Source: Burkholderiales bacterium (GTDB lineage: Bacteria > Pseudomonadota > Gammaproteobacteria > Burkholderiales > Burkholderiaceae_C). From it: a stretch of DNA of 43,344 bases. Shown one piece after another: positions 1 through 43,344 of this stretch. The notes below the pieces were generated by a model, which worked only from the letters and a program-made list of their open reading frames with translations, searched no databases and had not been told where the DNA came from. The position numbers were made by a program, and so were the translations under genes. The stretch covers positions 1 to 43,344 of the forward strand of contig CANGHK010000044.1 of assembly GCA_947453625.1 (NCBI GenBank), given 5' to 3'. The stretch's first letter is position 1; the number at the start of each line of letters is the position of its first letter.

Positions 1-618
1 CTCGTCACCGTGGCCTGCCACGAGGACTTGAGTGCCGGCGACCTGGTGGGCCGCTGGCTGCTCGACGCCGACGGCACGCGCTGGCAGGACGGGCCGCTGA
101 CCTTGGCGGCGCGCCATGGCGCGATCTGCTACCTCGACGAGTTGATCGAGGCTCGCGCCGACACGACAGTGGTGATACACCCGCTGACCGACACCCGCCG
201 CATGTTGCCGCTGGCCGCCTGCAACGAACTGATCCACGCCCACCCGGACTTCCAGTTGGTGGTGTCTTACAACCCCTCGCCGATGGCCAGGCCGATGAAG
301 TCGTCGACCCGGCAGCGTTTTTGCGCGCTCGAGTTCCACTACCCCGAGCCCGAGCGCGAGGCCGGCATCGTGGCGCGCGAATCGGGGCTGGACATAGCCC
401 GCTCGGCGTCCATCGTGGCCTTCGGCGTGCGCACGCGCCGGCTGCAAGGCCAGGGGCTGGACGAGGGTGCCTCGACCCGCATGCTGGTGCATGCCGCAGC
501 CTTGGTGCTGCAGGGCCTGACGCTTGCCGCGGCCTGCCGGATGGCGATGGTCGACGCCTTGACCGACGAGCCCGGTGTGCACGAGGCGTTGGCGGCGGCG
601 CTGGACGCCTCGTTCTGA
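1..618 (+). CDS. norQ: NorQ/CbbQ-family AAA+ ATPase, 3' part
   Basis: The reading frame is open from the first base, so the 5' end lies outside the window. The visible 205 residues are the C-terminal part of a MoxR-class AAA+ ATPase of the CbbQ/NirQ/NorQ group. The Walker B region reads YLDELIEAR and a sensor-1-like stretch reads LVVSYNP; the Walker A loop would lie upstream. In this family the ATPase works with a VWA-domain partner to insert cofactors into, or activate, an oxidoreductase: nitric oxide reductase for NorQ/NorD, Rubisco for CbbQ/CbbO. The next gene is such a VWA partner, 17 nt downstream. I favour NorQ because the partner looks like NorD and is shorter than CbbO, but the norCB genes are not in the window. 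Confidence 0.85.
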   Translation, partial: LVTVACHEDLSAGDLVGRWLLDADGTRWQDGPLTLAARHGAICYLDELIEARADTTVVIHPLTDTRRMLPLAACNELIHAHPDFQLVVSYNPSPMARPMKSSTRQRFCALEFHYPEPEREAGIVARESGLDIARSASIVAFGVRTRRLQGQGLDEGASTRMLVHAAALVLQGLTLAAACRMAMVDALTDEPGVHEALAAALDASF

Positions 619-635
619 GTCGGCCGGGGACCGCG

Positions 636-2270
636 ATGCCGGCCACGATGCAGTCCCCGCCCGCGGTCCGCGACACGCCGCTGGGCCAGTGGCTGCGCCT
701 GCTGTGGGGCCAGTCCCCGCTGCTGCATCTGGCCAGTGAGCAGCCCTTCATCTCCGGCGGCGGCATCCACTTGCCGGCCCGCGGCCATTGGGCGCAGCAC
801 CGCGCGGCGGCGGCCCATGCGGCGGCCCACCTGGTCTATTCACCGGCCCGCTTCGACGGCACGGCGCTGGTGCCAGTGGCCCGCAGCCTGCTGGCGCTGC
901 TCGAGGACGCCCGCGTCGAGGCCCTGGCGATGCGCGAGCTGCCGGGGCTGGCGCGGCTGTGGCGGCCACTGCACACCGCCACGCCCGACGACGGCAACGC
1001 CTGCGAGCCGCTGATGCGGCGCCTGGCGCGGGCCTTGGCCGACCCCGACTACGACGATCCTCATCCCTGGGTCGCCAAGGGCCGGCGTCTGTTCTACCTC
1101 GACGAGGACCTGGGGCTGATCGCGCTGCGCACGCCGGCCGAGCTGCGCGCCGCGGCGATGCGGCTGGGCCATGACATCGGCCAGATGCGCCTGCCTTTCA
1201 ACGCCCGGGGCTACCGCCCGGCGCCGGCTTACCGCGACGACCACCGCTGGATGTGGGACGCCGACCAGCTGGAAGCCGCCGCACCGCCGCCGGCACCGCA
1301 GCCGACGCCGTCGGGCGCGCAGCAAACGCCTGACGACTCGCCGCCCGACCGCGACGGGTCGGTCAGCGTCCATCCCGAATGGGACCGGCTGATCCGCCGC
1401 CTGCGGCCCGACTGGTGCCGCGTGACCGAGCGGCGCTGGCCGCCTGCCGCGCCTGCCGGCGCGCCGGGTGCCGCGATCGACAAGGGCGCGCAGGCGATGA
1501 GCCGCCGGTTGCTGACGCCGCTGCGCGCCCTGGTGCGCCCGCTGGCCACGCGCCGCCGCAGCCAGGACGGCGATGTCTTCGTCCTCGACGCGCTGGTGGG
1601 TTGGCGCATCGCCCGCCGCTTGCCCGGCACGTCCGATGGCCGGGTCTACCGGGCACCGCCGCAGCCGGCGGCGCGGGCCGCGGTGTGCCTGCTGATCGAC
1701 CAGTCGGCCTCCAGCGCCAGCGTGCTGTCTGCCGATGGCCGCAGCGTGCTGCAGGTCGCGGCGCAATCGGCGGTGGCCACCGCGCTGGCGCTGCAGGCGC
1801 TGGGCGTCGATTGCGCGGTGCTGGCCTTCAGCTCGAACGGTCGCCACGCGGTGCGGATCAACACCGTCAAGCGTCTGGGCGCCGCCGTCGACGCCGGCCT
1901 GGGCGCCCGGATGCAATCCCTGCGCAGCGCCGGCTCGACCCGCCTGGGTGCGGCGCTGCGCCACGCCACGGCCAGTCTGGCGGGGCTGCGGGCCGGCGCG
2001 CGCTGGGTGCTGTTGCTGTCCGACGGCCAGCCGCATGACGTGGACGTGCACGATCCGCGTTATCTGGTCGAGGATGCAAGGCATGCGGTGCGCAGCGCCG
2101 CGCAGCGCGCCGTCCGGATGGCCTGTCTGGTGCTGACGTCCGAGGTGGACGCCGCCAGCGCCGACCTGGCCACGGCGAGGCAGGTCTTCGGTGCCGCCGG
2201 CGCGCAGGCCCTGGCCGACCCCGACGCGCTGCCGGGCGCGGTGCGGCGTCTGCTGGACCGCGACGCTTGA
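636..2270 (+). CDS. norD: NorD-like VWA-domain activation protein
   Basis: A 544-residue protein starting at ATG 636, just after norQ. A von Willebrand A domain fills the C-terminal third. Its MIDAS is complete: DQSAS at about residues 355-359, a Thr at about 435 in GSTRLGAAL, and an Asp at about 463 in LLSDGQP. The N-terminal half (HLPARGHW..., LLEDARVEAL) resembles NorD. A Pro/Ala/Asp-rich linker separates the halves. NorD is a cytoplasmic partner of the NorQ ATPase in nitric oxide reductase maturation. The frame stays open well upstream, but that overlaps norQ out of frame, so the internal ATG is chosen. The gene converges on ccoG with only 31 nt between the stops. Confidence 0.85.
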   Translation: MPATMQSPPAVRDTPLGQWLRLLWGQSPLLHLASEQPFISGGGIHLPARGHWAQHRAAAAHAAAHLVYSPARFDGTALVPVARSLLALLEDARVEALAMRELPGLARLWRPLHTATPDDGNACEPLMRRLARALADPDYDDPHPWVAKGRRLFYLDEDLGLIALRTPAELRAAAMRLGHDIGQMRLPFNARGYRPAPAYRDDHRWMWDADQLEAAAPPPAPQPTPSGAQQTPDDSPPDRDGSVSVHPEWDRLIRRLRPDWCRVTERRWPPAAPAGAPGAAIDKGAQAMSRRLLTPLRALVRPLATRRRSQDGDVFVLDALVGWRIARRLPGTSDGRVYRAPPQPAARAAVCLLIDQSASSASVLSADGRSVLQVAAQSAVATALALQALGVDCAVLAFSSNGRHAVRINTVKRLGAAVDAGLGARMQSLRSAGSTRLGAALRHATASLAGLRAGARWVLLLSDGQPHDVDVHDPRYLVEDARHAVRSAAQRAVRMACLVLTSEVDAASADLATARQVFGAAGAQALADPDALPGAVRRLLDRDA

Positions 2271-2278
2271 GCCGCCCG

Positions 2279-2293
2279 CCCCGGTACGCGGGG
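2279..2293. terminator. Possible shared hairpin between norD and ccoG
   Basis: The 31-nt gap between the convergent stop codons contains CCCCG-GTACG-CGGGG, a 5-bp GC stem with a 5-nt loop. There is no T-tract, so it would be a weak or Rho-assisted terminator at best. Confidence 0.3.
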
Positions 2294-2301
2294 TGGGGCC
2301 G

Positions 2302-3756
2302 TCAGCGCGGCAACACGAAGGTCGACTTCTCGCGCACGTTGCGGCTGCCTTCGGCGGCAGTCGCCAGGCGCTCGACCGTGAAGTGCAGTTCATGCGCGCC
2401 GGCCGGGCCGCGGCGGGCGGTTTCCGGCGGCACGCGCAGCGCCAGCGTGATCCAGCGCGCCTCGGCCGGCCCCAGAGTCAGCAGGCCGGGGTCGGTCAGG
2501 CGCAGGCCGGGCAGGCCCTCGGCCGTGACGCGGTAACGCTGCGCCAGTTCGGTCGCGTTCATCACCTGCAAGCGGTAGACGTTCTCGACGAAGCCTTCGT
2601 CGACCTGGCGCGCCAGCGCGGCCCGGTCGCGAACCACGTCGACCTTGAACGGCGATCGCAGCGCGATGCTGGTGGCCAGCGCCGTGCAGATCAGCAGCAG
2701 GATGACGCTGTAGACGATCACCCGCGGGCGCAGCATCCTGGCCAGCCACCGGCCCTGGCCGCCGGGCTGCGACAAGGCGTTCTTGGTGTCGTAGCGCACC
2801 AGGCCGCGGGCTTGGTTCTGCTTGTCCATCACGCTGTCGCAGGCGTCGACACAGGCTGCGCAGCCTATGCATTCGTACTGCAGGCCCTGGCGGATGTCGA
2901 TCCCGGTCGGGCAGACCTGGACACACAGATTGCAGTCGACGCAGGCGCCCAGGCCGAGTGGTCCCGGGTCGGCCTTCTTCGGGCGCGCGCCGCGCGGCTC
3001 GCCGCGTGCGCTGTCGTAGCTGACGATCAGCGTGTCCTTGTCGAACATCGCGCTCTGGAAGCGGGCATAGGGGCACATGTACTTGCACACCTGCTCGCGC
3101 ATGAAGCCGGCGTTGCCGTAGGTGGCCAGGCCGTAGAACAGCACCCAGAACCACTCCCAAGGGCCCAGGCCCAGCGTGGCCACTTCGGCCGCCAGGCTGC
3201 GGATGGGCGTGAAGTAGCCGACGAAACTCAAGCCCGTCCACAAGCCGATGGCCAGCCAGACCAACTGCTTGGCGCCCTTGCGCAGCCACTTGTGCAGCGT
3301 GGCGGGCGCGGCGTCCAGCCGCATCCGGGCCGCCCGGTCGCCCTCGATCTTGCGCTCGACCCACATGAAGATCTCGGTGTAGACCGTCTGCGGGCAGGCG
3401 TAGCCGCACCACAGCCTGCCCCCCACCGCGGTGAACAGGAACAGCGAGTAGGCCGCGACGATCAGCATGCCCGTCAGGTAGATGAAGTCCTGCGGGTAGA
3501 AGACCAGGCCGACGATGTAGAAGCGCCGGCTGGTCAGTTCGAACAGCACCGCCTGCCGGTCGCCCCAGTTCAGCCAGGGCAGGCCGTAGAAGACGATCTG
3601 GGTCAACCAGACCAGCGCCCAGCGCCAGTTGGCGAAGCGGCCGCTGACGGCGCGGGCGTAGATCTTGGCCTGCGCCTGGTAGAGCGAGACGGTCTGGACG
3701 GCGGTGTCGGCCGCGGGCAAGGCCGGCAGCGTGGGGGCGGTGCTGGGAGGGGTCAT
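2302..3756 (-). CDS. ccoG: CcoG/RdxA/FixG-family polyferredoxin
   Basis: A 484-residue membrane iron-sulfur protein. Transmembrane segments lie near residues 45-60, 82-110, 163-182, 200-215 and around 340-360. A CGYACPQ motif (C117, C121) and CKYMCP (C224, C228) precede two ferredoxin clusters: C272-C275-C278-C282 and C296-C299-C302-C306. The C-terminal periplasmic part is the Ig-like domain usual in this family. CcoG is reported as a Cu(II) reductase that supports assembly of cbb3 oxidase. No ccoNOPQ is in the window; instead the gene is last in an operon behind a Rieske protein and an MBL-fold protein. Its ATG overlaps the upstream stop (ATGA), which fixes the start and suggests translational coupling. 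Confidence 0.93.
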   Translation of the reverse strand: MTPPSTAPTLPALPAADTAVQTVSLYQAQAKIYARAVSGRFANWRWALVWLTQIVFYGLPWLNWGDRQAVLFELTSRRFYIVGLVFYPQDFIYLTGMLIVAAYSLFLFTAVGGRLWCGYACPQTVYTEIFMWVERKIEGDRAARMRLDAAPATLHKWLRKGAKQLVWLAIGLWTGLSFVGYFTPIRSLAAEVATLGLGPWEWFWVLFYGLATYGNAGFMREQVCKYMCPYARFQSAMFDKDTLIVSYDSARGEPRGARPKKADPGPLGLGACVDCNLCVQVCPTGIDIRQGLQYECIGCAACVDACDSVMDKQNQARGLVRYDTKNALSQPGGQGRWLARMLRPRVIVYSVILLLICTALATSIALRSPFKVDVVRDRAALARQVDEGFVENVYRLQVMNATELAQRYRVTAEGLPGLRLTDPGLLTLGPAEARWITLALRVPPETARRGPAGAHELHFTVERLATAAEGSRNVREKSTFVLPR

Positions 3757-4415
3757 GACGGTTGCTGTCTCGGGTTCAGGGGGAGGGGGGTCGGTGCCGC
3801 GGCGCCGCCAGGGCCAGCGCTGGCGCTGGGCAGGCGGCGCATTCGGGTCAGGAATTCGTCGCGGCTGGCGCCGGCGAACCAGGGGTGCCAGCGCCGCATC
3901 TCCAGCACCGTGGACACCGCACGCGCCTGGCGCGAATGGGCCGAGAACAGCAGGGTCTCGACTGGCAGCGTGAAGACCTGGCGGGTGGCGCTGTCCCACA
4001 GCGCCTCGGGCAGCGCCGGGGTGGGCTGCCAGGGGCAGGCGTCGGCGGACAGCAGGCCGCCGCAGAACAGCCGGTCGCGCCACAGAAAGCTCAGGCAGCC
4101 GGCGGTGTGGCCGGGTGTGGCCAATACCTGCAGTTGCTCGGGGCCGAAGCACAGTCGGCCGCCGGCCGGCGCCCGGTGCTCGATGCGCGGCGCGCCCAGC
4201 GCGGCCAGCGCCGGCAGCTCGCCCGGCAGCCGGTCATCGTGCTCATGGGTGCGCAGCAGCCAGCGCAGGCGCAGCCCATGCTCGGCCAGCATCGCCGACA
4301 GCACCGGCACATCGGCCGCGCGCGGGTCGATCAGCACCGCCTCGGCGCTGCCCAGGTCGGCCAGCAGGTAGCTCAGGCCACCGTCGGCCTCGTCGTGCAG
4401 CATGCGGAAGTACAT
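3753..4415 (-). CDS. ETHE1/glyoxalase II-like MBL-fold protein, degenerate metal site
   Basis: A 220-residue protein with the outline of a persulfide dioxygenase or glyoxalase II: an N-terminal YFRMLHDE, then VLIDP, THEHDD and TPGHTAGC. The usual HxHxDH motif is H57-E-H59-D-D61-R62, so the last His is Arg. The third His (H103) is kept. The following F-x-GD is CGG, so the bridging or iron-ligating Asp is Gly120. The late PGHDY motif is also lost (FSAHSR). ETHE1 uses two His and one Asp for iron, so normal catalysis is doubtful. Extra cysteines (C89, C107, C118, C127) cluster near the site. The gene lies 26 nt behind the Rieske gene and overlaps ccoG by 4 nt. Fold assignment is fairly sure; function is not. 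Confidence 0.75.
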   Translation of the reverse strand: MYFRMLHDEADGGLSYLLADLGSAEAVLIDPRAADVPVLSAMLAEHGLRLRWLLRTHEHDDRLPGELPALAALGAPRIEHRAPAGGRLCFGPEQLQVLATPGHTAGCLSFLWRDRLFCGGLLSADACPWQPTPALPEALWDSATRQVFTLPVETLLFSAHSRQARAVSTVLEMRRWHPWFAGASRDEFLTRMRRLPSASAGPGGAAAPTPLPLNPRQQPS

Positions 4416-4441
4416 CACGGCCCTTCTGCGCGGCGGCCGGG

Positions 4442-5053
4442 TCAGGCTTGGGCCGGGCCGTCCTCGCCGATCAGCAGCCGGGTGTCGGTCAAGAAACGGT
4501 AGGGCGGCACCTCCAGGTTGCTGGGCGCCGGCTTGTTCTTGAAGACCCGGCCGGCGCCGTCGAAGGTCGAGCCATGGCAGGGGCAGAAGAAGCCGCCATG
4601 CCAGTCGGCACCCACGCTGGGGTTGGCGCTGCCCAGCGGCACGGCGGTTGGCGAGCAGCCCAGGTGGGTGCAGATGCCCACCGCGACGAAGATCTCGGGC
4701 CGCGCCGAGCGCGCCGGGTTGCGGGCGTAGGCGGGCTGCTGGTCGCGCGCCGAGGTCGGGTCGGCCAGCGCGGCCTCCTGGCCCTGCAGCGCGGCCAGCA
4801 TCTCTGGCGTGCGGCGCACGATCCACACCGGCTTGCCGCGCCATTCCACCGTCTTGCTGCCGCCGGGCGCGATGTCGCCGATGTCGGCCTCGACGGCGGC
4901 ACCCTGGGCCCGTGCCCGCTCGCTCGGCGTGACGCTGGCGACGAAGGGCACGGCGGTGGCGATCACCGCCACGCCGCCGGCGGCCGAGGTGGCGATCAGC
5001 CAGTTTCGGCGTTCGGTGTCGGGCAGTGACGGGTTCGGAAAAGAGGGGTTCAC
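4442..5053 (-). CDS. PetA-like Rieske iron-sulfur protein, orphan
   Basis: A 203-residue Rieske protein of the ubiquinol-cytochrome c reductase type. A twin-arginine motif (ERRNWLIATS, residues 14-23) is followed by one hydrophobic segment that would serve as export signal and membrane anchor. The cluster motifs are complete: C128-T-H130-L-G-C133 and C157-P-C159-H160-G-S. The stretch WRGKPVWIVRRTPEM is typical of PetA. Genuine petA is followed by petB and petC; here it is followed by an MBL-fold gene and ccoG, so I read it as a paralogue with another electron-transfer partner. The only plausible start is GTG at 5053, about 108 nt downstream of the predicted sigma54 transcription start. It heads the operon 5053 to 2302. 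Confidence 0.88.
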   Translation of the reverse strand: MNPSFPNPSLPDTERRNWLIATSAAGGVAVIATAVPFVASVTPSERARAQGAAVEADIGDIAPGGSKTVEWRGKPVWIVRRTPEMLAALQGQEAALADPTSARDQQPAYARNPARSARPEIFVAVGICTHLGCSPTAVPLGSANPSVGADWHGGFFCPCHGSTFDGAGRVFKNKPAPSNLEVPPYRFLTDTRLLIGEDGPAQA

Positions 5054-5170
5054 AAGGGTGTCCTGGACGGGGTGGGTCGGGCTTGGGGCCAGTGCCGGGC
5101 GCAATCGCCCGCCGACAGGCAACCGTGGCGGGTGCTGCGGTGACGTTCGGCGCCTTGCATGGCTTGTCCA

Positions 5171-5187
5171 TTGCAAGCCCCATGCCA
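5171..5187 (-). promoter_or_regulatory. Sigma54 (-24/-12) promoter of the Rieske-MBL-ccoG operon
   Basis: On the minus strand, TGGCATG-GGGC-TTGCAA runs from 5187 down to 5171. It matches the sigma54 consensus TGGCAYR-N4-TTGCW, with exactly 10 nt between the invariant GG (5186-5185) and GC (5174-5173). Transcription should start near 5161. The divergent neighbouring gene encodes a sigma54 activator, which makes the site functionally coherent. Confidence 0.8.
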
Positions 5188-5227
5188 GCCTGCGCGGCAG
5201 CTGAAAAATCCCTTTGGCCACAGCCAC

Positions 5228-5328
5228 TTGGCGGTATTTCACCGCTTGCCAGGCGTACTGGCGACGGCGCAATTGCTGCCAATTTGGCGGTTGACCGTCG
5301 AAAATGACAGCCCTGTTTGGCAGACAGG
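5228..5328. promoter_or_regulatory. Candidate activator-binding inverted and direct repeats
   Basis: Three inverted repeats lie 40-140 bp upstream of the sigma54 promoter: GCGGT-ATTTC-ACCGC (5231-5245), GCCAA-T-TTGGC (5278-5288) and CCTGT-TTGGCAG-ACAGG (5312-5328). The octamer TTGGCGGT occurs at 5228 and 5284, with a related TTGGCAGA at 5317. These positions suit upstream activator sites for the adjacent enhancer-binding protein. The last repeat also fits the GT-N7-AC form known for NorR sites. Confidence 0.5.
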
Positions 5329-5359
5329 TCCACAATCGACCGCTCCATGGAGAGTTTGC

Positions 5360-6748
5360 ATGACGGTCTTGCCAGAGCTGGTGTCCTACCTCGAGGGCTT
5401 GCCCGAGCCGCATATCCTGTTCGACCGGCAGTACCGCATCCTGGCCGCCAACGCGGCCTACCGGCGCCAGTTCAGCCCGCAGGGCGGGGTGATGGGCCGC
5501 ACCTGCTACGAGGTGTCGCACCATTTCAGCGTGCCTTGCGACCAGGCCGGCGAGAGTTGCCCGCTGGCGCGGTCGCGCGAATCCGGCCAGCGCGAGCGCG
5601 TGCTGCACCTGCACCACACGCCGCAGGGCGAGGCCTATGTCGACATCGAGCTGGTGCCCTTGCGCGACGCGGCGGGTGAACTCGCCTATTTCATCGAGAA
5701 GATGGCGCCGCTGCGGGTGGCCCAGGGTGAGCCCGCGGTGCAGGGCCTGATCGGGCGCTCGCCCGCCTTCCAGCGCCTTCTCGAGTTGGTGGCCCGGGTG
5801 GCGCCGTCCTCGGCCAGCGTGCTGTTGCTGGGTGAGTCGGGCACCGGCAAGGAGTTGGTGGCGCGCGCGGTGCACGAGGCCAGCGCGCGGTCGGCGGGGC
5901 CGCTGGTGGTGGTCGATTGCGCCAGCCTGCCCGAGGCGCTGTTCGAGAACGAGCTCTTTGGCCATGAGCGCGGTGCCTTCACCGGCGCCAATGCGAACCG
6001 GGCCGGCCTGGTCGAATCGGCCAGCGGCGGCACGCTGTTTCTGGACGAGGTGGGCGACATCCCGCTGGCGATCCAGGTCAAGCTGCTGCGCCTGCTCGAG
6101 AGCGGCACCTACCGGCGGGTGGGCAGCACCGAGTTGCGCCACGCCGACATCCGGGTCGTCGCCGCCACCCACCGCGACCTGGCCGGCATGGTGGCGGCGG
6201 GGCGCTTCCGCGAAGACCTGTTTTTCCGGCTCAGCGTGTTCCCCATCCGCCTGCCGGCGCTGCGCGACCGGGCCGGCGATGTGCGCCTGCTGGCGATCGC
6301 GCTGCTGGCCCGGGTGGCGCCGCAGCGCCGCCTGACACTGGCCGCCCACGCCTTGGATTTGCTGGCGCGCCAGCCCTTCCCGGGCAATGTGCGTGAGCTT
6401 CGCAACCTGCTGGAGCGCGCCGCGCTGCTGTGCGACGGCAGCGTGATCGAGCGCAACCATGTGGGCGCGGCGCTGGCGATGGGCGCGGTGGGCGCGGTGG
6501 GCGGGGTGATGGCCGACGGGGGAACATCTGGCTTGGCCGCCGAGTCGCGCGCGGCGCCGCTTCCCGCCCCGATGCCGACCGCCGACGCCGCGCCGGCCTC
6601 GCTGCGCAGCATCGAACAGGCCGCACTGGCCGCGCAGCTCCGCGACCACCGCGGCAGCCGCGCTGCGCTGGCCAGGCAGTTGGGCATCAGCGAGCGCTCG
6701 CTCTACCGCAAGCTGCGCGAGCTCGGCCAGACGCTGCCCGAGGCTTGA
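5360..6748 (+). CDS. PAS-domain sigma54 activator, FisR-like
   Basis: A 462-residue bacterial enhancer-binding protein. Residues about 10-115 form a PAS-like sensor with CYEVSHHFSVPC and CPL, giving C49, C60 and C67 (spacing 11 and 7). This is the spacing I recall for the cysteines of FisR, the sulfane-sulfur-sensing activator of sulfide-oxidation genes in Cupriavidus. The AAA+ domain has Walker A GESGTGK (158-164), the sigma54-contact motif GAFTGA (205-210) and Walker B FLDE (Asp about 229). A Fis-type helix-turn-helix (about 430-455, ISERSLYRKL) ends the protein. It is not NorR, which carries a GAF sensor. The ATG at 5360 is chosen because the PAS fold starts directly after it. The gene is divergent from the Rieske operon, its probable target. 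Confidence 0.88.
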   Translation: MTVLPELVSYLEGLPEPHILFDRQYRILAANAAYRRQFSPQGGVMGRTCYEVSHHFSVPCDQAGESCPLARSRESGQRERVLHLHHTPQGEAYVDIELVPLRDAAGELAYFIEKMAPLRVAQGEPAVQGLIGRSPAFQRLLELVARVAPSSASVLLLGESGTGKELVARAVHEASARSAGPLVVVDCASLPEALFENELFGHERGAFTGANANRAGLVESASGGTLFLDEVGDIPLAIQVKLLRLLESGTYRRVGSTELRHADIRVVAATHRDLAGMVAAGRFREDLFFRLSVFPIRLPALRDRAGDVRLLAIALLARVAPQRRLTLAAHALDLLARQPFPGNVRELRNLLERAALLCDGSVIERNHVGAALAMGAVGAVGGVMADGGTSGLAAESRAAPLPAPMPTADAAPASLRSIEQAALAAQLRDHRGSRAALARQLGISERSLYRKLRELGQTLPEA

Positions 6749-6854
6749 TGCCGGCAGGCGCCGCTGACAGCCCCCGCGCACGGGCTCAGAATCGACACCC
6801 CATCGCCAGCCCGCCGCGGCTGCCGCGCTGATCACCCTACCACCGGCAAACGAC

Positions 6855-7490
6855 ATGACCCAGACCCGCTCCGCTTTCCCCGACGCTGCCGCCACCTGGA
6901 ACCAGCGTTTCGCCCGGGAAGACTACATCTTCGGCCTGGCCCCCAACGCCTACCTGCGCGACCAGGCCGCGCGCCTGCCCCGCGACGGCCTGGCGCTGTG
7001 CGTGGCCGACGGCGAGGGCCGCAACAGCGTCTGGCTGGCCCAGCAAGGCCTGCGGGTGGACGCCTTCGACATCGCCGAAATGGGCGTGGCCAAGGCCAGG
7101 ACGCTGGCCGCCAGCGTCGGCGTGGCGGTCGATTTCAGCGTTGCCGACTGCGATGTCTGGCCCTGGCCGGTCGAGACCTACGACGCCGTGGCGGCCATCT
7201 TCGTCCAGTTCGCCGACCCGGTGCAGCGCGATCGCCTGTTCGCCAACATGGTGGGTGCGCTCAAGCCGGGCGGCTGGCTGGTGCTGCAGGGTTACACGCC
7301 CAGGCAACTCGACTACAAGACCGGCGGCCCACCCTTGCTGTCGCACCTCTACACCGCCGACCTGCTGCGCGAGGCGTTTGCCGCGCTGCAGATCGTCGAG
7401 CTGCGAGAGTACGAGGCCGAGCTGACTGAAGGCACGCAGCACCATGGCCGGTCGGCACTGGTCGGGCTGGTGGCGCGCAAGCCGGCCTGA
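6855..7490 (+). CDS. Class I SAM-dependent methyltransferase, TehB-like
   Basis: A 211-residue Rossmann-fold methyltransferase. The N-terminus WNQRFAREDYIFGLAPN and motif I (VADGEGRNSVWLA, about residues 50-62) belong to a common proteobacterial group often named after TehB. The acidic residue after strand 2 is in DAFDIAE, and the post-motif stretch LKPGGWLVLQGY is clear. The natural substrate of this group is generally unknown; thiol or metalloid methylation is possible but not shown here. The gene stands alone, about 100 nt after the sigma54 activator on the same strand, and is followed by a long intergenic region with hairpin repeats. Confidence 0.82.
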   Translation: MTQTRSAFPDAAATWNQRFAREDYIFGLAPNAYLRDQAARLPRDGLALCVADGEGRNSVWLAQQGLRVDAFDIAEMGVAKARTLAASVGVAVDFSVADCDVWPWPVETYDAVAAIFVQFADPVQRDRLFANMVGALKPGGWLVLQGYTPRQLDYKTGGPPLLSHLYTADLLREAFAALQIVELREYEAELTEGTQHHGRSALVGLVARKPA

Positions 7491-7608
7491 ATCTCCTGTC
7501 AGCGCGCGCCGCTGCAATCTTTGGGCCGAGGGCGGCTTGCGGCACTGTGCAGACCTTGCGACGGGCTGCTTTGGCGCCAGGGGCTCAGGCGCTTTTGGGC
7601 CGGCGGGC

Positions 7609-7717
7609 GGCCGACGACACCGGGTGACCGGCTGCCTCCGTGTCCTCCGACGGCGGCCGCCCGCGGCCGCCGTCTCCCCCTTTACCTGCGGCAGCCGGTC
7701 ACCCGGCGCCCTCGGCC
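7609..7717 (-). repeat. Hairpin element, copy B (inverted)
   Basis: Perfect 17-bp arms (7620-7636 and 7690-7706, CCGGGTGACCGGCTGCC) enclose a 53-nt core. Outside the arms a symmetric 5x5 loop is followed by GGCCGA/TCGGCC (7609-7614 and 7712-7717). Inside is a 12-bp stem, GACGGCGGCCGC paired with 7663-7674, around a 2-nt loop. Read on the minus strand, the unpaired core segments are GCAGGTAAAGGGGGA and GGAGGACACGGA. Both recur almost unchanged in copy A while the helices differ. It could act as a terminator for the methyltransferase gene, but the conserved internal loop is unlike a plain terminator. Confidence 0.75.
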
Positions 7718-7796
7718 CATCCACCGCCCTGCACGTCGTCGTGGGACCGATCGTGGCAGGGCACCGGCGCTGCCGGAGCGTCAGGACGGGCTGGCG

Positions 7797-7864
7797 TGTT
7801 CTGCGTAGGTAAAGGAGGAGCCGTCGGCGGCCTTTGCCGGCGGCGGGGGACACGGAGCAGAACA
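7797..7864 (+). repeat. Hairpin element, copy A
   Basis: Arms TGTTCTGC (7797-7804) and GCAGAACA (7857-7864) pair perfectly. The core at 7805-7856 shares AGGTAAAGG, GGAG and GGACACGGA with copy B in the opposite orientation. An inner 11-bp stem (7821-7831 with 7836-7846, one mismatch and one G-T wobble) has a CTTT loop. Neither helix has the same sequence as in copy B, yet each is self-complementary, which is compensatory change. The stretch AGGAGGAG resembles a ribosome-binding site, but no credible ORF follows it. Confidence 0.7.
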
Positions 7865-8066
7865 TGTCAGCCCGGCCTGGCGCTCACCCAAAGAACCTCG
7901 AACGCCGGGTTCAGGGTGAAGCGTCAATGACCGCTCAGCGCCGCTGCCCACCACAACCCCGCGTTGGCGCCGGCGGGAAAAGCGCCGCCTGAAGCGGCCC
8001 AGCCAGGAAGCGATCGGACCTTTAATGGGCTATATTCAGTCTCATCCCACCGTCGAGGGCAGCACC

Positions 8067-8435
8067 ATGCGCTTCACCACCCAGGTCAAATCGATCAGCT
8101 ACCTCAAGGCCAACGCTGCCGACATGCTGGACAAGCTGGCCGAGCAGCGTGAACCAGTGCTGATCACCCAGAACGGTGAAGCCCGCGCCGTGCTGCAGGA
8201 CGTGGCGTCGTACGAAGAGATGCAGGAAACCCTGGCCCTGCTGAAGCTGCTGGCGCTGGGCCAGCAAGACATCGATGCCGGCCGCCACGAACCGGTCGAT
8301 GTCGCCTTTGACCGTGTCCTGGCCAGCAAGCGAAGGGCGGGCCAGGACCTTGAGGCTGCGGAGGCTGCGTCAGCCAGGCCAGCACCCTTGCGCGCAGCGC
8401 GCAGTACCAAGCCGCGTGCCAAGCCCGCCGTCTGA
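8067..8435 (+). CDS. Type II antitoxin, Phd/YefM family
   Basis: A 122-residue protein. The N-terminal part (TQVKSISYLKANAADMLDKLAEQREPVLITQNGEA as separate conserved blocks) has the Phd/YefM arrangement: a short strand, a helix, then PVLITQNG followed by AVL.D...YE. The C-terminal tail is Ala/Lys/Arg-rich. Antitoxins of this family bind their own operator and wrap the toxin with the C-terminal part. The ATG at 8067 is preferred over the in-frame ATG at 8025 because a GAGGG sequence precedes it at normal distance and the family begins here. The toxin gene follows within 12 nt. The tail past residue about 95 is longer than usual. Confidence 0.85.
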   Translation: MRFTTQVKSISYLKANAADMLDKLAEQREPVLITQNGEARAVLQDVASYEEMQETLALLKLLALGQQDIDAGRHEPVDVAFDRVLASKRRAGQDLEAAEAASARPAPLRAARSTKPRAKPAV

Positions 8436-8447
8436 CGCACCGTGCCG

Positions 8448-8786
8448 ATGGTCTACACCGTGAGGGTGGCTGCCGCCGTCGAGCGCGATCTCTCCGACAT
8501 CTACGACTACATCGCCACTGAAGCCTCGGCCGGCCGGGCGGAAGGGGTGCTGGAACGTCTGCGCCGCGATGTGCTGAGCCTCGCCAAGGAGCCCGATCGC
8601 GGCAGTTGGCCGCCCGAACTGCTGGCCCTGGGGCTGCGTGATTTCCGGCAACTGGTCAGTCGACCCTACCGGATCTTCTACCGCGTGACCTTTTACAAGG
8701 GCGGGCAGCAGGTGATGGTGCTGCTGATTGCCGATGGCCGGCGCAACCTCAAGGCCCTGCTGGAGCGCCGGCTGCTCAGCCGTTGA
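8448..8786 (+). CDS. Type II toxin, RelE/ParE family
   Basis: A 112-residue protein from ATG 8448 (114 residues if GTG 8442 is used). It has the ParE/RelE pattern: an early AAAVERDLSDIYDYI helix, a second helix ending in LRRDVLSL, then RDFRQLVSRPYRIFYRV and a final strand with VMVLLIADGRRN. RPYRIFYRV is the hallmark of the ParE side of the family. ParE proteins poison DNA gyrase, while RelE proteins cleave mRNA on the ribosome; sequence alone does not settle which applies. It is immediately downstream of the antitoxin gene and surely co-transcribed. Confidence 0.85.
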   Translation: MVYTVRVAAAVERDLSDIYDYIATEASAGRAEGVLERLRRDVLSLAKEPDRGSWPPELLALGLRDFRQLVSRPYRIFYRVTFYKGGQQVMVLLIADGRRNLKALLERRLLSR

Positions 8787-8860
8787 TCCTGGCGGCCTTG
8801 CCTGGCCTTCGGCAAACTCGCCGCCGATCCCCCTCACACCACGACACTGCACCCTGACTC

Positions 8861-8977
8861 ATGTCCACCCACATCATCGCCCAGAAACTCTGGGCACTCT
8901 GCGACATCCTGCGCGATGGTGGCCACGACGGCGAACTAGTCCCCCGAGACCCGTCCGACGAACCCGCCCAGGCCATG
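8861..8977 (+). pseudogene. 5' remnant of a type I restriction methylase gene (hsdM)
   Basis: From ATG 8861 the frame reads MSTHIIAQKLWALCDILRD and then GGHDGE. This matches the start of N6-adenine methylases HsdM (IxxKLWxLCDxLRDDG). After about 25-35 residues the similarity ends, and the frame runs on as the antisense of the next gene. No other hsd gene is present. I read it as the stub left when an R-M locus was replaced. Confidence 0.6.
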
Positions 8978-9065
8978 CGAACCGGCCCGTGGTCCGCTGG
9001 ATCAAGAATGCGGAGAGAAACTGCGGCCCAGTTGCTTGGGCCGAGTCTCTTCAGCGCCTGGACCG

Positions 9066-10718
9066 CTAGCTGCAGGTATAGCTCGCCGCAAGCTTGGCGG
9101 CATTTGCATCATTTGCTGGGCCGGTGTAACGCGGATACTTCGGATATTCGCACAATGGACGTGAGAAGAGCGTGGCGCCCGCCGCATCCTTCTTCTCTGC
9201 GACAAGACCACTGGGTGCCGTGCCTCTTTCGACCCAACTGTCCAAGGCCGCGAGCAAAGCGGTGGAATCAGCGCCTGGGCCACCCGAGCAATGATTCACG
9301 CCGGGAGCGATATACAAGCGCATGAAGGCATCGGCGTTCGCCGCCCCGACGACAGTTTTGACATTTTTGTAGTACTCGATGGTTGCATTGTTGCTGAGCG
9401 CCGAGTCATTGCCGCCGTGCCACAGCAGCAATTTGCCACCGCTGTTCTTGAAGGGTCTGATGTCAGTTTGCGTCGCATCATTCAACGCGCTGAGCGCGTA
9501 GAGCGCGTTCGGGTTCTGATCGAAAGCCCCGTAGGTCAGTGAGTTGGCGGTCGGATTTCTCGCCAAGTAGTTCTTGATCGTCGTATCCTGGAACAGGTAT
9601 TGATAGGCCTTGGTCACCGTGCCATTGCCAGTGACCCAAGCAGGCCAAGCCCCGGCGTCGTCCTCGTTGCCGGACAGGGTCCATCCCGCGTTGCGAAAGG
9701 TCGAATTGCCGGTCAATACGGAATCGCTTGTCCATGAAGTGACCACCGCCAGCTGTGCGTCGGACAAGCAGGTATCGCCCAGATCAGCACCGCCCGCACA
9801 CCTGAGTTTGGCGACATTGACTACATCGGGCGTGCAGGCATCTTTGTTCGAGACCACCCCATCCACGATGCCGTCGAGTCCGTCGCAGGCATCCCTCACG
9901 GTCTTGGCCAGCAACTGCGTTTTCGGCAAGGTGAACGACGTGCCGGTTTCTGAAACCGCCAGCGCCGTTCGATTGAACTGGCCCAACAGGCCGACCCAGT
10001 TGTAGGCTGGCGCACGCGCGATGACACCGTCAAAAAGATTTGGGTAACGCTGCACGTTGATCAACGCTTCTCTACCGCCGTTGGAGCAGCCCTCAAAATA
10101 CGATCTTGACGGTGGCGCACCGTAAGCTGTCTTGATGAGCTCGAGCGCCGACGACATCACTGTGGGTGTCGACAGGCTACCAAAAAGCTGGGCGGCATTC
10201 GCATCGTTGAGCGCAAAATCGGCGTTGAATGCGTTGCCACCTTGGTGGCCAGAATCCGAACTGACGTCGGCATAGCCACTGGTGAGTGCCGCGAGGTTGA
10301 GCGCCGGGATCGACCCGTTGTAGCCGCCCCCGCCGCCATAGTGGAGTTTGCCGTTCCAGGTCTGTGGCAACCTCATCTCGAAGTTCAAACTCGGCGCGAT
10401 GTTTCCGGAAACTTTGCAGTAGGTCGGCACGGCACTGGTTGCGGCAACCGTGGCTGCCACAAGGGTGGCGCCGGCGATTACCTTGCCGTTCAGCGCGTCG
10501 CAGGCCTGTTGGGCGGTCACCGTGGTCGGGCTCCAGGGTAAAATTGCCGGCGGCGAAGAAGTGGACGGTGGCTGAATCGATGGATATGCCGAAGTCTGCG
10601 CGGGCTCCGGCGCAACGACCCCATCTGACCCGCCGCAACCTGCGAGCAGTGCTGCCGCTATAGCTGCCGTTGCTGTCGTATGCTTGGACGTCATCAATTT
10701 TGAATGGAAATAATCCAC
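9066..10718 (-). CDS. Tannase/feruloyl esterase-family lipoprotein, MHETase-related fold
   Basis: A 550-residue alpha/beta hydrolase of the tannase family (PF07519), which includes fungal feruloyl esterases, tannases and the MHETase of Ideonella sakaiensis. The lipobox LLAGC (C28) predicts an outer-membrane lipoprotein. The catalytic triad is readable: Ser212 in GCSNGG, Asp438 in HGGNDS and His476 in NHCSGG. C211 and C477 flank Ser and His as in the family's active-site disulfide. A calcium loop (D279, D282, D286) lies in the lid. Likely substrates are aromatic esters; which one cannot be read. The start is GTG 10718, supported by AGGAGA 6 nt upstream; ATG 10694 is an alternative. Base composition is visibly less GC-rich than its neighbours, suggesting transfer. 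Confidence 0.88.
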   Translation of the reverse strand: MDYFHSKLMTSKHTTATAAIAAALLAGCGGSDGVVAPEPAQTSAYPSIQPPSTSSPPAILPWSPTTVTAQQACDALNGKVIAGATLVAATVAATSAVPTYCKVSGNIAPSLNFEMRLPQTWNGKLHYGGGGGYNGSIPALNLAALTSGYADVSSDSGHQGGNAFNADFALNDANAAQLFGSLSTPTVMSSALELIKTAYGAPPSRSYFEGCSNGGREALINVQRYPNLFDGVIARAPAYNWVGLLGQFNRTALAVSETGTSFTLPKTQLLAKTVRDACDGLDGIVDGVVSNKDACTPDVVNVAKLRCAGGADLGDTCLSDAQLAVVTSWTSDSVLTGNSTFRNAGWTLSGNEDDAGAWPAWVTGNGTVTKAYQYLFQDTTIKNYLARNPTANSLTYGAFDQNPNALYALSALNDATQTDIRPFKNSGGKLLLWHGGNDSALSNNATIEYYKNVKTVVGAANADAFMRLYIAPGVNHCSGGPGADSTALLAALDSWVERGTAPSGLVAEKKDAAGATLFSRPLCEYPKYPRYTGPANDANAAKLAASYTCS

Positions 10719-11082
10719 GTCATGTCTCCTCAGTCATCTTGCCATTGATTTTTAATTCCCCGCCTACCTGCCGGGCTTGCACTGCCAAGCCACTGGTCTG
10801 ATTTGAGCATCGTCGTATTTGTTGTCTATCGCAAAAGGCATTCGAGGCATGGTGAATACCCTCGAGTGTTCGGCAAATGCTGGATCGGAAGTGGCCGCCG
10901 GAGTTCATGAGAATTGAGTAATCACTTGCAGTGGCGATGCGCGCAGCGCAGTCGAGAAGTCGCGCCGCAGCGGGTACGGCAGGACGTCCTGGGTCAGCGG
11001 TACTTGGTGTGAACGCGGGTCAGGATCCGCGTTTATTTGCCGGTAGGGTGTCAGGACTGGATCCTTGGCCTGACCGAGGTGC

Positions 11083-11280
11083 TTGGCTATCGTGGGCATG
11101 GCGGTGGTCAACGCGGGCAGCGACATGGCACGGCTCGCGCCCATGGTCTGGCGGCGCTTGGGCCAAGCTCCCGAACAATGGCTGGTCGATGCCGGCTTTC
11201 CTGCGCACGAGCAGATCGATGCGTGCGCAGGCAAGACCGAGTTGTATGCGCCGGTGCCCAAGAGCAAGCCCGAGGGTTAA
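11083..11280 (+). pseudogene. IS1182-like transposase fragment
   Basis: The 65-residue frame reads VVNAGSDMARLAPMV, EQWLVDAGFPAHEQID and YAPVPKSK. This is the central part of an IS1182-type DDE transposase (compare V.NQGSD...L.PM, W.VDGGF...EQID, YAPVP). Both ends are missing and I see no flanking terminal repeats, so it is a relic. Confidence 0.6.
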
Positions 11281-11336
11281 GACCAGACCGCGGGACTGGC
11301 CGGTCAGGATGCGGCACCTTGCCCGCCTTGCCCGCA

Positions 11337-11433
11337 GGCCCCACCGGCGCGCCGGCGCGCCGAAGGCCGCCCTGTGCCCGGCCGCCCGCTCGAATTGCCG
11401 GGCGATGGTGCCGCAGACATGCCTGACAACGTG
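11337..11433 (-). pseudogene. Duplicated 3' fragment of an arsR gene
   Basis: The minus-strand frame reads VRHVCGTIARQFERAAGHRAA and then FGAPA. This is close to the C-terminus of the intact ArsR regulator at 13532-13924 (LVCGNIARQFDRAAGQRAA, FGAPA). The DNA is also similar (11340-11420 versus about 13550-13630), with scattered substitutions. The N-terminal DNA-binding part is absent. Confidence 0.65.
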
Positions 11434-11600
11434 GAAAATTTCGTTTGCATCCTCAGAGTCCCGCATCTCTAAAAAGTGTTAAAGTGATCAAAAATAACGG
11501 TGGTTTGGGGCGAAATTCGCGTTGTGTTGAAAATAGGCGTGTCCGTGCGTCGAGCCCGTCCCGGGTCACCATGTCATTCCGGCCCGAACCCGCTTGAATC

Positions 11601-12197
11601 ATGAAAACGACGATTGCCATCGCGGTTGCGCTGCTTGCGCCATGCGTCTCCCACGCTCAGCCCGCATCAGGCCGCGACGCCGACGGGCATGCGTACGTCA
11701 CGGTGCGCGCACCCGCTGAAGTGGCGGCTGAATACCGCGAGCGCATGAAGAACGCCCTGGCCGCGCAGCCGCAGATCATGGCAGCCATCCTGGCAAAAGA
11801 GTTCTCGAAGGCTGGAACCATCGCCTCCGACGCCTTCGGGGCCGGCATGGTCAAGGCCAAGGGCGCGCCGAAACTGGCCGCGCTGATGCCGGAGGAGATG
11901 AAGGCCTTGTCACGCGTGATGCAAGCCGGCGCCGAAGAGTTTGCCGAGCTTTCGCGCAAGAGCGACATCACCCAGCAGGACATGCTGCAGGCCTACACCG
12001 AGAAGGTCCTGGCTCGCTGCAGCGTGTGCCACCAGGTCATTCGGCTGGACGTCGCTGGGCTGCAGGATCCTGTCGGACGGCACGCGCGGGGTCCGGCACT
12101 CCCGCTGCCATTGGCGCAAGGCCTTGTGACCTCCGATGCGACCCGCGGCAGTTTGCTCGCCACCACGCTTTCAGGCTTCAGCCCCGGCCGCCAATAG
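11601..12197 (+). CDS. Exported protein with one CxxCH heme-c motif, possibly truncated
   Basis: A 198-residue protein with a clear Sec signal peptide (MKTTIAIAVALLAPCVSHAQ). The mature part is largely helical (Ala/Lys/Glu-rich, residues 40-125). One CSVCH motif lies at about residue 140, preceded by YTEKVLAR. A single CxxCH normally means one covalent heme c, but no distal Met ligand with a cytochrome-like surround follows. The last 45 residues (Pro/Gly/Leu-rich) look like out-of-frame sequence, so the gene may be a truncated or frameshifted cytochrome. I do not recognise the family. It sits in the accessory patch between the arsR fragment and a TMEM175-like gene. Confidence 0.5.
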   Translation: MKTTIAIAVALLAPCVSHAQPASGRDADGHAYVTVRAPAEVAAEYRERMKNALAAQPQIMAAILAKEFSKAGTIASDAFGAGMVKAKGAPKLAALMPEEMKALSRVMQAGAEEFAELSRKSDITQQDMLQAYTEKVLARCSVCHQVIRLDVAGLQDPVGRHARGPALPLPLAQGLVTSDATRGSLLATTLSGFSPGRQ

Positions 12198-12514
12198 CGC
12201 CTGCTTGAAGAAACGGCTGTCCGGCACCGGTTGCAGTCGTCAGTCGACTAAAGGAGAGGGACAAGGCCGGCTTGGGCCTGTTCGGCTTGGTGATGAAATG
12301 ATGAAGTTTGTCTCTGGAGACGCGCTGGCGGATGGCGGTGTCATGGGCTTCGGCGCAGGCCAGCGCTGGTCCGGCGCGTGCCCAGAGTCGCACCCAACCT
12401 GCGCAGTGCTGCCTGTGCAGTGATGCAGGTCCTCATCTCGGTCAGTCCCGTCCGGGTCGAGCGGGGCACCCCGGACTTGCCCGGTTTTGCAAGCACGATG
12501 AAACGAAAGATGCA
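12198..12514. other. Intergenic, nothing recognised
   Basis: A 317-bp gap on the accessory patch. Open frames on both strands are short and match nothing I know. I see no promoter or hairpin of note. Confidence 0.4.
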
Positions 12515-13174
12515 ATGCCTGACTTGACTGAACATGACACAACCGCTAAGCGTGCGGATCGCTTCAAGGCGCTGGCCGATGGGGTCTTTTCCATTGCGAT
12601 GACCTTGCTGATCATCGATGTGGTGGCGGATGCGAAGCGCATGGCCCCCGGCGTGACGCTCGCAAGCCACTTGCTCCACCACTGGGGAGTCGGTGCATCG
12701 TACCTGGTGGGCTTCCTGACGATCTTCGTCTGCTGGGTGAACCAGCATGCCGTGCTGGACGCAGTCGAGCGGGTGGACCGTGCGCTGATCTGGACCGGGG
12801 GTCTGCAGTTGGCCTTGGTCGCGGCCGTTCCGCTGCCGACGGCACTGCTCGCCGACCACCTCGTGGGCGCCGACAGCCAGACGGCGTTCTTCATGTACGG
12901 CGTGACCTTCCTCTTGATTGCGAGTTCGTTCTGGGCCTTGAGCGCCAGCGCGGTGCGCCGCGGATTCATCCGCCTGGAAAGCGACCGCATGGCCGTGGTG
13001 CACCTGAACCGTGTCTACCTGATCGCCATAGGGTGGAATGTGCTCTGCCTGCTGGCCTTGCAGGTCAGCTTCTTCATGGCCTTGCCCATGTGGACGGTGA
13101 TGTTCATGGTGTTCGCGTTCCCGGGCGAGTTCGCCCGCTACGTCCACCGCAAGGTCGGTGCGGCTCGGCCGTGA
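12515..13174 (+). CDS. TMEM175-like (DUF1211) potassium channel family protein
   Basis: A 219-residue membrane protein with about six hydrophobic helices. Helix 1 carries the family signature: RADRFKALADGVFSIAMTLL corresponds to the R...FsDGvFaIaiTLL motif of prokaryotic TMEM175 proteins, where the Phe-Ser-Asp region lines the selectivity filter. Here FSD is replaced by LAD, a mild deviation. Bacterial members form tetrameric leak-type K+ channels. The ATG at 12515 begins directly before the signature, and the frame upstream lacks similarity. The gene is solitary, with intergenic stretches on both sides. Confidence 0.75.
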   Translation: MPDLTEHDTTAKRADRFKALADGVFSIAMTLLIIDVVADAKRMAPGVTLASHLLHHWGVGASYLVGFLTIFVCWVNQHAVLDAVERVDRALIWTGGLQLALVAAVPLPTALLADHLVGADSQTAFFMYGVTFLLIASSFWALSASAVRRGFIRLESDRMAVVHLNRVYLIAIGWNVLCLLALQVSFFMALPMWTVMFMVFAFPGEFARYVHRKVGAARP

Positions 13175-13531
13175 GCGCCATCGCTGCATGGCAGCGCTTC
13201 GGCTTGTGGATGCGAGCCTGCACTCGGGCCGAAAGGTCGTGATCGGCCCCCTCTGCGGTAGTTCGCAGTAGCCGCCGGGGCGAGAGGTTCGACGCTGGGT
13301 TCGGCGCAGTGAGTGCGGCTCGCCAGTGGTCAGGGATGGGGCGCGGTACGGCTTTACCAGCAAGGTCTCCATCACCGGGACGCAGAAGACCCGCGCCGGC
13401 ATCGACGGCGAGAACAACCAGACGCGTTCCCTGCTGGCAGGACGAGTTCGACATTCTCGCGGTCTCGATGCCGGGCGTCCCCGTTCGGCCTGACCGCCCC
13501 GTCTGATGCCAGACCGGCCCGCCTAGCCCGC
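13175..13531. other. Intergenic, nothing recognised
   Basis: A 357-bp gap before the 3' end of arsR. Short open frames exist on both strands, but none has a ribosome-binding site plus recognisable sequence. Confidence 0.4.
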
Positions 13532-13924
13532 CTATCCCACTTTGCCCGCGCGCGCCGCCGGCGCGCCGAAGGCCGCCCGCTGGCCGGCCGCCCGGTCGAA
13601 CTGCCTGGCGATGTTGCCGCAGACCAGATCGCACAGTGCGTACACCGCCGGGTCGGCGATGCTGAAGTAGGCGCTGTTGCCGCGCGTCTCGCGCGCGACC
13701 AGGCCGTGCTGGGCCAGCATCGCCAGGTGGCGCGAGATGTTGGCCGAGCTGAAGCCGCACAACTGCGCCAGCTCGCCGACGCTGCGTTCCTGCACCCGCA
13801 GCAGGTTGAGGATCTGCAGCCGGGTCGGCTCCGACAGCACTTGAAAGTAGGCCGCCACCTGTACCAGCGCCTCGTTGGGCAGTCCATCCATGCTCATGCA
13901 CGCTTGCAGTTGATCAGGCTTCAT
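13532..13924 (-). CDS. ArsR/SmtB-family repressor
   Basis: A 130-residue winged-helix regulator. The ArsR core runs from about residue 20 to 100: VLSEPTRLQILNLL, then the recognition region SVGELAQLCGFSSANISRHL, then the wing ETRGNSAYFSI. Candidate sensing cysteines are C9, C55 (LCG) and the pair in ALCDLVCGN near the C-terminus; their placement differs from the persulfide sensors BigR/SqrR. The protein probably represses the divergent RND efflux operon, whose promoter at 13973-14001 contains an 8-bp palindrome. The start at ATG 13924 is the longest; M11 or M13 are possible. The C-terminal third is partly duplicated at 11337-11433. Confidence 0.9.
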   Translation of the reverse strand: MKPDQLQACMSMDGLPNEALVQVAAYFQVLSEPTRLQILNLLRVQERSVGELAQLCGFSSANISRHLAMLAQHGLVARETRGNSAYFSIADPAVYALCDLVCGNIARQFDRAAGQRAAFGAPAARAGKVG

Positions 13925-13972
13925 GATGCCTCGAATCGGCGTCTGCCCGAATGTCCTTGCGAATTTTTGAGC

Positions 13973-14001
13973 TTGACTATTTAGCTAAGTGCGCAAATAC
14001 T
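13973..14001 (+). promoter_or_regulatory. Sigma70 promoter with palindromic operator for the RND operon
   Basis: TTGACT (13973-13978), 17 nt, AATACT (13996-14001) is a good -35/-10 pair oriented toward the efflux operon. The spacer contains the palindrome TTAGCTAA (13981-13988), and GCGCAAA repeats at 13991 and 14003. A repressor bound there would block RNA polymerase, which suits the divergent ArsR gene. Confidence 0.6.
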
Positions 14002-14068
14002 AGCGCAAACAACGCTGCATGACCAGTCCCGCCGGCTCGGCAGGACGGACGCCAGAAAGAGGATCCCC

Positions 14069-15118
14069 ATGAACAAGTTCCGCCCCCTCCCTGCTGCGCT
14101 GGCGCTGGCGGCCGCGCTGGCCTGGCCCATAGGCGCCCAGTCAGCCGAGTTGGCCGCCGTGCCGGCGCAAGCCGCCTCCGGCGCGGCCACCTCGGGTTTC
14201 GACGCAGTGGTCGAGGCGGTCCGCCAGACCGTGGTGGCCGCACAGGTGTCGGGCGCGGTGGTCGAGTTGGTCGTCAAGGTCGGTGACCGGGTGCAGGCCG
14301 GCCAGGTCTTGCTGCGCATCGACGCCCGGGCGGCCGACCAGAACGCCGCCGCCAGCGATGCCCAGGTGCTGGCCGCGCGCGCCGCGCTGGCGGTGGCGAG
14401 CAACGAGTTCGGCCGCCAGCAGCAGTTGTTCCAGAAGAACTACATCAGCCAGGCCGCTTTGGAGCGTGCCGAGTCCGAGTTCAAGGCCACGCAGGCCCAG
14501 GTCACGGCCCAGATGGCCCAGGCCGGCGCAGCGCGCACGCAGACCGGTTTTCACACCGTGCGCGCGCCCTATGCCGGCGTGATCGCCGAACTGCCGGTGG
14601 CGCTGGGCGACATGGCGATGCCGGGCCGGCCGCTGCTGACGCTCTACGACCCGTCGGCGCTGCGCGTCAGCGCCGCGGTGCCGCAGTCCGTGGCGAGCCG
14701 GCTGGCCGCGGGCCAGTTGCCGCGCATCGAACTGCCCGGCTTGCCGCCTGCCAGCGCCTGGCTGACGCCGGCGCGCATCCAGTTGCTGCCCACCGCCGAC
14801 GCGGCCACCCACACGGTGACGCTGCGCGCCGACCTGCCGTCCGGCTGGGTCGGCGTGGCGCCCGGCGGGTTCGCGCGGCTGTGGCTGCCGCTGGGCGCCG
14901 AGGCCGGCGCCGCCACGCCCAGCCTGTCGGTGCCGCTGCAGGCCATCGTGCGCCGGGCCGAGATGACCGGGCTCTATGTGCTGGACGGCAGCGGCCGGCC
15001 GTTGCTGCGCCAGGTGCGGCTGGGCCGCAGCGAGGCGGGCCGGGTCGAGATCCTGTCCGGCCTGTCGGCCGGCGAGCGCGTCGTCACCGACCCGCAGGCC
15101 GCTGCCCGCTTGCGCTGA
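14069..15118 (+). CDS. RND efflux periplasmic adaptor (membrane fusion protein)
   Basis: A 349-residue HlyD/AcrA-type adaptor with a Sec signal peptide (cleavage near residue 25, AQSAE). The lipoyl half-motif VVAAQVSGAVVELVVKVGDRVQAGQ is split by a helical hairpin (about 95-155) from the second half (TVRAPYAGVIAELPVALGD). Beta-barrel and membrane-proximal domains follow. Adaptors bridge the inner-membrane pump and the outer-membrane channel. No lipobox is seen, so it is probably soluble in the periplasm. The ATG at 14069 has AGAGGA about 8 nt upstream. It is the first gene of an operon (adaptor, pump, DUF2892, outer-membrane factor). Confidence 0.9.
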   Translation: MNKFRPLPAALALAAALAWPIGAQSAELAAVPAQAASGAATSGFDAVVEAVRQTVVAAQVSGAVVELVVKVGDRVQAGQVLLRIDARAADQNAAASDAQVLAARAALAVASNEFGRQQQLFQKNYISQAALERAESEFKATQAQVTAQMAQAGAARTQTGFHTVRAPYAGVIAELPVALGDMAMPGRPLLTLYDPSALRVSAAVPQSVASRLAAGQLPRIELPGLPPASAWLTPARIQLLPTADAATHTVTLRADLPSGWVGVAPGGFARLWLPLGAEAGAATPSLSVPLQAIVRRAEMTGLYVLDGSGRPLLRQVRLGRSEAGRVEILSGLSAGERVVTDPQAAARLR

Positions 15119-15140
15119 GACCCGACAGGACGACCCCGAC

Positions 15141-18100
15141 ATGACGACCCCTGACTCCAAGCCCGCGATGGGCGTTTCCGGCCGCATCGCGGCCTTCTTC
15201 CAGCAGGCCCAGATCACGCCGCTGCTGGCCCTGCTCGCGCTGTTGCTGGGCATCTTCGCGGTGATGGTGACGCCGCGCGAGGAAGAGCCGCAGATCAACG
15301 TGACGATGGCCAACGTGCTGATCCCCTTCCCGGGCGCGGCGGTGCGCGACGTCGAGCAGATGGTGGCCGGCCCGGCCGAGCAGGTGCTGGCGCAGATCTC
15401 CGGCGTCGAGCATGTGATGTCGGTCTCCAGGCCCGGCCTGGCTATCGTCACCGTGCAGTTCAAGGTCGGCGTGGCGCGCACCGAGGCGCTGGTGCGGCTC
15501 TACGACACCGTCAATTCCAACGCCGACTGGCTGCCGAGAAACCTCGGCGTGCTGGCTCCGATCATCAAGCCCAAGGGCATAGACGACGTGCCCATCGTCG
15601 CGCTGACGCTCTACAGCAAGAACCCGGCGACCGGCGCTTTCGACCTGGAGCGCGTGGCGCACAGCGTCGAGGCCGACCTGAAGCGGGTGGCCGGCACGCG
15701 CGAGGTCAGCACCCTGGGCGGGCCGGGCCGGGCCGTGATGGTCGAGCTCGACACCGCGCGCATGGCCGGCGCCGGCGTGACGGTGCCCGACCTGCGCCAG
15801 GCGCTGCAATCGGCCAACCTGGGCATGCCGGTGGGCGAGTTGATCTCGGGCAACCGCGCGGTGGCGATCGAGTCCGGCCCCTTTCTGCGCGAGGCCAGCG
15901 AGGTCGGCGACCTGGTGGTGGGCGTGCGCGCCGGCAAGCCGGTGTTCCTGCGCGACGTGGCGGCAGTGCGCGACGGCCCGCTGCCGCCCAGCCGCCATGT
16001 CTGGCACGGCGTGGTGGCCAAGGACGGCGCGCCGGCGGCGGAATACCCGGCGGTCACGGTCACGGTGACCAAGAAGCCGGGCGAGAACGCCATCGACGTG
16101 GCCAACGCGGTGATGCGCCGGGTCGAGGTGCTGCGCAACACGGTGATCCCGGCCGATGTGACGGTGGCCGAGACGCGCAACTACGGCGCCACCGCCAACG
16201 ACAAGGCGCAGAAGCTGATCACCAAGCTGCTGTTCGCCACCGCCTCGGTGGTGGCGCTGGTGTTCATCGCGCTCGGCCGGCGCGAGGCGGCGATCGTCGG
16301 CAGCGCGGTGATCCTGACGCTGACGGTCACGCTGTTCGCCTCCTGGGCCTGGGGTTTCACGCTCAACCGCGTGTCACTGTTCGCGCTGATCTTCTCGATC
16401 GGCATCCTGGTCGACGATGCGATCGTGGTGGTCGAGAACATCCATCGCCACCAGATGCAGCATCCGCACCGCACCCTGGCGCAGATCATCCCGGGCGCGG
16501 TCGACGAGGTCGGCGGCCCGACCATATTGGCCACGCTGACCGTGATCGCCGCGCTGCTGCCTATGGCCTTCGTCTCCGGCCTGATGGGCCCGTACATGAG
16601 CCCGATCCCGATCAACGCCAGCATGGGCATGCTGTTGTCGCTGGCCATCGCCTTCGTTGTCACGCCTTGGTTGGCGCGGCTTTGGATGAAGGCGGCGCCC
16701 GCGGGCGCGTCGGCTGGCGATGCCCATGCCGCCGAACCGACCCCCGCACACGGCCTGGCTGGCAAGCTCGGCCCGCTGTTCGAACGCCTGTTCCGCCCGC
16801 TGCTCGACGAGCGGCGCGGCACGCGCAACCGCCGCCTGCTGGGGCTGGGCATCGCGGCCTTGATCGGCGTCTCGCTGCTGCTGCCGGCCACCGGGCTGGT
16901 GATGCTCAAGATGCTGCCCTTCGACAACAAGTCCGAGTTCCAGGTCATCGTCGACATGCCGGCCGGCACGCCGGTCGAGCAGACCGCCGCGGTGCTGCAC
17001 GAGCTGGGCGCCTACCTGGCCACCGTGCCCGAGGTGACCGACTACCAGGCCTATGCCGGCACCGCCGCGCCGATCAACTTCAACGGCCTGGTGCGCCAGT
17101 ACTACTTGCGCGCCGGCGGCGACGTCGGCGACCTGCAGGTCAACCTGGTCGACAAGCACGCCCGCAAGGCGCAGAGCCACGCCATCGCCACCCGGGTGCG
17201 GCCTGAACTGCAGACGATAGGCCGGCGCTTCGGCGCCAACGTCAAGGTGGTGGAAGTGCCGCCCGGCCCGCCGGTGCTGTCGCCCATCGTGGCCGAGATC
17301 TACGGGCCTGAAGCGGCCGGCCGCCAGCAGGTGGCCAAGGCAGTGCGCGCGGTGTTCGAGCGCACGCCGGGCGTGGTGGACGTGGACGACAGCAGCATTG
17401 CCGCCGCGCCCAGGAAGCTGCTGCTGGTGGACCGGCGCAAGGCGGCGATGCTGGGCGTGCCGCAGCAGGCCATCGTCACCACCTTGCGCGCCGGGCTGGC
17501 GGGTGAGGCGACGGCCTATCTGCACGACGAGAGCAAATACCCGGCCGCCGCCACGCTGCAACTGCCGCCCGAGCGCCATGGCGACCTGGACGCCTTGCTG
17601 CAACTGACGGTGCGCAGTGCCGAGGGCCGGCTGGTCGCCATCCGCGAGCTGGTGACCGTCAGCGACACGCTGCGCGAGCAGCCGGCCTACCACAAGGATC
17701 TGCTGCCGCTCAACAGGGTGGTGGCCGATACCGCCGGCCAGCTCGACAGCCCGCTCTACGGCGTTTTCAAGATGCGCGGCGAACTGGCCAAGATCGCCAC
17801 ACCCGACGGCGGCAGCTTGCAGGAGTATTTCATCCACCCGCCCGAGGACGCCTACCGCGCCTACGCGCTGAAGTGGGACGGCGAATCGCAGGTCACCTAC
17901 GAGACCTTCCGCGACATGGGCCTGGCTTACGGCGTCGGCCTGGTCCTGATCTACCTGCTGGTGGTGGCGCAGTTCGGCTCCTACCTGACGCCGCTGATCA
18001 TCATGGCGCCCATCCCGCTGACGATCATCGGCGTGATGCCCGGCCATGCGCTGCTGGGCGCGCAGTACACCGCCACCAGCATGATCGGCATGATCGCGCT

Positions 18101-18458
18101 GGCCGGCATCATCGTTCGCAACTCGATCCTGCTGGTCGACTTCATCAACCTGCAGGTGCGCGCCGGCGTGGACTTCAAGCGCGCCATCGTGCATTCGGCC
18201 GTCACCCGGGCTCAGCCCATCGTGTTGACCGGCCTGGCCGCGATGCTGGGCGCCTTCTTCATCCTCGACGACCCGATCTTCAACGGTCTGGCGATCTCGT
18301 TGATCTTCGGCATCTCGGTGTCCACCGTGCTGACGCTGGTGGTGATCCCGGTGCTGTATTTCGTCGCCTACCGCCACCGGGTCGACGCCCTGACCGGCGC
18401 CGCAGTTGTCCCGGTCCCTGTTCCCGTTCCTCCCACCCACCCCTCTCAAGGAGTTTGA
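15141..18458 (+). CDS. RND efflux transporter permease
   Basis: A 1105-residue pump of the AcrB/HAE-1 superfamily. It has the duplicated layout of transmembrane bundles and two large periplasmic loops. The proton-relay aspartates are at about 425-426 (GILVDDAIVVVEN). The matching helix of the second half reads GMIALAGIIVRNSILLVDF, with the family's usual IVxNxILLVD pattern. The N-terminus carries an extra 25 residues before TM1. Substrate cannot be read; members of this subgroup next to ArsR regulators are generic toxic-compound exporters. The start ATG 15141 lies 22 nt after the adaptor stop. Long antisense frames across this gene are shadows. Confidence 0.93.
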   Translation: MTTPDSKPAMGVSGRIAAFFQQAQITPLLALLALLLGIFAVMVTPREEEPQINVTMANVLIPFPGAAVRDVEQMVAGPAEQVLAQISGVEHVMSVSRPGLAIVTVQFKVGVARTEALVRLYDTVNSNADWLPRNLGVLAPIIKPKGIDDVPIVALTLYSKNPATGAFDLERVAHSVEADLKRVAGTREVSTLGGPGRAVMVELDTARMAGAGVTVPDLRQALQSANLGMPVGELISGNRAVAIESGPFLREASEVGDLVVGVRAGKPVFLRDVAAVRDGPLPPSRHVWHGVVAKDGAPAAEYPAVTVTVTKKPGENAIDVANAVMRRVEVLRNTVIPADVTVAETRNYGATANDKAQKLITKLLFATASVVALVFIALGRREAAIVGSAVILTLTVTLFASWAWGFTLNRVSLFALIFSIGILVDDAIVVVENIHRHQMQHPHRTLAQIIPGAVDEVGGPTILATLTVIAALLPMAFVSGLMGPYMSPIPINASMGMLLSLAIAFVVTPWLARLWMKAAPAGASAGDAHAAEPTPAHGLAGKLGPLFERLFRPLLDERRGTRNRRLLGLGIAALIGVSLLLPATGLVMLKMLPFDNKSEFQVIVDMPAGTPVEQTAAVLHELGAYLATVPEVTDYQAYAGTAAPINFNGLVRQYYLRAGGDVGDLQVNLVDKHARKAQSHAIATRVRPELQTIGRRFGANVKVVEVPPGPPVLSPIVAEIYGPEAAGRQQVAKAVRAVFERTPGVVDVDDSSIAAAPRKLLLVDRRKAAMLGVPQQAIVTTLRAGLAGEATAYLHDESKYPAAATLQLPPERHGDLDALLQLTVRSAEGRLVAIRELVTVSDTLREQPAYHKDLLPLNRVVADTAGQLDSPLYGVFKMRGELAKIATPDGGSLQEYFIHPPEDAYRAYALKWDGESQVTYETFRDMGLAYGVGLVLIYLLVVAQFGSYLTPLIIMAPIPLTIIGVMPGHALLGAQYTATSMIGMIALAGIIVRNSILLVDFINLQVRAGVDFKRAIVHSAVTRAQPIVLTGLAAMLGAFFILDDPIFNGLAISLIFGISVSTVLTLVVIPVLYFVAYRHRVDALTGAAVVPVPVPVPPTHPSQGV

Positions 18459-18460
18459 CC

Positions 18461-18670
18461 ATGTCTTCCTGGCAAATCGTTCGTCTCATCGCCGGCATCT
18501 TCACCCTGCTGTCGCTGGCCCTGGGCATCCCGGGCAGCCCGGTCTTCGTCAGCCCCTGGTGGCTGGCCTTCACCGCCTTCGTCGGCGCCAACCTGCTGCA
18601 GAGTGCGTTGACCGGGTGGTGCATGATGGAAGTCATCTTGCGCAAGCTCGGCGTCCGCGAGGGCTGCTGA
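18461..18670 (+). CDS. DUF2892 (YgaP transmembrane-like) small membrane protein
   Basis: A 69-residue protein with two hydrophobic helices (about 6-28 and 31-52) and a C-terminal GWCMMEVILRKLGVREGC containing two cysteines. It matches DUF2892, the membrane part of the YgaP rhodanese and of many standalone proteins encoded near ArsR regulators and sulfur genes. A strong AAGGAG lies 7 nt before the ATG. It sits 2 nt after the RND pump and 3 nt before the outer-membrane factor gene, so it is part of the efflux operon. Its role is unknown. Confidence 0.85.
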   Translation: MSSWQIVRLIAGIFTLLSLALGIPGSPVFVSPWWLAFTAFVGANLLQSALTGWCMMEVILRKLGVREGC

Positions 18671-18673
18671 GCC

Positions 18674-20062
18674 ATGCGACGCGATCTGCGGCTCGGCGCC
18701 TGGGCCCTGGTCTGGGCGCTGGCCCAGCCTGCTGGCGCCACCGATCTGGTCCAAGCCTGGCAGGCGGCGCTGAACAACGACAAGACCCATGCGGTGGCGC
18801 GGGCATCTCACGCCGCGGCCCAGCCCCGGCGTGACCAGGCCACGTCGCTGTGGCGGCCCAACGTCGGGCTGAGCGCGTCGGTCGGTCTGGCCTCCAACCA
18901 GACCGAAGTCACCGGTGCGCAGTTCTCGGCGCCCGGTCTCGGCAGTTCCACCGGCGTGGGCTTCAACACCTCGGTGAACAACGGCACGGCCAGCCGCTGG
19001 GCGGTGTCGGCGGTTCAGCCGCTCTACAACCCCGAGCGGCGGGCCCAGCAGCAGCAGCTCGGCCTGTCGGTCGACGCGGCCGAACTGGAATGGCAAGCCG
19101 CGCTGCAGGCGCTGATGCTGCGCACGGCCGAGCGCTACTTCGATGTCGCGCTGGCCGAGGAAACCTTGCGCGTGCAGCAAGGCCAGCTCGACGCGGTGCA
19201 GCGCGCGGCGACCGAAGTGCGCGACCGCTTCGAATTGGGCTCGGCACCGGTGACCGACACCTTCGAGGCCCAGGCCAGACTGGCCGGCATCCGCGCCCAG
19301 GTGCTGTTGGCGGACACCGATTTGCAGCAGAAGCGCCAATGGCTGGCCGACAGCACCGGGCTGCCGGCGGCGGCGCTGCGGCTGCCCGCGGGGGTGGCGC
19401 CCAGCAACGGGACCGGCCCGCAGCGTCCGCTGGCCGGTTGGATCGCCGAGGCCGAAGCCGGCAACCCCGGCATCCGCTTGCAGCGGCTGGCGGGTGAGAT
19501 CGCCCGGCAGGAGGCGGCCAAGTACAGCGCCAGGTCATCGGCCAGGCTCGATCTGGTGGCCCAGGTCGCGCGCGACCGGCTCAGCGGCAACGGTGATTTC
19601 GGCGCGGCCAGCAACCTGAGCGCCAACCAGGCGATAGGCTTGCAGCTGACGATCCCCTTGTTCAGCGGCGGCTACCGAAGCGCCAAGCAGGATGAAGCCT
19701 TGCTGCTGGCCGACAAGGCGGTCGCCGAGGTCGACAACACCCGCCAGCAGGTGGCGCAGCAGGTGCGCTCAGTCTGGCTGGGCCTGTCGGTGGGCACCGA
19801 GCGCGTGACGGCCCTGGCCCAGGCGTTGCAGGCCAGCGAGTCGCGGCGCGACGCGACGCGGCTGGGCCACCAGGTGGGGCACCGCACCACCCTGGACATG
19901 CTCAATGCCGAGAACGACAGCGCAGCCGCCCGCCTGACGCTGGCCCAGGCCCGCACAGTCCTGTGGCTGGACCGGCTGCGCCTGGCGGCGCTGGTCGGGC
20001 AACTCGACGAAGCCGCGCTGCGCAGCGTGGCCCAGGACATGGCCGCGCCAGCCGGGCCCTGA
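18674..20062 (+). CDS. TolC-family outer-membrane efflux protein
   Basis: A 462-residue TolC-like outer-membrane factor with a signal peptide (about residues 1-22, QPAGATDL). It shows the internal duplication of the family: long amphipathic helices rich in Ala/Gln/Glu (80-150, 185-215, 325-400) and two membrane-strand regions near LSASVGL and QLTIPLFSGG. The PLFSGG motif before the second half is typical. It closes the ArsR-controlled efflux operon and would form the exit duct for the upstream RND pump. It converges with the Spy-like gene, with 16 nt between the stops. Confidence 0.92.
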   Translation: MRRDLRLGAWALVWALAQPAGATDLVQAWQAALNNDKTHAVARASHAAAQPRRDQATSLWRPNVGLSASVGLASNQTEVTGAQFSAPGLGSSTGVGFNTSVNNGTASRWAVSAVQPLYNPERRAQQQQLGLSVDAAELEWQAALQALMLRTAERYFDVALAEETLRVQQGQLDAVQRAATEVRDRFELGSAPVTDTFEAQARLAGIRAQVLLADTDLQQKRQWLADSTGLPAAALRLPAGVAPSNGTGPQRPLAGWIAEAEAGNPGIRLQRLAGEIARQEAAKYSARSSARLDLVAQVARDRLSGNGDFGAASNLSANQAIGLQLTIPLFSGGYRSAKQDEALLLADKAVAEVDNTRQQVAQQVRSVWLGLSVGTERVTALAQALQASESRRDATRLGHQVGHRTTLDMLNAENDSAAARLTLAQARTVLWLDRLRLAALVGQLDEAALRSVAQDMAAPAGP

Positions 20063-20078
20063 GGGCCCGCCGCCGCAC

Positions 20079-20603
20079 TCAGCCGCGCATGCCGTGACCC
20101 CGGCCATGCCTGCCCATGCGGCCGAACTGCTGGTCGGCCAGGGCGCGCTGCTCGGGCGTCAGCGCCGCGTACAAGTCCTTCATCGCTGCGGTCATGGCTT
20201 CCATGCCGGCCAGGTGCTGCTTCATCTGCTCGACGTGCAAGGCCATGCGCTCGGGCGCCGAGGTCTTGGCGTCGGCCGCCGGCGCTTGTCGCGGGTGCTG
20301 CGCGTGCATCGCCTTGGCCTGCTCGGCGGCCTTGGCGGCGAAGGCCGACCAGGCAGGTTCCTGCGCGGCCGTGATCTTCAAGTCGGTCTTCAGCCGGGTC
20401 AGGTGCTGCTCGGCCATCGCGCCGGGCTCGCCGCCCCACATCGGCCCGTGATGACCGCCTTGCATCATGCCCATCCGGCCCATGCCCGGCCCCATGCCAG
20501 CACAGCCGACCGTCGCGTCGGGCGCAGCCACCACGGCCGTCATGGCCACCAGGGTCAGCGCGCCCGCGGCGCCGGCGAGGATCTTGTTGCGAAAGCGTTT
20601 CAT
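20079..20603 (-). CDS. Spy/CpxP-family periplasmic protein
   Basis: A 174-residue exported protein. A signal peptide (MKRFRNKILAGAAGALTLVA..) is followed by a Met/Gly/His-rich stretch (GMGPGMGRMGMMQGGHHG), then a helical domain with LKITAAQEPAW and LTPEQRALADQQF. These LTxxQ-type motifs define the Spy/CpxP family of periplasmic chaperones and metal-stress proteins. The C-terminus is again His/Gly/Met-rich (GRHGRGHGMRG), suggesting metal binding. The ATG at 20603 has AAGGAG 7 nt upstream. The gene is transcribed toward the efflux operon and away from soxY. Confidence 0.85.
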   Translation of the reverse strand: MKRFRNKILAGAAGALTLVAMTAVVAAPDATVGCAGMGPGMGRMGMMQGGHHGPMWGGEPGAMAEQHLTRLKTDLKITAAQEPAWSAFAAKAAEQAKAMHAQHPRQAPAADAKTSAPERMALHVEQMKQHLAGMEAMTAAMKDLYAALTPEQRALADQQFGRMGRHGRGHGMRG

Positions 20604-20838
20604 GCGGTTCTCCTTGGGAACTGAGGTCCCTGGAACAGGGATGGCGCGATTGAAGCGCCGCCAGGTAAGCGCCGGATGTCGAGTGCCTGCATTTTTGTAA
20701 CCCGCGGTGTCAGCCGGTCCGCCGTGCTGAAGCCCCGGCTGCCGCCACAATGGCAGCCTCGGTTGCCGCTTGGCCTGGGGATCGCTCCGCGGTCCCCGGC
20801 GTCCTGCCTGCTGTCCCCCTCATCCTGGAGTCCCTGCC

Positions 20839-21297
20839 ATGCTCGATCGTCGTGAAATGCTGGCGCGCAGCGCCGCCGTGGCCGGCCTGATGGCCAGCGC
20901 CGGGTTGTTTCCCGCGTCCGCCCTGGCGGCCTGGAGCGCGCCGGCCTTCGAGGCCAGGAGCCTGGCCGAACTGGTCAAGGCGCTGGGCGTGGCGGTGCCG
21001 GTCGACAGCCGTGACGTCACCGTCAGCGGCCCGGACATCGCCGAGAACGGCGCGGTCGTGCCAGTCGGTGCGGCCTGCGCGCTGCCCGGCGTCAAGCGGC
21101 TGCTGATCCTGGTCGAGAAGAACCCGGCCGTGCTGGCGGCGGCCTTCGACGTGAGCGATGCCGTCGAGGCGAACTTCCTGACCCGGGTCAAGATGAACCA
21201 GTCGTCCAATGTCATCGCGGTCGCGCTGATGGCCGACGGCAAGGTCTTGTTCTCGGAGAAGGACGTCAAGGTGACGCTGGGCGGCTGCGGCGGCTGA
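20839..21297 (+). CDS. soxY: SoxY-like sulfur carrier, orphan
   Basis: A 152-residue protein with a twin-arginine-like signal (RREMLARSAAVAGLMASAG) and the invariant SoxY C-terminus GGCGG, whose Cys150 carries the sulfur substrate in the periplasmic Sox pathway. Internal motifs (PVGAACALPGVKRLLILVEKNP, FLTRVKMNQSSNVIAVA) fit the SoxY immunoglobulin-like fold. SoxY normally works as a heterodimer with SoxZ, and soxZ usually follows at once. Here the next gene is recC 84 nt on, and no soxZ or other sox gene is in the window. A GGAG lies 9 nt before the ATG. Family is sure; whether it serves thiosulfate oxidation from this locus is open. Confidence 0.88.
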   Translation: MLDRREMLARSAAVAGLMASAGLFPASALAAWSAPAFEARSLAELVKALGVAVPVDSRDVTVSGPDIAENGAVVPVGAACALPGVKRLLILVEKNPAVLAAAFDVSDAVEANFLTRVKMNQSSNVIAVALMADGKVLFSEKDVKVTLGGCGG

Positions 21298-21381
21298 GGG
21301 CGAGACCATTGCCCGGACTGTTCCTCATGGCCGTTCCTCACCCGATGCCGCTGACCCTGCCCACCGCCCTGGAGCCAGCCC

Positions 21382-24300
21382 GTGACGCATGAGTGGTACA
21401 CCGGGCTGCTGGTGCTGCATGGCAACCGCTCGGAGCTGCTGGCCGAGGCGGTGTTCGAGTGGGTCGCCCGCCAGCCGCTGGGGCCGCTCGAGCAGGAGGT
21501 CTTCCTGGTGCAGAGCAACGGCGTGGCCGAGTGGTTGAAGATGGCGCTGGCCAGCCAGCAAGGCATCTTCGCCGCCGCCCGGGTCGAGTTGCCTGGCCGT
21601 TTCCTGTGGCGGGCCTACCGCCAGGTGCTGGGCCAGGACGCGGTGCCGGCCGAGTCGGCGCTCGACAAGCTGCCGCTGACCTGGCGCCTGATGCATTTGC
21701 TGCCCGAGTTGGTGGACCAGCCGGTCTATGCGCCGCTGGCCGGGTTTCTGCGCCTGGGCGGCATGGCGCGCCGGCTGCAACTGGCCCAGCGCCTGGCCGA
21801 CCTGTTCGACCAGTACCAGGTCTACCGCAGCGACTGGCTGGCGGCCTGGGCCGACGGCCGCGACACGCTGCCGCGCACCGACGCCGAGCCCGCGGCCGGC
21901 AGTCCGCCGCTGCCTGCCGACCAGCGCTGGCAAGCCGCGCTGTGGCGCGAACTGCTGGCGCCGCTGAGCGAGTCCGACCGCGCCACCACCCGGCCCCAGT
22001 TGCACCGGCGCTTCGTCGCCGCGCTGAACGCCGGCGCCACACCCGCCAGCCCGCTGCCGCGGCGCCTGGTGGTGTTCGGCATGACCCACTTGCCGATGTC
22101 CACGCTGGTCGCGCTGGCCGCGCTGTCGGCGCATTGCCAGGTGGTGCTGGCCGTGCCCAACCCTTGCCGCTACCACTGGGCCGACATCCTGCCCGGCCGC
22201 GAGCTGCTGCGCCAGCAGCGGCGCCGCCATCCGCTGCGCGGCGGGCGCGACCTCGCCGCGCTGTCGCTGGACCTGATGCATGCCCATGCCCACCCGCTGC
22301 TGGCCGCCTGGGGCCGGCAGGGGCGGGACTTCGTGCGCCAGCTCGATGCCTTCGACGATGTGCTGGCGGCGCAGCAGCGCTTCCAGGTGGCCAAGGTCGA
22401 CTTGTTCGACGACGGCCCGGGCGAGACCTTGCTGCAGCAGGTGCAGGCCCGCATCCGCGACCTGGTGCCGCTGACCGAGCACGCCGAACTGGTCACCGGA
22501 CAGACTGACCCGGCCGACCGCTCGATCGTCTTCCACATCGCCCATGGCGCGCAGCGCGAGGTCGAGATCCTGCACGACCAGTTGCTGGCGCTGCTGGCCG
22601 ACCCGCCCGGCGCCACGCCGCTGCAGCCGCGCGACATCGTCGTGATGGTGCCCGAGATCGCCAGCTTCGCGCCGGCCATACGCTCGGTCTTCGGCCAGTG
22701 CGCGCGCAGTGATGCGCGCCACATCCCGTTCGACATCACCGACCTGCCCGAGCGCGGCAACAACCCGGTGCTGGCGGCGCTGGAATGGCTGCTGCGCCTG
22801 CCCGAGCAGCGCTGCGGCCTGAGCGAGATCCGCGACCTGCTCGAGGTGCCGGCGCTGGCCGCGCGCTTCGGCCTGGCGGCGCCCGACCTGCCGCGGCTGG
22901 CGCTGTGGATGGCCGGCGCCGGCATCCACTGGGGCCTGGACGCCGACCAGCGCGCCGGGCTGGGCCTGGCGGCTTGCGGTGAGCAGAACACCTGGCTGTT
23001 CGGGCTGCGGCGCCTGCTGCTGGGTTATGCGGTGGGGGATGTCGACGGTGGCGGCGACGGCGACGGCGACCTGGCGCCAGTCCCGGACGCGATCGAGCCC
23101 TATGCCGAGGTCGGCGGGCTGGACGCCGCGCTGGTCGGCGCGCTGGCCGCGCTGGTCGATGCGCTGGCGCAATGGGCGGCGCTGGCCACCCTGCCGGCCA
23201 CGCCGGCGCAATGGGCCGAGCGCGGGCGCGTGCTGCTGGACGCGCTGCTGGCGCCCACCGACGAGCGCGAGCGCCTGACGGTCGACGCGCTGCACGACGG
23301 CCTGCGCGCCTGGCTGGCGGCCTGCGAGACGGCGGGCTTCGACGCGCCGGTGCCGCTGGCGGTGGCGCGCGAGGCCTGGCTGGGCGGGCTGGCCGAGCCC
23401 GGGCTGAACAAGCGTTTCCGCGCCGGCGGCGTCACCTTCTGCACCCTGATGCCGATGCGCGCGATCCCGTTCGAGATCGTCTGCCTGCTCGGCATGAACG
23501 ACGGCGACTACCCGCGGCGCAGCCCGCGCAGCGATTTCGACCTGATGGGCTTGCCCGGCCAGGCCAGGCCGGGCGACCGCTCGCGCCGCGATGACGACCG
23601 CCAGCTGATGCTGGAGGCGCTGCTGTCGGCGCGCCGGATGTCGTATGTCAGCTGGGCCGGCCGCAGCGCGCGCGACAACAGCTCGCAGCCGCCGTCGGTG
23701 CTGGTGTCGCAGTTGCGCGACTACCTGGCCGCCGGCTGGGGCGAGGCGGTGCTGGCGCCGCGCACCACCGAGCACCCGCTGCAACCCTTCAGCCGGCGCT
23801 ATTTCGAGCAGGCGGCGCTGCCCGCGGCCGGCGAGCGGCTGTTCACCCATGCCCGCGAATGGCGTGCCGCCCATGCCGATGTCCAGCCCGACCCGGCCGC
23901 CCGGCCGCCAGCGCTGCCCGGCGCGGGCGAGGCCGCCACCCGGCTGACGGTCGACGCGCTGGCCCGCTTCCTGAAGAACCCCGTGCGCGACTTCTTCCGC
24001 CAGCGCCTGCTGGTGGTCTTCGGCGACGACCTCGAGGCCGACCAGGACGACGAAGCCTTCGGGCTGGACGGCCTGTCCGCCCATGGCCTGCTGCAGTCGC
24101 TGATCGACGACGGCCTGGCGGCGCTGCAGGCCGGCGCGGCCCGGCCCGATGACCCGGCCGTGCGGGTGGCCAGGCTCACCCACCAGGTGGGGCGGCTGCA
24201 GCGCGCCGGCCGCCTGCCTATGGCCGAGCCGGGCCGGCGCGCCGGCCAATGGCTGCTCGAGACCGGCGTGCAGATGTTCGGCTGCTGGGCCGAGCTGCAG

Positions 24301-24966
24301 GCGCTGTACCCGCTGGCCGCGCCGCGCGAGCCGCTGCGCCTGGGGGCGGCCGGGCTGGAACTCGACGACTGGCTGGACGGCTTGCGCGCCGCCCCCGGCA
24401 GCGACACGCCGCGCGTCTGGCTGGCACTGTCGGCCAGCCGCTTGTGCGACCGCCCCGGCACCGACCCCACCAAGCGCAGCGTCCAGCCCGACAAGCTGAT
24501 CGCGGCCTGGGTGCGCAGCCTGGCCGCCAGCGCCTGCGGCGTACCGGCGCGCGGCGTGATCGTCGGCCAGGACGCCAGCGTCACGGTCGAGCCGCTGCCC
24601 ACCGACGAGGCGCAGTCGGCGCTGCAGGCCTTGATGGCGGCCTGGCGCGACGGCATGACCGCGCCGCTGCCGCTGGCTGCACGCAGCGGGCTGGCGCTGG
24701 CGGGCGGGGTGGTCGACCCCTCGCCGATCTACGAGGGCCGCAGCTTCGGCGGCGGCCGCGGCGAGGGCGACGAGCCCTGCCTGGCGCGCCAGTTTCCCGA
24801 CTACGCCGCGCTCAGCGCCGACGGCCGCTTTGCGCAACTGGCCCAGGTCTTGTACGGCCCGCTCGTCGCGTGGACGGCGTCGCAGGTGTCGTTCAAGCTG
24901 CACGCCGCGCCCGATCTGGCCGAGATGGCCGGCAACGCGCGGCCGACGGCCGGAGCGCCAGCATGA
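21382..24966 (+). CDS. recC: Exodeoxyribonuclease V gamma subunit RecC
   Basis: A 1194-residue RecC. The N-terminus (LLVLHGNRSELLAEAVFEWV, then LVQSNGVAEWLKMALA) and the middle stretch VCLLGMNDGDYPRR are characteristic. RecC resembles an inactive helicase-nuclease and scans for Chi in the RecBCD complex, which resects double-strand breaks for recombination and degrades foreign linear DNA. The start is GTG 21382 with GGAG 8 nt upstream. The 3' end overlaps recB by 4 nt (ATGA). The order recC-recB-recD is a common betaproteobacterial arrangement. Confidence 0.93.
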   Translation: MTHEWYTGLLVLHGNRSELLAEAVFEWVARQPLGPLEQEVFLVQSNGVAEWLKMALASQQGIFAAARVELPGRFLWRAYRQVLGQDAVPAESALDKLPLTWRLMHLLPELVDQPVYAPLAGFLRLGGMARRLQLAQRLADLFDQYQVYRSDWLAAWADGRDTLPRTDAEPAAGSPPLPADQRWQAALWRELLAPLSESDRATTRPQLHRRFVAALNAGATPASPLPRRLVVFGMTHLPMSTLVALAALSAHCQVVLAVPNPCRYHWADILPGRELLRQQRRRHPLRGGRDLAALSLDLMHAHAHPLLAAWGRQGRDFVRQLDAFDDVLAAQQRFQVAKVDLFDDGPGETLLQQVQARIRDLVPLTEHAELVTGQTDPADRSIVFHIAHGAQREVEILHDQLLALLADPPGATPLQPRDIVVMVPEIASFAPAIRSVFGQCARSDARHIPFDITDLPERGNNPVLAALEWLLRLPEQRCGLSEIRDLLEVPALAARFGLAAPDLPRLALWMAGAGIHWGLDADQRAGLGLAACGEQNTWLFGLRRLLLGYAVGDVDGGGDGDGDLAPVPDAIEPYAEVGGLDAALVGALAALVDALAQWAALATLPATPAQWAERGRVLLDALLAPTDERERLTVDALHDGLRAWLAACETAGFDAPVPLAVAREAWLGGLAEPGLNKRFRAGGVTFCTLMPMRAIPFEIVCLLGMNDGDYPRRSPRSDFDLMGLPGQARPGDRSRRDDDRQLMLEALLSARRMSYVSWAGRSARDNSSQPPSVLVSQLRDYLAAGWGEAVLAPRTTEHPLQPFSRRYFEQAALPAAGERLFTHAREWRAAHADVQPDPAARPPALPGAGEAATRLTVDALARFLKNPVRDFFRQRLLVVFGDDLEADQDDEAFGLDGLSAHGLLQSLIDDGLAALQAGAARPDDPAVRVARLTHQVGRLQRAGRLPMAEPGRRAGQWLLETGVQMFGCWAELQALYPLAAPREPLRLGAAGLELDDWLDGLRAAPGSDTPRVWLALSASRLCDRPGTDPTKRSVQPDKLIAAWVRSLAASACGVPARGVIVGQDASVTVEPLPTDEAQSALQALMAAWRDGMTAPLPLAARSGLALAGGVVDPSPIYEGRSFGGGRGEGDEPCLARQFPDYAALSADGRFAQLAQVLYGPLVAWTASQVSFKLHAAPDLAEMAGNARPTAGAPA

Positions 24967-27900
24967 CCCAGACATCAACCCAGACGCCAACCCAGACCCT
25001 GGACGCGCTGCGCTTTCCGCTCTGGGGCAGCCGCCTGATCGAGGCCAGCGCCGGCACCGGCAAGACCTGGACCATCGCCGCGCTCTACCTGCGGCTGGTG
25101 CTGGGCCATGGCGGCGAGGCTGGTTTCAGCCGGCCGCTGCTGCCGTCCGAGATCCTGGTGATGACCTTCACCCGGGCCGCCACGCGCGAGCTGTCGGACC
25201 GCATCCGCAGCCGGCTGCTGGCCGCGGCACGCTGCTTTCGCGGCGAGCCCGGCGAGGCCGACGCGCTGCTGACCGCGCTGCTGGAGGACTACCCCGAAGG
25301 CGAGTCGCGCAGCGCCGCCGCCTGGCGGCTGGCGATGGCCGCCGAGGGCATGGACGACGCGGCGGTGCACACCATCGACGCCTGGTGCCAGCGCATGCTG
25401 CGTGAGCATGCTTTCGACAGCGGCAGCCTGTTCGACGAGGAGCTCGACGCCAACGAGCAGGCGATGCGCGAGGAGGCCGCGCGCGATTACTGGCGCGCCC
25501 AGCTCTACCCGCTGTCCAGCCCGGCCTGGGACGTGGCGCTGGGGGTCTGGCGCGATGTCCAGGCACTGGCCGACGACGCCTGGCATCTGGGCGAGCAGGC
25601 GCTGGTCGATGGCGACGCCGGCCAGGGCAGCCTGGGCGGGTTGATCGCGCAGTTGACGGCGCAGCGGGTGCGCGACTTCGCCGCGCTGAAGACCGGCTGG
25701 TCGCAGCGCGCCGGCGAGATCAAGGCCTGGCTGGCCGCCCGACTGGCTGAGAAGAACTGCGTGTTCGACAAGCGCAAGCTGGCCGAGCGCCACACCAGCG
25801 CCTGGCTGGCGACGCTGGCGGCCTGGGCCGAGGGCCTGGCCACCGAGCCGCCCGACCTGAAGACCGGCCAGCACCGCCTGACGCCCGACGGCATCCAGGA
25901 TGCGCTCAAGCCTGGGCTGTGGGTGGACCTGCCGCCGCATTTCGAGGCCTTCGGCCAGCTGATGGCCGCGCTGGCCGCGCTCGAGCCGTTGGCCAACCGG
26001 CTGCGCCTGCATGCCGCGGCCTGCATCGCCCAGCGCCTGGCGGCGCTGAAGGCACAGGCTGGCACCTTCGGCTTTGCCGACCTGCTGAACCGGCTCGACC
26101 GCGCGCTGGCCGACCCGGCGCCGGGCAACGCCGCCGCGCGCTTGCGCGAGCGCATGGTGGCCCAGTACCCGGTGGCGCTGGTCGACGAGTTCCAGGACAC
26201 CTCGCCGGTGCAGTCGCGCATCTTCGACAGCCTCTACCGCATCGCCGACAACGACCCTGCCAGCGCGCTGCTGCTGATCGGCGACCCCAAGCAGTCGATT
26301 TACGGCTTCCGTGGCGCCGACATCCACAGCTACCTGACGGTGCGCCAACTCACGGTCGGCCGCCATTACCTGCTGGGCACCAACCACCGTTCGACCCAGG
26401 CGCTGGTCGGGGCGGTCAACCAGGTCTTCGAGCAGGCCGAGGCGCGCGCCGGTGCCGGGGCTTTCCTGTTCCGCGGCGACGGCGCGGTGGCGGACGGCGA
26501 CCCGCTGCCCTTCGAGTCAGTCCAGGCCCGCGGCCGGCCCGAGACCTTCGTCAGCGCCGCCGGGCCGGTGCCGGCGCTGACCCTGACGATCGACACCCAC
26601 CTGCTCGACGGCCTCAACAGCCAGCGCCAGTTCGCCGCGCGCTGCGCCGAGCAGATCACGGGCTGGCTCAACGACGACCAGGCCGGCTTCGACCACCCCG
26701 AGACCGGCTTCACCCGGCTGCGGCCGGCCGACATCGCGGTGCTGGTGCGCACCGGCCGCGAAGCCGACGCGGTCCGCCACGAACTGCGCCGCCGCGGCGT
26801 GGCCTCGGTCTACCTGTCGGACAAGGATTCAGTCTTCAGCAGCGACGAGGCCGGCGACCTGCTGCGCTGGCTGCAGGCCGTGGCCGCGCCGCGCGACATG
26901 CGGCTGGTGCGCGCCGCGCTCGCCACCCGCATGATCGGCCTGTCGCTGGACGAGTTGCTGCGGCTGGCCAGCGACGAGCAGGTGTTCGATTGGCGCAGCG
27001 AGCAGTTGCGCCAGCTGCAAGTCGTCTGGCAAAGCCAGGGCGTGCTGACGATGCTGCGCCAGACCCTGCACCGGCTGGATTTGCCGGTGCGCTGGCTGGG
27101 CGGCGCAGCGCCTGGCGACGCGGAGGCGGGCGACGCGGAGGCGGGCGAAGCCGCCGTCCCGGCCAGGCCTGACGGCGAGCGCCGTCTCACCAACCTGCTG
27201 CACCTGGCCGAACTGCTGCAGGCCGCCAGCGCCCAGGTCGACGGTGAGCAGGCGCTGATCCGCTGGCTGGCGGGCCAGATCGCCGCCGCCTCGGCCGCCG
27301 GCGACGAGCAGATTGTCAGGCTGGAAAGCGACGCCGACCTGGTCAAGGTGGTCACGGTGCACAAGTCCAAGGGCCTGGAGTACCCGCTGGTCCTGCTGCC
27401 CTTTGCCTGCAGCTTCAGGCCGGTGACCCGGGCGCGCGCGCCCTTCGTCTCGCTGGTCGACGCGCAGGGCCGGCGCCAGCTGGTGCTGCAGCCCAATGCC
27501 GAGCAGATCGCCGCTGCCGACCGCGAGCGCCTGCGCGAGGACCTGCGCCTGCTCTACGTCGCGTTGACGCGCGCCCGCCATGCGCTGTGGGTCGGCTTCG
27601 CGGCGCTCAAGACCGGCAACAGCGCCGAGTGCACGTCGCACCGCAGCGCCATCGGCAGCCTGCTGTGCGGCCCCGACGCGCTGCTGCCCGACGCGCTGGC
27701 CGGCCGCATTGCGCTGGCCACGGCCGGCTGCGCCGACATCGCCGTGCAGCGCGCCGAGCCGGCCAGCGCCATTCGATGCAGCGCGCTGCGCCCGCGCGGC
27801 GCGGCCACGCCGTTGCGCGCGCCCGCGCCCTATGCCGCCCGCTTCGAGCGCCAGTGGACCGTGGCCAGCTACTCGGGTCTGGTGCGCGATCTGGTCAGCA

Positions 27901-28754
27901 CCGGCCCGCCGGCCTGGAACGGCGTCGTGCTGCGCGACGATGAGTCGCTGGCGCCGGCCGAGGACGCGCCGCGCGCCGCGGATGTCGGGCCGGCAGGTGC
28001 TGGTGCGGGTCCGGCCGAGCCGACCCTGCCGCCCTGGCACCGCTTTGCGCGCGGCGCGCTGGCCGGCAACTTCCTGCACGACCAACTGGAATGGCTGGCC
28101 GAAGAAGGCTTTGCGCTGGCGCGCCGGCCGGCCTTGCTGGCGCCGCTGCAGCGCCGCTGCGAGCGCGCCGGCTGGGGCCGCTGGGCCGACGACGTGGCGG
28201 TCTGGCTGACCGATCTGGTGCAGACCCCGCTGCCGCCGGTGGGCGCCGCACTGCAAGACCTGGGCACGCTGCTGCCCGAGATGGAGTTCTGGTTCCCCAG
28301 CGACGGCCTGGTGACGGGCCGGGTCGACGCGCTGTGCCGGGCCCACCTGCTGGGCGGGCGCGACCGGCCGGTGCTGCCCGAGCGCGCGCTGCGCGGCATG
28401 TTGATGGGCTTTGCCGACCTGGTGTTCGAGCAGGGCGGGCGCTACTGGGTGCTCGACCACAAGTCCAACCACCTGGGCGACCAGGACGCCGACTACGGCG
28501 CCGACGCGCTGGAGGCCGCGATGGCCAGCCACCGCTACGACGTGCAGGGCGCCCTCTACCTGCTGGCGCTGCACCGCCTGCTGCGGTCCCGGTTGGGCGC
28601 GGCCTACGACCCGGCGCGCCAGTTGGGCGGCGCGGTCTACCTCTTCCTGCGCGGCCTGCATGGGCCGGTGGCCGGCTGCTGCCACCTGCCGGCACCGCTG
28701 GCGCTGCTCGATGCGCTGGACGCGATGCTCGGCCAGGCAGGGGAGGCGGCGTGA
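24963..28754 (+). CDS. recB: Exodeoxyribonuclease V beta subunit RecB
   Basis: A 1263-residue RecB, the 3'-5' helicase and nuclease subunit of RecBCD. Walker A is ASAGTGKTW (about 28-36) and motif II reads VDEFQDTSPVQ (about 406). Motif VI is near LLYVALTRARHALW. The C-terminal nuclease domain has GFADLVFEQGGRYWVLDHKSN (about 1148-1168), the D...D-x-K centre of RecB-family nucleases. The ATG overlaps the recC stop, so the long upstream extension of the open frame is a shadow of recC. A short duplicated stretch (GDAEAGDAEAGEA, about 719-731) is probably replication slippage in a linker. Stop overlaps recD by one base. Confidence 0.94.
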   Translation: MTQTSTQTPTQTLDALRFPLWGSRLIEASAGTGKTWTIAALYLRLVLGHGGEAGFSRPLLPSEILVMTFTRAATRELSDRIRSRLLAAARCFRGEPGEADALLTALLEDYPEGESRSAAAWRLAMAAEGMDDAAVHTIDAWCQRMLREHAFDSGSLFDEELDANEQAMREEAARDYWRAQLYPLSSPAWDVALGVWRDVQALADDAWHLGEQALVDGDAGQGSLGGLIAQLTAQRVRDFAALKTGWSQRAGEIKAWLAARLAEKNCVFDKRKLAERHTSAWLATLAAWAEGLATEPPDLKTGQHRLTPDGIQDALKPGLWVDLPPHFEAFGQLMAALAALEPLANRLRLHAAACIAQRLAALKAQAGTFGFADLLNRLDRALADPAPGNAAARLRERMVAQYPVALVDEFQDTSPVQSRIFDSLYRIADNDPASALLLIGDPKQSIYGFRGADIHSYLTVRQLTVGRHYLLGTNHRSTQALVGAVNQVFEQAEARAGAGAFLFRGDGAVADGDPLPFESVQARGRPETFVSAAGPVPALTLTIDTHLLDGLNSQRQFAARCAEQITGWLNDDQAGFDHPETGFTRLRPADIAVLVRTGREADAVRHELRRRGVASVYLSDKDSVFSSDEAGDLLRWLQAVAAPRDMRLVRAALATRMIGLSLDELLRLASDEQVFDWRSEQLRQLQVVWQSQGVLTMLRQTLHRLDLPVRWLGGAAPGDAEAGDAEAGEAAVPARPDGERRLTNLLHLAELLQAASAQVDGEQALIRWLAGQIAAASAAGDEQIVRLESDADLVKVVTVHKSKGLEYPLVLLPFACSFRPVTRARAPFVSLVDAQGRRQLVLQPNAEQIAAADRERLREDLRLLYVALTRARHALWVGFAALKTGNSAECTSHRSAIGSLLCGPDALLPDALAGRIALATAGCADIAVQRAEPASAIRCSALRPRGAATPLRAPAPYAARFERQWTVASYSGLVRDLVSTGPPAWNGVVLRDDESLAPAEDAPRAADVGPAGAGAGPAEPTLPPWHRFARGALAGNFLHDQLEWLAEEGFALARRPALLAPLQRRCERAGWGRWADDVAVWLTDLVQTPLPPVGAALQDLGTLLPEMEFWFPSDGLVTGRVDALCRAHLLGGRDRPVLPERALRGMLMGFADLVFEQGGRYWVLDHKSNHLGDQDADYGADALEAAMASHRYDVQGALYLLALHRLLRSRLGAAYDPARQLGGAVYLFLRGLHGPVAGCCHLPAPLALLDALDAMLGQAGEAA

Positions 28755-30844
28755 TGACGCTGGCCATGCCGTCTTCTGAGTCGACCGCGCTGCTGGCCAC
28801 GCTGCAGGACTGGAGCGAGCAGGGCTGGCTGCGCCGGCTCGACCATGCGCTGGCGCGCTTCTGCGCCGAGCTTTGTCCGCAGGCCCCGCCCCTGGTGCTG
28901 ATGGCCAGCGCGCTGCTGGCGCATCTGGAAGGCCAGGGCCACAGCTGCCTGGGCCTGGCCGACCTGCTGCGCAAGCCGGCCGACCTGCTGGGCTGGGCGG
29001 CGGCGCCCGCGGCGGCGCTGGACATGACGCTGAAAGCGTTGCCCGCCGACCCCGAGGCCTGGCGGGCGGCGCTGCGGGCCAGCCCACTGGTGATGCTCGA
29101 TGAGCCGGGCGCAGCCGCGCCGACCTCGCTGACCCCGCTGGTGCTGCGCGGCGACAAGCTCTACCTGCGGCGTTACTGGGGCTACGAGCGGCGGGTGGCG
29201 GCCCAGGTGCTGCAGCGCGGCGCGGCCTTCGAGGCGGTGGATCCGGTCGCCGCACGGGGCTGGCTGGACCTGCTGTTTCCGGCGCCCGAAGCGGTGGCGG
29301 ATGCCGCCGCTGCCGAGCCGCCCGTCGACTGGCAGAAAGTGGCCTGCGGCGTGGCCTTGCGCGGCCGCTTCTCGGTCATCACCGGCGGCCCCGGCACCGG
29401 CAAGACTTACACCGTGGCGCGGCTGCTGGCGCTGCTGCTGGCGGTCTCGCCGGCGCCCGAGCGGCTGCGCGTGGCCCTGGCCGCGCCCACTGGCAAGGCC
29501 GCGGCGCGGCTCAAGCAATCGATCGCCGCCGCGCTCGACGGCCTGCAGCCCGCGCTGGGCGACCGCCTGCCGCTGCGCCAACTGGCGGGTCAGCTCGGCG
29601 CGGCCCGCACCCTGCATTCGCTGCTCGGCGCCCGGCCCGACACGCGCCGATTCCGCTTCGACGCCGCCCACCCGCTGGAGATCGACCTGCTGATCGTCGA
29701 CGAGGCCTCGATGGTCCACCTCGAGATGATGGCCGCGCTGCTGGAGGCCTTGCCGGCCGCGGCGCGGGTGGTGTTTCTGGGCGACAAGGACCAGCTCGCG
29801 TCGGTCGAGGCCGGCGCGGTGCTGGGCGATTTGTGCCGCCATGCCGAGGCCGGCCGCTACCAGCCGGCGACGGCGGCATTTGTTGCTTCAGTCACCGGCC
29901 AGACCCTGCCGCCGCAGTTCGTGCGCGGCGGCCCGGCGCTGGCCCAGCAGACGGTGATGCTGCGCCAGAGCCGGCGCTTCGGCGGGCCTATCGGCCAGCT
30001 GGCGCTGGCGGTCAACGCCGGCGACGCATCAGCCGCCGCCCGGCTGCTTCGGCCAGGCGCGGCCCAGGCTGGCGGCGCGCCGGTGCTGGGGCTGGACGCG
30101 GCGTCGCCCGCAGTGGTGGTCAGGCTGGCCCTGCATGGCCGGCCCGGCGCCGAGGGCGGTTACCGGCGCTATCTCGAGACCCTGAAGGCCAGGCCGGCGT
30201 CGGCCGACCCGGCGGCCCATGCCACCTGGGTGCAGTCCGTGCTGGCCGATTTCGACCGCTTCCGCCTGCTCTGCGCGGTGCGCGAGGGCGACTGGGGCGC
30301 TGCCGGCCTGAACCTGGCGGTCGAGCGCGCGCTGGCCGACCAGGGCTGGCTGGCCCGGCGCGGCGAGTGGTACGAGGGCCGGCCGGTGATGGTCACGCGC
30401 AACGACGCGGCGGTCGGTGTCTTCAACGGCGACATCGGCATCGTGCTGCGGCCAGCGGACGCCGGCGCGCCGTTGCGCGCCTGGTTTGCCGACGGTCCCG
30501 CGCTGCGCTCGGTCGGCGTCAGCCGGCTGGCCGATGTCGAGACGGCGTTCGCGATGACGGTGCACAAGGCCCAAGGCTCGGAGTTCGACCACACCGTGCT
30601 GGTGCTGCCCAGGGAGACTAGCCGGGCCCTGACCCGCGAGCTGGTCTACACCGGCATCACCCGGGCGCGCAGCGCCTTCACGCTGGTGTCGGGCCGGCCC
30701 GAGGCGCTGCGCTCGGCGCTGGGGCGGCGCACCCGACGCAGCAGCGGACTGCTCGAACGGCTGGGCGATGAGGCGGCCCTGGCTGATGACCTGCCTGGCG
30801 TTGAACTGACGGGCGACGACCCGCCCGCCGACGATCGCTGTTGA
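28754..30844 (+). CDS. recD: Exodeoxyribonuclease V alpha subunit RecD
   Basis: A 696-residue SF1B helicase, the 5'-3' motor of RecBCD. Walker A GGPGTGKTYT is at about 211-220 and Walker B LLIVDEASMV at about 313-322. The C-terminal motif VHKAQGSEFDHTVLVLP is followed by TRELVYTGITRAR. The N-terminal RecB-binding region (about 1-190) is less conserved. The ATG at 28754 shares its first base with the recB stop (TGATG), giving a tightly coupled recC-recB-recD operon. A CCCGAG-CA-CTCGGG hairpin lies 33 nt after the stop. Confidence 0.94.
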   Translation: MTLAMPSSESTALLATLQDWSEQGWLRRLDHALARFCAELCPQAPPLVLMASALLAHLEGQGHSCLGLADLLRKPADLLGWAAAPAAALDMTLKALPADPEAWRAALRASPLVMLDEPGAAAPTSLTPLVLRGDKLYLRRYWGYERRVAAQVLQRGAAFEAVDPVAARGWLDLLFPAPEAVADAAAAEPPVDWQKVACGVALRGRFSVITGGPGTGKTYTVARLLALLLAVSPAPERLRVALAAPTGKAAARLKQSIAAALDGLQPALGDRLPLRQLAGQLGAARTLHSLLGARPDTRRFRFDAAHPLEIDLLIVDEASMVHLEMMAALLEALPAAARVVFLGDKDQLASVEAGAVLGDLCRHAEAGRYQPATAAFVASVTGQTLPPQFVRGGPALAQQTVMLRQSRRFGGPIGQLALAVNAGDASAAARLLRPGAAQAGGAPVLGLDAASPAVVVRLALHGRPGAEGGYRRYLETLKARPASADPAAHATWVQSVLADFDRFRLLCAVREGDWGAAGLNLAVERALADQGWLARRGEWYEGRPVMVTRNDAAVGVFNGDIGIVLRPADAGAPLRAWFADGPALRSVGVSRLADVETAFAMTVHKAQGSEFDHTVLVLPRETSRALTRELVYTGITRARSAFTLVSGRPEALRSALGRRTRRSSGLLERLGDEAALADDLPGVELTGDDPPADDRC

Positions 30845-30877
30845 CGCCTTGGCCCGCGGAGGCAGAGGCTTGTCTCA

Positions 30878-30891
30878 CCCGAGCACTCGGG
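30878..30891 (+). terminator. Possible terminator hairpin after recD
   Basis: CCCGAG-CA-CTCGGG forms a perfect 6-bp stem 33 nt downstream of the recD stop. No T-tract follows, so confidence is low. Confidence 0.3.
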
Positions 30892-31108
30892 CGGCCTGTC
30901 CGGCGCGGTGAGCCAGGGCTGGCGCAGCGCGGTCAAAGCGCCGGGCGGCGCAGCCCGCTTGTCTTGGGTATCAATGCGCGTACCATCGGCGACTGATCCC
31001 TCGATCCCCGGGCGCCTCTTTCGCCCCGCGAATTGCCGGCGTCAGCTGTTTTCCTCCGCAAGCCGCGGGCATCCCGTCTCTCGGCGGATGACGGCGCAAG
31101 GAGTAGCC

Positions 31109-31384
31109 ATGAGCACTGTTCCAGACCGGCGGCCCAAGCCGATCAGCGGATTGGCGGCAGACACCGCCAGCGGCGCCAGTCAAGCCGGGCCGCCGTCCGC
31201 CGGCATCGCCCCGAATCGATCGAGACGGGCAGGCGACAGGGCCGTGCCGCCCTGGTCGCGTGACCCGTCCCAGCCCGCGCCGACCTGGTGGCTGGAGTCG
31301 CGGGCTGAAATCGCCCGCCAGGAACTCGAACGCGCGGAAGAGCCTGCGCGCGCGGCCAAGGCGGGCCAGAAGCAGGGCGAATAG
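31109..31384 (+). CDS. Small hypothetical protein
   Basis: A 91-residue frame starting at ATG 31109 with AAGGAG 5 nt upstream, which is the main support for it being real. The first 60 residues are Pro/Ser/Arg-rich and probably disordered. The last 30 (WWLESRAEIARQELERAEEPARAAKAG) would form an amphipathic, highly charged helix. I do not recognise a family. It lies alone between recD and a convergent cytochrome b561 gene, so context gives no function. Confidence 0.5.
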   Translation: MSTVPDRRPKPISGLAADTASGASQAGPPSAGIAPNRSRRAGDRAVPPWSRDPSQPAPTWWLESRAEIARQELERAEEPARAAKAGQKQGE

Positions 31385-31431
31385 TTCCAATAGGCAGGAA
31401 TACGCCGCAGGTCGGTGCCGCCGCCCCTGCG

Positions 31432-32007
31432 TCAGGGTGAGCGCGGCGTCGATCGGCCCCAGCCCATGCGCTGCAGCACGCTGTCGCGGTCGATAAACCG
31501 GTGCTTCAGCGCGCCCAGCACATGCAAGGCCAGCCCCGCCACCAGCACCCAGACCAGCACCGAATGCAGGCCGAAGAACCACTCTGCCTGGTCGTGGTCG
31601 GGCAAGGCCCAGCGCGGTGTGGGCAGTCCGAACCAGGCAACGCCCGACTTGCTGTACGACGCTCCGAGGAAACCGGCGATCGGTATCAGGACCATCACGC
31701 CGTAGAGCAGGCCTTGCACGGCTTTCGCCAGTTTGTCCTGCCAGGTCGGACTGGCAGGCGCCGGCGCCTTGCTGCCCGGGCCCAGTCGCCAGGCCAGGCG
31801 CAGCACGACGAGCAGCGCCACCACCAGACCGACCGACTTGTGCTGGTCGAAGTACCAACTGCTGCCCGGGGTGTCTTCGATAGCCATCATGTACCAGCCG
31901 ACAGCGGCCATGCCGGTGATCAGCAAGGCCAGCGTCCAGTGCAGGGCGACGGTGGGGCGGTCGTGACGCCAGGGCGGGGTCGGTTGGGGGTCTGGGCTAG
32001 GGTTCAT
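31432..32007 (-). CDS. Cytochrome b561 (CybB family)
   Basis: A 191-residue inner-membrane di-heme cytochrome. Four transmembrane helices are visible (about 18-42, 56-75, 97-117, 146-168). Candidate heme ligands are H23 (ALHW), H56 (DQHKSVG), H148 (GLHSV) and H162 (ALHVLGALKH), the usual pattern. DQHKSVGL and the ending LGALKHRFIDRD are family signatures. Proteins of this family oxidise quinol and can act as superoxide:quinone oxidoreductases. It is followed on the same strand by DUF4337 and CorA-like genes, but spacing (84 nt) does not require an operon. Confidence 0.92.
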   Translation of the reverse strand: MNPSPDPQPTPPWRHDRPTVALHWTLALLITGMAAVGWYMMAIEDTPGSSWYFDQHKSVGLVVALLVVLRLAWRLGPGSKAPAPASPTWQDKLAKAVQGLLYGVMVLIPIAGFLGASYSKSGVAWFGLPTPRWALPDHDQAEWFFGLHSVLVWVLVAGLALHVLGALKHRFIDRDSVLQRMGWGRSTPRSP

Positions 32008-32091
32008 GGGGGTGTGTGGGCGCGGGGCCCTGTGGAAGGGACAGTGCGGCAGGTCCGCGGGCTGACAGGCCGTCGCGGCGCAAGCGATGGA

Positions 32092-32697
32092 TCAGGACAG
32101 CAGGCGCACCAGCGCCGTCGGGTGGATGGCCAGGCCGGCCAGCCCGGCCACGCCCATCAGCACGCCGAACAGCGTGGGCAGCAGCGAGGCCCAGTACAGC
32201 AGCCACAGCCGGGTCAGCGCGGTGACCGCCAGCATCGCGATGGCGATCGCGACCAGCGCATCCGACAGGTCGAACTGGTCGTCGCGGTAATTCAGCGCGT
32301 CGTAGGTGAGCTGGTCCTGCTCGGCCTGAAGCTTCATCTCGGCCTTCTTGCGCGCCTGCTCCTCGGCCAGGGCGCGGTAGCGGGCGATCGCCGCGTCATG
32401 CGCCGGCAGCGCTGACGGCGCCGCGCTGAGCCGGGCCAGTTCGATCTGGGTCAGCGTGGCTTCGGCCACCTCCTGCCGCAGGTTGCGCGCCTGGTAATAG
32501 GCCCAGTGGTCGAGCTTGTCGGCCTGGGCCTGCTGCATGCCCTGGACGATGTTGTCGTCCTTGACCTTGCAGATGCCCATGAAGGTGGCCAGCAAGGCCA
32601 CGGTGATCGCCACCGCGGCGTTCAGGCGGGCGCTGCGGGCCTCGATCGCGCCGCTGTCGGGGGATCTCGGCAGCAGGTCGTTGGGGTCTATGTCCAT
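32092..32697 (-). CDS. DUF4337 membrane protein
   Basis: A 201-residue protein matching DUF4337. An N-terminal helix, VAITVALLATFMGICKVKDDNI, is followed by the conserved DKLDHWAYYQARN. A long charged coiled-coil-like segment (about 70-130) leads to two C-terminal transmembrane helices (144-164 and 168-190). The function of the family is unknown. It lies 32 nt downstream of the CorA-like gene on the same strand, so the two are probably co-transcribed. Confidence 0.85.
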   Translation of the reverse strand: MDIDPNDLLPRSPDSGAIEARSARLNAAVAITVALLATFMGICKVKDDNIVQGMQQAQADKLDHWAYYQARNLRQEVAEATLTQIELARLSAAPSALPAHDAAIARYRALAEEQARKKAEMKLQAEQDQLTYDALNYRDDQFDLSDALVAIAIAMLAVTALTRLWLLYWASLLPTLFGVLMGVAGLAGLAIHPTALVRLLS

Positions 32698-32729
32698 GGG
32701 GTCTCGTTCTGGGGCTGCGGCGCCACAGT

Positions 32730-33776
32730 TCAGCCGCGGTCGCGCTTGCGGAAAGCCAGCCAGCCGGCGACCACGGTGAAGGTCAGCACGATCATCATCA
32801 CGATCAGGAAGCCATGCTCGTGGGTGGCGAGCGGGATGCCGCCCACGTTCATGCCCAGCAGGCCGGCGATGATGTTGATCGGCAGCGCCAGCACCGTGAC
32901 CACCGTCAAGGTGAACAGGCTGCGGTTGGTCTGCTCGCCCACCTGCGCGGCGATCTCTTCCTGCAGCAGCTTGATGCGCTCCTGCAGCGCGGCCAGGTCG
33001 CGCAGCACGAGCGAGAACTCCTCGGTCGACTGGCGCAACTCGTCCAGGTCATGCGGCGCGATCCAGGGCGGCGGCTGGCGCAGCAGCCGGAACAGCGATC
33101 CGGGCTCGGGCGCCAGCAGGCGTTGCAGCCGCACCAGCACGCGACGCAGCTTGCCCAGGTCGGCGCGCTTGCGCTGCAGGCGGCCGAGTTGCAGGCTGTC
33201 CTCGACGGCGTCGACCTGCAGCGTGGCCTCGCGCACGATGCGCACCAGCACGTCGCCCTGGTCGTGCAGCAGGTGGTTGAGCAGCGTCACCGACGAATCG
33301 AAGCGGCAACCCTCCTTGACGGCCTGGCGCAGCCGGTCTATCGAGCGCAGCGGGTGGGTGCGGGCACTCACCGCCACCCGCTGGTTGACTGTCATCCAGA
33401 GCGAGGCGATTTCCGAAGGTTCGAAGGAGAACTCGAAAGCGACGTCGTTGACGACGGCGATCAGGTGGTCGGATGCGTCCTCGATGCGGGTCGATCGCGA
33501 GCCCTCTTTCAGCGCTTCGTAGAACTCGGGCGCGAGCGTGAGCTGGCTGCGCATCCAGCGCTCGGCCGCGGCATCGGCCAGGTTGAAGTGCAGCCAGATG
33601 AAGGCCTGGCTGCCCTGCGCCGGCGGCTGGGCCAGCCAGGCCAGTGCCTCGTCGAGCGTGATGGGCCGGCCCGCCGCATCGGCGGTGAACAGGTAGCCGC
33701 AGATCAAGCCGTTGCGGTCCGATCCGTAGCTGGGGGCGAGGTTCAGGCTGTCCATGGGCGTGATTGTGGCCTGCAA
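32730..33776 (-). CDS. CorA/ZntB-family divalent cation transporter
   Basis: A 348-residue protein with a large cytoplasmic N-terminal domain (WLHFNLAD near residue 60), a long helix (about 215-285) and two C-terminal transmembrane helices. The pore signature is GMNVGG (308-313); the GMN motif is the CorA/MIT selectivity loop, and the NVGG extension is more typical of ZntB-like members. ZntB moves Zn2+ with protons, whereas CorA imports Mg2+; the motif leans to ZntB but does not decide. The start may be 33776 (M1) or the second Met at 33755. It is divergent from the PEP-domain pseudogene. Confidence 0.9.
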   Translation of the reverse strand: MQATITPMDSLNLAPSYGSDRNGLICGYLFTADAAGRPITLDEALAWLAQPPAQGSQAFIWLHFNLADAAAERWMRSQLTLAPEFYEALKEGSRSTRIEDASDHLIAVVNDVAFEFSFEPSEIASLWMTVNQRVAVSARTHPLRSIDRLRQAVKEGCRFDSSVTLLNHLLHDQGDVLVRIVREATLQVDAVEDSLQLGRLQRKRADLGKLRRVLVRLQRLLAPEPGSLFRLLRQPPPWIAPHDLDELRQSTEEFSLVLRDLAALQERIKLLQEEIAAQVGEQTNRSLFTLTVVTVLALPINIIAGLLGMNVGGIPLATHEHGFLIVMMIVLTFTVVAGWLAFRKRDRG

Positions 33777-33842
33777 GGCGGTCCCGGCAAGGGCCGTCTG
33801 TGCAATTGAGCGAGCGCAAACCGGATGCGGGTCGCCCGTCCG

Positions 33843-33860
33843 GTGTCACCGCTTTGTCAT
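33843..33860 (+). promoter_or_regulatory. PHO-box-like site upstream of the PEP-domain pseudogene
   Basis: GTGTCAC-CGCT-TTGTCAT: two 7-mers 11 bp apart with a 4-nt spacer, close to the PhoB consensus (CTGTCAT repeats). CACAGT lies 10 nt downstream in the -10 position. It is oriented toward 33905. Confidence 0.55.
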
Positions 33861-33904
33861 GCAGTCTTTCCACAGTGGACAGTTTCCACCCGGAAAGAGT
33901 CGTG

Positions 33905-34371
33905 ATGAACAAGCAGGATGCGGTTGCGTCGCTCGGCCAGTTGTCCTTGTTGCAGCCAGCACGGGTACGGGCCGCGCTCAAGGCCAATGACCGGATCAAG
34001 CTTTACTTGACCTTGTTGCAGGCCGCTGGCGCGCAGGCCGCGGCGCCCGACCGTGCTGTGCTCGACCTGTCGCGCGAGATCGCCGCCGCGGCCATCGCCC
34101 CGGGTGCTCGACGAGGCCGCCGCCCGGCGCCCGCACCTCGCACGCCGCCGTGGTGGCGCGCCAGCTCGGCAAGGTCTGTCTGGTGGGCTGCGAGGCGCTG
34201 CGCATCGATCTGAGCCGGCGCACCGTGACGCTGGCAGAGCATTTGCTGGCCGAGGGCGAACTTCTGACGCTGGACGGCAACACCGGTGCGGTGTATTCGG
34301 GCTTTGCGCAGACCATCAGCGCGCCGCCCGCGGATCTGATGCTGCGCCTGGCCGCGCTGCGTGCCCCGTGA
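33905..34371 (+). pseudogene. PEP-utilising mobile-domain protein, frameshifted
   Basis: From ATG 33905 the frame reads MNKQDAVASLGQLSLLQPARV and LKANDRIKLYLTLLQAA, and stays coherent to about 34090 (SREIAAAAIA). A second frame then carries VLDEAAA, and a third, from about 34126, reads GARTSHAAVVARQLGK, VCLVGCEAL, EGELLTLDGNTGAVYSG. The latter is the phosphohistidine swivelling domain of PEP synthase/PPDK-type enzymes; TSHAAVVAR includes the family's active His. Together they would make a roughly 155-residue standalone protein, interrupted by one or two small indels between 34090 and 34130. It is either a real pseudogene or a sequencing error. It has its own PHO-box-like site. Confidence 0.6.
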
Positions 34372-34423
34372 GCGTCCACTGCGCGCTGCCCTGGTGGGCA
34401 GGCCGGGCGAGTCCGCCGCGGAC

Positions 34424-34651
34424 TCAGGACAGCAGTTGGTAGTCCTGCACCAGGGTGTAGGACTGGTGGTCGTCCAGGGTCAACTTGCAGCGCTGGCCGG
34501 GATGCATTCCGTCCAGGCCCGGCCCCTTGGTGCTGCGGGTGATGACCCAGGTGCGATCGCTGTCGTCCACCAGATAGGCCAAGCCAAATTTCGGCAGCGT
34601 CTCATGGACTGTCGCCGTTACGCATTTCTCTGAAAATTGTTGAACAACCAT
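34424..34651 (-). CDS. Small conserved-looking hypothetical protein
   Basis: A 75-residue soluble protein, from ATG 34651. It looks beta-rich: VTATVHETLPKFGLAYLVDDSDRTWVITRS, then GLDGMHPGQRCKLTLDDH and VQDYQLL. The arrangement suggests a small beta-barrel of the OB/TRAM sort, but I cannot place it in a family. A GGGGG run 6 nt before the ATG may serve as ribosome-binding site. It is divergent from the glycosyltransferase gene with a shared 190-bp control region. Confidence 0.6.
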   Translation of the reverse strand: MVVQQFSEKCVTATVHETLPKFGLAYLVDDSDRTWVITRSTKGPGLDGMHPGQRCKLTLDDHQSYTLVQDYQLLS

Positions 34652-34786
34652 GGAAAACCCCCGGTCGGAAAGGAGTTTTATCCTACAGCAGACTTCGGAG
34701 GAGGCCAATCCCGCAACTTTTGACGCTGTGCAGGCTGGTGACAGTGGCGGCCCATGTTCGACGATCGTTGCGGTGACCGTCCGCTG

Positions 34787-34804
34787 CCGTCACAGCATCG
34801 TCAC
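34787..34804 (+). promoter_or_regulatory. PHO-box-like site of the glycosyltransferase gene
   Basis: CCGTCAC-AGCA-TCGTCAC: two 7-mers 11 bp apart. CACCAT follows after exactly 10 nt in the -10 position, and CATAGT overlaps it. The coding start is 40 nt downstream of the site. Confidence 0.6.
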
Positions 34805-34843
34805 GCGCCCCGACCACCATAGTCGTATGGGATGCGCTCCGCG

Positions 34844-36043
34844 ATGAAGACTGTCGACCTGATCTACTTCAACGCCGGCGGCGGCCACCGCGCTGCCGCG
34901 CTGGCGCTGGAATCGGTGATCCGCGATCAGCAGCGGCCGTGGCGGGTGCGCTGCATCAACCTGGTGGATGTGCTCGACCCGCAGGGCCGCTTTCGCCGCG
35001 TCACCGGCATGGCGCCAGAAGACCTCTACAACCTGCGGCTGGCGCGTGGCTGGACCTTGGGCCTGGCGCAGGAGCTCAAGCTGCTGCAGGGCATGATCCA
35101 CCTCGGCCATGCCACGCTGCTGCGCCGGCTGCAAGCGCATTGGCTGCGCACCGAGCCCGACCTGGTGGTCTCGCTGGTGCCCAACTTCAACCGCGCGCTG
35201 TTCCAGAGTCTGGCTGGCGCGTTGCCTGGCGTGCCCTATGTGACGGTGCTGACCGACCTGGCCGACTACCCGCCCAACTTCTGGATCGAGCCCGACCAGG
35301 ACCAGCATTTCATCTGCGGCACGGCCAAGGCCGTTGCCCAGGCCAGGGCGACAGGCCATGGCGCAGACCGGGTGCACCGCAGCTCAGGCATGATCATCCG
35401 GCCCGATTTCTACCAGCCCGATCTGCTCGACCGCCGCGACGAGCAGTGCCGGCATGGCCTGGACCCCGACCGGCCCACCGGCGTGGTGATGTTCGGCGGC
35501 CAGGGTTCGATGGCGATGCTGGGCATCGCGCGCCAGCTCGCCGATGTGCAACTGGTGCTGATGTGCGGCCACCACCGGGACCTGGCGCGCCAGCTGCGCG
35601 CGCTGCGTCCGAGCGCCAGTCATCTGGTGGTCGAGTTCACGCCCGAGGTGCGGCGTCACATGCTGCTGGGCGATTTCTTCATCGGCAAGCCCGGCCCCGG
35701 CAGCCTGAGCGAGGCGGTGCAGCAGGGCCTGCCGGTGGTGACGGTGCGCAACGCCTGGACCATGCCCCAGGAACGCTACAACACCGATTGGGTGCGGGAG
35801 CATGGTCTGGGCGTGGTCGGCCGCTCGCTGGGCAAGATCCGGCCGGCGGTGGACGGCTTGCTGGCCGAGCTGGACCAGTACCGGCAGAACCTGCGCCGGG
35901 TCGAGAACCGCGCGGTGTTCGAAGTGCCCGCCATCCTGGCTGACATCCTGGACCCGCAGGCGACGCCGCAGCTCGGCCTAACCTTGCCGGCCATCGCGCC
36001 ACGGCGGGGCGACAGGCTGCCCATGTCGACGGCTGGATCCTGA
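34844..36043 (+). CDS. MGDG-synthase/UgtP-like glycosyltransferase (GT28 type)
   Basis: A 399-residue GT-B glycosyltransferase related to monogalactosyldiacylglycerol synthases, UgtP and MurG. The N-terminal domain begins IYFNAGGGHRAAA, the acceptor-side GGGH loop. LTDLADYPPNFWIEPDQD matches the MGDG-synthase region. The C-terminal nucleotide-sugar domain has VVMFGGQGSMAML and KPGPGSLSEAVQQGLPVV, the latter resembling the KxGPGTxxEA sugar-nucleotide loop. The likely product is a glycosylated diacylglycerol, that is, a phosphorus-free membrane lipid. The start may be 34832 (M1) or 34844 (M5); I chose the latter because the family begins MKTVDLIYF. A PHO-box-like site precedes it, fitting lipid replacement under phosphate limitation. 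Confidence 0.82.
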   Translation: MKTVDLIYFNAGGGHRAAALALESVIRDQQRPWRVRCINLVDVLDPQGRFRRVTGMAPEDLYNLRLARGWTLGLAQELKLLQGMIHLGHATLLRRLQAHWLRTEPDLVVSLVPNFNRALFQSLAGALPGVPYVTVLTDLADYPPNFWIEPDQDQHFICGTAKAVAQARATGHGADRVHRSSGMIIRPDFYQPDLLDRRDEQCRHGLDPDRPTGVVMFGGQGSMAMLGIARQLADVQLVLMCGHHRDLARQLRALRPSASHLVVEFTPEVRRHMLLGDFFIGKPGPGSLSEAVQQGLPVVTVRNAWTMPQERYNTDWVREHGLGVVGRSLGKIRPAVDGLLAELDQYRQNLRRVENRAVFEVPAILADILDPQATPQLGLTLPAIAPRRGDRLPMSTAGS

Positions 36044-36082
36044 CGGCAGGCCCGGCAGCCGACCGCGCCGTGCCAGCGGTGC

Positions 36083-36736
36083 TCAGTCGACCTTCTTGGG
36101 GCGGCCGGCCTTGATCGCGGTGAGCTTGCCCAGCAGGGCCTGCAGTTGCGTGTCACTCAGCGCGGCCAGCGCCTGCAGCCCGGCGCGCAGCAGCTCGCTC
36201 TTCTTGGTCGCGCGCTTGAAGCCCAATGCCCGCTCCTTGAGCTGGTGGATCAGCGCGAAATCGGCGCTGGGCATCGTGAAGCTGTCGCGCACCAGCTTTT
36301 CCTTGACGCGCAGGGGCTTGGCGGTGTCGGTCTTGGCAGCGCCCAGTTTGCCCGGCTTGGGAGCGGGCTTGGGTTTGACATCGGCCTTGGCACCCGCCTT
36401 GACGCTTGCCGCCGGCTTGGCGGGCTTGGCCGCTGCCGGGGCGGGCGTCGCGGGGGCGGGCACCGGCGCGGGCTTGGCCCGGCGGCTTTTCGTGACGGCA
36501 GCCGGTGGCGTGGCTTCAGCGGCGATGGCAGGGGCTGACTTGGCGGGCTTGGCGAGCTTGGCCGCTTTGGTCCGCCTGGTGGGCTGCGTCACCGCCGTGG
36601 CGGCCGTCGCATCGACCGCACGCTGTGTGGCCTTGGGCTTGTCCGCCGCGACCGGCGCGGTCGAGGGCTGGCTGGCGGCAAGCGCTGCGGCGGGCGCCGG
36701 GGTGGTGGATTCGACTTGCGGGCTGGCGCTGGACAT
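36083..36736 (-). CDS. Ala/Pro/Lys-rich protein with conserved C-terminal RHH-like domain
   Basis: A 217-residue protein in two parts. Residues 1-135 are low-complexity Ala/Pro/Lys/Thr repeats like histone H1 or an H-NS-independent nucleoid protein tail. Residues about 140-217 form a compact domain: KEKLVRDSFTMPSADFALI, LKERALGFKRATKKSELLRAG, LQALAALSDTQLQALLGKL and a terminal GRPKK. This domain is common, unnamed, in Burkholderiales; a short strand followed by two helices resembles ribbon-helix-helix DNA-binding proteins, and GRPKK is AT-hook-like. I infer DNA binding, but the target is unknown. It is divergent from the OlsB-like gene across 213 bp of intergenic DNA. Confidence 0.75.
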   Translation of the reverse strand: MSSASPQVESTTPAPAAALAASQPSTAPVAADKPKATQRAVDATAATAVTQPTRRTKAAKLAKPAKSAPAIAAEATPPAAVTKSRRAKPAPVPAPATPAPAAAKPAKPAASVKAGAKADVKPKPAPKPGKLGAAKTDTAKPLRVKEKLVRDSFTMPSADFALIHQLKERALGFKRATKKSELLRAGLQALAALSDTQLQALLGKLTAIKAGRPKKVD

Positions 36737-36887
36737 GGGTTCTGACTCCTGAAAGGTGTAAATGATTTATACAATATAGTCCTGTTTTGCGATCCTGCCA
36801 AGCGGGTGTCATCAAAAAATCGCGTCCGTTCGGGCGCCAGGCGCGGTCACCCGACCCCGGCGGCCATGCTGCAATGGTTGCTGCTGA

Positions 36888-36943
36888 TGGTCACGCAAAT
36901 GACACGCACGCTTCATCCAAGCGTCACGAGCTGGCGTGACGAT
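36888..36943 (+). promoter_or_regulatory. Four-repeat PHO-box-like array and -10 of the OlsB-like gene
   Basis: The 7-mers TGGTCAC (36888), ATGACAC (36899), GCTTCAT (36910) and GCGTCAC (36921) are spaced exactly 11 bp apart with 4-nt spacers. GACGAT (36938-36943) follows after 10 nt as a -10 element, the normal PhoB-promoter spacing. CGTCACG-AGCTGG-CGTGACG (36922-36941) is also an inverted repeat. Transcription would start at about 36950, on the start codon. Confidence 0.65.
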
Positions 36944-36949
36944 AGCGGC

Positions 36950-37798
36950 ATGAACAACGCACAAGCGCAGCGGCAGAACGGCGACCACGGCGCCGTCCCA
37001 TCGATCGCCACCCACGCCCACGGCATCACCTTGCCGGGTCAGATCCAGCGCAGCGCCGAGGTGCAGCGTCTGGAGGCCGTCTGGGCGGTGCACCAGGACG
37101 AGGTGCGCGAAGCCCAGCGCCTGCGCTACCGGGTGTTCGCCGACGAGATGGGCGCGCGGCTGACACCGCCCGCGGGCACGCCCGCCGGGCTGGATGTGGA
37201 CATCTTCGATGCCTATTGCGAGCACCTGCTGGTGCGCACCGTCGAGACCGCCGACGCGCCGGCGCAGGTGGTGGGCACCTACCGCCTGCTGACGCCGATG
37301 GCCGCGCGCCGGGTCGGCGGCCTGTACATGGACAGCGAATTCGACCTGTTGCGCCTGGACCCGCTGCGCCCGCGCATGGTCGAGATGGGCCGCACCTGCA
37401 CCGACGCGGCCTGGCGCGCGGGCGGCATCGTGCTGATGCTGTGGTCGGCGCTGGCCGAATTCATGCTGCGCAACCGGCTCGACATCACGCTGGGCTGTGC
37501 CAGCGTGCCTATGCGCGACGGCGGCCACCTGGCCGCCAGCGTCTGGAACCAGCTGCGCCAGAGCCACCTGACCGCCATCGAGTTGCAGGTCCAGCCGCGC
37601 CTGGCCTTGCCGGTGGACGAACTGCAGGGCGACCTGGATGTCGAGCCGCCGGCGCTGATCAAGGGCTACCTGAAATGCGGCGGCAAGCTGCTGGGCGCCC
37701 CGGCCTGGGACCCCGACTTCGGCACTGCCGACCTGCCGATGATGCTGGACCTGGCCGACCTGCCCGCAGCCTACCGCCGGCGCTTCATCCGCGCCTGA
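36950..37798 (+). CDS. OlsB-like GNAT N-acyltransferase (ornithine lipid synthesis)
   Basis: A 282-residue acyltransferase of the OlsB/hemolysin-like family. EAQRLRYRVFADEMGARL is the family's GNAT signature. VVGTYRLLTP, MVEMGRTCTDAAWRAGG and IKGYLKCGGKLLGAPAWDPDFGTADLPM (as separate conserved blocks) complete the pattern. OlsB transfers a 3-hydroxyacyl chain from ACP to the amino group of ornithine, the first step to phosphorus-free ornithine lipids; in several bacteria it is PhoB-induced. The ATG at 36950 is the only good start, since sequence upstream has no similarity. With the predicted promoter, the mRNA would be leaderless. OlsA is not seen in the window. Confidence 0.85.
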   Translation: MNNAQAQRQNGDHGAVPSIATHAHGITLPGQIQRSAEVQRLEAVWAVHQDEVREAQRLRYRVFADEMGARLTPPAGTPAGLDVDIFDAYCEHLLVRTVETADAPAQVVGTYRLLTPMAARRVGGLYMDSEFDLLRLDPLRPRMVEMGRTCTDAAWRAGGIVLMLWSALAEFMLRNRLDITLGCASVPMRDGGHLAASVWNQLRQSHLTAIELQVQPRLALPVDELQGDLDVEPPALIKGYLKCGGKLLGAPAWDPDFGTADLPMMLDLADLPAAYRRRFIRA

Positions 37799-37817
37799 GG
37801 CCGGCCCCGAGCAGCGG

Positions 37818-39665
37818 CTAGCGCCGCGTCAGCAGCGCGGGCAGGCCGGTGGCCAGCAGCGGCAGCGCGGCGATCAGCAGCGTGCCGATGAAGATGGCCA
37901 GCAGCGCAGGCAGCACCGACCGGGCGACATAGCCTATCGGCTTGCCGAACATCGCCGACGCGAAGTACAGATTCATGCCGGCCGGCGGGCAGAGAAAGCC
38001 CAGCTCCATCGCGGCCAGGAAGACGATGCCGAAATGCACCGGGTCCATGCCGTAGCTGCGGGCCAGCGGCAGCAGCAGCGGCACCAGCACGACGATGGCC
38101 GCGAAGATCTCCATCAGCGCGGCCGCCGCGCACAGGAACAGGCACAGCCCGAGCAGGAAGACGAACTTGTTCGGCACGGCCGAGCGCACCGCATCGATCG
38201 CCGCATCCGGAATGCCGGCGTCGACCAGAAAGTTGGTCAGCGCCAGCGCCATGCCCAGGATCAGCATCACGCCGCCTATCAGCCGCGCGCAGTCGCCCAG
38301 GCAACTGCCCAGCAGGCGCCAGCCCAGCTCGCGGTGGGCCAGGGCCTGGGTGGCCACCGCATAGGCAGCGGTCAGCGCCGCGCTCTCGGTGGGCGTGGCC
38401 AGGCCGCTGACCAGCGCGCCCACGGCCAGCACCGGCGCCAGGATCTCCCACTTGGCCCGCCATGCCGCCGCGCCCACCCCGGCCAGCCCGCGTCCGGCCA
38501 GCGGTGTGGCCGGCGCGGCGTCGGCCGGAACGAGGTCGGCGCGCTTGAGAAAGCCGCCGAAGACCAGCAGGCAGACCACCATCACGCCGGCGGGCAGCAA
38601 GCCGGCCAGCAGCATGTCCTGTATCGGCACGCGGGCGATCACCGCCACCATGATCAGCGGCACCGACGGCGCCAGCAGCACGCCCAGCGCGCTGGCGCTG
38701 GTCACCAGGCCGATGCCGCGCTGCTCGGGGTAACCCGCCCGGCCCAGCATCGGCAGCAGCAGGCCGCCCAGTGCCAGGATGGTCACGCCACTGCCGCCGG
38801 TCAGGGCCGTGAAGGCCGAGCAGAGCAGCGCGGTGGCCAGCACCGTGCCGCGCACCGCGCCGCCGAACAAGGCCAGCAGGAGCTGGCTCAAGCGCTGCGC
38901 GGCGCCGGTGCGGGCGAAGACCAGGCCGGCCAGCGTGAACAGCGGCAAGGCCGGCAGCGACGGGTTGACGGTGATCGAATAATGCGACAGCGCCACCGAC
39001 GCCAGCGGCAGTGCGTCCTGCCAGAACAGCGCCAGCGCCAGTCCGCCCAGCACGGCAAAGACCGGTGCGCCGGCCAGCAGCGCGGCCAGCAGCACCGGCA
39101 GCAGCAGCGCCAGCGGCACGGCCTGGCCGTCTAAAGCCGACCCCAGCGTCCAGCCCGCCAGTGGCAGCGCGATCGCGCAAGCCGCCCGCGCCCAGGGCAG
39201 TGCGGCGCAGCGCGCGCCCAGCTTGAGGCCCAGCAGCCCGAAACCCAGCGGCATCGCCGCCTGCACCCACCAGACCGGCACGCCGTAGGCCAGCGGCTGC
39301 GCGGCGCTGATCTCACTGGCCACGAAGCGCCAACTGGCCAGCGCCAGCAGGCCGCAGACCAGCGCCGCGCTGCCCTTGGCGAAGGCCTGCACGGCGGCCT
39401 GGATGCGCGCGCCGCCCAAGCGCCCCAGGCTGCTGCCCAGCGTCGACAGATCGCCGCTGCGCTCAGCCGCCAGCGCGCCGGCCATCGCCAGCACCAGCCC
39501 GAGGTGTTGCACCAGCACCGACGCGTTGTCCACGCCCCGGCCCAGCAGCGGCCGCAGCGCCACCTCGAGCAGCGGGATCAGCACCATCAGCGCCAGCGCC
39601 AGCCCGCCCAGCCCCGAGTCCAGCCGGCCCAGGGTTTTCAGCCTTGTGGTCAGCGGGGTCGCCAT
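37818..39665 (-). CDS. TRAP transporter fused small and large membrane subunits (DctQM)
   Basis: A 615-residue integral membrane protein. The first 170 residues form a DctQ-like four-helix domain (LIPLLEVALRPLLGRGVDNASVLVQHL). The rest is DctM-like: LPALPLFTLAGLVFARTG, LTGGSGVTILALGGLLLPML, LAPSVPLIM, LATPTESAA and ELGFLCPPAGMNLYFAS are large-subunit signatures. Fused QM proteins are a known TRAP variant. The complex imports organic acids using a Na+ gradient and a periplasmic binding protein, encoded here 3 nt upstream. Substrate cannot be told. Third gene of the tatT-dctP-dctQM operon. Confidence 0.92.
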   Translation of the reverse strand: MATPLTTRLKTLGRLDSGLGGLALALMVLIPLLEVALRPLLGRGVDNASVLVQHLGLVLAMAGALAAERSGDLSTLGSSLGRLGGARIQAAVQAFAKGSAALVCGLLALASWRFVASEISAAQPLAYGVPVWWVQAAMPLGFGLLGLKLGARCAALPWARAACAIALPLAGWTLGSALDGQAVPLALLLPVLLAALLAGAPVFAVLGGLALALFWQDALPLASVALSHYSITVNPSLPALPLFTLAGLVFARTGAAQRLSQLLLALFGGAVRGTVLATALLCSAFTALTGGSGVTILALGGLLLPMLGRAGYPEQRGIGLVTSASALGVLLAPSVPLIMVAVIARVPIQDMLLAGLLPAGVMVVCLLVFGGFLKRADLVPADAAPATPLAGRGLAGVGAAAWRAKWEILAPVLAVGALVSGLATPTESAALTAAYAVATQALAHRELGWRLLGSCLGDCARLIGGVMLILGMALALTNFLVDAGIPDAAIDAVRSAVPNKFVFLLGLCLFLCAAAALMEIFAAIVVLVPLLLPLARSYGMDPVHFGIVFLAAMELGFLCPPAGMNLYFASAMFGKPIGYVARSVLPALLAIFIGTLLIAALPLLATGLPALLTRR

Positions 39666-39668
39666 GGC

Positions 39669-40682
39669 CTACGAGCCCTTGCCGGCGCGGTAGGCCTTGA
39701 GGTGGCCAAACACCTCGTCGAAGGTCTCGGCCGGCACCATCGTGCCGCGGATGCGCGGGTAGAGCTTGTCTGCCAGGTCCTGCCACTCGCGCAGCTGCTC
39801 GGCGTTGGGCCGGTTGACGACCAGGCCGCGCTTCTTCATCGCCGCCACCGCCTCGTCCACTTCCTTGCGGGCCTGGACGCGCATGGCCGCGCCGGCTTTC
39901 TCGCCGGACGCGCGCAGCGTGGTCTGTGCCGCCGGCGTCATCTCGTCCCAGGCCTTGCGGGTGACGACCAGCGCGCCGACGATGGGCGCCCAGTTGATCT
40001 CCAGCATATGGGGCGCGGTCTCGTAGATCTGGCTGGCCAGCGCGAAGTACGGCGTCGACGGCACCACGCTGATCATGCCGGTCTGGATCGCGGGCAGGAT
40101 GTCGGCGGTCTCGAGCGGCACCGGCGTGTAGCCCAGGCTCTTCATGATGGCCTGCTGCTCGGGCTCGGAGCCCCAGGCGAAGAACTTCATGCCCTTGAAG
40201 TCGTCGGGCCGGAAAGTGGCCGTCTTAGAGAAGAAGCGCACCCAGCCGGCGTCGCCCCAGCCGAGCACGACGAAGCCCTTGTCGAGAAACTTCTTCTCCA
40301 TCGCTGGGCGCATCTTTTCGCGCACATGGTCCACCTCGTCCCAGCTCTTGAACAGCAGCGGCAGGCTTTGCAGCGCGCTGATCGACGGCTCGATCTCGCG
40401 CAGCCCGACCACCGACAACAGCGCGCCCTGCAACTGGCCTATGCGCATGCGGCGCGCCAGTTCGGCCTCGCCGCCCTGGCTGCCGTCGGTGAAGACGACG
40501 AACTTGGCACCCCCGCCCTGGGCGGCGCGCCAGGCCTCGCCCAGTTCCAGCAGTTGCTGGTGGTAGGGCGAGTTCTTGGGCACCAGGCTGGCGATCCGCA
40601 GCGCGCTGCCAGCCGGATGGCTGGCCAGCGGCAGCGTGAGCCCGAGCCAGAGGAGGGCGGCGAATCTTGTCAAGCGGTTCAT
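39669..40682 (-). CDS. TRAP transporter substrate-binding protein (DctP)
   Basis: A 337-residue periplasmic binding protein with a signal peptide (residues 1-27). It has the DctP layout: LRIASLVPKNSPYHQQLLELGEAW at the N-terminus, then DGSQGGEAELARRMRIGQLQGA. The ligand-binding domain includes WGDAGWVRFFSK and FKGMKFFAWGSEPEQQAIM. The canonical Arg of carboxylate-binding members (about residue 170) is not evident in the stretch FRPDDFKGMKFFAW, so the ligand may not be a simple carboxylate. It lies 24 nt after tatT and 3 nt before the fused dctQM. Confidence 0.9.
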   Translation of the reverse strand: MNRLTRFAALLWLGLTLPLASHPAGSALRIASLVPKNSPYHQQLLELGEAWRAAQGGGAKFVVFTDGSQGGEAELARRMRIGQLQGALLSVVGLREIEPSISALQSLPLLFKSWDEVDHVREKMRPAMEKKFLDKGFVVLGWGDAGWVRFFSKTATFRPDDFKGMKFFAWGSEPEQQAIMKSLGYTPVPLETADILPAIQTGMISVVPSTPYFALASQIYETAPHMLEINWAPIVGALVVTRKAWDEMTPAAQTTLRASGEKAGAAMRVQARKEVDEAVAAMKKRGLVVNRPNAEQLREWQDLADKLYPRIRGTMVPAETFDEVFGHLKAYRAGKGS

Positions 40683-40706
40683 GGGGCAGGGTCAGGTCGT
40701 TGGAAT

Positions 40707-41642
40707 TCAGAAACGGTCGGCGGCGCTGTCGATCAGCCACTGCGCGCGCTCGCGCATCACCGCGTTGGCCAGGTTGGGGTGGGCGGTGGCGATGGCGATC
40801 GCCTGACGCAACAGCGCGTCGAAGCTGGCGCGGTCGCCCGCCGCCAAGGCCAGCGTCTCGGCCTTGGCCACCCAGGGCCCCGCGCTGCGGCCGGCGCTGG
40901 CGGCGATCGCGAGGTCGAAATAGGCCTCGGCCTGGCGCGTCGATCCACCCGGTCGCGCCGACTCGAAGCTGCCCATCAGGCTGGCCAGCGCGCCGTCGCC
41001 ATGGCCGGGGTCTATCGCCCAGGCCAGCCGCGCCAGCGCGATCGCCCGCGGCAGGTCGGCCACGGCGTCGGGTTTGTCCTTGGACAGCGAGATGCCAGCG
41101 CCCCAGGCCGCTGCCGCCCAATACGCCACCCCCACCTGGTCGGCCGTCAACTGCGGCTTGTCGTCGGCCGGCGCCCCCGGCGAGCCCTGCACACCGGCCA
41201 GCCAGGGGGCCCATCCCGGGTGGTGCTCGGCCAGCGCGGCGATGGCGTGGTCCCGCGCCCGCCAGTACAGCCGGGCAGCCCGCTCGCGCAGGCGCTGCGC
41301 GGCCTTGGCGTCGCTGGCCTCGATGCGGTCGGCGTCCATCGCGATGAAGGCGTAGGCGTATTGGGTGAAGCCGCCGGCCACCGCCTCGGCCAGCGGCAGG
41401 TGGCCCGGCGTCTGGCGCAGCACCGATTCCGACAGCTTGAGGTAGAACGCGCTGGCCTCGCGCGCCAGCCCCAGGTCGTCCTCGGCGGCCTGCCCTTGGC
41501 TGGCCAACTGGTCGGCCGCCGCCCGCACCAGCAGCGTCTGCGGCGCGCAGGCGCTGAGCGCGGCCGCTGCGGCCACCGCGGCGATCAACCCCATCGATCG
41601 CCATGCCGCCCGGGTGGATTCACCAAACTTGCATCTCGTCAT
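40707..41642 (-). CDS. TRAP-associated lipoprotein, TatT component
   Basis: A 311-residue lipoprotein with lipobox ALSAC (C32) and an all-helical, TPR-like body rich in Ala. Blocks such as AFYLKLSESVLRQTPGHLPL, YAYAFIAMDADRIEASD and LYWRARDHAI are typical of the TatT (PF16811) family. TatT proteins form trimers that associate with the TRAP binding protein, described for Treponema, and may pass hydrophobic ligands to it. The start ATG 41642 is the family-consistent one; the frame continues upstream without similarity. It heads the TRAP operon and lies 79 nt behind the metallophosphoesterase on the same strand. Confidence 0.85.
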   Translation of the reverse strand: MTRCKFGESTRAAWRSMGLIAAVAAAAALSACAPQTLLVRAAADQLASQGQAAEDDLGLAREASAFYLKLSESVLRQTPGHLPLAEAVAGGFTQYAYAFIAMDADRIEASDAKAAQRLRERAARLYWRARDHAIAALAEHHPGWAPWLAGVQGSPGAPADDKPQLTADQVGVAYWAAAAWGAGISLSKDKPDAVADLPRAIALARLAWAIDPGHGDGALASLMGSFESARPGGSTRQAEAYFDLAIAASAGRSAGPWVAKAETLALAAGDRASFDALLRQAIAIATAHPNLANAVMRERAQWLIDSAADRF

Positions 41643-41721
41643 GGTTTCAGTATTCGTTGAATGGCGCGCGGCCAGTGCGCGGGCGTCGACCGGTTCGGCC
41701 TGATGCCTGATGTCCGCAGCG

Positions 41722-42675
41722 TCAGACCAGGCTGGCCGGGCGCTCCATCGCAGCCTGGCCACGCATCGCGCCGCTCAGCCCGGGCACGGCGCTGGGCGCT
41801 GGCAGCGGGCTCGCGGCCATGGCCGGCGCACGGGCGGCCGCGCTGGTCAGTGCCCGCTGCGCCGACCAGTCGGCGATCTCCAGTCGGCCGTCGGCATGCT
41901 CGACCAGTGCGGTCAGGCTTTCGACCCAGTCACCGTCGTTGCAATACAGCACGCCGTCGATCTCGCGCATCTCGGCATGGTGGATGTGGCCGCAGACGAC
42001 GCCCTGCATGCCGCGCTTGCGCGCCTCGCGCGCCACCGCGATCTCGAAATCGCAGACATAGCTGACGGCGCGTTTGACCTTGAGCTTGAGGTAGCTCGAC
42101 AAGCTCCAGTAGGGCAGGCCGAAGCGCGCCCGCACGCTGTTGAACCACTGGTTCAGCTTGAGCGTCACGCCATAGGCCGAGTCGCCGAGGTAGGCCAGCC
42201 ACTTGGCGCACTGGATCACGCCGTCGAACAGGTCGCCGTGGGTGACCCACAGCTTGCGGCCATCGGCCGTGATGTGCACCGCCTCGGCCACCACATCGAC
42301 GCCGCCGAAGTTGTGCTCGACATAGCGCCGTGCGAACTCGTCGTGGTTGCCCGGCACGAAGATCACCCGCGTGCCCTTGCGCGCCTTGCGCAGGATCTTC
42401 TGCAGCACGTCGTTGTGCGCCTGCGGCCAGTACCAGCTGCGCCGCAGCTGCCAGCCGTCGATGATGTCGCCCACCAGGTAGAGCGTGTCGCACTCGACTT
42501 GCTTGAGAAAGTCCAGCAGCGCGCGTGCCTGGCAGCCCGGCGTGCCCAGGTGCAGGTCGGAGATCCAGACGGTGCGGTAGCGCAGGTGGCCGGCACTGGT
42601 GTCGGCCTCGTCATCGGCCCGCGCATCGGCGGAGTTGGCGGCGGTCATGGCGGCAGTCATGGCATCGGTCAGCAT
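41722..42675 (-). CDS. PlcP/LpxH-like metallophosphoesterase
   Basis: A 317-residue calcineurin-like phosphoesterase. The metal motifs are complete: D40-L-H42 (SDLHLG), GD70xxDGW, GN110H111DEF, H146GD and GH230IH232. It belongs to the group annotated as UDP-2,3-diacylglucosamine pyrophosphatase-like, which includes PlcP of Sinorhizobium, a PhoB-induced phospholipase C that turns phospholipids into diacylglycerol under phosphate starvation. LpxH proper is shorter (about 240 residues); this one has a longer C-terminal tail (270-317, Ala/Pro-rich). PHO-box-like repeats upstream favour the PlcP reading. ATG 42675 is the first start in the frame apart from TTG 42684. Confidence 0.8.
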   Translation of the reverse strand: MLTDAMTAAMTAANSADARADDEADTSAGHLRYRTVWISDLHLGTPGCQARALLDFLKQVECDTLYLVGDIIDGWQLRRSWYWPQAHNDVLQKILRKARKGTRVIFVPGNHDEFARRYVEHNFGGVDVVAEAVHITADGRKLWVTHGDLFDGVIQCAKWLAYLGDSAYGVTLKLNQWFNSVRARFGLPYWSLSSYLKLKVKRAVSYVCDFEIAVAREARKRGMQGVVCGHIHHAEMREIDGVLYCNDGDWVESLTALVEHADGRLEIADWSAQRALTSAAARAPAMAASPLPAPSAVPGLSGAMRGQAAMERPASLV

Positions 42676-42683
42676 GGGTCGCA

Positions 42684-42728
42684 ATCGTCAGGCCAGCGCG
42701 TGACAGGCGTGGGGCAGCGCCGTGACAA
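42684..42728 (-). promoter_or_regulatory. PHO-box-like array and -10 of the metallophosphoesterase gene
   Basis: On the minus strand TTGTCAC (42728-42722), CTGCCCC (42717-42711), CTGTCAC (42706-42700) and TGGCCTG (42695-42689) are phased at 11 bp. GACGAT (42689-42684) follows the CTGTCAC box after 10 nt. From the last GTCAC to the start codon, the sequence is nearly the same as in the OlsB-like promoter. Confidence 0.65.
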
Positions 42729-42772
42729 GGGCGTGAAATGGCTTTCGCGCGACAGGGTTTCACCCAGACCGT

Positions 42773-42790
42773 CGGTCACCTGCCTGTCAC
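42773..42790 (+). promoter_or_regulatory. PHO-box-like site of the lplT-like gene
   Basis: CGGTCAC-CTGC-CTGTCAC: two 7-mers 11 bp apart, oriented toward 42852 and divergent from the array for the metallophosphoesterase. No convincing -10 element is seen at the expected distance. Confidence 0.5.
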
Positions 42791-42851
42791 CAAACCGTTG
42801 CGAGCCGCTGCGAACATCGCTCGCCATGAGCCCCTGCCTGTTGCTGTCCGC

Positions 42852-43344
42852 ATGAATGTCGATGTTGCCGAGCCCGAGGCCGGGCCCCGGGCCGACGGGT
42901 CTGGCGCTGGCCTGCGCATGCCGCCTGGCTTCCACCGTCTGATCGCGGCCCAGTTCTGTTCGGCGCTGGCCGACAACGCCTTGCTGATCGTGACCATCGC
43001 GCTGCTGCAGGCGCGCGGCCTGCCGGGCTGGCTGGCGCCGATGCTCAAGTTCGCGTCCACCCTGTCCTATGTCGTGCTGGCGCCGTTTGTCGGCCCGCTG
43101 GCCGACGCCATGCCCAAGGCCAGGCTGATGGCCTGGGCCAACGCGCTCAAGCTGCTGGCCTTGCTGGGCTTGATGGCCGGGGGCCACCCGCTGCTGTGTT
43201 TTGCGCTGCTGGGTTGCGGCGCGGCGGCCTATGCGCCAGCCAAGTACGGCCTGGCCACCGAACTGGTGCCGGCGCGCCAGCTGGTGGCGGCCAACGGCTG
43301 GATCGAGGTCTCGGTGGTCGGCGCGGTCTTGCTGGGCACGGTGC
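42852..43344 (+). CDS. lplT: LplT-like lysophospholipid transporter (MFS), 5' part
   Basis: The first 164 residues of a major-facilitator protein cut by the window end. After a 25-residue hydrophilic leader the sequence FHRLIAAQFCSALADNALLIVTIALL matches the start of LplT, which flips lysophospholipids inward for re-acylation. VVLAPFVGPLADAMPKARLMAWANALKLLALLGL is the MFS loop 2-3 region, and CGAAAYAPAKYGLATELVPARQLVAANGW is strongly LplT-like (blocks quoted separately). Role in lipid turnover agrees with the neighbouring metallophosphoesterase and the PHO-box-like site. A nine-codon ORF from ATG 42826 ends in TGA overlapping this ATG. Confidence 0.83.
   Translation, partial: MNVDVAEPEAGPRADGSGAGLRMPPGFHRLIAAQFCSALADNALLIVTIALLQARGLPGWLAPMLKFASTLSYVVLAPFVGPLADAMPKARLMAWANALKLLALLGLMAGGHPLLCFALLGCGAAAYAPAKYGLATELVPARQLVAANGWIEVSVVGAVLLGTV

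Follow-up and report, generated by a model that had tools for sequence, protein, structure and literature searches.

The right-hand end of a Burkholderiales contig raises the question of whether the putative lipid genes found there behind PHO-box-like repeats form one phosphate-responsive system. The window, that is, the whole stretch of DNA analyzed, is the entire contig C44 (CANGHK010000044.1; 43,344 nt) of Burkholderiales bacterium GCA_947453625.1 (Burkholderiaceae_C). Judging from its sequence, the cluster is apparently turned on at phosphate exhaustion and seems to swap phospholipids for sugar and ornithine lipids. We consider it quite probable that the island is a PhoB-controlled module for membrane-lipid substitution and recycling. 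Gene identities, PHO sites with their recurrence, recurrent neighbors, and the fold of the glycosyltransferase (GT) were obtained by computation. The family sample comprises 150 genomes, own included; genome-sample counts ignore kinship, and weak matches in 5 family genomes for GT, 10 for PlcP, and 5 for OlsB are not counted.

PHO-Box-Like Promoters

The first-pass annotation of this DNA named five PHO-box-like promoters. A PHO matrix of 34 columns (7-4-7 box, 10 nt, and -10 hexamer) was derived from 25 pstS promoters taken elsewhere in the family, with the own genome excluded, and this independently trained matrix ranks exactly these five highest in the window. Over all positions and both strands, the top two-unit scores are found at 33843+ (20.6), 42739- (20.2), 36888+ (14.0), 42773+ (13.8), and 34787+ (13.7), preceding, in this order, a PEP-domain relic and the genes for PlcP, OlsB, LplT, and the GT. 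The best single two-unit match in each of 60 Markov shuffles shows a median of 13.1 and a 95% point of 17.2, so that only 33843+ and 42739- are distinct by score and the other three are ordinary. When all 34 columns are scored, 33843 (24.6, the best in the window) and 36888 (14.2) alone exceed the null 95% point of 11.5; the remaining promoters reach 7.8 (GT), 4.0 (PlcP), and -2.4 (LplT, at 42773), and the unrelated site 9356+ ranks third with 11.1. Tandem 7-4-7 TGTCAY-like boxes, as used to define the Pho regulon, are thus present, with the -10 element ∼10 nt downstream passing the full-matrix null in two of the five promoters. Compared with chance, the counts alone are moderate, although the best five sites are the named promoters: the window contains 9 two-unit matches of at least 8 (null mean, 6.9), and a plain consensus scan for 11-bp-phased units, yielding 8 (null mean, 4.5; maximum, 10), was rejected as no better than the null.

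Since three of the five sites are unremarkable by score, the case is carried by position and recurrence. The motif GTCAYN6GTCAY occurs 35 times in the own genome, compared to 9 times for the reversed control, and 3 of the 35 matches lie inside the window (binomial, 0.003). The genome encodes PstS as well as PhoB (331 bits, above the cutoff), the latter 3.6 kb from pstS. Measured against random, mostly coding control segments, the upstream PHO scores of orthologs exceed the 95% control for GT in 14 of 25, for PlcP in 16 of 18, and for OlsB in 2 of 2 cases, and the 99% control in 4, 6, and 1 cases, respectively.

The highest-scoring promoter (33843..33876, plus strand; GTGTCAC-4-TTGTCAT-10-CACAGT) precedes the relic of a PPDK-like PEP-utilizing gene (33905..34371, plus strand), of which ∼65 N-terminal and ∼80 C-terminal residues are left in different frames, with the middle absent. 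The C-terminal part belongs to PF00391 (2.9e-10), while no Pfam family was matched by the N-terminal part. Both ends are present in 11 other genomes with starts ∼3.4 kb apart, and a relative's counterpart contains PPDK_N plus PEP-utilizer domains, which bears out the suggested pseudogene as a two-ended remnant. Upstream of the PEP-gene relatives, PHO-like sites of at least 12 are found in 5 of 11 cases.

Putative Lipid-Remodeling Genes

The GT28-type glycosyltransferase of the MGDG-synthase/UgtP-like kind (34832..36043, plus strand; start at 34832 or 34844) follows the promoter at 34787..34820 of the same strand (CCGTCAC-4-TCGTCAC-10-CACCAT). Profile searches place MGD1 (4wyi; 1.9e-36) first, over nearly the full length, accompanied by a UgtP-like enzyme (9wde; 4.8e-28), and rank MGD1 and a diacylglycerol glucosyltransferase ahead of MurG. 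The predicted structure (pLDDT of 88) shows a GT-B fold with 4wyi as the top Foldseek match. Profile and fold agree with the earlier label of an MGDG-synthase-like enzyme and point to family GT28, with plant MGDG synthase as the predicted nearest relative; the same two results speak against a GT4-type Agt beside PlcP. The window protein remains under the Pfam cutoffs: MGDG_synth scores 17.9 of 25 bits, and GT28_C gives no match at an E value of 0.01. Among 22 aligned members, at the same E value, GT28_C is found in 20 and MGDG_synth in 8; this alignment (A1) contains 21 of the 25 family orthologs, the other four being omitted because of internal stops (two) or doubtful starts (two).

PlcP also occurs in all 25 GT-bearing family genomes, within 2 kb in 18 of them (Fisher test for co-occurrence, 6.8e-5, with 125 other genomes used; the exact number of 124 changes this slightly). 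The six GT genes located on the same strand no more than 80 bp after PlcP have a PHO score below the 95% control, as expected if both genes form one operon. The flanks (up to 6 kb) of 80 GT loci from a contig search contain PlcP in 21 cases, OlsB in 3, LplT in 2, and TAtT in none, and GT homologs were also found in Thiocapsa and Thiodictyon. Two genomes of the same genus were searched: GT was found in neither, PlcP and OlsB in one, and OlsB alone in the other; the 20-kb stretch of the genome bearing both showed no LplT.

The plcP promoter (42684..42739, minus strand) is comprised of units at 42739, 42728, 42717, and 42706 and the -10-like GACGAT at 42689-42684. The metallophosphoesterase behind it (41722..42675, minus strand; PF12850/PF00149) has metal motifs that are intact as judged by eye (DLHLG, GDIIDGW, GNHDE, THGDLFD, and GHIHHAE) and is called PlcP-like on the basis of motif and neighbors. 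OlsB is served by units at 36888, 36899, 36910, and 36921 with the -10-like GACGAT at 36938 (36888..36943, plus strand). The GNAT N-acyltransferase itself (36950..37798, plus strand) matches PF13444 (6.5e-29) and NCBIfam OlsB (1.9e-41) but misses the equivalog cutoff of the latter (142.5 of 350 bits), and the label is therefore kept as OlsB-like. OlsB is followed by PlcP on the same strand, with a gap of 6 to 346 bp, in 41 of 98 cases among the sampled family genomes. An OlsA-like candidate (L195) is the best of 6 acyltransferases scanned in the genome, with 110.7 of 300 bits.

The LplT-like lysophospholipid transporter (42852..43344, plus strand; NCBIfam LplT, 2.2e-57) is represented by its N-terminal part, with 195 of 297 bits over model positions 2 to 142 of 414. 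The gene is cut at the contig end and, as the window is the whole contig, was cut short by the assembly. Its PHO-like promoter (42773..42817, plus strand) reads CGGTCAC-4-CTGTCAC-4-CCGTTGC-10-GAACAT, the third unit and the -10 element being placed by eye. The LplT-like label and the window site are kept as first annotated, but a conserved Pho target was rejected, with the PHO site not seen at either of the two other family LplT loci tested. In the window, a mini-uORF with ATGA overlap precedes both GT and LplT. It is kept as a side observation, since an upstream ATG running into ATGA is seen at 19 of 84 GT loci, often in what seems to be coding DNA.

Induction and catalysis are proposed as follows. 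At low phosphate, PhoB would bind the phased 7-4-7 boxes and polymerase would engage the -10 element ten bases downstream. In the roles known for their families, PlcP would cut off phospholipid head groups, leaving diacylglycerol, and the GT28 enzyme would add a sugar to form an MGDG- or glucosyl-DAG-like lipid. OlsB and an OlsA-like enzyme encoded elsewhere would produce ornithine lipid, with LplT returning lysolipid to the inner leaflet, again by family role. TAtT-DctP-DctQM would be cotranscribed with plcP and ferry a fatty acid or some hydrophobic product through the periplasm. Several of the island mRNAs probably start at, or a few bases from, the start codon. The replacement of phospholipids by glyco- and ornithine lipids, put forward at first reading, appears more plausible with the recurrent GT-PlcP and OlsB-PlcP neighbors and the PHO sites at orthologs.

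TRAP Transporter Genes Downstream of plcP

The first-pass gene content, with PlcP-, OlsB-, LplT-, and GT28-like genes and the PEP relic, was identified again, but it overlooked the TRAP genes, which probably belong to the lipid system. TAtT, the TRAP T-component (40707..41642; PF16811, 9.2e-51; LSAC lipobox in the leader, by eye), the substrate-binding protein DctP (39669..40682; PF03480), and a fused DctQM permease (37818..39665; PF06808 and PF04290), all on the minus strand, lie in one gene cluster, the arrangement that defines a TPAT. TAtT matches TatT Tp0956 (3u64; 6.5e-18); DctP matches TatP(T) (4di3; 1.9e-16) among general DctPs, some of which are better. None of 34 aligned DctPs has an arginine in the column where general DctPs carry one, the window protein having F. 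We take this column to be that of the ligand-binding arginine.

plcP, TAtT, DctP, and DctQM look like one operon. Upstream of the window TAtT there is no own PHO site of at least 8, and the 79-nt gap from plcP to TAtT showed no terminator-like site in a simple scan; one such match lies inside dctP (2 found, 1.4 expected). TAtT is present in 11 of the 150 family genomes. At an E value of 0.001, it occurs in 43 other genomes of the order, of which the best 24 full-length ones were fetched. A PHO promoter scoring above 12 precedes the TPAT in 12 of 15 close relatives (22.7 in L219) and in 0 of 18 distant ones, a threshold chosen after the scores were known (99% control, 10.9). Three close loci lack such a score, while the 95% control (2.6) is exceeded at 6 of the 18 distant loci. 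PHO control of the distant TPATs was rejected, none scoring above 12, though L253 has a strong two-unit box of 19.3 without a fitting -10. L221 was omitted from the count (weak TAtT, no match on reexamination). LplT, PlcP, or OlsB is found in the stretch (up to 20 kb) of 6 of the 15 close relatives, at a roughly estimated expectation of ∼1.5% per locus (binomial, 5e-8). In L270, LplT comes after DctQM in the same orientation, with the aligned parts 24 bases apart; in L217, LplT is divergent from TAtT; and in L212, LplT, PlcP, OlsB, and the TPAT all lie within 10 kb.

It is conceivable, though doubtful, that this TPAT clade is a phosphate-starvation lipid carrier, in which TAtT would collect a lipid or lysolipid produced by remodeling from the outer membrane and hand it to DctP, and the permease and LplT would together return it. 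If true, this would be a Pho-regulon TRAP system with lipid cargo and would provide a function for an orphan transporter class. The Pho link offers a gene-context hint to TPAT cargo, testable at low phosphate; literature searches found no published work on a Pho-linked TPAT or on the GT28-PlcP pairing.

Spacing of the -10 Element and Start Codon

A -10-like hexamer ∼8 nt before the plcP ATG predicts a leaderless mRNA. The set consists of 55 PHO-positive plcP loci, distinct by sequence with close relatives included, from which 13 without an acceptable hexamer were excluded; the short gap is found in 37 of the remaining 42 and is exactly 8 nt in 27. In the window, the distance from the end of the -10 element to the ATG is 8 nt for plcP and 6 nt for olsB, the -10-like hexamer of both fitting in a later register. 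With the identical procedure, pstS shows the short gap in 1 of 26 cases. The gap occurs in 8 of 39 OlsB loci, which is not significant compared to pstS (P = 0.07), and in 1 of 5 TAtT loci. With this conserved spacing, PlcP would be a stress enzyme translated from a leaderless message.

Alternative Explanations

An origin of the PHO-like sites as GTCAC repeats arising by chance at high GC content would fit the plain consensus runs within the null and the three ordinary scores, but the matrix trained elsewhere tops out at these five sites, and the excess of genomic matches and the recurrence at orthologs make this explanation highly improbable. We also give little credence to real PHO sites serving other ends, with a GT using a non-diacylglycerol acceptor and a PlcP-like protein acting as a general or LpxH-like phosphodiesterase in phosphate salvage. 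The PlcP-like protein does match LpxH in part (NCBIfam and PDB), and the window GT misses the MGDG_synth cutoff; however, the whole GT profile prefers diacylglycerol enzymes over MurG, and PlcP is tied by neighborhood to GT or OlsB. Lipid remodeling under PhoB remains the preferred reading of these genes.

It is unlikely that the TPAT genes lie downstream of plcP by chance, as a passenger that imports organic acids or hydrocarbons. The two same-genus genomes yielded no TAtT, and one of them carries a phytase-like gene in its position; TAtT was likewise absent from the 80 GT loci; no listed lipid gene is present in the fetched stretch of 9 of 15 close and 16 of 18 distant relatives; free-living proteobacterial TPATs occur mostly in hydrocarbon degraders according to the accessible part of a review, and organic-acid ligands are mentioned in the available text of another paper. 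Against this stand the own PHO promoters of most close relatives and the lipid genes near six of them. An artefact of -10 hexamer choice in GC-rich DNA, with the real start further upstream, is a somewhat less remote explanation for the short spacing, in view of the weak hexamers (CAGCAT, GACGAT, and CACCAT), the register picked among four by a script, and the 13 plcP loci left out. The gap itself played no part in that choice, and the difference between pstS and plcP, with its preference for exactly 8 nt, favors a genuine short spacing.

Comparison with Known Systems

Published work already covers the GT4 version of such a system and PHO boxes upstream of olsB in Burkholderiales. PlcP-Agt lipid remodeling is described for marine Alphaproteobacteria and Pseudomonas aeruginosa in the available portions of two papers (PMC4796936 and PMC8528852), and the island resembles it in a PlcP adjoining a diacylglycerol glycosyltransferase and in its PHO boxes. 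Agt, the characterized PlcP partner, is a GT4 enzyme and the processive Pgt enzymes are members of GT21, according to the accessible text of PMC8231724, whereas the window GT is set apart by profile and fold. The text at hand of PMC4796936 also lists putative glycosyltransferases, with 0 occurrences of GT28. Published phosphate-driven lipid exchange, as far as these partial sources go, uses GT4 (and GT21) enzymes, and the GT28 chloroplast MGDG-synthase type appears to substitute in many Burkholderiales and relatives. The description of such an island as little described holds for the GT28 pairing in print; the pairing recurs in other genomes, however, and PlcP-glycosyltransferase pairs have been published elsewhere. 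MGD1 and the processive UgtP/YpfP of GT28 share the near-full-length profile match and the fold with the window enzyme, which is 21% identical to MGD1 when the structures are aligned.

The earlier statement that OlsB is PhoB-controlled in other bacteria agrees with the olsB genes behind PHO boxes in Burkholderia sensu lato, as given in the consulted part of PMC7814305. Its main text, to that extent, contains 0 occurrences of PlcP, whereas the window olsB stands in a set with plcP and GT.

Among TatT-like proteins, BstC shares the PF16811 superfamily and a lipid-binding link with TAtT but belongs to a methanotroph sterol context, with no Pho link in the available text of PMC10942540. A close parallel in composition is TatT-TatP(T)-TatQM of Treponema pallidum, for which a hydrophobic or lipid cargo is proposed in the accessible part of PMC5812351 (PDB accession numbers 3u64 and 4di3). 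Both systems have TAtT, DctP, and a fused DctQM, and in both the arginine is absent from DctP, being replaced mostly by alanine there and by F in the window. Both binding proteins of T. pallidum are lipoproteins, whereas in the window TAtT alone has a lipobox recognizable by eye. Unlike the T. pallidum TPAT, as portrayed in that portion of the paper, the window TPAT is Pho-linked and adjoins lipid-remodeling genes.

Gene Content and PHO Promoters of the Island

Contig C44, which makes up the entire window, belongs to a draft genome of 5.18 Mb. Its last 9.5 kb (33843-43344) begin with the relic of a PEP-utilizing gene (33905-34371, + strand), followed by a 75-residue ORF (-), the GT28-type glycosyltransferase (GT) (34832-36043, +), an alanine-lysine-rich, also proline-rich, H1-like ORF of 217 residues without a Pfam match (36083-36736, -), an OlsB-like acyltransferase gene (+), the genes for DctQM, DctP, TAtT, and PlcP in that order (-), and the 5' part of lplT (+), in which the contig breaks off. 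The C-terminal part of the 217-residue ORF is found again in 10 of the 16 OlsB or OlsB-PlcP stretches that were fetched.

The first-pass annotation described five PHO-box-like promoters in front of the PEP pseudogene, GT, olsB, plcP, and lplT as a phosphate-starvation lipid-remodeling island. For a PHO matrix, 29 pstS-like upstream regions of the same family, Burkholderiaceae_C, were examined; 26 contain a clear tandem box, and 25 were used, the own genome being excluded. In these promoters, a 7-4-7 box is followed after ten bases by a TAGAGT-like -10 element. On both strands of the window, the same five sites are the best two-unit matches, in rank order 33843 (+), 42739 (-), 36888 (+), 42773 (+), and 34787 (+), standing 5' of the relic, plcP, olsB, lplT, and GT, respectively. 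By score, only 33843 and 42739 exceed the shuffled windows (best match per shuffle, median of 13.1 and 95% point of 17.2). With the -10 columns included, only 33843 and 36888 pass the null's 95% point, and a plain consensus scan of the window for PHO units does not beat its null. Position, rather than score, makes the five sites convincing; the chance of all five top matches lying in upstream regions (200 bases each) is near 2e-10, a rough and post hoc value. In the own genome, GTCAYN6GTCAY has 35 matches (3 of them in C44) versus 9 for the reversed pattern. Against chance, positions and genome counts favor the sites, while the consensus count and three of the scores are ordinary. On contig C4 of the own genome, 3.6 kb separate the PhoB and PstS genes. 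The first-pass observation is confirmed, and its lipid-remodeling reading is well supported on the computed evidence. Outside the island, a PHO-like 34-mer occurs at 9356 (+), with a score of 11.1.

PPDK-like relatives of the relic have their own PHO-like promoters at 5 of 11 loci (L290, L291, L293, L295, and L297; scores of 12.2 to 17.7), and because of these, the Pho regulon of the family may include a PEP/pyruvate enzyme.

Identity and Recurrence of the Glycosyltransferase

A profile of 22 GT sequences matches Arabidopsis MGD1 over nearly the full length (1.9e-36), a processive diacylglycerol glucosyltransferase (4.8e-28), and MurG weakly (3.1e-5). With the predicted structure (pLDDT of 88 and pTM of 0.85), Foldseek ranks MGD1 first (6.1e-18; TM of 0.83 by target). 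In Pfam, the window GT by itself stays under every cutoff, scoring 17.9 bits for MGDG_synth where 25 are required; at an E of 0.01, the GT28 C-terminal domain is recognized in 20 of the 22 aligned sequences. From profile and model, the enzyme is concluded to be a putative GT28 diacylglycerol glycosyltransferase.

The survey comprised 150 family genomes including the own; strong homologues in the others, with weak rows left out, number 25 for GT, 105 for PlcP, and 118 for OlsB. PlcP is present in all 25 GT genomes and lies within 2 kb of GT in 18, where three arrangements occur: PlcP first, GT first, or the two genes facing each other. Of the 98 genomes having both OlsB and PlcP, 45 carry the two within 12 kb; in 41 of these 45, OlsB precedes PlcP on the same strand with a gap of 6 to 346 bp. 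By these neighbor counts, the companion of PlcP differs between lineages, being OlsB in some and GT in others; the window holds all three together. Upstream PHO scores exceed the 95% control, a lenient one of 1,000 random and mostly coding segments from the same loci, for 14/25 GT, 16/18 PlcP, 2/2 OlsB, and 0/2 LplT genes, and the 99% control for 4, 6, 1, and 0 of them. None of the six GT genes located behind PlcP on the same strand at ≤80 bp passes. OlsB lies <10 kb from pstS in 6 of 19 genomes with both located (G088, G023, G010, G018, G147, and G032).

In a public genome collection, the best 80 of at least 562 confirmed GT relatives (Hydrogenophaga, Variovorax, Thauera, Aromatoleum, Rubrivivax, Thiocapsa, Thiodictyon, and others; flanks of up to 6 kb) have PlcP as a neighbor in 21 cases, OlsB in 3, LplT in 2, and TAtT in none. 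Such sparse neighbors among these 80 loci count against generality of the island. GT is absent from both same-genus genomes searched; the same-genus stretch L176 retains both OlsB and PlcP, separated by a phytase-like gene. The product of this gene (L176:12225-13640, -) carries a PEP-CTERM motif, and the gene occupies the place of the window's TRAP genes.

TRAP Transporter Genes

The genes for PlcP, TAtT, DctP, and DctQM are consecutive on one strand, separated by 79, 24, and 3 bases, and the window TAtT gives a match to Treponema pallidum TatT, Tp0956 (6.5e-18). This TRAP transporter with a T-component (TPAT) was compared with 15 close relatives from six families and 18 distant TPATs. A PHO promoter scoring >12 with a good -10 element stands upstream of TAtT in 12 of the 15 close relatives; none of the 18 distant TPATs has one of >12, yet 6 exceed the 95% control. 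A tree of 34 DctP sequences places the window and its close relatives in one clade (support of 98/94), in which 13 of 16 members are labeled PHO, the window being counted through the plcP promoter. Lipid genes occur in the fetched stretches of 6 of the 15 close relatives: LplT, PlcP, and OlsB in L212; LplT behind DctQM on the same strand in L270, with the aligned parts 24 bases apart; LplT divergent from TAtT in L217; PlcP in L213; and OlsB in L214 and L215. L265 and L266, from a distant TPAT clade of another family, have PlcP at a distance of ∼5 kb and no PHO promoter of >12. The close-clade TPAT is taken here as a probable member of the lipid programme, which is the bolder lead of this analysis; any candidate cargo for the window's clade is a guess.

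Predicted Transcript Starts

Distances from -10 to ATG were taken at loci with a two-unit PHO score of ≥8, a hexamer with A2 and T6, and the first in-frame ATG, a short gap being 4 to 11 nt. Among 75 distinct plcP loci, 55 have the score and 42 of these the hexamer; 37 of the 42 show a short gap, most commonly 8 nt. The corresponding figures are 106, 50, and 42 for GT, with 22 short gaps, and 50, 43, and 39 for OlsB, with 8; the same script gives 1 short gap for 26 pstS promoters with score and hexamer. In the window, the gaps are 8 nt (plcP), 6 nt (olsB), and 11 nt (GT, in frame). Short gaps of this kind predict leaderless or nearly leaderless mRNAs, and short plcP leaders would constitute a regularity across loci. 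Leaderless transcripts exist in the order, given the data available for Burkholderia cenocepacia, where the primary transcription start lies exactly at the annotated start in 72 genes and within 10 nt of it in 42 further genes, 24 of these 72 plus 42 being tRNAs (PMC4603805).

Behind the -10 boxes of GT and lplT lie mini-ORFs of 6 and 9 codons, each starting with ATG (34827-34847 and 42826-42855), and in both the TGA overlaps the gene start as ATGA. A leaderless mini-ORF could in this way be coupled to GT or lplT.

Comparison with Known Systems

Among the matches listed, which leave subscription literature mostly uncovered, no paper joined TPATs with the Pho regulon, paired GT28 with PlcP, or tied leaderless starts to the Pho regulon. 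As far as the accessible text of a review goes (PMC5812351), the TPAT class probably carries hydrophobic molecules, and its DctP proteins for the most part carry alanine instead of the usual arginine. None of the 34 DctPs aligned here has arginine at the position that it holds in general DctPs, and the window DctP has F there. An ethanolamine TRAP transporter serves phospholipid use (PMC10132767), and the accessible part of that source mentions no T-component. PHO boxes preceding olsB in Burkholderia sensu lato are already published, in the text available (PMC7814305), and the window olsB has one in front as well. The combination of PlcP with glycosyltransferases and PHO boxes, as found in the window, is likewise published in the portions available (PMC4796936 and PMC8528852). 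The known PlcP partner Agt is assigned to GT4 (PMC8231724 and PMC8528852), whereas the window pairs PlcP with a putative GT28 enzyme.
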